From the NCBI GenBank assembly GCA_021298285.1, contig JAJTFN010000026.1, positions 14,354 through 49,361 on the forward strand: DNA of 35,008 nt. Direction: 5' to 3'. Positions 1 to 35,008 of this stretch are shown here, one piece after another. Made by a program: the position numbers and the translations under genes. How positions within the stretch are numbered: position 1 is the first letter of the stretch; every line of letters starts with the position of its first letter. Below the pieces are notes generated by a model. That model made no database searches. It was not told the origin of the DNA and saw nothing but the letters and a program-made list of their open reading frames with translations. Origin of the DNA: Verrucomicrobium sp. GTDB taxonomy: Bacteria; Verrucomicrobiota; Verrucomicrobiia; Limisphaerales; UBA9464.

Positions 1-465
1 AGGCAGGGGCCCGGTCGACCCGAGGCGCGTGGGGAAATCGGCCACCTCGGCCTGCCAGGTCACCGAGAGGGATCCGTGGGTGAACCCGCAGTGGTGGTGC
101 TCGATGAGCTCCCCCATCGGATCCTCGAATCCAAGCGGATAGCCCAGCTCCGCGGCATGCTCCCGGGCGAATTGCAGCGGCTCGAGGGTGTGGTCGAAGC
201 TGACGATGCGCAGCCGCCTGGGGATGCCAGCCAGGTGCCGCAGGGCGGTCGTCACATTGGCGGCGCTGCCCAGGCCCACGTCCCACAGCACCCATTCGGG
301 GTCGGCCGAGGCGGCCATCCGCCCCGCCAGATCCAGCTGGCGCACATACAGCGCCTCGGCCTCGGCCACGGGGCCGATGACCGGGTGGAAGGTCTCGCCC
401 TCGGCGAGGGAGCGGATGCTGGTGGTCCCGTTGGCCAGGCGGACCAGGGAATAGGCGGATTCCAT
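1..465 (-). CDS. MnmC-like (DUF752) SAM-dependent methyltransferase, 3' end cut off
   Basis: Open reading frame on the minus strand from ATG at 465 that runs off the left edge, giving 155 residues without a stop. The core reads VLWDVGLGSAANVTTAL (about residues 57-73), a Rossmann SAM-binding loop. A DHTLEPLQFA segment follows, like the MnmC N-terminal (Methyltransf_30/DUF752) family, in which an acidic residue after the second strand contacts SAM. In MnmC this domain methylates aminomethyl-uridine at the tRNA wobble base. Whether the oxidoreductase half is fused here cannot be seen, because the C-terminus is outside the window. Stand-alone DUF752 proteins also exist, so substrate is uncertain. 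It lies 62 bp downstream of lpxA on the same strand and may share its transcript. Confidence 0.7.
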   Translation of the reverse strand, partial: MESAYSLVRLANGTTSIRSLAEGETFHPVIGPVAEAEALYVRQLDLAGRMAASADPEWVLWDVGLGSAANVTTALRHLAGIPRRLRIVSFDHTLEPLQFAREHAAELGYPLGFEDPMGELIEHHHCGFTHGSLSVTWQAEVADFPTRLGSTGPLP

Positions 466-527
466 GCGAATGGGTGACGATCCTGGGCGGCCGGCCGGGT
501 TTCGGCGTCGGCATCCCGGGCGCCGGG

Positions 528-1349
528 TCAGTCGGCCGCCGCTTCCTCCCCGGACCCTGCGTCGCCTCGACGGCCCGGGTCGGCGCAGACCCCTCGCCTC
601 GAGGCGGCCACGAATTCGATCAGCTCGCGGCATACCTCCTGGGGGAATTCCGCCGTGGCCCGGCGGAGGCGTTCGACCCGCGGCAGTTCCGAGCGGAAGA
701 GCAGGTGATACAGCCTCTGGAGGGACCTCCGGTCGTCCGGGCTGATGCCGGCCCGGCGAAGTCCCACCCGGTTGAGCCCGCAGAGGGTGTTGTTGTCGCG
801 GGCCAGCGTGAACGGGGGCAGGTCCAGCGAGATGCCCGAACCTCCCTGCATCAGGGCCAGCCGGCCGATGCGGCAGAACTGGTGGACGAGGCAGTTGCCC
901 GAGAGGAAGGCGCGGTCCGCCACCACCACATGGCCGCCGAGCAGCGCCCCGTTGGCCAGGACGTTGTGGTTGCCCAGCACGCAATTGTGGCCCACGTGGG
1001 ATCCGGCCATCAGGAAGTTGCCGTCACCGAGGATCGTGTCCTCGTCGAGGCGGTTCGAGCGGTGCACGGTCACGTGCTCCCGGAACACGTTGTCGTTGCC
1101 GATGCGCAGACGGGTCGCCTGGCCTGCATACTTGAAGTCCTGCGGCGCGTCGCCGAGCACGGCGCCGGCGTGGATCCGGTTGCCCGAGCCCAGCCGCGTG
1201 TCGCCGGTGAGATGCGCCCCGGGGCCCACCTCGCAGCAGGGGCCGAGTTCGACCCCGCCGTCGATGACCGCGTGGGGGCCGATGCGGCAACGGTCGCCGA
1301 TCCGGGCCGAGGGATGGATGACGGCGGTGGGGTGGATCTCCGAGGGCAT
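528..1349 (-). CDS. lpxA: LpxA, UDP-N-acetylglucosamine O-acyltransferase
   Basis: A 273-residue protein that catalyses the first step of lipid A synthesis: transfer of a 3-hydroxyacyl chain from acyl-ACP to UDP-GlcNAc in the cytoplasm. The N-terminal two thirds is a left-handed beta-helix built of hexapeptide repeats (IHPTAV, IHPSAR, IGPHAV and so on). The family's active-site histidines are present: GSHVGHN gives H118 and H121 (the latter matching E. coli catalytic H125), GGH gives H140 and VHQF gives H156. The helical C-terminal segment with GLNRVGLRRAG matches LpxA, not LpxD. A charged tail of about 15 residues extends beyond the usual end. It starts 16 bp after the nucleoside transporter stop, so the two are probably co-transcribed. 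LpxB, LpxC and LpxD are not in the window. Confidence 0.93.
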   Translation of the reverse strand: MPSEIHPTAVIHPSARIGDRCRIGPHAVIDGGVELGPCCEVGPGAHLTGDTRLGSGNRIHAGAVLGDAPQDFKYAGQATRLRIGNDNVFREHVTVHRSNRLDEDTILGDGNFLMAGSHVGHNCVLGNHNVLANGALLGGHVVVADRAFLSGNCLVHQFCRIGRLALMQGGSGISLDLPPFTLARDNNTLCGLNRVGLRRAGISPDDRRSLQRLYHLLFRSELPRVERLRRATAEFPQEVCRELIEFVAASRRGVCADPGRRGDAGSGEEAAAD

Positions 1350-1365
1350 GGGTTGGGTCGGGTCT

Positions 1366-2607
1366 TCAGATCAGCACGCCGACCACGCAGGCCGTCATGT
1401 AGCAGGCCAGCAGGCCGCCCATCATCGCCTTCAGACCGACCCCGGCGAGGTCCTTCCGCCGACCGGGCACCAGGGCACCGATCCCGCCGATCTGGATGGC
1501 GACGCTTCCGAAGTTGGCGAACCCGCAGAGGGCATAGGCGGCGATCACATAGCTGCGTGGATCCAGGGACGCCTGCTGCCGGGAAAGCGAGAGGTAGCCG
1601 ATGAACTCGCTGAGCACGATGCGCTCTCCCAGGATCTGGCCGACAGCCAGGCAGTCCTTGGGAGGGATGCCCATCAGCCAGGCGAAGGGCGCATGCGCGT
1701 AGCCGAGCAGCGTCTGCAGCGGTTGGCGGGTCTGCCACCCGACCACCCCGAAGGCCTCCCCGAGGATCCAGTTGGCCGCAGCCACCAGGGAGGTGAAGGC
1801 CAGCAGCATGGCGACCACGTTGATGGCCAGCTTCATGCCGTCGCCGGCGCCGGAGCAGGCGGCGTCGATGCCGTTGACCGTCTCGCGCTCGATCCGGGCG
1901 CTGGAACCTGCGGCCGTCTCGCTGGCCTCGGTCTCGGGGATCAGGATCTTGGAGATCAACAGGGCGGCTGGGGCGCTCATCACGCTGGCGGTCAGCAGGT
2001 GGCCCGCCGGCACCTTGAGCAGTCCCGAATACACCCCCATCACGCTGCCGGCGATGGTCGCGAAGCCTCCCACCATCAGGCAGTGCAGCTCGCTGCGGGT
2101 CATCCCGGGCAAGTAGGGCCTGATGAGCAGCGGCGCCTCGGTCTGTCCCATGAAGATGTTGGCCGCCGCGCCCAAGGTCTCACTGCCGCTGGTGCCCATG
2201 GCCCGGCGCATGACCCAGGCGGCGGCCCGGACCACCAGTTGCAGCAGGCCGTAGTGGTACAGGATCGAGGACACCGTGCTGATGAGCACGATGATGCCGG
2301 TGATCACGAGCGCGAAGAACAGCGCGTTCTCCGGCCCGAAGGCCTTGGACATCGCCCCCTCGTCGGCCAGCGCTCCAAACATCAGGCGGTTGCCTTCGTT
2401 GGCGAACCCGATGAAGCGGGTCACCACCCGCTGGCAGGCCTCGAAGACCCGTTCGCCGGGTCCCGTCTTGAGGATGAACCACCCGAGGAAGAACTGCAGG
2501 GCCAGCCCCCACAGCACCGTCCGCCACGGGAAGCGGCGCCGGTGCTCGGAAAGCAGCCAGGCCACCCCGATGAGCGCGAGGATTCCCGACAGGCTGATGA
2601 GTTTCAT
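1366..2607 (-). CDS. NupC-type concentrative nucleoside transporter (CNT family)
   Basis: A 413-residue inner-membrane protein, the usual CNT length, that imports nucleosides by cation symport. Key family motifs are intact: GQTEAP at 154-159, EFIGY at 334-338 and CGFANFGSVAIQIGG at 361-375. Q155, E157, E334, N365 and S368 correspond to the base- and ribose-contacting positions known from structures of Vibrio CNT. Many hydrophobic helices run throughout. The frame is open much further upstream, but the translation there is arginine/proline-rich and non-membrane, so I take ATG at 2607, which gives the typical hydrophobic first helix (MKLISLSGILALIG). The gene is divergent from the lipoprotein at 2761. 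Sodium or proton coupling cannot be told from the sequence by eye. Confidence 0.93.
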   Translation of the reverse strand: MKLISLSGILALIGVAWLLSEHRRRFPWRTVLWGLALQFFLGWFILKTGPGERVFEACQRVVTRFIGFANEGNRLMFGALADEGAMSKAFGPENALFFALVITGIIVLISTVSSILYHYGLLQLVVRAAAWVMRRAMGTSGSETLGAAANIFMGQTEAPLLIRPYLPGMTRSELHCLMVGGFATIAGSVMGVYSGLLKVPAGHLLTASVMSAPAALLISKILIPETEASETAAGSSARIERETVNGIDAACSGAGDGMKLAINVVAMLLAFTSLVAAANWILGEAFGVVGWQTRQPLQTLLGYAHAPFAWLMGIPPKDCLAVGQILGERIVLSEFIGYLSLSRQQASLDPRSYVIAAYALCGFANFGSVAIQIGGIGALVPGRRKDLAGVGLKAMMGGLLACYMTACVVGVLI

Positions 2608-2725
2608 GGATGACCCGCCCGACGGTGGTCCGCCCGGGGCGCACCGACAAGCCCTTCCTCCGCCCGCAGGGCGGGTCCTTGCGGCGCCGTCGCGGGCAGG
2701 ACAAACCGGGGTTCCAAAATCAGGA

Positions 2726-2753
2726 TTGCCGGGGCGGCGGCCCGCCCTATCCT
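2726..2753 (+). promoter_or_regulatory. Possible promoter placing transcription start at the lipoprotein GTG
   Basis: TTGCCG (2726-2731), a 16 bp spacer and TATCCT (2748-2753). A start site 6-7 bp after the -10 would fall at or just before the GTG codon at 2761, implying a leaderless mRNA. No Shine-Dalgarno is visible before that GTG, which fits. Eye-based prediction only. Confidence 0.3.
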
Positions 2754-2760
2754 GTCGGAC

Positions 2761-3057
2761 GTGAAGAAGGCTCACCGATCCCGGGCTCTGGCCACGTCGT
2801 GGCTCCTGGCCATCTCCGCCCTGGTGTCGGGATGCGGCGGATTCAGTGGATCCCACAGCGTTTCACCGGCGTCGATCCTGCTCCCCGGTCTGCTCAAGGC
2901 CGACCCCTCGCCCGCCAAGATGCCCGGGCATCCGGGCCGTGAGGACGGGCGGGTGGCCGCCTTGGACCCTGTCGAAGCCTCGGCGATGGCGGCTGCGTCT
3001 GCCGTCCGGGTCGTTGCGTCCCGGTCCGGATCCCCCCATGAGGGGTCGGCCCACTGA
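2761..3057 (+). CDS. Small lipoprotein of unknown function
   Basis: A 98-residue protein read from GTG at 2761. It has a basic start (MKKAHRSR), a hydrophobic stretch and a lipobox-like ALVSGC with the acceptor cysteine at 25, so export and lipidation are expected. The segment after the cysteine, GGFSGSHSVSPASILLPGLL, is well ordered and hydrophobic. The remainder is low-complexity, rich in alanine, serine and proline. I do not recognise a characterised family. Its stop lies 10 bp before the hpnH start, so it may be the first gene of the hopanoid transcript. Coding status is likely but not certain, because the C-terminal half has no clear structure. Confidence 0.6.
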   Translation: MKKAHRSRALATSWLLAISALVSGCGGFSGSHSVSPASILLPGLLKADPSPAKMPGHPGREDGRVAALDPVEASAMAAASAVRVVASRSGSPHEGSAH

Positions 3058-3067
3058 TTTCCCAACC

Positions 3068-4519
3068 ATGCGTTTTCCCCTCGCGCCGACGGCCAAGATC
3101 GCCCGGCACATCGTCAAGCATAAGCTCAAGGGCAGCGGCAAGTTCGCCATGGTGCTGCAGCTCGAGCCGCTGCACACCTGCAACCTCACCTGCACGGGGT
3201 GCGGCCGCATCCGGGAGTACTCCACCTCGCTCAAGGACATGGTGCCGCTCGAGCAGTGCCTGGCCGCGGCGGCGGAGTGCGATGCGCCCATGATCTCCAT
3301 CTGCGGGGGCGAACCGCTGATCTATCCCAAGATCGAGGAGCTCGTGGCCGGCCTCCACGGGCAGGGTCGGCTGGTGTACATCTGCACCAACGGCGTCTTC
3401 ATGCGCAAGAAGATGCGGGAGTACCTGGCCAGCGCCTACACCCCGGCCCTGGAGCCCCAGTTGACCCGGCTGCTTTCCGAGAAACTCGTCACCGAGAAGG
3501 AGGCCGAGGCCATCCGCACGGCCGATGCGGCCGCCCGGTCGAAGGTCGTGATCCGGCCCAGCCAGTGGCACTACTGGAACGTCCATGTCGACGGCCTGGA
3601 GTACACCCACGACCTGATCGTCGAGCGCGAGGGCGTCTTCAAGGAGTGCGTGGCCGCCATCCAGATGGCCAAGATCCTGGGCTACCAGGTCGCCACCAAC
3701 ACCACCGTCTACAAGGAGACCGAGACCGCCGAGCTGGAGGAGATGTTCAAGTACCTCAGCTCGCTCGGGGTGGACGGCCATACCATCTCGCCGGGCTACG
3801 ACTACGACGCGGCCAAGAAGGACATGGTCAAGCGCCTGGGCAAGGACCCTGCACAGTTCTTCCTGACCCGCGAGATGACCCGCCAGAAGTTCAAGGACAT
3901 CGAGCGCTGGGGCCGCATGTTCACCATCTTCGGGACCCCGGGATACCTGGAGTTCCTGGCCGGCAAGCGCGAGCTCGCCTGCAGCGCCTGGGCGGTGCCC
4001 ACCTACAACATCCGCGGCTGGAAGGCCCCCTGCTACGTGATGACCGAGGGGCACTATCCCACCTACGCGCAGATGCTGTCCGAGGTGAAGTGGGACCGCT
4101 TCGGCGTGGACGAACGGGGCTGCGGTCGCGATCCCCGCTGCGAGAACTGCATGATGCACTCGGGTTTCGAGCCGTCGGGCGCCCTGAGCAGCAGCCCCCG
4201 CGATTCCTGGATCAACTTCAAGTACAACTTCGGGTCGCGGCCGGCCCCCTATCCGTCCAGTCCGGAGCTCACCCGGGCGGCCTTCAATGGCGCGTCCGTC
4301 GGCAAGGGGCACCTTGCCGAGGCCAAGGAGGCCGTGAACCGGGAGTTCGCCGGCGTGAAGTCGGCCTTCGCGCGGGGTGGCAACGACCTGCCGCACGACC
4401 ATGACCATGGTGGCTCGGGTGCCTGCTCGAGCGGTCCGTCCGGCGCCGCCGGGGATCAGCTCGCCGACCTCAAGGCCAAGATCGCCGCCGCCAAGAAGAT
4501 CGAGGTGAACTCCCAGTAG
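3068..4519 (+). CDS. hpnH: HpnH-like radical SAM adenosylhopane synthase (DUF3463 C-terminus)
   Basis: A 483-residue radical SAM enzyme. HpnH adds the 5'-deoxyadenosyl group of SAM to diploptene, making adenosylhopane, the first step of hopanoid side-chain building. The 4Fe-4S motif CNLTCTGC gives C38, C42 and C45. ICGGEPL (78-84) is the GGE SAM-binding strand, and HVDGL (173-177) and SPGYDYD (241-247) match HpnH. Further cysteines lie at 305, 322, 352, 358 and 361 in the DUF3463 region. Two additions make it longer than the usual 330-380 residues. One is an insert of about 40 residues near 125-166 before the HVDGL strand. The other is a tail of about 90 residues with a His/Asp cluster (HDHDH, 443-447). 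ATG 3068 is chosen because earlier in-frame translation lies inside the lipoprotein gene. HpnJ follows 68 bp later. Confidence 0.85.
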   Translation: MRFPLAPTAKIARHIVKHKLKGSGKFAMVLQLEPLHTCNLTCTGCGRIREYSTSLKDMVPLEQCLAAAAECDAPMISICGGEPLIYPKIEELVAGLHGQGRLVYICTNGVFMRKKMREYLASAYTPALEPQLTRLLSEKLVTEKEAEAIRTADAAARSKVVIRPSQWHYWNVHVDGLEYTHDLIVEREGVFKECVAAIQMAKILGYQVATNTTVYKETETAELEEMFKYLSSLGVDGHTISPGYDYDAAKKDMVKRLGKDPAQFFLTREMTRQKFKDIERWGRMFTIFGTPGYLEFLAGKRELACSAWAVPTYNIRGWKAPCYVMTEGHYPTYAQMLSEVKWDRFGVDERGCGRDPRCENCMMHSGFEPSGALSSSPRDSWINFKYNFGSRPAPYPSSPELTRAAFNGASVGKGHLAEAKEAVNREFAGVKSAFARGGNDLPHDHDHGGSGACSSGPSGAAGDQLADLKAKIAAAKKIEVNSQ

Positions 4520-4587
4520 GTCGCCGCCCTGCGGCCCCGCTCGGGCGATCCCCGGCACCCAGCATCCTTCGACCCCACCCTTTTCCC

Positions 4588-6039
4588 ATGTCCGCCCTGT
4601 TCTTGTCCCCGCCCTCCTTCGACGGTTTCGACGGAGGCGCCGGCGCCCGCTACCAGGCCCGTCGCGAGGTCACTTCCTTCTGGTACCCGACCTGGCTGGC
4701 CCAGCCCGCCGCCCTGGTGCCCGGCTCGCGGTTGCTCGACTGCCCACCCCATGGCATCGGCATGGAGGAGACCCTGCGCATCGCGAAGGAGCACCGGCAT
4801 GTCATCATCAACACCTCCACCCCGTCGCTGAAGAACGACTGCAAGGTGGCCGAGGCCATCAAGGCGCAGAATCCAGAAACCCGGATCGGCTTTGTGGGCG
4901 CCCATACGGCGGTGCTGCCGACCGAGACGCTCAAGGCGTCCCCGGCGATCGACTGGGTTGGCCGCAAGGAGTTCGACTTCACCTGCAAGGAGGTCTGCGA
5001 GGACCGGGCCCTTGAGACCATCTCCGGCCTGAGCTTCCGCAAGGAGGGCAAGATCATCCACAACCCGGAGCGCGAGCTGATCCACAACATGGACGCGCTG
5101 CCCTGGGTGGCCGACGTCTACAAGCGCGACCTGGAGATCGAGAAATACTTCATCGGCTACCTCATGCACCCGTACATCTCGATGTACACGGGTCGCGGTT
5201 GTCCGGCCCAGTGCACCTTCTGCCTGTGGCCCCAGACCATCGGCGGCCACAAGTACCGGGTGCGTTCGGCCGAGAACGTGGCGGCCGAGATGGCCTACAT
5301 GAAGAAGCTCTTCCCCCAGGTCCGGGAATTCTTCTTCGATGACGACACCTTCACGGCCAACCTGCCCCGGGCCCGCGAGATCGCCAAGAAGCTCGCGCCG
5401 CTGGGCCTGACCTGGAGCTGCAACAGCCGGGCCAATCTCGACGAGGACACCATCCGCTTCTTCAAGGACTGCGGCCTTCGGCTCTTCCTCGTGGGCTACG
5501 AGTCCGGCAACGACGACATCCTCAAGCGCATCAAGAAGGGTGTGACCACCGATGAGATGCGCCGCTTCACGAAGGCCTGCCACCGCGCGGGGGTGGTGAT
5601 CCATGGCACCTTCATCCTCGGGCTGCCGGTCGAGACGCCCGAGACCATCGAGCAGACCATGCGCTTCGCGCAGGATCTGGATGTGTTCTCGATGCAGGTA
5701 TCCCTGGCCGCGCCCTATCCCGGGACCGAGCTCTACGAGATGGCCCGCCAGAACGGCTGGTTCTCCAAGAAGGACAAGACCGACATCGTCCACGGCGACG
5801 GCTTCCAGCAGTCCACCCTCGAGTATCCTGGCCTGTCCAAGGACGAGATCTTCGAGTCGGTGGACCGCTTCTACCGCCAGTATTACCTGCGCCCGGGTCC
5901 GATCCTGCGGATCATCAAGACCATGCTCGAGGACAAGAGCGTGCTGGTGCGGCGCTGCCGCGAAGGCTACGAGTTCTTCCGGAGCCTGAACCAGCGCAAG
6001 GTGGACCTGGCGGCGGCGCAGGGTGTGGTCGCCCACTGA
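4588..6039 (+). CDS. hpnJ: HpnJ, hopanoid B12-binding-type radical SAM protein
   Basis: A 483-residue protein closely resembling HpnJ of hopanoid-making alphaproteobacteria. It shares the start MSALFLSPPSFDGFDGGAG, the segment FWYPTWLAQPA, and YFIGYLMHPYIS ahead of the cluster motif. The N-terminal 150 residues form the B12-binding-like fold. GRGCPAQCTFC supplies C205, C209 and C212 for the 4Fe-4S cluster. FFFDDDTFT, VGYESG and HGTFILGLP follow in the radical SAM barrel. HpnJ is required in known hopanoid producers for turning the bacteriohopanetetrol glucosamine product into the cyclitol ether. No squalene-hopene cyclase, HpnG or HpnI is in the window, so the rest of the pathway must be elsewhere. 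No Shine-Dalgarno precedes the ATG. Confidence 0.92.
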   Translation: MSALFLSPPSFDGFDGGAGARYQARREVTSFWYPTWLAQPAALVPGSRLLDCPPHGIGMEETLRIAKEHRHVIINTSTPSLKNDCKVAEAIKAQNPETRIGFVGAHTAVLPTETLKASPAIDWVGRKEFDFTCKEVCEDRALETISGLSFRKEGKIIHNPERELIHNMDALPWVADVYKRDLEIEKYFIGYLMHPYISMYTGRGCPAQCTFCLWPQTIGGHKYRVRSAENVAAEMAYMKKLFPQVREFFFDDDTFTANLPRAREIAKKLAPLGLTWSCNSRANLDEDTIRFFKDCGLRLFLVGYESGNDDILKRIKKGVTTDEMRRFTKACHRAGVVIHGTFILGLPVETPETIEQTMRFAQDLDVFSMQVSLAAPYPGTELYEMARQNGWFSKKDKTDIVHGDGFQQSTLEYPGLSKDEIFESVDRFYRQYYLRPGPILRIIKTMLEDKSVLVRRCREGYEFFRSLNQRKVDLAAAQGVVAH

Positions 6040-6059
6040 CCGTACCTGGCCGATCCTCG

Positions 6060-6110
6060 GGGCCGATGAGCGCTGGACGGCGTCCAGCCCGTCGGCCCTG
6101 TTCGTTTTCC
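6060..6110 (+). terminator. Branched terminator hairpin after hpnJ
   Basis: An outer stem GGGCCGA (6060-6066) pairs with TCGGCCC (6092-6098). Inside it sits a perfect 7 bp stem, GCTGGAC/GTCCAGC (6072-6078 with 6082-6088). A T-rich tail TGTTCGTTTTCC follows. It begins about 20 bp after the hpnJ stop and faces the 3' end of the NagB-like gene. Confidence 0.6.
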
Positions 6111-6131
6111 CGCCCGCGGAATCGACGCGCC

Positions 6132-7082
6132 TCAGTGCATCTCGACGGCGCAGCGGCCCATGCCGCCCCGGTAGTAGTTGAACCGCACGTTCGGGTGCCG
6201 GGCCAACAGCGACATGGGCACGGAGGTGTCGACGAGGCCCTTGGCGATCATGAGGCAGGTGAGGCGTTGCCCGAAGGGGTTGTCATGTTGCCCGGCATGC
6301 CAGATGGACACGGCCTCGGCCTTCCAGGTCTCGACCGGGCCGACGGTGATGGCCTGGGTCGGCACCAGTGACACGTTGCCGCCGCCGCTGGTCCGGGCGT
6401 TCTGCGCGATGGTCAGCGGGTGCAGGTCCACGACGCGGGTGCCCAGCTTCAGGTACTCCTCCGGGGTCGGCGGCGCGTGCCGGTATTTGCCGGCCCGGCG
6501 GACGGGATCGTTGAAGGCCCAGTGCTTCACGTCGCCCTGCCCGCCCTGCATGACCGCGCAGCGGACCCCGGCGTCCCAGGAGGCCCGATAGGCCCGGGTG
6601 TCGGCCTTGGGGAAGTGCAGGTGGGCGTCGGGCATGACCTGCTTGCGGGCGATGCGATGGAAGCACAGTTCCCGGTCGGCCTTCTCGAAGGACAGGGGGT
6701 GGTCGGCGGGGGCCTCCTTGCCGTCGATGACCCACTCGTCCATGCCCCAGAAATGGGCAGAGCGGATGTCGAGGCCGAGGGCGTTGACGATGCGGGCGAC
6801 CAGCGGGAGCTGCTCGGTGGGACCGATGGGGCCGCAGATGCCCACCGGGTTGTCGTCGGTGCTTTGTTTCCAGGCGGCGATGTATTCGAGGGCCTCGGCC
6901 AGGTAGAATTCCTCGAGGGTGTCGTACAGGGTCACCTGGAAGCCGGGGCGCGACAGGCGCCGCATCTTCTCCGGGGTGAGGGCGGCGGCGTCGGCCACCA
7001 GCTCAGGGTCGAGGGTGGTGTAGTCCCACCAGTCCGGGGCGACGCAGGAGACCGGGCGGGAGGCGGCGGAGCGGGAACTCAT
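6132..7082 (-). CDS. Glucosamine-6-phosphate deaminase-like (NagB/RpiA fold) protein
   Basis: A 316-residue cytosolic protein of the NagB family. Recognisable signatures are HFWGMDEW (110-117, NagB FVGMDEY), [14 protein letters not shown] (180-193, NagB GGVGNDGHIAFNEP) and ITVGPVE (NagB LTVGVGT). NagB converts glucosamine-6-phosphate to fructose-6-phosphate and ammonia. The active site is altered. Aligning the second motif puts V185 where NagB has its proton-transfer D141, with an Asp one residue earlier (D184). H187 is kept, and D192 stands for E148. A different sugar phosphate or a different mechanism is therefore possible. ATG 7082 gives a compact protein, since earlier translation in frame is low-complexity. 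The Gfo/Idh gene lies upstream on the same strand, separated by a strong hairpin. Confidence 0.72.
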
Positions 7083-7177
7083 GCCCGGAAGCCAACCCGT
7101 TCGCGCCGCGTCGGGCAATCCCAAGAGTGTCCCACGAGGATCGTTGCGTGTCGGTTGCCGGGGTTCGGCGGAAGCGG

Positions 7178-7215
7178 ACACGGCGGACCCGCCCCGGAGG
7201 GCTGGTCCGCCGTGT
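7178..7215 (-). terminator. Strong GC hairpin after the Gfo/Idh gene, no T-tract
   Basis: ACACGGCGGACC (7178-7189) pairs perfectly over 12 bp with GGTCCGCCGTGT (7204-7215) across a 14-base loop. It lies about 33 bp beyond the oxidoreductase stop. Neither side has a run of T, so it may terminate without a U-tract, stabilise the mRNA 3' end, or block read-through into the NagB-like gene. Confidence 0.45.
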
Positions 7216-7248
7216 GTTGGGGACATTCGGAATCCGCCAGTGACCGCC

Positions 7249-8667
7249 TCAGGAGTTCTTGTCCCAGCCGTAGGTCAGCGGCGCGATCTCACGCCCGGAC
7301 TTGTCGGTGACCTTGCGGGTCTTGGCGTCGAAGTAGCACATGACGCCAAGGCGGTCGGACATCTCGGCCAGCGAGATGACCGTCTGGACCTTGGTGGCGA
7401 GGTCGATGCCGGCGTTGGGCTGCTTGTTGGCGCGGATGGACTCGTAGAAGTTCTTGTGGTGGGCCGCGACGCTCTCGCCGGGGAAGGCCTCGCTGGTCTC
7501 GGGCTCGATGTCCTCGGCGAACGGCCGCTCGGGGTTCAGCTGCACCTTGTTGCCGCCCATGGTGAGGGTGGCCTTGTGGCCGCGGATCATCTCGGACGAC
7601 CCGACCTCGTTGACCGTGCTGGAGGTGATGTGCATGACGTAGCCGCTGGGGAACTCGGCGATGAGCTGGATGATCTCCTCGACGTCGCGCACGTACTGGG
7701 TGGCCTGCTCCGGCTTGCGGCCGACCTGGTTGAGGTCGGTCTTGAAGGCCTTGCTGCCGACAGCAGCGACGCGGACGGGGTACTCCGGGTTGCCGGTGGC
7801 GAGCATGTACGGGTGCAGCTTGTGCGGGAACAGGTCGCCCAGCAGGCCGGAGCAATAGGGGTAGTACTTGCGCCAGCGGAAGTAGTGGTCGGCATCGAAG
7901 CCGTGGGCGGTCTTGATCTGCTCGCCGAGCCACATCTTCCAGTTGATGTCGTCGGGCTTGGCCCAGGGGGCGATGGTGTAGTTCCACTCGCCGTGCGGGT
8001 TGTTGCGCATGTAGCTGCCCTGGCTCATGACGATGGGGCCGATCTTGCCGGCCCGGATCCATTCCGCGGCCTTGTGCCACTTGCGGTCGGAGCAGCCCTG
8101 GGACCCGACCTGCACCAGCTTGCCGGTGCGTTTGCAGGCGTCGTGGATCTGGAAGGCCTCGGCGAGGTAGCGGGTCATCGGCTTCTCGACGTAGACGTGC
8201 TTGCCGGAGTCCATCGCCTCGCAGCTCACCTTGGTGTGCCAGTGGTCGACGGTGGCGCAGAAGATGGCGTCGATGTCCTTGCGCTCGAGCAGGCGGCGGA
8301 AGTCGGCGAAGCCCTCGGGCTTGGTGCCGGTCTTTTTCTCGATCTTGGCGACGTGGTCGTCGACGCGGTGCTGGGAGACGTCGCAGACGGCGGCGAGGCC
8401 GACGTTGTTCTCCGAGTAATGCTCGAGGTTCAGGCCGACGTGCGCGCCGCCGCCTTGGTTGCCGACGCCGATGAAGCCGACGACGATCTTGTCGTTGGCG
8501 CCGATCACCCGGCCGGCGTAGGGCGCGGCGAGCTTGGTGAGGGTGTTGGCCGCGGCGGCAGGCTGGTTGGCGAGGATGCCGGCGATGCCGCCGGCGGCGG
8601 CGGTGCGCTTGAGGAATTCGCGCCGGGATGCGCCGGGCTGTGGGGTGGAGGGCTGTTGATTGGACAT
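7249..8667 (-). CDS. Tat-exported Gfo/Idh/MocA-family oxidoreductase
   Basis: A 472-residue NAD(P)-dependent sugar oxidoreductase of the Gfo/Idh/MocA family. The N-terminus carries a twin-arginine signal, SRREFLKRT (14-22), followed by an alanine-rich hydrophobic stretch, so export of the folded, cofactor-loaded enzyme is predicted. The Rossmann dinucleotide loop is [11 protein letters not shown] (64-74). VEKPM (160-164) is the family's conserved catalytic-lysine motif. [11 protein letters not shown] and HWHTKV match the exported subgroup that is abundant in Verrucomicrobiota and Planctomycetota. Such proteins act on sugars or sugar acids during polysaccharide breakdown, but the substrate here is unknown. 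ATG 8667 is chosen because it places the Tat motif near the N-terminus. Confidence 0.92.
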
Positions 8668-8854
8668 GATGGGAGTGCGTTGAGGGATGCTGGCGATGGG
8701 ACGCATCCTAGCCGGTTGGCATTCGAGGACAAGAGTCGGTAGGGGGTGGGGGCGGCGGAGCGGGTGGGGCCTCCGCTCGCTGGGGAGACTCTCCCAGCCG
8801 AGAGCCATCGCGCTGCGCGCGGGGGTGAAAGGATGTCCGCCTCCCAAGGCTCGC
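8668..8854. other. 187 bp structured intergenic region, possible dispersed repeat
   Basis: No credible gene is seen. Three stem-loops follow one another: GAGCGG/CCGCTC (8758-8763 with 8773-8778), GCTGGGGAG/CTCCCAGC with one bulged base (8779-8787 with 8791-8798), and a CGCGC/GCGCG palindrome (8809-8819). The region separates the small membrane protein stop from the oxidoreductase start and could end the pseudopilin transcript. The density of adjacent inverted repeats resembles multicopy intergenic elements, but no second copy is visible in this window. Confidence 0.35.
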
Positions 8855-9379
8855 TCAGCGGTCGGCGGGAGGGACGGCGGCGGTGCGGAAGCGATGCGTG
8901 CCGGTCCGGCGCCCGGCCCGGATCTCCAATTGGTACGTCACGCCGGCTTCCAGCGGTGCGGCGGTTCCGTCGGAGCCCTCGGTCGGCGACATTCCGGCAG
9001 GGTTCATGCCGTACATGAGGGAATTCAGTTGCCGGCTCTTGCCGGTCAGATCCCAGACCTTCTTGGCCGGCTCGCCCTGTGCATCCAGGGCGTGGACGCG
9101 TACGGAGGTGAGGCGGTAGCGGTCGTCGAGGCTGAAGGTCACGCGGGCCACGCCGGAGGAAGCCTCGGGTTCCGCGGCCCGGTCGGCAGGTTTTTCGGCC
9201 GTCGTGTCGGGCGGTCGTGACCCGCGACGACCGAACCGGGGGGGCTGGATCACGGGGCGGATTTGCGACGCGATCTCGATGGGCTGCGGGGATGTCCAGT
9301 CGGTGAACACCACCACGTAGGCGCCCGCCAGGAAGGCGGCCAGCACGGCAAGGGTCCAGGCGCGGCGATTCGGGTTCAT
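8855..9379 (-). CDS. Small membrane-anchored protein coupled to the pseudopilin
   Basis: A 174-residue protein of no family I recognise. Residues 8-25 form one hydrophobic helix ([16 protein letters not shown]) after a short basic start, so a single-pass inner-membrane anchor with the bulk in the periplasm is expected. A proline-, arginine- and glutamate-rich linker spans about 40-75. The C-terminal 100 residues look like a beta-sandwich ([19 protein letters not shown], then [11 protein letters not shown] and GTHRFRT), similar in spirit to fibronectin-type repeats. Its ATG overlaps the pseudopilin stop by 4 bp (ATGA), which implies translational coupling and a joint role. No enzymatic motif is visible. 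Confidence 0.7.
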
Positions 9380-10155
9380 GGCAGCGAGACCCCGGCGTTG
9401 CGCTCCTCGGGGGTGACCGCCCAGAGGTTGATCGGATTGAAGGATCGGCCGTAGCGCAGGAATTCGACGTGGCCGTCGACCATGGCGTAGTTGGAACCGC
9501 CTCCCCGGCCGGTCTTGATCGAGGTGCCGTGGCGGTTCTGGTGCAAGGCGCTGAGATCGTCGAGCGCGTCGAAGTCCATGTGGAAGTGGACCACGCGGCT
9601 GGAGTCACGCTCCCCGAAGCTCACGGTCTGAGAGGGCTCGGGGATGTCGTTCTCGCCGATGACCACCTCGCCGTTGCCCTGGAGCCGGAACTCGCCCATT
9701 TGCCCGGCCCCCACGCGGCGGCGGTAGAAGTCGTTGAAGCCGTTGATGAGGTAGGTGCGCGGCGCGTATTCGGCGACACGGTTTCCCGCTCCGGGGACGT
9801 TGGTGCTGCCACGGGCCCCGGAATCGACCGGGCACTTCAGGATCTTCAGGTCCTGATAGTAGGGCCGGAGCGTCGTGCACCAGCGGTTGGTGACCAGCCG
9901 GGGCGGGAACCGGCCGGCGTGGTCGCCGGCGTAGAGGTGCAGCGCCAGCCCCAGCTGCTTCTCGTGGTTCAGGCAGGCGATGCGCTGGGCCGATCCCTTG
10001 GCCGCCGCCAGGGACGGCAGGAGCATGCTCGTGAGGATGCCGATGATGGCCACCACCACGAGCAGTTCGATCAGGGTGAAGCCGTGGTCGCATCCCAGGC
10101 GGGACGATTTGGGCCGGGACGATGCGGACCGGGACGATGCGGTGGGAATGACCAT
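9376..10155 (-). CDS. Type II secretion/type IV pilin-like pseudopilin with H-X9-DG-type C-terminus
   Basis: A 259-residue pseudopilin. The prepilin peptidase site and first helix are [15 protein letters not shown], with cleavage predicted between G25 and F26 and the conserved Glu at +5 (E30). The C-terminal region has a histidine-rich stretch followed by [10 protein letters not shown], the layout of the H-X9-DG domain found in large numbers in Verrucomicrobiota and Planctomycetota. These proteins are thought to sit at the inner membrane or in pseudopili; their cargo is mostly unknown. The cytoplasmic leader is long (25 residues), with a repetitive [13 protein letters not shown] segment encoded by short imperfect repeats near 10090-10140. 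That raises the possibility that the true start is later. The gene is 66 bp downstream of the MFS transporter. Confidence 0.85.
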
Positions 10156-10221
10156 CGGTAGGCGAGACCTCCGGGAGACATTCCCGGTTTCGAGGGGACA
10201 GTCGCCGTTCCTGGGGTCTGG

Positions 10222-11433
10222 TCAACCGGCACTCTCCGGACGGCGGGTCCCTCGGGACACGGTCCAGCACCACGCCCAGCCGCCGACGAGCGCCGCACCG
10301 ACGGCCACGGCCGGGGCCGTCGGTGTCCCCGAGAGCCAGAGTCCCAGCGCACTGATGGCCGGTCCGGAGCCCATGCCCAGGCCGATGAAGGCCTCGTGGA
10401 TGCCGCCGTGCTCGCCGTGGGTGTCGCTGCCATCCATCGCGTAGAAGAGCGAGGAATAATAGATCAGGCCGGTGCCCCAGCCGAAGGCGACCTGTGCGAC
10501 CAGGAGCATCCAGACCTCCCGCGCAGTCATCACGGCGACGAATCCGCCGATGAGCAGCAGGAACGAGCCCAGGAACCAGCCGATCCGGTAATGCCAGCCG
10601 TGCCAACCCCAGAGGATGGCGAAGGTCAGCGTCCGCACGATGAACCAGGCCGACATGAGGCGGCCCGCCTCCTCGATGCCCAACCCGGCCCGACCGGCGA
10701 TCCCGGGCACCACGGCGATCAGGGTGTTCATGGCCATGTAGGCGAAGGGGTTGCCCATCCAGGCCAGGTTGCGGAACACCCGCGTGACCCGGGCGTCCCG
10801 GGGCGGCGCGGGGTCGGGCCGCGGGCCGTGGGCGATGTTCGGCCCGGTGTCCCCGATCGCGTTGGACGCGCCCCGGGCGTGTTCCCGCTCGAGCCGACCG
10901 AGGCTGATCCATTGCAGGACATGGATCCCCAACGGCAGCCAGTAGAGGCTGGCGCGGCCCAGGTGCTCGAAGAGCGTTCCCCCGACGAAATAGGCCAGGC
11001 CGGCCGTCGCGGCCCACACGACGTTGTAGAGGCCGACCCGGTGGGGGAGGCGGTCCTTGGGTTCCCGCTCGGAGGCGAGGGCCTCGAGCATCGGCCAGGT
11101 GAAGCACAGGGCCAGGGTCCAGAGGAGGAGGGCCGCGACCTGGCCGGCCGCCCCGGGCAGCACCCAGCCCAGGGCGACCGCCGCGCCCATGCCCCCGAAG
11201 CCGATGCGCAGGCTGGTGAAGTACCCGTGGCGCTGGCCGAAGCGACCTGCGAACCAGGAGGTGCCGACGTAGAGGAACCCATGGACCGCGCTCAGGACCA
11301 GGTTGTCGAGATTGGTGAACCCGTGGTCCCGCTGGAGCAGGAACATCAGGTAGTTGAAGTAGTAGGACGCGGCGAAGGCGTTGGTGCCCTCGAGCACGAA
11401 GTAGCCTGTCTTCCCAGGCGGGTTGGACTTCAC
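10222..11433 (-). CDS. Major facilitator superfamily transporter
   Basis: A 403-residue inner-membrane protein with two hydrophobic halves joined by a polar loop near residues 185-215, as in MFS permeases. The loop is rich in charged residues and proline (LEREHARGASN to PAPPRDARVTR). An arginine-rich cytoplasmic loop follows the second helix (FAGRFGQRHGYF), close to the MFS loop 2-3 signature. Helices are rich in glycine and tryptophan. The substrate cannot be assigned; the C-terminal half (GTGLIYYSSLFYAMDG) is well conserved-looking but not diagnostic to me. It is the first gene of a minus-strand group with the pseudopilin and its partner, and is divergent from the C39-like gene across 129 bp. 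Confidence 0.8.
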   Translation of the reverse strand: MKSNPPGKTGYFVLEGTNAFAASYYFNYLMFLLQRDHGFTNLDNLVLSAVHGFLYVGTSWFAGRFGQRHGYFTSLRIGFGGMGAAVALGWVLPGAAGQVAALLLWTLALCFTWPMLEALASEREPKDRLPHRVGLYNVVWAATAGLAYFVGGTLFEHLGRASLYWLPLGIHVLQWISLGRLEREHARGASNAIGDTGPNIAHGPRPDPAPPRDARVTRVFRNLAWMGNPFAYMAMNTLIAVVPGIAGRAGLGIEEAGRLMSAWFIVRTLTFAILWGWHGWHYRIGWFLGSFLLLIGGFVAVMTAREVWMLLVAQVAFGWGTGLIYYSSLFYAMDGSDTHGEHGGIHEAFIGLGMGSGPAISALGLWLSGTPTAPAVAVGAALVGGWAWCWTVSRGTRRPESAG

Positions 11434-11562
11434 GGTGGTGCGCCGGTCGGACCGGGGCGGGCCGAGTCAACGGTCCCGGTCGCTTGGGTGCAAGCGCGGG
11501 AACCGGGGCCTCCCGGCGCGGATCGATCTGGACAGCGGTGCCCCGGGAGCGATTTTCCGGGC

Positions 11563-12786
11563 ATGTCTTGCAAGTCGTGGCGGCCTGGTCGTGCGTGCGC
11601 CCTGTGGGCCTTGCTGGCGGGGAGCCTCGTCACCCCCCGGGTCCATGCCCAGCTGGAGGACGTGCGGATCGAGGGCGTGCCCGACTACGAATGGCATGCC
11701 GGTTGTTTCGGGACGGCCACGGGCAACCTCATGGGCTTCTGGGACCGCAACGGCTTCCCCGAGTTCTACACCGGCCCGACCGGCGGCGGCGTGGCGCCGC
11801 TGAACAGCCGGGCCAGCCAGGGCAACCAGGGCATCTTTTCCCTGTGGGCCTCGAAGGCCGGTCGTGACGGGCGACCGGCGAATCTGCCCGGCCACGAGGA
11901 CGATTACTACGGCGCCTACGAGGGCGTCTTCGCCGATCCCTACCTCACGGCCGGCCGCCAGGAGCACACACCCGACTGCATCGGCGACTTCATCGGGCTG
12001 AGCCAGAACAAGTGGGCCGACCTCGGGGGCGAATGCCGGGGCAACATCGACGGGTTCTCCTACGTGCACTGGGACAGAAGCGGGGCCCGGCGATGGGCCA
12101 GGCCCGGCTTCGAGCCGTCGATCCCCGAAGGCTCGGACATCGTCTCCGGGCTGGTTGCCTGGACGCGGTTCCGCGGGGGCGAGGCCTCGAGCTTCTGCCA
12201 GTTGACCGACTTCAATCCGGCGGTCTCGGGGGGGCGCGGTTTCACGTATGCGGAGCTGAAGGCCGAGATCCGTGCCGGCCGGCCGGTGCTGCTCTTCATG
12301 CAGCCGACCTCGGAACTGTCGCGGACGCTTTCCGGGGTCCAGGGTGTGAATCCCGAGATCCACGGCATGTTGGCCTACGGGTACTGGGTCGCCGACGACG
12401 GCACCGAGTACGTGCGTTACCGGACGAGCTGGGCCAGCGGGGACCAGATGCTCTCGCCCTGGACGGCCGCGCCGTGGTTGCCGGGCACCCTCGGCTTCCC
12501 GCTCCGGGGGGTGATCGGCTACCAGCCGCTGCCGAGGATCCGCGCGATCCGGCGCGAGGGGACCGAGGTGGTGCTCTCGTGGGACGGCTCGACGGCCGTG
12601 GTCCGCGACGGGGTGGCCGGGGAACGCCGGCAGGCCCAACGCTTCCTGGTCGAGCGGGCGGCCAGTCCGGATGCGGCCGCCTGGACGATCGTGTCCGATC
12701 CGCTCGAGGCCCGGGAGTTCCGGGGACCGGCTCCCGCCGAGGACGGCGGGACGTTCTACCGCGTGCGCTCGGTGCCGGCCTGGTGA
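11563..12786 (+). CDS. Secreted C39-like (papain-fold) cysteine peptidase-like protein
   Basis: A 407-residue protein with a signal peptide (about 1-29, ending RVHA before QLED), so periplasmic or extracellular. The motif EWHAGCFGTATGNLMGFWDRNGFP (43-66) places C48 at the head of a helix, as in peptidase C39-like domains (GCxPTAAxMLxGYWD). VNPEIHGMLAYGYWV (261-275) supplies the expected later histidine (H266) followed by a Gly-Tyr strand. These two suggest a Cys-His catalytic pair; the acidic or Asn third residue is not clear. The last 85 residues look like a beta-rich accessory domain. The gene overlaps the 3' end of mnmA tail to tail by 31 bp. A non-proteolytic C39-like role is also possible. 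Confidence 0.68.
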   Translation: MSCKSWRPGRACALWALLAGSLVTPRVHAQLEDVRIEGVPDYEWHAGCFGTATGNLMGFWDRNGFPEFYTGPTGGGVAPLNSRASQGNQGIFSLWASKAGRDGRPANLPGHEDDYYGAYEGVFADPYLTAGRQEHTPDCIGDFIGLSQNKWADLGGECRGNIDGFSYVHWDRSGARRWARPGFEPSIPEGSDIVSGLVAWTRFRGGEASSFCQLTDFNPAVSGGRGFTYAELKAEIRAGRPVLLFMQPTSELSRTLSGVQGVNPEIHGMLAYGYWVADDGTEYVRYRTSWASGDQMLSPWTAAPWLPGTLGFPLRGVIGYQPLPRIRAIRREGTEVVLSWDGSTAVVRDGVAGERRQAQRFLVERAASPDAAAWTIVSDPLEAREFRGPAPAEDGGTFYRVRSVPAW

Positions 12787-13919
12787 ACGACCTGGTGAGC
12801 CTCCTCCCGGTTCCCCGGTTCGCGCCGGATCCATCCGCCTCCCAGCACCCGATCCCCGTCGTAGAACACGCAGGCCTGGCCGGGGGTGACCGCCCTGGCC
12901 GGCGTGTGCAGTCGGACCCTGGCGGTTCCATCGGGCAGCGGTTCGACCGTGGCCGGCGCGCCCGCGTGGTTGTAACGGATCTTGGCCATGGCCTCGAAGG
13001 AGTCCGGGGGCGAGTCCCAGGGGATCCAGTTGCAGTGGTCCACGGAGAAGGTGGAGCGGTTGAGCTTGGATTCGTCGCCGACGACGACGCGGTTCGTGGC
13101 GGGGTCCAGTTCGAGCACGTACAGCGGCTGTGCCGCGGAGATGCCCAGCCCCTTGCGCTGCCCGATGGTGTAGAACTCGATGCCGTCATGCCTCCCGAGC
13201 ACGCGTCCATCGGTGTCCACGATCTCGCCGGCATGGCGCTGGACGAGCCGGGACTGCTCGAGGAACCGGCCGTAGTCGTTGTCGGGCACGAAGCAGATCT
13301 CCATCGACTCCTCCTTGTCGGCCGTGCGCAGGCCGCACTCGCGGGCGACGTCGCGGGTGTCGGCCTTGGTCTTCTCTCCCAGCGGGAAGAGGATGCGGGC
13401 CAACTGGTGCTGGCGGAGGGAGAAGAGGAAGTAGCTCTGGTCCTTGCGCGGATCCCGGCCCCGGAGCAGCAGGGTGCGGCCCCCGGGCGTGCGTTCGACG
13501 CGGGCGAAGTGGCCGGTGGCGACGAGGTCGCAGCCGAGCTGTCGGGCGCGGTCGAGCAGGGTGCCGAACTTCAGGTGCTGGTTGCACATCACGCAGGGGT
13601 TCGGCGTGCGACCGGCGCGGTACTCCTCGGCGAAGTAGCCGATGACGCGTTTCTGGAACTCGGCCGATTCGTCGATGAGGTAGTAGGGGATGCCGAGGCT
13701 CGCGCTGACGCTGCGGGCGTCCATGACGGCCTGGGGACCGCAGCATTTGTCCTCGGCCCGGTTGACGCAGTCCTGCGGCCACAGCTTGAGGGTGACACCG
13801 ACGACGTCGAAGCCCTGTTCGAGGAGCAGGGCGGCGGCGGCCGATGAATCCACGCCCCCGCTCATGCCCACCAGCACCCGTTGTTTTCCCTGAGCCGTGT
13901 CGGTCACGGGGCCAATCAT
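12756..13919 (-). CDS. mnmA: MnmA, tRNA-specific 2-thiouridylase
   Basis: A 387-residue enzyme that thiolates uridine 34 of tRNA Lys, Glu and Gln using ATP and a persulfide relay. The PP-loop VGMSGGVDSS lies at 17-26. The catalytic cysteine pair is C112 in NPCVMCNQHLKFG and C209 in SMEICFVPD, matching C102 and C199 of E. coli. ATGHFAR (134-140) and GRDPRKDQSYFL (154-165) are family signatures. The start is uncertain: ATG 13919 or GTG 13907 both precede the PP-loop sensibly. The C-terminus ends with a polar tail of about 20 residues that runs into the convergent C39-like gene. MnmA and the MnmC-like gene at the left edge act on the same tRNA position but are 12 kb apart. Confidence 0.94.
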   Translation of the reverse strand: MIGPVTDTAQGKQRVLVGMSGGVDSSAAAALLLEQGFDVVGVTLKLWPQDCVNRAEDKCCGPQAVMDARSVSASLGIPYYLIDESAEFQKRVIGYFAEEYRAGRTPNPCVMCNQHLKFGTLLDRARQLGCDLVATGHFARVERTPGGRTLLLRGRDPRKDQSYFLFSLRQHQLARILFPLGEKTKADTRDVARECGLRTADKEESMEICFVPDNDYGRFLEQSRLVQRHAGEIVDTDGRVLGRHDGIEFYTIGQRKGLGISAAQPLYVLELDPATNRVVVGDESKLNRSTFSVDHCNWIPWDSPPDSFEAMAKIRYNHAGAPATVEPLPDGTARVRLHTPARAVTPGQACVFYDGDRVLGGGWIRREPGNREEAHQVVHQAGTERTR

Positions 13920-14044
13920 ACCCGGCGTTGGGTTGAAGGCGACTCTGGTCGCTCCGCTTGGGGCTTCATTCTGGCTTGGATCCGCCCGACCGGTCGGGGA
14001 CGGGGCTTGGCTCGGTGGCGGTTTGGCCGTATCCATGCGGCCCG

Positions 14045-15346
14045 ATGGCTTCTTTCGATCGTCCCCCATTCCGGCCCCGGAGGCCGTTCGCCGGCCCTCC
14101 CCGTCCCGGCCCAGGTTCCGGGCCCGGCCCGCGATCCGGCCCGCCGATGTCGGCGCCGCCCCAGGTGGACACGAGCCACTGGCGGACGCCCTGGGTCTGG
14201 CTGAAGTACCATGCCCAACAACCGGCCGTGTACCCGGCGATGATCCGGGACGCCTCGGCCGGTTCGAAGCCCGGGGATTGGGTGAACGTGTACGACAAGT
14301 CGGGTTCACCCTGCGGCAACGGCCTGTGGAACCCGCGCTCGAAGGTGCCGCTGCGGCTCTTCCACTGGGGGGAATCCTTCGTCGAGGAGACGCTGCTGGT
14401 GGAGTTGCTCGACCGGGCGATGGACCACCGCGTGGAGTTCCTGCGGCTGCCCGAGGTGACCGATGCCTTCCGCGTGGTGCATTCCGATGCCGACGGCCTG
14501 AGCGGCCTGGTGGTGGACAAGTTCGCCGACGTCTTGAGCGTGCAGGTCCACAGCCTGGGCATCGGGCAGCGCCTCGGCGCGTGGATCCCCCGGATGCACG
14601 CCCGGCTGGGCACCCGGCGGATCGTCTTCGAGGTCGACGACACCGTGTCCCGCAACGAGGGCCTCTCGCCGGCGACGATCCCGTCGGACCCGGTCCGCGC
14701 GGTGAAGATCCGGGAGCACGGCATCCGCTACGAGGTGGACTTCCAGGAGGGTCACAAGACCGGATTCTTCTGCGACCAGCGCGACAACCGCCTGAAGCTC
14801 TCGCGCTACACGCGGGGCAAGCGGGTGCTGGATTTGTGCTGTTATTCCGGAGGGTTCTCCATCTCGGCGATGCTGCTGGGCGGGGCCGCCGAGGCGACCG
14901 GGGTGGACCTCGACGAGGCGGCCATCGCCATGTCCAAGCGCAATGCCAACCTGAACCAGGTGCGCGTGAACTGGGTGGACTGCGACGCCTTCAGCTACGC
15001 CCGGCAGATGCGCGACAATGGCGAGTCGTGGGATGTGGTGATCCTCGACCCGCCCAAGCTCATCCACAGCCGCGACGACGAGGATGCCGCCGAGGGTCGC
15101 CAGCGTTACGAGGACCTCAACGGCCTGGGCATGGTGATCACGCGGCCCGGGGGCCTGCTGGTGACCTGCTCCTGTTCGGGCATGATCTCCGCCGAGGAGT
15201 TCGAGGACCTCGTGGTCCGCATGGCCGTCCGCACCCGTCGGCGATTGCAGATCCTCGACCGCACCGGTCCCGGCGAGGACCATCCGGTGATGTCGAATTG
15301 CCCGGAAAGCCGCTACCTGAAGGTGATCTGGGCGCGGGTGTGGTGA
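14045..15346 (+). CDS. RlmI-type class I SAM-dependent rRNA methyltransferase
   Basis: A 433-residue protein. After a basic Pro/Gly/Arg-rich lead of about 40 residues comes a PUA-like RNA-binding region (WVNVYDKSGSPCGNGLWN, about 79-96). A middle domain has FQEGHKTGFFCDQRDNR, followed by the methyltransferase core (VLDLCCYSGGFSISA, then GVDLDE and ILDPPKL) and the closing CSCSGM with SRYLKVIW. This order matches RlmI (YccW), which makes m5C1962 in 23S rRNA in E. coli. The disordered arginine-rich N-terminus is unusual for RlmI, so the true start could be later, for instance ATG 14147 just before SAPPQVDTSHW. The gene is divergent from mnmA across 125 bp. Confidence 0.85.
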   Translation: MASFDRPPFRPRRPFAGPPRPGPGSGPGPRSGPPMSAPPQVDTSHWRTPWVWLKYHAQQPAVYPAMIRDASAGSKPGDWVNVYDKSGSPCGNGLWNPRSKVPLRLFHWGESFVEETLLVELLDRAMDHRVEFLRLPEVTDAFRVVHSDADGLSGLVVDKFADVLSVQVHSLGIGQRLGAWIPRMHARLGTRRIVFEVDDTVSRNEGLSPATIPSDPVRAVKIREHGIRYEVDFQEGHKTGFFCDQRDNRLKLSRYTRGKRVLDLCCYSGGFSISAMLLGGAAEATGVDLDEAAIAMSKRNANLNQVRVNWVDCDAFSYARQMRDNGESWDVVILDPPKLIHSRDDEDAAEGRQRYEDLNGLGMVITRPGGLLVTCSCSGMISAEEFEDLVVRMAVRTRRRLQILDRTGPGEDHPVMSNCPESRYLKVIWARVW

Positions 15347-15413
15347 GGGTCGGAGGTCACCCCCACCTCCCTGCTCCGGGTCGCAGCCACCCTGGCATGG
15401 GCTTCCCGTTCCC

Positions 15414-15444
15414 TTGACACGGACTCGGTTTGAGCGAGTAAAAC
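15414..15444 (+). promoter_or_regulatory. Sigma-70-like promoter of htpG
   Basis: A perfect -35 TTGACA (15414-15419) is followed by TAAAAC (15439-15444) after a 19 bp spacer, longer than the optimal 17. It lies about 45 bp before the htpG ATG. No CIRCE inverted repeat is seen, so HrcA control of htpG is not supported by sequence. Confidence 0.45.
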
Positions 15445-15490
15445 GATCATCCGCGCCCGTTGGTCGGGCGCTTGCGTCCTCCACAACACC

Positions 15491-17332
15491 ATGAGTCAAC
15501 CGGAACAGCATTCCTTCCAGGCCGAGATCCAGCAGTTGCTGAGCATCGTCATCCACTCCCTGTACACCGACCGCGAGGTCTTCGTCCGGGAACTGGTCTC
15601 CAACGCCGCCGATGCCTGCGAGAAACTCCGTTTCCTGCAGGCCAGCGGGCAGGCCCCCGGCGGCGACGCCGGCCCGTCCATCGCCCTGACCACCGACGAG
15701 AAGGAGTCGACCCTGACCATCGCCGACACCGGCATCGGCATGACCCGCGACGAGCTGGTCCAGAACCTCGGCACCATCGCGCACTCGGGCACCAAGGCCT
15801 TCCTCAAGGCCTTGGCCGAGCAGCAGAAGCCCGACACCCGCCTCATCGGCCAGTTCGGCGTGGGCTTCTATTCGGCCTTCATGGTCGCCCGGCAGGTGAC
15901 CGTGGTGACCCGTTCCCACGCTCCGGGTTCCGAGGGCTGGAAGTGGACCAGCGAGGGCGGCAACGGCTACACGTTGGAAGCCGCTCCCGACGCAGGCCCC
16001 GGAACCCGGATCACCCTCAGCCTCAAGGACGACGCCAAGGACTTCGCCCAGGCCGGGAACCTGGAGCGCATCGTCAAGCGGTACTCCAATTTCGTCGCCT
16101 TCCCGCTGGAGCTCGACGGCAAGCGGGTCAACACCGTCCAGGCCATCTGGGCCCGCTCGAAGAACGAGGTGAAGGAGGAGGAATACAAGGAGTTCTACGA
16201 GTACCTGGCCCACGACCACGAGGCGCCCAAGTACCGCCTGCATTTCACGGCCGACGCGCCCATCGCCATCCAGGCGCTGCTCTTCGTGCCGTCGCGCAGC
16301 CTCGAGATGCCCGGCATGGTGCGCCAGGAGTCGGAGGTGCACCTGTACTGCCGCAAGGTGCTCATCGAGTCGAAGCCCAAGGGGCTCTTGCCGGAGTGGC
16401 TGCGGTTCGTCCGCGGCGTGGTCGACAGCGAGGACCTGCCGCTGAACGTCTCCCGCGAGCGGATGCAGGACTCGGACCTCATGCGCAAGCTGAGCAAGGC
16501 GCTGACCAACCGCTTCCTCAAGCATCTGGCCGAGGAGGCCGACAAGGACGCCGCCGCCTACGACGGGTTCTACGCCGAGTACCACCGGTTCCTCAAGGAG
16601 GGCGTGCTGAGCGACTGGGAGAACCAGGCCGCGTTGGGCAAGCTGCTGCGCTACGAGTCGTCCGCGACCGAGGCCGGCAAGAAGACCTCGCTGGCCGACT
16701 ACGTGAAGCGCATGCCCGAGGGGCAGAAGGACATCTACTACCTCCTGGCCAAGGACCGCGCCGCGGCCGAGGCGAGCCCTTACTTCGAGGTGTTCCGCTC
16801 CCGCCAATTCGAGGTGCTCTTCGTGGACGACCCGATCGACGAGTTCGTGATGGATCGTCTGCGCGAGTTCGAGTCGAAGACCATCACGGCCGCCGAGAAG
16901 GCCGAACTCGATGTCGAGAACGCCTCGAAGGACGGCGCCCTCTCCGACGACGAGGCCACCTCGCTGGCCGGTTGGCTCAAGCTGACCTTGGGCGAGTCGG
17001 TGCATGAGGTTCGGTCGTCCAAGCGCCTGGTGGACAGCCCGGTGGTGGCCCTCGACAGCGACAAGTTCATGACCGCCAGCATGCGGCGCACCCTCAAGGC
17101 CATGGGACGGGACGCCATGGCCGGCGAGGACGCGGCCCCGGACCTGGAGATCAACCCCCGGCACCCGGTCATCGTGAAGCTCAACCAGCTCCGCCAGAAC
17201 GATGCCGCGCTGGCGGGCCTGGTGGCCGAGCAGCTCAACGACCAGGCCCGGCTGGCCTCGGGCCGACTCGAGGACCCGCGCGCCATGCTCCAGCGCATGA
17301 ACACGCTGTTGTCCAAGGTCGTGGGCGCCTGA
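15491..17332 (+). CDS. htpG: HtpG, Hsp90-family chaperone
   Basis: A 613-residue cytosolic ATP-dependent chaperone of normal bacterial Hsp90 length, without the charged linker of eukaryotic forms. The GHKL ATPase domain is N-terminal: RELVSNAADACEKLR (33-47, catalytic Glu 34 and Mg-binding Asn 38), IADTGIGMT (77-85) and GQFGVGFYSAF (120-130). The middle domain carries the catalytic-loop arginine in LPLNVSRERMQ. The C-terminal dimerisation domain ends NTLLSKVVGA. No Shine-Dalgarno lies upstream of the ATG. It stands alone between the methyltransferase gene and a strong terminator, so it is probably monocistronic. Confidence 0.97.
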   Translation: MSQPEQHSFQAEIQQLLSIVIHSLYTDREVFVRELVSNAADACEKLRFLQASGQAPGGDAGPSIALTTDEKESTLTIADTGIGMTRDELVQNLGTIAHSGTKAFLKALAEQQKPDTRLIGQFGVGFYSAFMVARQVTVVTRSHAPGSEGWKWTSEGGNGYTLEAAPDAGPGTRITLSLKDDAKDFAQAGNLERIVKRYSNFVAFPLELDGKRVNTVQAIWARSKNEVKEEEYKEFYEYLAHDHEAPKYRLHFTADAPIAIQALLFVPSRSLEMPGMVRQESEVHLYCRKVLIESKPKGLLPEWLRFVRGVVDSEDLPLNVSRERMQDSDLMRKLSKALTNRFLKHLAEEADKDAAAYDGFYAEYHRFLKEGVLSDWENQAALGKLLRYESSATEAGKKTSLADYVKRMPEGQKDIYYLLAKDRAAAEASPYFEVFRSRQFEVLFVDDPIDEFVMDRLREFESKTITAAEKAELDVENASKDGALSDDEATSLAGWLKLTLGESVHEVRSSKRLVDSPVVALDSDKFMTASMRRTLKAMGRDAMAGEDAAPDLEINPRHPVIVKLNQLRQNDAALAGLVAEQLNDQARLASGRLEDPRAMLQRMNTLLSKVVGA

Positions 17333-17362
17333 CCGGTTGCTCAGGACCTCCGGAGAAACGAA

Positions 17363-17422
17363 GCGGCCCGGGTGCGGACGGGAGGCGATGCCTCCGAGTC
17401 CGCCCCGGGCCGCGGTCTTTTT
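17363..17422 (+). terminator. Rho-independent terminator of htpG
   Basis: A long stem (GCGGCCCGGG... with ...CCCGGGCCGC, one mismatch, 17363-17413) carries an inner GAGGC/GCCTC hairpin at its tip. It is followed directly by a T-rich run (TCTTTTT, 17416-17422). It lies 30 bp after the htpG stop and faces the 3' end of ychF, so it may also slow transcription from the other side. Confidence 0.8.
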
Positions 17423-17468
17423 CCCGGTCCGTCTCTTGGCCCTGGAACGTCGTCGGCCGAGCGACGGC

Positions 17469-18572
17469 TCAGACGTTGAACTTGAAGACCAGCACGTCGC
17501 CGTCGGCGACCACATACTCCTTGCCCTCCATCCGGTAGAGCCCTTTCTCGCGGGCCGCAGCCACCGATCCGCAGGCCACCAGGTCCTTGTAGGCCACGGT
17601 CTCGGCCTTGATGAATCCCCGCTCGAAGTCGCTGTGGATGACTCCGGCCGCCTTCGGCGCGGTGTCGCCGGCATGGATCGTCCAGGCCCGGACCTCCTTC
17701 TCGCCGGCCGTGAAGTAGGTGCGAAGGCCCAGCAGGTGGTAGGTGGCCCGGATCAGGGAACCCACGCCCGACTCGGCGACCCCGAGGGCCGCCAGGAACT
17801 CCTTGGCCTCGTCCTCCGAGAGATCCACCAGGTCGCTCTCGATCTGCGCGCTGATCACCGTGGCCTCGCAGCTCAGGTGGCTCTTGGCGTACTCGCGCAC
17901 CCTCACCACATGGGGGTTGGTGTCGGCGGTGGCCAGGTCGCCCTCCTTGACGTTGCAGGCGAAGAGGGTGGGCTTGTCGGTCATCAGCCAGAACATCCTC
18001 GAGAGGGCCTTCTCCTCGGTGGTCAGCTCGCAGGTCAGGGCGGGCCTCCCGGCGTCGAGGTGCGGCTTGAGCTTGTTGAGCACGGCCTGCTCGGCCTGGG
18101 CCTCCTTGTCGCCCCGCTTGGCGTCCTTGGCCACCTTGTCGAGGCGCTTGCTCACCGACTCGAGGTCGGCCAGCACCAGCTCGGTGGTGATGGTCTCGAT
18201 GTCCCGCACGGGGTCCACGCTGCCGGCCACGTGGTGGATGTCGGCGTCCTCGAAGCAGCGGACGACCTGCACGATGGCGTCGACCTCGCGGATGTGGCTC
18301 AGGAACTTGTTGCCCAGGCCCTCGCCTGCGCTCGCGCCCTTCACCAGGCCGGCGATGTCCACGAACTCGATGGCCGCCGGGATCACCACGGTGGTCTTGG
18401 CGATCTTCTGCAGGACGGCCAGGCGATCGTCGGGCACGGTGACGATGCCCACGTTGGGGTCGATGGTGCAGAACGGGTAGTTCGCCGCCTGCGCCTTGCG
18501 GGTGCGGGTGACTGCGTTGAAGAGGGTGGACTTGCCCACGTTGGGCAAGCCGACGATGCCGGCCTTGAGCAT
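17469..18572 (-). CDS. ychF: YchF, redox-regulated ATPase of the Obg family
   Basis: A 367-residue universally conserved P-loop NTPase that associates with ribosomes. G1 is GLPNVGKST (8-16), G3 is DIAGL (72-76), and the G4 position reads NVKE (207-210) rather than NKxD, the change that gives YchF its preference for ATP over GTP. A coiled-coil stretch (about 135-175) is inserted in the G domain. The C-terminal TGS domain is clear (FTAGEKEVRAWTIHAGDTAPKAAGVIHSDFERGFIKAE), ending DVLVFKFNV. Length and motif spacing are normal. It lies 94 bp downstream of the UreF-like gene on the same strand. Confidence 0.97.
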   Translation of the reverse strand: MLKAGIVGLPNVGKSTLFNAVTRTRKAQAANYPFCTIDPNVGIVTVPDDRLAVLQKIAKTTVVIPAAIEFVDIAGLVKGASAGEGLGNKFLSHIREVDAIVQVVRCFEDADIHHVAGSVDPVRDIETITTELVLADLESVSKRLDKVAKDAKRGDKEAQAEQAVLNKLKPHLDAGRPALTCELTTEEKALSRMFWLMTDKPTLFACNVKEGDLATADTNPHVVRVREYAKSHLSCEATVISAQIESDLVDLSEDEAKEFLAALGVAESGVGSLIRATYHLLGLRTYFTAGEKEVRAWTIHAGDTAPKAAGVIHSDFERGFIKAETVAYKDLVACGSVAAAREKGLYRMEGKEYVVADGDVLVFKFNV

Positions 18573-18666
18573 AACGAGGTGCGGAGCAAACCCCGGCCGG
18601 GCGCCCCGGGAAAGGGGATTCCGCGGGATTCATGCGCCCGGGTTCGTGCCCGGTTCGCCACCCGGG

Positions 18667-19323
18667 TCAGCTCCGCGACTCGGGCAGTCGCGGCGACCCG
18701 GGACCCACGAAGGCATCCGGAAGCAGCCGCGCCACCGCCTCCGGCAGGGATGCCTCGAGGTGGTCCATCCAGGCGTTCCAGTCGCGCTCGGGGACCTGGG
18801 CGGGCCGGCACCCCTGGGCCAGGCCCCGCAGGAGGGTGCCTGCATAGTGGAGCAGGGCCGGACGGTACGGCAGGTGGAATGCCGCCAGGGCGATGCCGAA
18901 GACGATCGGGTTCCAGCCCTGGGCCCGGCCTTCCTCGACGGCGGCGAGGTAGCGTTGGACGGCCCGCAGGTCCCGGGCGCCCCTGAGGCGGGAAAGCTGC
19001 CGTCGGCCCACCCGGAAGGAGGCCTCGGCCCAGCGACCGGCGCGGCGGCCCGGATAGTCGAGGTCGAGTTGGACCAGATCCCGGTGCCGTCCCAGGCGCG
19101 TGGCCTCGGCCGCCGCGAGGATCACCGGCCAGTCGAGCCCGACGATCACCGCATCCCGATGGGATTCCAGGAAGGCCCGGGCATCGGGCATGGCGGCGGG
19201 TGTCGGCAAACCCAACGGGCGTGCCGGAAGCTCCGGCTCCCAGGTCGCCGCGACCAGGTCGCAGGCGGACAGGGAGTCGGTGTCGCGAGCATCCTGGGGG
19301 ATGTCGGGAATGGCCCGGCTCAT
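18667..19323 (-). CDS. UreF-like all-helical protein (weak similarity)
   Basis: A 218-residue protein, helix-rich and probably cytosolic. The C-terminal half follows the urease accessory protein UreF pattern: ASFRVGRRQLSRLRG, then a stretch ending NPIVFGIALAAFHLPYRPALLHYAGTLLRGLAQGC, comparable with the UreF run that contains P-V-V-F-G and A-A-L-L-A-Y. UreF helps load nickel into urease, yet no ureA-D, ureE or ureG gene is nearby. The first 60 residues do not resemble UreF to my eye. It could be a UreF paralogue with another role or an unrelated helical protein. ATG 19323 is used; an in-frame earlier start exists but the preceding sequence looks like promoter region. Confidence 0.55.
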   Translation of the reverse strand: MSRAIPDIPQDARDTDSLSACDLVAATWEPELPARPLGLPTPAAMPDARAFLESHRDAVIVGLDWPVILAAAEATRLGRHRDLVQLDLDYPGRRAGRWAEASFRVGRRQLSRLRGARDLRAVQRYLAAVEEGRAQGWNPIVFGIALAAFHLPYRPALLHYAGTLLRGLAQGCRPAQVPERDWNAWMDHLEASLPEAVARLLPDAFVGPGSPRLPESRS

Positions 19324-19417
19324 CGGCCGGCGAAGATTAGACCGGTCGGCCGGTTTCTCCAACGCCAGTTCTGCGGTGACAACTCCCAATGGGAACCTCG
19401 CGGGTTCCATTGCCGAA

Positions 19418-19447
19418 TTGAATCCGGCCCGACGCGCGGGTTAGGGT
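19418..19447 (+). promoter_or_regulatory. Possible tRNA-Val promoter
   Basis: TTGAAT (19418-19423), an 18 bp spacer and TAGGGT (19442-19447). The -10 element ends 19 bp before the mature tRNA 5' end, the usual distance. Both boxes are imperfect, so confidence is low. Confidence 0.4.
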
Positions 19448-19466
19448 CGGGATCCAACGGTGGCTG

Positions 19467-19542
19467 GGGCGGTTGGCGCAGCGGTTAGCGCAAATGCTTT
19501 ACACGCATTGGGTCGGGGGTTCGAATCCCTCACCGCCCACCA
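19467..19542 (+). tRNA. tRNA-Val (anticodon TAC)
   Basis: A 76-nt tRNA with genome-encoded CCA. The acceptor stem GGGCGGT (19467-19473) pairs perfectly with ACCGCCC (19532-19538), followed by A-CCA. The anticodon stem AATGC/GCATT (19493-19497 with 19505-19509) encloses loop TTTACAC, so the anticodon is TAC (19500-19502), reading valine GTA/GTG codons. The T arm GGTTCGAATCC is canonical, and the D arm has GGCGCAGCGGTTAGCGC. The PIG-L start codon is only 37 bp after the CCA. Confidence 0.96.
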
Positions 19543-19579
19543 CCCTTCGGCGGCGGTTCCGGTCCACCCATCCCAGCGC

Positions 19580-20419
19580 ATGCGAATCCTCTGCGTCCAT
19601 GCCCACTTCGACGATTTCGAGTTCGTCGCCGCGGGCACCTTCGAGCTGTTCGGCCGCAAGCATGGGCCCGACCTGCGGGCCAAGGTGGTGGTCTGCACGG
19701 ACGGTCGTTCCGGCCACCATCGGCGCACCCCGGAGGAGACCGCCCGGATCCGTCTCGCCGAGCAGGCGGCCTCGGCCGTCATCGGCCGCTACGAGTTCGA
19801 GCGCCTGGCCCGGCCGAACGGGCAGCCGTTCGGCGAGGCGAGGCTGCCCAGCAATGACCTCCTGGCCGCGCTCTGGAAGTCCATCCGCGACTTCGAGCCC
19901 GACTACCTCTTCTGCCCACCTCTCCCGGCCGATCCCCGGGCGGGCGTCCATCCCGACCACATCACCGTGGCCGACGCCGTCCGCCGGGTGGCCTACATGA
20001 TCAATGTCCCCCACGCGTTCGTGGACGACTATCCGGAGGAGGGACGCGGGGAGGCCCGTTGGATCCGCACGCCGGTCATCCTCAACACCTGGGACAGCTA
20101 CATCGGCCAGGGGCCCCAGTCCGTCCCGGACCTCGTCGTCGACGTGGACGACGCCTTCGACCAGATCGTGCGGCAGTCCTGGTGTCACCAGAGCCAGATC
20201 CGCGAATGGTTGCCCTGGGTGGGTCGCCACGGCATCGACCCGGTGGAGACCGTCGAGCAATGGGAGGCGGTGCTGCGGCGACGCTTCCGCGATCAGCGGG
20301 CGGCCCTCGGATGGGGAGACGGGGCGCCGCTCGAGGCGTTCTCGCTGACGTCCTGGGGCCAAACGCCCGACTGGGAACGCTTGGCCCGCGACTTCCCGGC
20401 CTTTCGACGCCCGTCCTGA
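19580..20419 (+). CDS. PIG-L/LmbE-family deacetylase
   Basis: A 279-residue zinc-dependent deacetylase-like protein. The N-terminal metal site reads VHAHFDDFEF (6-15), a variant of the family AHPDDE motif with His and two Asp kept. The second part of the site is HPDHI (124-128). The Rossmann-like core between them (AKVVVCTDG, then EPDYLFCPP) fits. Family members deacetylate N-acetylglucosamine-linked lipids, mycothiol or bacillithiol precursors, and antibiotics; the substrate here is unknown. ATG 19580 is chosen because the open frame further upstream runs through the tRNA-Val gene. The gap to the tRNA is too short for an obvious separate promoter. Confidence 0.85.
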   Translation: MRILCVHAHFDDFEFVAAGTFELFGRKHGPDLRAKVVVCTDGRSGHHRRTPEETARIRLAEQAASAVIGRYEFERLARPNGQPFGEARLPSNDLLAALWKSIRDFEPDYLFCPPLPADPRAGVHPDHITVADAVRRVAYMINVPHAFVDDYPEEGRGEARWIRTPVILNTWDSYIGQGPQSVPDLVVDVDDAFDQIVRQSWCHQSQIREWLPWVGRHGIDPVETVEQWEAVLRRRFRDQRAALGWGDGAPLEAFSLTSWGQTPDWERLARDFPAFRRPS

Positions 20420-20489
20420 TGACGCATCGCAGGGAGCCCCCGGTTTGGCCTCACCACGGGCTGGGCGACTGAAAATCGGGGAAAACAGA

Positions 20490-20518
20490 TTGACACCCTC
20501 CCTCCGACTTCGAAGACT
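20490..20518 (+). promoter_or_regulatory. Possible promoter of the polysaccharide export block
   Basis: A perfect TTGACA (20490-20495) and, after 17 bp, AAGACT (20513-20518), a weak -10. An A-rich stretch (20471-20489) just upstream could act as an UP element. The start codon of the barrel gene is about 60 bp further on, leaving a leader of roughly 50 bases. Confidence 0.42.
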
Positions 20519-20578
20519 CCAGACGTAACCAAGCTCAGCGTTCTCAGGACGAAGGAGCCGTCCAACAACGGATTTCGC

Positions 20579-21841
20579 ATGAAAAACCTCATTCCCAGCG
20601 TGAGCGCCCTTTCCATCGGCGCTGCGAGCCTCGCGGTCACCACTGCCCTCCAAGCCGCCGATGGTGGGTCCAAGCCATGGACGGTGCGAGCTGGTGTCTC
20701 CGGATTCTACAACGACAACGTCTACACCCGCAGCGACCTGCCCAAGGTCGACAGCTTCGGTTTCGAGCTGACCCCGGGCTTCAGCCTCAACCTGCCGGTC
20801 AACGATGGCCAGACGGTGCTGGGCCTGCGCTACGACTACCTGTTGCGCTACTTCGAGAACCGCGAGAAGGCCGTCGACCACAACCACGTCGTCGACGCCA
20901 ACCTCAGCCACAGCTTCAACAGCCGCTTCAAGCTCGACGTCTTCGACAGCTTCGCCCAGGCCCAGGAGCCGCAGCAGCTGGGTCAGGGCGCCGGTGGCGC
21001 CGGCATCCTCTTCCGCGCGGAGGGCACGAACTTCCGCAACATCGCCGGCTTCGACTTCACGTCGCAGCTCGCCGAGAGCTGGAGCGCGGTCACCGGCTTC
21101 CGCAACAACCTCTTCCGCTTCGACAACGACCTGTTCGCCCAGTCGCTGGACCGTGTCGAGTACCTGCCTTCGGTCAACCTGCGCTACCAGCTGGCCCCGA
21201 CCTCCAGCGTCGGCCTCTTCTACCAGTACGGCATCACCGACTACGACGGACCGGGCGTCAACGTGGGCTTCGTTCGCGACGTCAACTCGCACTTCGTCGC
21301 GGCGACCGTCGACCATGATTTCGCCGCGAACCTCACCGGGTCGCTGCGTGGGGGTATCCAGTACAACGACTTCGTCGAGGTGTCCGGCATCCGCGGCCGC
21401 GACGGTGTCTCGCCCTACGTGGACGGCCAGTTGACCTACGGGTTCCTCCCGGGATCCTCGGTCACCCTCGGCGTTCGCCACCAGTTGACCGCGACCGACG
21501 TCGGCATCCTTGGCACCGTGGGCGGCGGCCTGTTCAACGACCCGATCCGCGGCAGCAGCGCCACCTCGGGCCGCATCAGCCTGTCGCACAGCTTCACCCC
21601 GAAGCTGGTGGGCTCGGTCAACGGTCTCTACCAGGCCGGCACCTTCATCGGCGGCGGTCCCAGCATCGATGGCCAGGGCGACGGTTACGCCTCGGCCGAT
21701 GTGACCCTGGCCTACCGGATCACCCAGAACATCTCGACCCGTCTGACCTACGCGCATGACCGCGTGGATTCCGACCTGGTGAACGACCTGCGTGAGTTCG
21801 CCCGCAACCGGGTGTTCTTGGGCGTCAACTTCACCTACTGA
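20579..21841 (+). CDS. Outer-membrane beta-barrel protein of a polysaccharide export cluster
   Basis: A 420-residue protein with a signal peptide (1-26, ending ALQA before ADGG). The rest consists of alternating amphipathic strands with aromatic girdles (VRAGVSGFYNDNVYT, LGLRYDYLLRYFEN, SVGLFYQYGITDYD) and ends in a terminal aromatic (VFLGVNFTY). This is typical of an outer-membrane barrel recognised by the Bam machinery, of the 'putative beta-barrel porin 2' type found next to exopolysaccharide genes. Strand repeats suggest around 16-18 strands by eye. It heads the cluster that includes the Wzz/BY-kinase and short Wza protein, so the likely role is the outer-membrane conduit for a polymer. 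The AAGGAG sequence upstream is about 25 bases from the ATG, too far for normal initiation. Confidence 0.85.
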   Translation: MKNLIPSVSALSIGAASLAVTTALQAADGGSKPWTVRAGVSGFYNDNVYTRSDLPKVDSFGFELTPGFSLNLPVNDGQTVLGLRYDYLLRYFENREKAVDHNHVVDANLSHSFNSRFKLDVFDSFAQAQEPQQLGQGAGGAGILFRAEGTNFRNIAGFDFTSQLAESWSAVTGFRNNLFRFDNDLFAQSLDRVEYLPSVNLRYQLAPTSSVGLFYQYGITDYDGPGVNVGFVRDVNSHFVAATVDHDFAANLTGSLRGGIQYNDFVEVSGIRGRDGVSPYVDGQLTYGFLPGSSVTLGVRHQLTATDVGILGTVGGGLFNDPIRGSSATSGRISLSHSFTPKLVGSVNGLYQAGTFIGGGPSIDGQGDGYASADVTLAYRITQNISTRLTYAHDRVDSDLVNDLREFARNRVFLGVNFTY

Positions 21842-21869
21842 GAGTTTCCAACCCTGGCAACCCTGTCGT

Positions 21870-21908
21870 AGGAGGCTGGAACATCCCTTCTGGCCTCCTC
21901 TTTTTTTT
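21870..21908 (+). terminator. Terminator or attenuator hairpin directly before the BY-kinase start
   Basis: AGGAGGC (21870-21876) pairs perfectly with GCCTCCT (21893-21899) across a 16-base loop, then C and eight T (21901-21908). The kinase ATG begins at 21912, 3 bases after the T run. It is a textbook intrinsic terminator in form, 28 bp after the barrel stop. Full termination would silence the downstream genes unless another promoter exists, so partial read-through is likely. Confidence 0.75.
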
Positions 21909-21911
21909 CAC

Positions 21912-24131
21912 ATGGAAGTTTCGAAGGCACCCCAGTCCACGGATTCCAAGCTCCATTTCCTGGACTACTGGCGGATCATCCGGATCCGAAAGGCGGTCAT
22001 CCTGGCGGTCTTCCTGCTGGTGGTGATCACCACGGCGATCATCACCCAGTTCCAGCCCGAGTCGTACTCGTCGCTGGCCCGGATGAAGGTGGAGAAGGAC
22101 ACGCCGCTGACCCAGTTGATGATGGGCAGCGGGCCGATGACCCCGGCCTTCGACCAGTACTTCCTGCAGACCGAGTTCCAGGTCATCCGCTCCCCCAAGA
22201 TCCTGAATGAGGTGATCAAGGACCTGAAACTGGCCCGCATCTACGCCGAGCGGGACAAGCAGCCAGGTGAGTTGCCCATCCAGGATGCCTACGAGACGCT
22301 CTCCCGCGAGGTCGACATCACCCAGTACCGGAACACGGCCATCATCGAGATCACGGCCTTCAACGAGGATCGGGAACTGGCGGCCCGCATCGCCAACAAG
22401 ATCGCCGAGATCTATGGCAACTACCGCAACAAGAACCGCTCCGGCCGCAGTGACCTCGCGTGGACGGCGCTGACCAACAAGCTTGCCCGGTACGACAAGG
22501 AGGTGTCGGAAGCCCGCGAGAAGATGGACACCCTCCGCATTTCCCTGAAGGTGCCCGAGGACATCGCCGACACCGGGCAAATCCAGGGTCTCTCGGCCCA
22601 GGAACTGGCCCGCAACACCGGCGTCATCCAAGATTACCAGACCCGCATCACCCGCAACAACCGCCTGCTTGAGCAATTGGCCCAACTGAAGGGCGATCAA
22701 CTGCTCAACGCGCTGGTGGTCGCCAATCCCACGGCCGAGCTCAACACGTTGATCGGCGCCAGGAATTTCGCCATGCGCCAGGCCTCGGGACTCAGCCCGG
22801 ATTTCGGGCCCGACCATCCGGAGGTCCTCAAGTGGTCCCTCCAGATCTCCAAGCTCGACCAGCAGCTCGACTCCACCGTCCAGGGCATCCTGAGCGGCAT
22901 GCGCTCCACCCTCGAGGCCGAGAAGGCGGCCATGGAGAACCAGAAGACCTTCCTTCAGGAGGCCATCGAGAAGAACTCCAAGGACACCGAGCGATTCCGC
23001 CCGTACATCGTCGCCCGCAACGACTTCGAGAGCGCCCGCCGCATCCGCGACGGCATCAAGATCCGCGTCGCCCAGGAGGACATCGACCGTGATCTCAGCA
23101 GCACCTCGGCCGTCGAGATCATCAACGAGGCCCTCCCCGGAACCAATCCGGTGCGGCCCAAGAAGGCGGTCAACATCACCATCGGCGTGGTCTTCGGCCT
23201 GATCCTCGGCATCGGCCTGGCGTTCTTCATCGAGTACCTCGACACGTCGGTGAAGACCATCGACGACGTCGAGCAGGCGCTGCAGGCACCGGTGCTCGGC
23301 GTCATCCCGCAGAACGTGGGGGCCCTGATGTCCGAGGGCGCCGACAGCCCCCATGCGGAGGCCTACCGAGAGCTGCGCACCAACGTGCTCTTCTCGCGCA
23401 AGGATCCCAACTGGCGCACCATGACCGTCGTGTCCGGTGGCGCCGGCGAAGGCAAATCCACCACGATCTTCAACCTCGCCACGGTCTTCGCCCAGAACGG
23501 CAGCCGGGTGCTCATCGTCGATTCCGACCTCCGCCGCCCGAGCCTCCACAAGATCCTCAACGTGGCCAACAACGTCGGGCTCACGAACTACCTGCTCAAG
23601 CAGAACCGCCTCGAGGAGGTCATCCAGACCACGCCGGTGCCGTCCCTCGACTTCCTGCCGTCGGGCCGACTCCCGAGCAGTTCCATCGGCATCCTCAACT
23701 CGACGGCCATGAAGGAGTTCGTCGCGGAAGCCAAGAGCCGCTACGACTTCGTGTTCTTCGACTCGCCGCCGATCATGGGCGTGAGCGACGCGTCGGTCCT
23801 GGCCAGCGAGGTGGACATGGCTGTGTTGGTCGTGCAGTACCGCAAGTACCCGCAGCAGATGACCCTCCGGGCCAAGCAGATGGTCGAGAAGGTCGGCGGG
23901 CACCTCCTCGGCGTGGTGTTGAACAACATCAACATCAGCCAGGACAGCTACTACTACTACTACAGCGGTTACTACTACGACTACTACTCCAAGAGCGAGG
24001 ACAGCAAGCCCGAGGGCGAGCGCAAGCTCTCGAAGCGCAAGCGTTCCGAGCCCAAGACCGGAGAGGTGGCCGCGACGGGCATCGAGGTGAAGGCCCCGGA
24101 AATCAAGCCCGGCAAGGAGACCAAGTATTGA
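21912..24131 (+). CDS. Wzz-domain polysaccharide co-polymerase fused to BY-kinase (Wzc-like)
   Basis: A 739-residue inner-membrane tyrosine autokinase controlling chain length and export of a polysaccharide. TM1 is about 28-46 and TM2 about 421-441. Between them lies a long periplasmic domain with coiled coils. RPKK sits just before TM2, as in Wzz proteins. The cytosolic kinase has Walker A GGAGEGKST (K515), Walker A' VLIVDSDLRRP (D537, D539) and Walker B FVFFDSPP (D617). The tail has ten tyrosines in DSYYYYYSGYYYDYYS (678-693), the autophosphorylation cluster, then a charged lysine-rich end. ATG 21912 has no Shine-Dalgarno; the preceding bases are a T tract. The next in-frame Met is well inside the first domain, so this start is preferred. 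Confidence 0.93.
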   Translation: MEVSKAPQSTDSKLHFLDYWRIIRIRKAVILAVFLLVVITTAIITQFQPESYSSLARMKVEKDTPLTQLMMGSGPMTPAFDQYFLQTEFQVIRSPKILNEVIKDLKLARIYAERDKQPGELPIQDAYETLSREVDITQYRNTAIIEITAFNEDRELAARIANKIAEIYGNYRNKNRSGRSDLAWTALTNKLARYDKEVSEAREKMDTLRISLKVPEDIADTGQIQGLSAQELARNTGVIQDYQTRITRNNRLLEQLAQLKGDQLLNALVVANPTAELNTLIGARNFAMRQASGLSPDFGPDHPEVLKWSLQISKLDQQLDSTVQGILSGMRSTLEAEKAAMENQKTFLQEAIEKNSKDTERFRPYIVARNDFESARRIRDGIKIRVAQEDIDRDLSSTSAVEIINEALPGTNPVRPKKAVNITIGVVFGLILGIGLAFFIEYLDTSVKTIDDVEQALQAPVLGVIPQNVGALMSEGADSPHAEAYRELRTNVLFSRKDPNWRTMTVVSGGAGEGKSTTIFNLATVFAQNGSRVLIVDSDLRRPSLHKILNVANNVGLTNYLLKQNRLEEVIQTTPVPSLDFLPSGRLPSSSIGILNSTAMKEFVAEAKSRYDFVFFDSPPIMGVSDASVLASEVDMAVLVVQYRKYPQQMTLRAKQMVEKVGGHLLGVVLNNINISQDSYYYYYSGYYYDYYSKSEDSKPEGERKLSKRKRSEPKTGEVAATGIEVKAPEIKPGKETKY

Positions 24132-24135
24132 GCCG

Positions 24136-24149
24136 CGATCCCGGGATCG
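24136..24149. other. 14 bp perfect palindrome between kinase and export lipoprotein genes
   Basis: CGATCCCGGGATCG lies in the 42 bp gap, 4 bp after the kinase stop. It could be a regulator site or an mRNA hairpin. A second partial CCGGGA half-site follows within 12 bp. Function unknown. Confidence 0.4.
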
Positions 24150-24173
24150 ATAGATTCCGGGAAGCTTTCCATC

Positions 24174-24833
24174 ATGATGCGTCGATTCTTCCAACAGGCC
24201 GTGGCTCCGTGGGTGGTGTTCTTGACGGTGTTCTGGGCGGGTTGCCAGACCGGCTTCGAGACCGCTCCGACCGCCACCTCGGCGTCGGGGACTGCCTCGG
24301 GGGCCTCGGCGGCTTCCTCCGGAACCACCGCGGGCACCAATGAGGTGTTCAGCATCGACCGCATCGCCGTCGGCGACATCATCCGCGTGATGTACGAGGC
24401 GTCGGTCCCGATCGCCCCGTCCGAGATCCAGCTGCCGGAGACCGGGCTCGTCACCATCCACATGGGCGAGCAGGTGCAGGTGGCCGGGCGAATGGCGGCC
24501 GACGTTTCGAAGGAGATCCGGGATCTCTTCACCGTCAAGAAGCAGATGTACAAGCGCCTGTCGGTCAACGTGCTGGTGCTGGGCCGTACGATCTCCGTGG
24601 GTGGCGAGGTCCGGGCGACGGGGTCGTTTCCCTTCGAGGGCGGCATGACCGTTCTCAAGGCGGTCAACCGGGCCGGCGGTTTCACCGAGTACGCCGACCG
24701 GAAAAAGGTGCGCATCACCCGGGTCAACGGCCAGCAGATCACCGTCGACTGCAAGGCCGCGCTGAAGAAGCCCGAACTGGACCTGCCTCTCTACCCCGGC
24801 GACCGCGTCGACGTGATGCGCAGCATCCTCTGA
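24174..24833 (+). CDS. Short Wza-type polysaccharide export (OPX) lipoprotein
   Basis: A 219-residue protein with a lipoprotein signal (FWAGC, acceptor C24), then a Ser/Thr/Ala/Gly-rich linker (about 30-52). The Poly_export domain starts near 58 (IAVGDIIRVMYEASV, PETGLVTIHMGEQVQVAG). One SLBB domain follows (SVGGEVRATGSFPFEGGMTVLKAVNRAGGFTEYADRKKVRITR), ending YPGDRVDVMRSIL. E. coli Wza is about 380 residues, with more periplasmic rings and a C-terminal helix that crosses the outer membrane. Both are absent here, so this protein cannot form the outer pore alone and presumably works with the beta-barrel at 20579. Start may be ATG 24174 or 24177. Confidence 0.9.
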   Translation: MMRRFFQQAVAPWVVFLTVFWAGCQTGFETAPTATSASGTASGASAASSGTTAGTNEVFSIDRIAVGDIIRVMYEASVPIAPSEIQLPETGLVTIHMGEQVQVAGRMAADVSKEIRDLFTVKKQMYKRLSVNVLVLGRTISVGGEVRATGSFPFEGGMTVLKAVNRAGGFTEYADRKKVRITRVNGQQITVDCKAALKKPELDLPLYPGDRVDVMRSIL

Positions 24834-24843
24834 GGGTCTCCGG

Positions 24844-25221
24844 ATGTTCGAGTTCCGTCTGCCCGGCGGCCCGGCCCATGCCTGGAACGGGGAGGTGCTG
24901 AGCATCGGTCGCGATCCCTCGAACGACTGGGTGCTTGTTTCCGCTGGCGTGTGGTCGAGGCATGCGGAGGTCCGATGCGATCCGACCGGTCGCCTGACCC
25001 TGCGTCCAGTGGGGGAGGCGGTCGTCTCGGTCAATGGGCTCCCGGTGCGGGAGGCCATCCTGCGTTGGGGTGATGCGGTGGCCTTCGGCGCCACCGTCGT
25101 CCGGTTCCATCTGGCCCCTCCGGTCCAGCGCGGATTGCGGGGTTGGGAGTGGTGCCTTTGGATGATTCTCCTGCTCTGCCTCCTCGGCCAGACGTGGCTG
25201 GTCCTGGCGTTGCGCCGCTGA
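24844..25221 (+). CDS. FHA-domain protein with C-terminal membrane anchor
   Basis: A 125-residue protein. Residues 1-92 form an FHA domain: LSIGRDPSNDWVL (19-31, with G22 and R23), WSRHAEV (37-43, with S38 and H40) and SVNG (62-65, with N64), all the residues that normally contact phosphothreonine. After a short linker comes one hydrophobic helix (about 102-122, WEWCLWMILLLCLLGQTWLVLAL) and a basic end (RR). It is therefore tail-anchored in the inner membrane with the FHA domain in the cytosol. It begins 10 bp after the export lipoprotein stop, and GAGGG about 9 bases before the ATG is an acceptable Shine-Dalgarno, so it belongs to the same transcript. It likely links phosphorylation signals to polysaccharide export. 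Confidence 0.85.
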   Translation: MFEFRLPGGPAHAWNGEVLSIGRDPSNDWVLVSAGVWSRHAEVRCDPTGRLTLRPVGEAVVSVNGLPVREAILRWGDAVAFGATVVRFHLAPPVQRGLRGWEWCLWMILLLCLLGQTWLVLALRR

Positions 25222-25300
25222 GGCCCCGGCTGGATCCTGCCCGTTGGGGACCGTGCCCATTGGGCCTGCGTCGCGGTTCAGCCCGTCGGTCGGCCCCTCG

Positions 25301-26782
25301 TCAGCCCGACGCGGCCGACAGGTCCCTCAGGTCGGCTCGGATGGCCTCGTAGCTCACGGCATACTGCGCCGCCACGGGGTCGGGGGTCACACCCCGACGC
25401 TCGCAATATTCGGCGTAGGCCCCGGTCCACCAGTTGGCGTGCCGGGTCAGTCCCTCCGAGCGCCAGCGTTCCCAGTTCATGAGCACCTTGCTCCAGCACG
25501 CATCGCCGTAGGCGACGGCCTCATGGGGGGAGGGCATGTCCGACACGTACCAGTCCCGGCCGATGCGGGCGTGAAGCACCTCGTCGGCCCAGTCGAAATC
25601 CTGGAAGGTCGCCGCCAGGGGGTTGCCTGCCGCGAGGGCCGTCTCCCATTCGTGGCGCTTGCCGGTCCGGGGCATCAGCCCCTGCTCGATGAAATACAGC
25701 ACGGCATGCCGTTCCTTCGGGGTGAGCTGGGTGTTCAGGCCGAGCGACCAGGTGAAGTTCACCGCCACCCGGGAGGGCCAGTCGACACCCGCGCTGGCGA
25801 AGCCGACCTCGCCCATCATCGCGTGCCTGGCCTCGTCCCAGAGCTGCCGGCTCATGTCCCGGTAGTAGCCCCAGGGCTTGTCGGGCGTCTCGACGAGGAT
25901 GCTGGCCATCATCTCGGGCACGTCGATTTCGCGAAGGCGCTTGTAGTACATCATCAGCACCTTGGCATCGAGCGGTTGCCCAGGATCGTAGAGGAACACC
26001 TCGGCGTTGACCCCCATGTTGTAGGGATCGGGGAAGCGCCCGTCCCGCTGGGGGCGTGGATCGTAGCGCCAGGGGCGTGCCGAGTGGAGGCGCTCCGGCA
26101 GCGACGCGGGCGCATCCCCGGCCCCGGCCCGGGTACAGCCGTCGACGCCCCCGGCCGCCTCGAGCGCCCGGCGCAGCACCCCGAGGCCCGCCTGCGAGGC
26201 CGCGCGTTCGTCGCCTGAGACCAGGCAGGAGACGGCCTTGCGCCCATAGTGGCGGAGGTCGTCGAGGTCCAGCAGGGCGATCCGCAGCATCCGCACGGTG
26301 GGCTGGTCGGCCAGCGGATGCGCCGCGGCCGCATGGGTGGCCATCGCCTCCGCCAGTGCCGGCACGATGACCTCGTACAGTCCGAGGAGCAGGAGGTCGC
26401 GGGGAGCCGCCTGCAGTTCATCAAATGCCAGCGCCAGGCCGTCGTGGGGAACCTTGTCCAGGCCCAGCGGGGGTTCGCGCATCTCGCCGACCCGGGTCCG
26501 GAGGGCCGACACCTGCTCGGCGCAAAGCCAGGCCTGATGGCTCCAGGCCATCTTCAGCTCGTAGACCGGCTCCGAGGTGATCCGGGCGGTGAGGATGCCG
26601 TGGATCCGCCGCAGGGCGTAGTGGTGCCGCTTGAGCCGGCGCACGCTCTCCTCGACCGACAGCCCCGGCCGGGAGGCCTCTTGGAATCCGCAGAGTCCGG
26701 CCAGCGGTGGCAGGCCACGGTGGGTCTGGTAGCCGGCCGGGGATGGATCCGTCGGGGTGTTCCCGTCGCAGGTCGCGTTCAT
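25301..26782 (-). CDS. Ferritin-like putative diiron protein of unknown function
   Basis: A 493-residue soluble protein, almost wholly helical. I do not recognise a named family. Metal-ligand-like motifs are spaced as in ferritin-like diiron folds: YELKMAWSH (E75 and H82), DEARH (E317, H320) and DEVLHARIGRDWY (E401, H404), with further buried Glu such as E366 in FIEQGL. Two ExxH motifs about 80 residues apart are the usual hallmark. Aromatic-rich conserved-looking blocks (KPWGYYRDMSRQLWDEARH) suggest an enzyme rather than a storage cage. The start is uncertain: ATG 26782, or ATG 26821 closer to recJ. It is the last gene of a terC-recJ-this minus-strand group. A non-metal helical protein remains possible. 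Confidence 0.6.
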   Translation of the reverse strand: MNATCDGNTPTDPSPAGYQTHRGLPPLAGLCGFQEASRPGLSVEESVRRLKRHHYALRRIHGILTARITSEPVYELKMAWSHQAWLCAEQVSALRTRVGEMREPPLGLDKVPHDGLALAFDELQAAPRDLLLLGLYEVIVPALAEAMATHAAAAHPLADQPTVRMLRIALLDLDDLRHYGRKAVSCLVSGDERAASQAGLGVLRRALEAAGGVDGCTRAGAGDAPASLPERLHSARPWRYDPRPQRDGRFPDPYNMGVNAEVFLYDPGQPLDAKVLMMYYKRLREIDVPEMMASILVETPDKPWGYYRDMSRQLWDEARHAMMGEVGFASAGVDWPSRVAVNFTWSLGLNTQLTPKERHAVLYFIEQGLMPRTGKRHEWETALAAGNPLAATFQDFDWADEVLHARIGRDWYVSDMPSPHEAVAYGDACWSKVLMNWERWRSEGLTRHANWWTGAYAEYCERRGVTPDPVAAQYAVSYEAIRADLRDLSAASG

Positions 26783-26845
26783 CGATCGGGCATAGGTAAG
26801 CCCGACGGGCATCCCGGGCAATCCGCCGTTGCTGCCGGGCGCGGT

Positions 26846-28495
26846 TCAGGTGGCGGCCGACTCGCCGGGTCGCCAGTCGACCAGACGCAATTGGACGAAG
26901 CGCCGGCCTCCGTACTCGCCGATCTCGGGGACCGCCGCCAGGTCGAAGCTGCCCTCCGGGAGGGGCCGGGAGCCCGCGCCCCACCACACGGTCTCGACGG
27001 CCCGACCCCCATCGGTGACCCAGAGTTTCCAGTGCTGGTCCTTGAGGCGCTGGGGTGGGCGTGCGTGCACCAGTCCCCGGAAGCCCAGTTGCGCCAGCGG
27101 CATGAACGCATCGAGGCGCACCTGCGGCCGGAGGTGCCCGGGGTCCAGCCGCTGCCTGGCCAGCGCATTGATCCGTTCCCGCAGCACGGGCAGGCGCGAC
27201 GGATCGATGGAAAGTCCGGCTGCCATGGCATGGCCTCCATGCTTCTGCAGAAGGTCCGAGCAGTCCCGGAGCGCCCCCGCCAGGTCGAATCCCGGGATGC
27301 TGCGCCCCGAGCCGCGCCACACCTCGCCGCCCCCCCCGAGGATCAGGGTCGGCCGGTGGAATTCGCGCAACACCCTGGACGCGACGATCCCCACCACGCC
27401 GATGTGCCACGAGGGATCCCCCTCCACGATCACCAGGTCGCGCGCCGCGTCGAAGCCGGCACGCACCCGGTCGCCGGCCTCCTGGGCGATGCGGCGTTCG
27501 ACCTCCTGGCGGTCACGGTTCTGCCGGTCGAGCACCTCCGCGAGGCTGGCCGCCTCGTCATCCTGGTCGCAGAGCAGCAGCCGGAGCGCGTCCTCTGCCG
27601 TCTCCAGCCGCCCGGCGGCATTGAGGCGCGGGCCGAGTTGGAAGCCCACCTCGTGGACCCCCAGCGGGCTGCGGGTCCTGGCCACGCGCTTGAGGGCCTG
27701 CAGGCCGGGCCGGTGGGTGGTCTCGAGGCGTTCGAGGCCGGCGTGCACCAGCACCCGGTTCTCCCCGACCAGCGGGACCAGGTCGGCCACGGTGCCGAGG
27801 GCCACCAGGTCGAGCAGGGACTTGAGGTGGTAGGTGTCGAACCCCGGCAGGCCGGCTTCCCGTCCATGCTTCACCAGCCCATGGGCGAGCTTGAAGGCCA
27901 GGCCCGCCGAGCAGTAGGGGGCCGTCGACGGGTCGTCGGAACGGAGCGGATTCACCAGGGCCAGCGCCGGGGGCAGGGGATCGCTCAGCTGGTGATGGTC
28001 GAGCACCAGCACATCGACCCCGCGCCCGTTCAGCCAGCCGATGGGACCGACCGCCGTGGAACCGCAGTCCACCGCCAACAACAGCGTGGTGGGATGGCGT
28101 GCCAGGCAGTTCTCCACACCCGCCTGGCTCAGGCCGTAGCCTTCGTCGCGCCGGTGCGGCAGGTACTGGGCGCATCGCCAGCCCAGTGCCGAGAGCACCT
28201 CCGTGAGGATCGCGGTCGAGGTCACGCCATCGACATCGTAGTCGCCGAAGATGACCAGCGGCTCGCCATCCCGGCGTGCCCGGAAGAGCCGCTCGATGGC
28301 CGGCCGGATGTCCGGCAGGACCATCGGGTCCGAGAGCGACCTGAGGCGGGGCTCGAGGAAGGCCTCGGCGGCCTCGGGCGTCGTGATCCCGCGCCGTACC
28401 AGGCAGTCGGCCACCAGCCCGGGAAGCCCCAGCGCGCGGCGCAGGGCCTCCGCCTGGCCCGCGTCGGTGTCCTCCAGAACCCACCGAGGGCTCAA
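26846..28495 (-). CDS. recJ: RecJ, single-strand-specific 5'-3' DNA exonuclease
   Basis: A 549-residue cytosolic nuclease acting in RecF recombination and mismatch repair. The DHH phosphoesterase motifs are in place: FGDYDVDG (83-90), AVDCG (141-145) and LDHHQLSD (165-172). LGPRLNAAGRLE follows, and the DHHA1 domain has GVVGIVASRV and GGHAMAAGLS. A C-terminal OB-like domain ends the protein. TTG at 28495 is chosen as start: it gives the normal RecJ N-terminus (a tryptophan, then ALRRALGLPGLVADCLVRRG), no ATG or GTG fits, and its last two bases form the terC stop (TTGA overlap). Length is close to E. coli RecJ (577). Confidence 0.93.
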   Translation of the reverse strand: MSPRWVLEDTDAGQAEALRRALGLPGLVADCLVRRGITTPEAAEAFLEPRLRSLSDPMVLPDIRPAIERLFRARRDGEPLVIFGDYDVDGVTSTAILTEVLSALGWRCAQYLPHRRDEGYGLSQAGVENCLARHPTTLLLAVDCGSTAVGPIGWLNGRGVDVLVLDHHQLSDPLPPALALVNPLRSDDPSTAPYCSAGLAFKLAHGLVKHGREAGLPGFDTYHLKSLLDLVALGTVADLVPLVGENRVLVHAGLERLETTHRPGLQALKRVARTRSPLGVHEVGFQLGPRLNAAGRLETAEDALRLLLCDQDDEAASLAEVLDRQNRDRQEVERRIAQEAGDRVRAGFDAARDLVIVEGDPSWHIGVVGIVASRVLREFHRPTLILGGGGEVWRGSGRSIPGFDLAGALRDCSDLLQKHGGHAMAAGLSIDPSRLPVLRERINALARQRLDPGHLRPQVRLDAFMPLAQLGFRGLVHARPPQRLKDQHWKLWVTDGGRAVETVWWGAGSRPLPEGSFDLAAVPEIGEYGGRRFVQLRLVDWRPGESAAT

Positions 28496-29478
28496 GCGGC
28501 CGGGCCCTTCCCGTTGCCGGGTCCCGCCGGTGCCGTCAGGACCGAGGCGAGGATGGACACGCCGAGCAGGCCCATGACGACCGCCAGGGACACGTACTTG
28601 AGCCGGTCGCCCAGCAGCCGCAGCAGGGCCTCCTCCGCGAGCATCTTGGCCCCGATGAACACCAGCACGCAGGCCAGGCCGGTCTTGAGGTGTTGGAAGT
28701 ACCCCATGGCGGAGGCGAGGACGAAGTACAGCGAGCGCAGGCCGAGGATGGCGAAGATGTTGGAGGTGAAGACGAGGAACGGCTCCCGGGTGATGCCGAA
28801 GATCGCCGGGATCGAATCCACCGCGAACACCACGTCGGTCGTCTCCACCACCACCAGCACCACGGCCAGCGGCGTGAGCATCCACCGGTTGCCCGACCGG
28901 GTGGTGAAGCGTTCCCGGTCGAAGGCGTCGCTGATCGGGAGGCAGTGGCGCAGCAACCGGACCACCGGGTTCCTCGAAAGGTCGGGAGGCGGCTCGTCCT
29001 CGCGCACGAGCAGCATCTTCACGCCGGTCACGATCAGGAACACCCCGAAGACGTGGAGCGCCCAGTGGACGCGCTCGAGGAGCTCGGCACCGAGCCAGAT
29101 CATGGTTCCCCGGAGCACCAGGGCCCCGAGGATGCCCCAGAAGAGCACCCGGTGTTGCCAGGGTCTGGGGACGCCGAAGTAGGAGAAGATGACGGCGATG
29201 ACCAGGACGTTGTCCATCGACAGGCACAGCTCCACCAGGTAGCCCGTCAGGAACAGCGCCGAGGTGGAGGCGTCCCAACCGGGGACCATCCGCGGTGCCA
29301 CGGCCAGCCCGAAAAGCAGGGTGCAGACCACCCAGACCGAGGTCCAGAAGAGCGCCTCCCGGACACGAACCTCCTGGCTCTTCCGGTGGAACAGGCCCAG
29401 GTCGAGCGCGAGGGCTCCCAGCACGAAGGCCGAAAAGCCCACCCAGTGCCCGACAGAGACGTTCAAATGGGAGGCCAT
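28492..29478 (-). CDS. TerC/Alx-family integral membrane protein
   Basis: A 328-residue inner-membrane protein of the TerC family, with about nine hydrophobic helices. Diagnostic acidic motifs are LSMDNVLVIAVIF (86-98, D89) and VETTDVVFAVDSIPA (211-225, D215 and D221), the intramembrane aspartates shared by the family. Members such as E. coli Alx export manganese, and TerC paralogues are tied to tellurite resistance and to metalation of exoenzymes. A cytosolic loop between helices (about 158-195) is charged. Its stop overlaps the recJ start (TTGA), implying translational coupling. No tellurite-resistance neighbours are present, so metal efflux is the likelier role. Confidence 0.92.
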   Translation of the reverse strand: MASHLNVSVGHWVGFSAFVLGALALDLGLFHRKSQEVRVREALFWTSVWVVCTLLFGLAVAPRMVPGWDASTSALFLTGYLVELCLSMDNVLVIAVIFSYFGVPRPWQHRVLFWGILGALVLRGTMIWLGAELLERVHWALHVFGVFLIVTGVKMLLVREDEPPPDLSRNPVVRLLRHCLPISDAFDRERFTTRSGNRWMLTPLAVVLVVVETTDVVFAVDSIPAIFGITREPFLVFTSNIFAILGLRSLYFVLASAMGYFQHLKTGLACVLVFIGAKMLAEEALLRLLGDRLKYVSLAVVMGLLGVSILASVLTAPAGPGNGKGPAA

Positions 29479-29667
29479 GGTCGGTGGACGCGGTCCGAGG
29501 CCCAAGACTGAGACGCGGAAGTGCCGCCGATGCAAGTTCCGGTCGACCTCGGGTCCCTCTTGGTCCCGTCGCCACCCTGCACGGGCGGGGTCCTGCGGGC
29601 ATCCTGCGCCCGCGACCCGCCGTTCGTGATGCCAACTCCGGCATTGCGAAACGCGCGCGCCCCCCCG
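29479..29667. promoter_or_regulatory. Divergent terC-kdsA promoter region with an extended hairpin
   Basis: A 189 bp gap with no gene. A two-part stem, GCGGGGTC with GACCCGC and GCGGGC with GCCCGC, spans 29585-29620 with small bulges. ATGCC/GGCAT (near 29629-29645) forms a second hairpin. Read on the minus strand they lie in the terC leader, 110-190 bases before its ATG. I could not match the yybP-ykoY manganese riboswitch core that often precedes this family. Confidence 0.4.
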
Positions 29668-30495
29668 ATGACCTCCGGGGTGAGCGATTCCATCCTTCCA
29701 TTGTGGCGCAGCCTGAACCGTCGCAAGGGGCTCTTCCTGATCTCCGGTCCCTGCGTCATCGAGAGCGAGGAGCTTTGCCTCGAGATCGCACGCAGCCTGA
29801 AGGCCGTGTGCCGGCGCCTGGGCATGCCGTACGTCTTCAAGGCCAGCTTCGACAAGGCCAACCGCTCCTCGGGGCAGTCGTTCCGGGGGCCCGGGATGGC
29901 CGGGGGGCTGGAGGTGTTGCGCCGGATCCGCTCCGAGGTCGGGGTGCCGGTGCTGACCGACGTCCACACGCCCGAGCAGGCGGTCGCCGCCGCGACCGTC
30001 TGCGACATCCTGCAGATCCCCGCCTTCCTGTGCCGGCAGACCGACCTGGTGCAGGCGGCCGCCGCCACCGGCCGGATCGTCAACCTCAAGAAGGGCCAGT
30101 TCCTGGCCCCCCAGGACATGCGGAACGTGGCGGCCAAGGCGGCCGAGACGGGCAACCGGCGCCTGCTCCTCACCGAGCGCGGCACCACCTTCGGCTACCA
30201 CAACCTCGTGGCCGACATGCGCTCGCTGCCGATCCTCGCCGGACTCGGATTCCCGACCGTCTTCGACGTCACCCACTCGGTGCAGTTGCCGGGCGGCCAG
30301 GGTGATTCCTCCGGGGGGCAGCGGGAATTCGGACCGGTGTTGGCCCGTTGCGCGGTCGCCGCCGGTGTTGATGGGCTCTTCATCGAGACGCACCCCGAGC
30401 CCGACCGGGCCCTGAGCGACGGCCCGAACATGATTCCGCTGGACCGGATGCCCGCGCTGCTGCGGCAACTCCAGCGGATCCGGCGCGCCCTCTGA
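29668..30495 (+). CDS. kdsA: KdsA, 2-dehydro-3-deoxyphosphooctonate aldolase (Kdo-8-phosphate synthase)
   Basis: A 275-residue cytosolic enzyme joining phosphoenolpyruvate and arabinose-5-phosphate to make Kdo-8-phosphate for the LPS inner core. Signatures are [14 protein letters not shown] (55-68), LTDVHTPEQ (96-104), [11 protein letters not shown] (117-127) and [11 protein letters not shown] (141-151). The metal-site positions are all filled as in the metal-dependent class: C29 in ISGPCVIES (E. coli, metal-free, has Asn here), H203, E240 and D251. A divalent metal requirement is therefore predicted. ATG 29668 fits the family length; the open frame before it is low-complexity and lies in the intergenic hairpin region. 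No other Kdo gene is adjacent. Confidence 0.93.
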
Positions 30496-30523
30496 ACCGC
30501 CGACCCGGGGACCCGTCCGCCCT

Positions 30524-31384
30524 TCAGGTTCCGGAGGCCGGCCGGCCGAAGAACCTCCGCCAGTTCGCCTCGCACAGCGCGGCCAGGTCCGCGGCGGGAA
30601 CACCCAGGTGGGTGGCCAGACCGATGGCGATCCGGGGCAGGTTGGCCGGGCTGTTGACCGGTCGACCCCCGGGGCCGTTCGCCGGATGGGAAATCCACTC
30701 CGGGGGCGGGAGCTGGTCCGGGGCATCGGTCTCGACCAGCCAACGGTCGCGGGGGATGGCCCGGAACACCGCCAGCTGATCGGCCTTGCGCGGATGGAGG
30801 GAATGGCCCGAAAGGCTGAAGTGGGCCCCGAGTCGCACCAGCTCCGGCACGAGCTCCCGGGATCCGCCGTAGCTGTGCAGGAGGAATCCCCGGGGCAATG
30901 GAGCCCGGTTGCGGAGCCGGTCCAGGAGCGGTCCCCAGGCCCTCAGGCAATGCAGCGAGACCGGCAGTCCCCGGGTCGCGGCCAGGTCGAGCTGCGCATC
31001 CAGCGCTTCGACCTGCATGGGCATCGGTGCGGGTCCCGACGGGCCGATGCCCAGCTCGAGACACCGTTCGGCCGATTGGTCGAGGATCCAACCGTCCAGC
31101 CCCACCTCGCCCACCCCCGCCCCCGGACAACGGTCGAGGAAACCTTCCAACGTCTCCAGCCAGCAGGCCGAACGGGTCGGAACGCGCCATGGATGGAGGC
31201 CGAAGGCCGGGATGACCTCGGCGAAGCGTTCCGCCAGGTGGAGAACCGTCGGCCAGTCGGTCTCGCAGGTGCCGTTGACCACCATGCCCGCCACGCCGGC
31301 GGACAACGCCTGGGCGAGCCGGGTTGCCGGAGCGTCACCCAGGCGTGGGTCCTGGAGGTGGTTGTGGGCATCGTGCCAGCGCAT
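30524..31384 (-). CDS. TatD-family metal-dependent hydrolase
   Basis: A 286-residue amidohydrolase-fold protein related to TatD DNase. Metal ligands appear in order: DAHNH (5-9), GLHPW (62-66), GEVGLD (92-97, with the bridging Glu), SLHC (143-146, H145), LHSYGG (169-174, H170) and ETDAP (218-222). These are the complete TatD set, so an active Mg- or Zn-dependent nuclease or hydrolase is expected. Relatives act as 3'-5' DNA exonucleases in repair and DNA breakdown, but many TatD-like proteins have other substrates. The C-terminus (PRIAIGLATHLGVPAADLAALCEANWRRFFG) is the family closing helix. It is convergent with kdsA, with 28 bp between stops. Confidence 0.88.
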   Translation of the reverse strand: MRWHDAHNHLQDPRLGDAPATRLAQALSAGVAGMVVNGTCETDWPTVLHLAERFAEVIPAFGLHPWRVPTRSACWLETLEGFLDRCPGAGVGEVGLDGWILDQSAERCLELGIGPSGPAPMPMQVEALDAQLDLAATRGLPVSLHCLRAWGPLLDRLRNRAPLPRGFLLHSYGGSRELVPELVRLGAHFSLSGHSLHPRKADQLAVFRAIPRDRWLVETDAPDQLPPPEWISHPANGPGGRPVNSPANLPRIAIGLATHLGVPAADLAALCEANWRRFFGRPASGT

Positions 31385-31502
31385 GCGGGAGCTCCGGCGC
31401 GCGGGAAGGCCGGATCCGTGAGCCTACCCCCGACCCGCGGGTTGGGAAACACCCCGATGGGCGGGGCAGTTGAGTTTCGGCGCACCGGTGGCAGGGTGTC
31501 GT

Positions 31503-31982
31503 GTGCCGTTTTCGAGACTCAGTCGGACCACCGAGGCCGCCGTCGGCTACTTCGAGCTGGGCATGGTCGAGGCGGCGCTGCAGGAGCTCGACCAGCTCCC
31601 GCCGGGCGACCAGCTCGAGACGGAGGTGCTGGAACTCCGCTCGGTCATCCACCAGCAAATCGGTCAGTGGGCCGAGGCGGCCCGGGCCTTCCAGGCCCTG
31701 TGTGCCCGCCGCGACGCGGAGCTTGAGCACTTCATCGGCTGGGGGTGCTGCCTGTATGAGCTCGGGGCCCATGAGGAGGCCCGGCGTGCCCTGCTGTCGG
31801 CCCCGGAGCCCCTGCGCCGCAACGGCCTCTGGAACTACCATCTCGCCTGCTATGAGGCGCTCACCGGTCATCCGGCGGAGGCTCGGGACCGCGTGGAGCA
31901 GGCCATCCGCCTCGACCCGTGCCTGAGGCACATGGCCCAGCAGAACTCGAACCTCGCCCCCCTGCTGCGCGGACCCTCCTGA
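31503..31982 (+). CDS. Tetratricopeptide-repeat protein
   Basis: A 159-residue soluble protein made of TPR-like helix pairs: AAVGYFELGMVEAALQELDQLP, QLETEVLELRSVIHQQIGQWAEAARAF, GCCLYELGAHEEARRALLSA, YHLACYEALTGHPAEARDRVEQAIRLDP. It thus has about four repeats and likely serves as a small protein-binding adaptor. No signal or membrane segment is visible. The start could be GTG 31503 or TTG 31470; I prefer GTG because it directly precedes VPFSRLSRTTEAA, where the repeat fold begins. It is divergent from the TatD-like gene and convergent with the SIS gene. Its partner is unknown. Confidence 0.75.
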   Translation: MPFSRLSRTTEAAVGYFELGMVEAALQELDQLPPGDQLETEVLELRSVIHQQIGQWAEAARAFQALCARRDAELEHFIGWGCCLYELGAHEEARRALLSAPEPLRRNGLWNYHLACYEALTGHPAEARDRVEQAIRLDPCLRHMAQQNSNLAPLLRGPS

Positions 31983-31994
31983 CGGGAACGTCTC

Positions 31995-32008
31995 GGCCGG
32001 ATCCGGCC
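31995..32008. terminator. Palindrome between convergent TPR and SIS genes
   Basis: GGCCGGATCCGGCC, a perfect 14 bp palindrome filling the 28 bp gap between the two stop codons. It could fold as a 5 bp stem with a GATC loop and act as a short two-way terminator. No T-tract follows, so this is weak. Confidence 0.3.
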
Positions 32009-32010
32009 CT

Positions 32011-33147
32011 TCATCGCGCCAACCGGCCCGCACACGACGCCTCCAGGAGTGGAGTCGGACCGGGGTAGTCACAGAGTGGTCCGTCGAGTCCGCGTCCGGG
32101 CCATGCCACCTGGTCGACCGCCTCGCGTTCGATGCCGTCCAGCAGGGCGTCGACGAACAGGCCCTCCGCCTCGAAGGCGAGCAGGTCGGTCGGCGAGACC
32201 AGTCCGGAGGCGGTGGACAGGCAGTCCAGGCATGCCGAGCGGCACATCTGTCGGATCCGGTCCAGTTGGTCGGACTCGGTGCCCCCACGGCGGTGCAGCA
32301 CCACCACCGGACGTGGCGATGCGGTGAGCTGCTGGAAGGGCCCGTGGGCGAACTGGAGCAGCTCCTGCAGGGCCGGTGCGGGCCGGAACAGGCCCTCCAG
32401 GAACTTGTAGACGACATTCTGCAGGTACTCGCTGAGGTCCGGCGAGGCCAGCAGCACGAAGCCGCGGCTGAACCCGGTGCCGTCCATCCGGGGCCATGCC
32501 TCCCGACCCGCCTCCCGACCCGCCCGGAAGGCCCGAGCCGCCGCCGCCCCCAGCGATCGCGGATCGCTGCAGAAGTCCCCGGGCCTGGCGAGGCTGCCCG
32601 CCCACACCCGGGCGGCCAGGAACCCCAGCGCCGGTCCCACCACCCGGATCAGGATCGTGTACTCGTCGGCAGGCGGGAACCGGATCACCTCCACCGTCTC
32701 GTCCTGCTCCAGCGGCTCCAGGCAATCGGAGCGTTCGGTCATCCCGCAGCGGCGCAGCCCCTCCGCGGTGGCCGAGGTGAAGAGCACGGTCGAGGCGAAA
32801 CCGGCCCGGTGGCCGAGGGCGATGCGTCCAGCCACCGACAATCCCTGACTGAAGACCACCAGCGTCCGGCCCTTGGAGCGGTCCGGGTCCATCGGTTCCA
32901 CCAGGGATCCGGTCGGCACGAACTCGGCGGGGACATCGGTGAAGCGGTTGAGAAACCACACGAGGTACCGGGCATGGGCCTCGGAGCTGCCGAGACCGGT
33001 CGCCACGACACGCCGCGGACGGATGCGGGGCTGAGAGGCCAGTTGGGCTCCGGCAGAGGCTCCCCATGCCTCGAGGAGGCCGGGGATGGATCGCACCCGT
33101 TCGCGCAGCAGGCGGATGCCGCTGTCCATGGAACCGTCGGACGCCAT
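32011..33147 (-). CDS. SIS-domain sugar-phosphate-binding protein
   Basis: A 378-residue cytosolic protein with two SIS (sugar isomerase) halves. The first has VVATGLGSSEAHARYLVWFL (47-66) and TLVVFSQGLSVAGRIAL (95-111), the glycine- and serine-rich phosphate loops of SIS domains. The second has YLQNVVYKFLEG (241-252) and LQELLQFAHGPFQ (260-272), the Glu and HGP pattern of the GlmS isomerase domain. No glutaminase domain is present, so it is not GlmS itself. It may be a sugar-phosphate isomerase, a deaminase or a sensor. The last 60 residues, rich in tryptophan and proline, are not typical of GlmS. It is 83 bp downstream of the L,D-transpeptidase gene on the same strand. Confidence 0.75.
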   Translation of the reverse strand: MASDGSMDSGIRLLRERVRSIPGLLEAWGASAGAQLASQPRIRPRRVVATGLGSSEAHARYLVWFLNRFTDVPAEFVPTGSLVEPMDPDRSKGRTLVVFSQGLSVAGRIALGHRAGFASTVLFTSATAEGLRRCGMTERSDCLEPLEQDETVEVIRFPPADEYTILIRVVGPALGFLAARVWAGSLARPGDFCSDPRSLGAAAARAFRAGREAGREAWPRMDGTGFSRGFVLLASPDLSEYLQNVVYKFLEGLFRPAPALQELLQFAHGPFQQLTASPRPVVVLHRRGGTESDQLDRIRQMCRSACLDCLSTASGLVSPTDLLAFEAEGLFVDALLDGIEREAVDQVAWPGRGLDGPLCDYPGPTPLLEASCAGRLAR

Positions 33148-33230
33148 GGGGAGGACCTACCCCCTGGCGATCCGAAATGCAATGCGGCGGAATGTCCCGC
33201 CCCGTGAAACTTCCCGGAGACGATCCGTTG

Positions 33231-34718
33231 TCAGTCCCTGGCATCGGGCCCGTCGGCGGGCCGGTCCGACGGTGCGGATGGCACGGACGGGCCCGACGAC
33301 GTCGCCGCGCCCGGAGTCGGCACCACCTCGTTCGGGACGGCATTCGTGGCGGTGGCCGATGCCGGCGGTGTCCCGCCCTCGACGACGACCGGCAGCCCTG
33401 GCCAGGCCATCCGTCGCAACAGGTCGGCGTTCCAGTTGGCCAGGCGGAAGCAGCCGTGGCTCTCGGTGCGGCCGACTTCCTCGGGCTTGGGGGTGCCGTG
33501 GATCCCGTATCCTGCCCGGTTGAGGCCGATCCAGGCGACGCCGACCGGGTTGTTGGGCCCGGGGGGCAGCCTCAGCTTCCGCCCGACGGTCCGCGCTTCC
33601 GGGGATTCCGGGAAGACCGCCGGATCCCACGTGTAGTCCGGGTTCGGCACCGTCACGACCACCTGCAGTTCGCCGACCGGACGCTTCTCGACCCGTCGGG
33701 CGATGCTGCAGGGAAAGTGGGCCAGGAGTTCGCCGGCCGAGTCGTACACACGCAGGTACCGCCCGCCGAGGTGGATCCGCACGAGGGCCGCCCGCCGGGC
33801 GGGGACGATGGCCGGCGCCGGCACCACGAGCTCCTGCGCCTCGGCGATCCGGTCCCAGTCGACTCCCGGGTTGATGCGTCGCAACCAGGCCGGGTGGGCC
33901 TGGAACCGCTCGGCCAGGCGCTCGAGCAGGGTCTCGTGCTCGAGGCCGGCCACCTGCGACTTGCCCACCCAGGTCTCGGGCACCGGGGCCAACCGGAGCA
34001 GGTCCTCAGGCTGGATGCGGTAGGTGGCCAGCGGCGGCCGGCGCAGCACCAGGGCCCGGCGCGTCTCCCGGTCGAGCCATCCGGTCGGCTCCAGGCCGCG
34101 TTGCGACTGGAAGGCCTTGAGGGCCGCCGCGGTCTGGGAGCCACCGATGCCGTCGATCGAGCCCGCGGAGAAGCCCAGGCCGGCCAGCGCGATCTGGGCC
34201 TCCAGGGCATTGGTCGCGCCCCGGGCCACCCAGGCGGTCGGCGCATTCGATGCGGCCGCGGATCCCGGGGCTGTCGGGAGGGTGAGGGGCGCCGCCGAAT
34301 TGGATCCCGGCGGGAGGGACGGGATCGAGGCGCGAAGGACCTGGGTCGAGAGGACGATCGGCGGGAGGGAGGTCGAGACGATCACCGGTGCCGGGGGATT
34401 GGACCGTGCGAGCGTCGAGGGCGTTGTCGTCGTGTTCGTCGCCGGGACCGTCGTGGCCGGTGCCGATGGGGGTGTCGCCGCCGTCGGTCGTGGCGGCATC
34501 GGTGATGCCGATTCCGTCCCGGTGCCGACCGCAGCGGTGGTCCTGGCCGGCGCGGGCCCCGATGGCGCCGGTGCCGGCGGCGGTGCAACCCCGGACTCCG
34601 ACCGCCACCGGGCCAGGGCCCAGACCCCGCCCGCAAGCAGTGCCGCCAGGAGCACCATCGGCGCCCGGGCCGGGCGGCGCCGGGCGGCGCGTGGTTCGTT
34701 CCGGAAGGGGGATCGCAT
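33231..34718 (-). CDS. L,D-transpeptidase (YkuD) with peptidoglycan-binding and LysM-like domains
   Basis: A 495-residue envelope enzyme. A membrane anchor (about 20-37) follows a basic start. A long Pro/Ala/Thr/Ser-rich spacer (about 43-165) comes next, then a peptidoglycan-binding domain (EAQIALAGLGF to LDRETRRAL, 173-223) and a LysM-like stretch (LLERLAERFQAHPAWLRRINPG, 264-285). The YkuD catalytic domain ends with GIHGTPKPEEVGRTESHGCFR: H407, H421 and nucleophile C423 in the SHGC motif, then R425. It should make 3-3 cross-links or attach proteins to peptidoglycan in the periplasm. The tail after 450 is low-complexity. It lies 27 bp downstream of the holin-like gene, probably in one transcript. 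Confidence 0.9.
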   Translation of the reverse strand: MRSPFRNEPRAARRRPARAPMVLLAALLAGGVWALARWRSESGVAPPPAPAPSGPAPARTTAAVGTGTESASPMPPRPTAATPPSAPATTVPATNTTTTPSTLARSNPPAPVIVSTSLPPIVLSTQVLRASIPSLPPGSNSAAPLTLPTAPGSAAASNAPTAWVARGATNALEAQIALAGLGFSAGSIDGIGGSQTAAALKAFQSQRGLEPTGWLDRETRRALVLRRPPLATYRIQPEDLLRLAPVPETWVGKSQVAGLEHETLLERLAERFQAHPAWLRRINPGVDWDRIAEAQELVVPAPAIVPARRAALVRIHLGGRYLRVYDSAGELLAHFPCSIARRVEKRPVGELQVVVTVPNPDYTWDPAVFPESPEARTVGRKLRLPPGPNNPVGVAWIGLNRAGYGIHGTPKPEEVGRTESHGCFRLANWNADLLRRMAWPGLPVVVEGGTPPASATATNAVPNEVVPTPGAATSSGPSVPSAPSDRPADGPDARD

Positions 34719-34745
34719 GGAGGCGGGGGTTCTGGGACGACTCCG

Positions 34746-35008
34746 TCACACGTCGATGACCGGACCGCCGCCGTCGTCGTCCCGCCGGGGCCGCCGCCGG
34801 GTTCGCTTCGGTCCCCCGGGGTCGTCGCCGAGGCGCACCACCGCACCGCGCCCGAGGAATCCGTTCACCACCAGCGACACGAGGCTGATGACCACCCCGC
34901 CCCAGAAGGCGGCGCCGAAGCCCTCCACGACGAATCCCGGCTGGAGCATGCCACCCACCAGGCCGAGGAGCACCGCGTTGATGACCAGCACGAAGAGCCC
35001 GAGGCTGA
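34746..35008 (-). CDS. YvlD/phage-holin-IV-like membrane protein, 5' end cut off
   Basis: The visible 86 residues lack the start, which lies beyond the right edge. Hydrophobic helices LGLFVLVINAVLLGLVGGML and FGAAFWGGVVISLVSLVVNGFL are separated by PGFVVEGF. This is the pattern of the small four-helix YvlD (DUF360, phage holin family IV) membrane proteins, where LxVINA and PGFxVxGFxxA are hallmarks. After the last helix comes a basic and acidic tail (RRRPRRDDDGGG). An internal GTG could serve as a start but would remove part of a helix, so a partial gene is preferred. Function of the family is unknown; members are usually chromosomal rather than phage genes. Confidence 0.8.
   Translation of the reverse strand, partial: SLGLFVLVINAVLLGLVGGMLQPGFVVEGFGAAFWGGVVISLVSLVVNGFLGRGAVVRLGDDPGGPKRTRRRPRRDDDGGGPVIDV

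Follow-up and report, generated by a model that had tools for sequence, protein, structure and literature searches.

Does a block of four genes from a draft genome of the Limisphaerales, which encodes a beta-barrel, a BY-kinase, a short OPX protein and an FHA protein and holds no glycosyltransferase gene, specify a self-contained machine for exporting a sugar polymer across the cell envelope? The block lies in Verrucomicrobium sp. (GTDB lineage Verrucomicrobiota; Verrucomicrobiia; Limisphaerales; UBA9464), whose assembly GCA_021298285.1 comprises 3.37 Mb and is 88.9% complete. We analyzed positions 14354-49361 of the forward strand of contig JAJTFN010000026.1 (labeled C231), a stretch of 35,008 nt referred to here as the window. 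An ORF and domain scan found all four genes on the + strand at 20579-25221, in the order barrel, kinase, OPX, FHA and at the places that an earlier sequence-only reading had given (Table 1). A PIG-L deacetylase gene is the upstream neighbor of the block, while genes for a 506-aa protein (with a weak DUF455 match below cut-off) and for RecJ follow downstream on the opposite strand. No glycosyltransferase domain was detected among the 19 window proteins scanned, in agreement with the absence that had been claimed for the block.

Table 1 Features of the export locus in window coordinates, with the evidence for each assignment.
Feature	Position	Strand	Evidence
Outer-membrane beta-barrel, putative polymer pore	20579..21841	+	420 aa; Pfam BBP2_2 E 4.9e-14; model with 18 strands
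Intrinsic-terminator-like hairpin and T-run	hairpin 21870-21899, T-run 21901-21908	+	scan, conservation, covariation
BY-kinase/polysaccharide co-polymerase fusion	21912..24131	+	739 aa; Wzz, GNVR, AAA_31; TIGR01007 E 1e-51
Short OPX, probable lipoprotein	24174..24833	+	219 aa; Poly_export (D1, below Pfam cut-off) and one SLBB (D2)
FHA-fold protein with C-terminal TM helix 105-123	24844..25221	+	125 aa; FHA E 3.8e-10

The proposal that the OPX protein lacks the C-terminal outer-membrane helix, and that a separate barrel is encoded in the same block, was borne out for both proteins. A Poly_export match at residues 63-135, which scored below the Pfam cut-off, is followed in the OPX protein by a single SLBB domain (140-214), and the chain stops five residues later, too soon to accommodate a Wza_C helix; the end likewise fell at most seven residues past the profile match in 79 of 79 relatives (from the best 80 of 355 kinase loci). 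Wza and PslD were its solved sequence relatives. The N-terminus has a hydrophobic start and a cysteine at position 24, a loose lipobox pattern was present in 57 of the 79 relatives from the same best 80 of 355 loci, and the protein is probably a lipoprotein. The barrel gene lies two genes upstream, and its product yielded an AlphaFold2 model (mean pLDDT 81) with a strand number that was counted by hand from the listed elements after merging two broken strands. AlgE entries were among the top matches in a structure search of this model (Z 18.8, rmsd 5.3 over 316 residues), tied with OccK porins.

The kinase gene likely starts at the ATG at 21912 rather than at the GTG at 21792 given in the ORF list, which overlaps the barrel gene. 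Its product is a BY-kinase of the Wzc type, with two transmembrane segments (29-47 and 422-440) enclosing a periplasmic part of ~375 residues, about Wzc-sized by alignment, and a tyrosine-rich tail behind the co-polymerase region. We take the stretches GGAGEGKST (509), VDSDLRRP (536), FFDSPP (615), EAYRELR (483) and YYYYY (680) to be Walker A, A', B, EX2RX2R and the C-terminal tyrosine cluster, respectively. TIGR01007 matched above its cut-off, and the nearest solved sequence relatives include CapA/CapB, Wzc, Etk and VpsO. An aromatic residue, mostly as part of a -KY ending, closes the chain in 72 of 80 relatives (Tyr in 61 and Phe in 11; best 80 of 355).

These parts form a core of the EpsX/EpsY type, the composite OPX/beta-barrel translocon already known from Myxococcus xanthus and described in PMC9601211 and PMC9603273, so that the comparison with Myxococcus made in the sequence-only reading was apt. 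As in M. xanthus, a short two-domain OPX protein without an outer-membrane helix is found beside an 18-stranded, AlgE-like barrel and together with a co-polymerase. In contrast to M. xanthus, the co-polymerase here is fused into a full BY-kinase of roughly Wzc size, an FHA protein is added, sugar genes are not found nearby, a conserved hairpin separates barrel and kinase, and the gene order is fixed across a taxonomic order. The size of the kinase speaks against reading the locus as such a module, as short OPX proteins of M. xanthus are thought to require an elongated co-polymerase (PMC9601211), compared to a periplasmic part of only ~375 residues here. The pair of OPX protein and BY-kinase co-polymerase also resembles Wza-Wzc of Escherichia coli in size and domain layout, but the OPX protein here is without the extra ring domain and helix, and the barrel is separate. 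Judging from the published work, OPX/barrel sets without other sugar genes nearby are probably not new. The PVC superphylum is named once in PMC9601211, in a figure legend, and Verrucomicrobiota may be among the 28 phyla with OPX proteins; words starting with 'FHA' or 'Verrucomicrobi' did not occur in the main texts of PMC9601211 and PMC9603273, and literature searches returned no study of a composite OPX/barrel exporter in Verrucomicrobiota. The novel aspects are the constant pairing with an FHA protein whose phosphate site is altered, the fixed position of the hairpin and the constancy of the locus across the order.

We assessed this constancy at increasing phylogenetic distance. Relatives of the OPX protein were present in 28 of 30 genomes, including its own, and all 27 relative loci that were fetched (17 from the genus and 10 from other families) showed the same gene order and strand as far as their contigs extend, which places the arrangement beyond chance; the barrel was absent from five loci, all at contig ends. 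For the ten loci from other families, no flanking ORF was shared with more than 4 of the other 18 loci in the comparison and module genes were shared with 9-17, such that the flanking genes differ between families while the four-gene order stays. In the best 80 of 355 loci found by kinase search, which carry titles including Limisphaera, Pedosphaera and Limisphaerales and are in some cases the same contigs as G loci, all four genes occurred in order and on one strand in 71; eight of the other nine were cut by contig ends and one (L086) had no FHA gene. Co-occurrence of barrel and short OPX protein in relatives, on which the sequence-only reading had made its proposal depend, is kept, and the four-gene order that it suggested seeking in other Verrucomicrobiota recurs across the Limisphaerales.

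Across 116 genomes of the order, orthologues of the FHA protein (E at most 2.2e-25) were found in 103, orthologues of the OPX protein (E at most 9.4e-37) in 99 and both in 95, and the FHA gene was directly behind the OPX gene in each of these 95, with 2-193 bases between matched stretches. The FHA protein, described earlier as an addition to the set, is indeed present but is a near-invariant partner rather than a mere addition. It occurred without the OPX protein in eight genomes, in two of them at a contig end. The reverse was seen in four genomes, comprising two with the OPX gene at a contig end, one with a divergent FHA protein at the expected position (L166, E 7e-10) and one loss; genome G113, whose contig is that of L086, has kept barrel, kinase and OPX genes and has no FHA gene. 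Among 194 genomes of the phylum besides its own, FHA matches reached E 1e-15 or lower in seven; these were all weaker (best 5.8e-19) and belonged to open frames of 439-587 residues. A Rosetta-stone reading of these longer proteins was not supported, with an OPX and a kinase gene in only one of the seven fetched loci (L150), ~7 kb off. The four genes form a unit found throughout the order, with no genes for sugar synthesis next to it.

Several further occurrences were recorded. The genome itself holds a second set of barrel, OPX and BY-kinase genes in another gene order (contig C139, L065, 3282-7612); no FHA match was found beside it, and the genome contains a single FHA match at E at most 0.001. 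A complete four-gene module was present on a contig labeled Candidatus Omnitrophota (L127), through transfer or a mislabeled bin, and several MAGs titled Akkermansia muciniphila carry the module under names that are probably wrong. Four of the Akkermansia-titled loci (L072, L076, L078 and L080) were among the closest relatives of the window within the best 80 of 355.

The question of which polymer would pass through such a machine was addressed at the genome level. Synthesis-type genes elsewhere in the genome comprised one PGT (C166), and three Wzy_C matches above cut-off were found on C53, C190 and C197; among the seven ORFs scanned on the contig of the PGT, itself included, there was no further glycosyltransferase. 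Three exosortase genes were also present. One of these (L053 1578-2654, corresponding to C231:1578-2654) lies ~32 kb upstream of the barrel gene of the module, flanked by genes for an outer-membrane barrel and an MlaE permease. Wzy and exosortase genes, which the sequence-only reading had suggested seeking, thus occur in the genome and together with the PGT make polymer synthesis possible, but none of them was linked to the module.

Instead of serving a free-standing capsule or EPS pathway, the module could export the polymer of an exosortase system of the XrtA/PEP-CTERM type, whose export genes encode the same kinds of parts with weak sequence similarity (barrel TIGR03016, OPX TIGR03027, kinase TIGR03018 and TIGR03007) and with which the three exosortase genes of the genome, one of them on the same contig, would agree. 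We regard this as unlikely, since all four models scored below their NCBIfam cut-offs (46.5 vs. 90.85, 46.6 vs. 180, 130.6 vs. 230.65 and 87.4 vs. 278.85 bits), and membership in that system was rejected. Moreover, kinase and co-polymerase are one protein here, unlike in XrtA/PEP-CTERM loci, and no exosortase was detected among the 19 scanned window proteins or on C231 outside C231:1848-2582.

The FHA protein has the beta-sandwich of its family. Its model (pLDDT 91) showed an FHA sandwich followed by a helix at 98-124, and its structural matches include EmbR (Z 16.6) and the FHA domain of FhaA (Z 16.1), with GarA also at ~16. The nearest solved structure by sequence profile was that same domain of mycobacterial FhaA (TB39.8) in entry 3oun, which was solved with the intracellular domain of Rv3910, presumably MviN. 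The two share the fold, and differ in that the protein here has 125 residues with a C-terminal membrane helix and a changed phosphate site. Within the FhaA motif GVSRRH is a serine which, from work on Rad53 and FhaA, we take to contact the phosphate. Trp37 of the window protein aligns with it, and the STNG loop of FhaA is replaced as well. The aligned position held Trp in 86, Ala in 5 and Ser in none of 91 module copies, a set that includes the window's own and counts a few contigs under two ids. Because this serine is replaced, the protein is probably not an ordinary phosphothreonine reader, and that default role was downgraded. A normal reader tying a Ser/Thr kinase to polysaccharide export would fit the clear fold and the retention of the loop arginine R23 (86/91) and of H40 (89/91), but seems improbable given the tryptophan and the altered loop.

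We found the FHA protein without the module in families f7 and f24, where, in all six genomes sampled, its gene followed a same-strand LptF/LptG gene, with 31-56 bases between matched stretches. The best kinase match in f7 and f24 genomes was at E 6.7e-10 and no OPX match reached E 1e-20; the search for a barrel covered the fetched loci. An AccA gene followed in five of five fetched loci (L155-L159, from G024, G083, G042, G093 and G122), and neither LptF/LptG nor AccA neighbors were present in 118 other loci searched at E up to 1e-5. The five fetched copies formed one clade (95/95) within the module-linked FHA proteins, with few columns to judge by, and the association looks like one evolutionary event. 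It does no more than hint at a broader function in the export of envelope glycans. Among the papers listed by literature searches, none linked FHA proteins to BY-kinase/OPX export or to Lpt.

A further element, overlooked in the sequence-only reading, is a strong terminator-like hairpin with a T-run at 21870-21908. It consists of a GC-rich stem of 12 pairs followed directly by eight Ts, as in an intrinsic terminator, and ends three bases before the kinase ATG. All 22 relatives examined have the hairpin at this position, although the stem of L063 is divergent, and a looser rule recovered both hairpin and T-run in a wider set of 82 loci with a single exception (81 of 82; exception L129), a set that partly overlaps the 22 relatives and repeats some genomes (for example, L140/L164 and L141/L165). 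Under a strict rule, 74 of the 82 gaps, amounting to 5,932 bases, held a hairpin, compared to 73 hairpins in the ~1.98 million strand-bases that make up the rest of these loci, a contrast that overstates its rarity relative to other intergenic DNA because the compared strand-bases are mostly coding. Covariation supported the pairing, as 92.9% of cells paired in 55 chosen sequences, compared to 41-64% when the partner was slid; changes on both sides occurred in 7 of 12 pairs, which 4 of 500 shuffles reached, and the covariation score was reached by none of 500.

A model of the hairpin had its best window match at its own site (47.7 bits) and, at E up to 0.1, found a match in 98 of the order's 116 genomes; 28 of the first 30 rows were on the contig of the module or beside its kinase and two were not. 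In the remaining 18 genomes, ten of which have the module, this search, run with stricter filters, found nothing, and the hairpin in this form is not universal. No Rfam family matched at E up to 1. Twelve loci that were inspected comprised two barrel-kinase junctions (L204 and L206) and ten similar hairpins near other genes, one of them behind a gene recognized by eye as groEL-like. Because of these, we rejected the idea of a hairpin type unique to this locus, and the element seems to represent the usual terminator of this lineage, retained in an uncommon position. A palindrome for a transcription factor was judged less likely, given that the spacing of the arms is variable and that they covary in the manner of RNA pairs. 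The idea of a stem that is leaky because it is rich in wobble pairs was considered and is not maintained: an inner wobble was more common at junctions (56/65) than in other hairpins with T-runs from the same loci (41/70; Fisher p 0.0005), but wobble numbers did not clearly differ (p 0.16) and the junction hairpins were not weaker (median -18.6 vs. -15.6 kcal/mol).

Since the start codon directly follows the hairpin in most loci, the kinase mRNA must read through the hairpin or begin within it. The quartet is therefore probably not simply one transcript, as a conserved terminator-like hairpin parts the barrel gene from the genes for kinase, OPX and FHA proteins. By its form the hairpin would end transcription, and we infer a role in attenuation. 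Action on translation instead, as a structured leader or a U-rich loading site for ribosomes, is suggested by the T-run, whose end lay at most 13 bases from the start codon, where a ribosome-binding site would lie, in 77 of the 81 loci listed; we consider this rather unlikely, as the similar hairpins with T-runs near unrelated genes of the order, such as the groEL-like gene, look like ordinary terminators.

Overall, we consider it likely that the locus is a stand-alone trans-envelope module for sugar-polymer export, with an FHA accessory and a terminator before the kinase. The BY-kinase/co-polymerase would sit in the inner membrane, the short OPX protein would form a ring beneath the outer membrane and the 18-stranded barrel would serve as the outer-membrane pore, as in EpsX/EpsY, with the genes for synthesis of the presumed polymer sited elsewhere in the genome. 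The C-terminal helix may anchor the FHA protein in the inner membrane, making it a near-constant cytoplasmic accessory of the kinase complex, its putative partner, to which its binding is probably independent of ordinary phosphothreonine. The putative intrinsic terminator just before the kinase start would uncouple expression of the barrel from that of kinase, OPX and FHA proteins, which would be made by read-through of the hairpin. A bolder version, which we hold only tentatively and think somewhat doubtful, is that this sugar-gene-free export module is near-core throughout the order, that a phospho-blind, membrane-anchored FHA protein is a fixed subunit that can also serve a second exporter of envelope glycans, LptFG, and that a conserved attenuator in the gap between barrel and kinase determines how much pore is made relative to kinase, ring and FHA protein.

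Composite exporters of the OPX/barrel type were discovered only recently, and a near-obligate extra subunit together with a conserved hairpin at a fixed place would offer direct experimental access to the assembly of these machines and the balance of their parts. As a defined family, the FHA protein has a partner that can be tested, whether the kinase, the OPX machine or Lpt.
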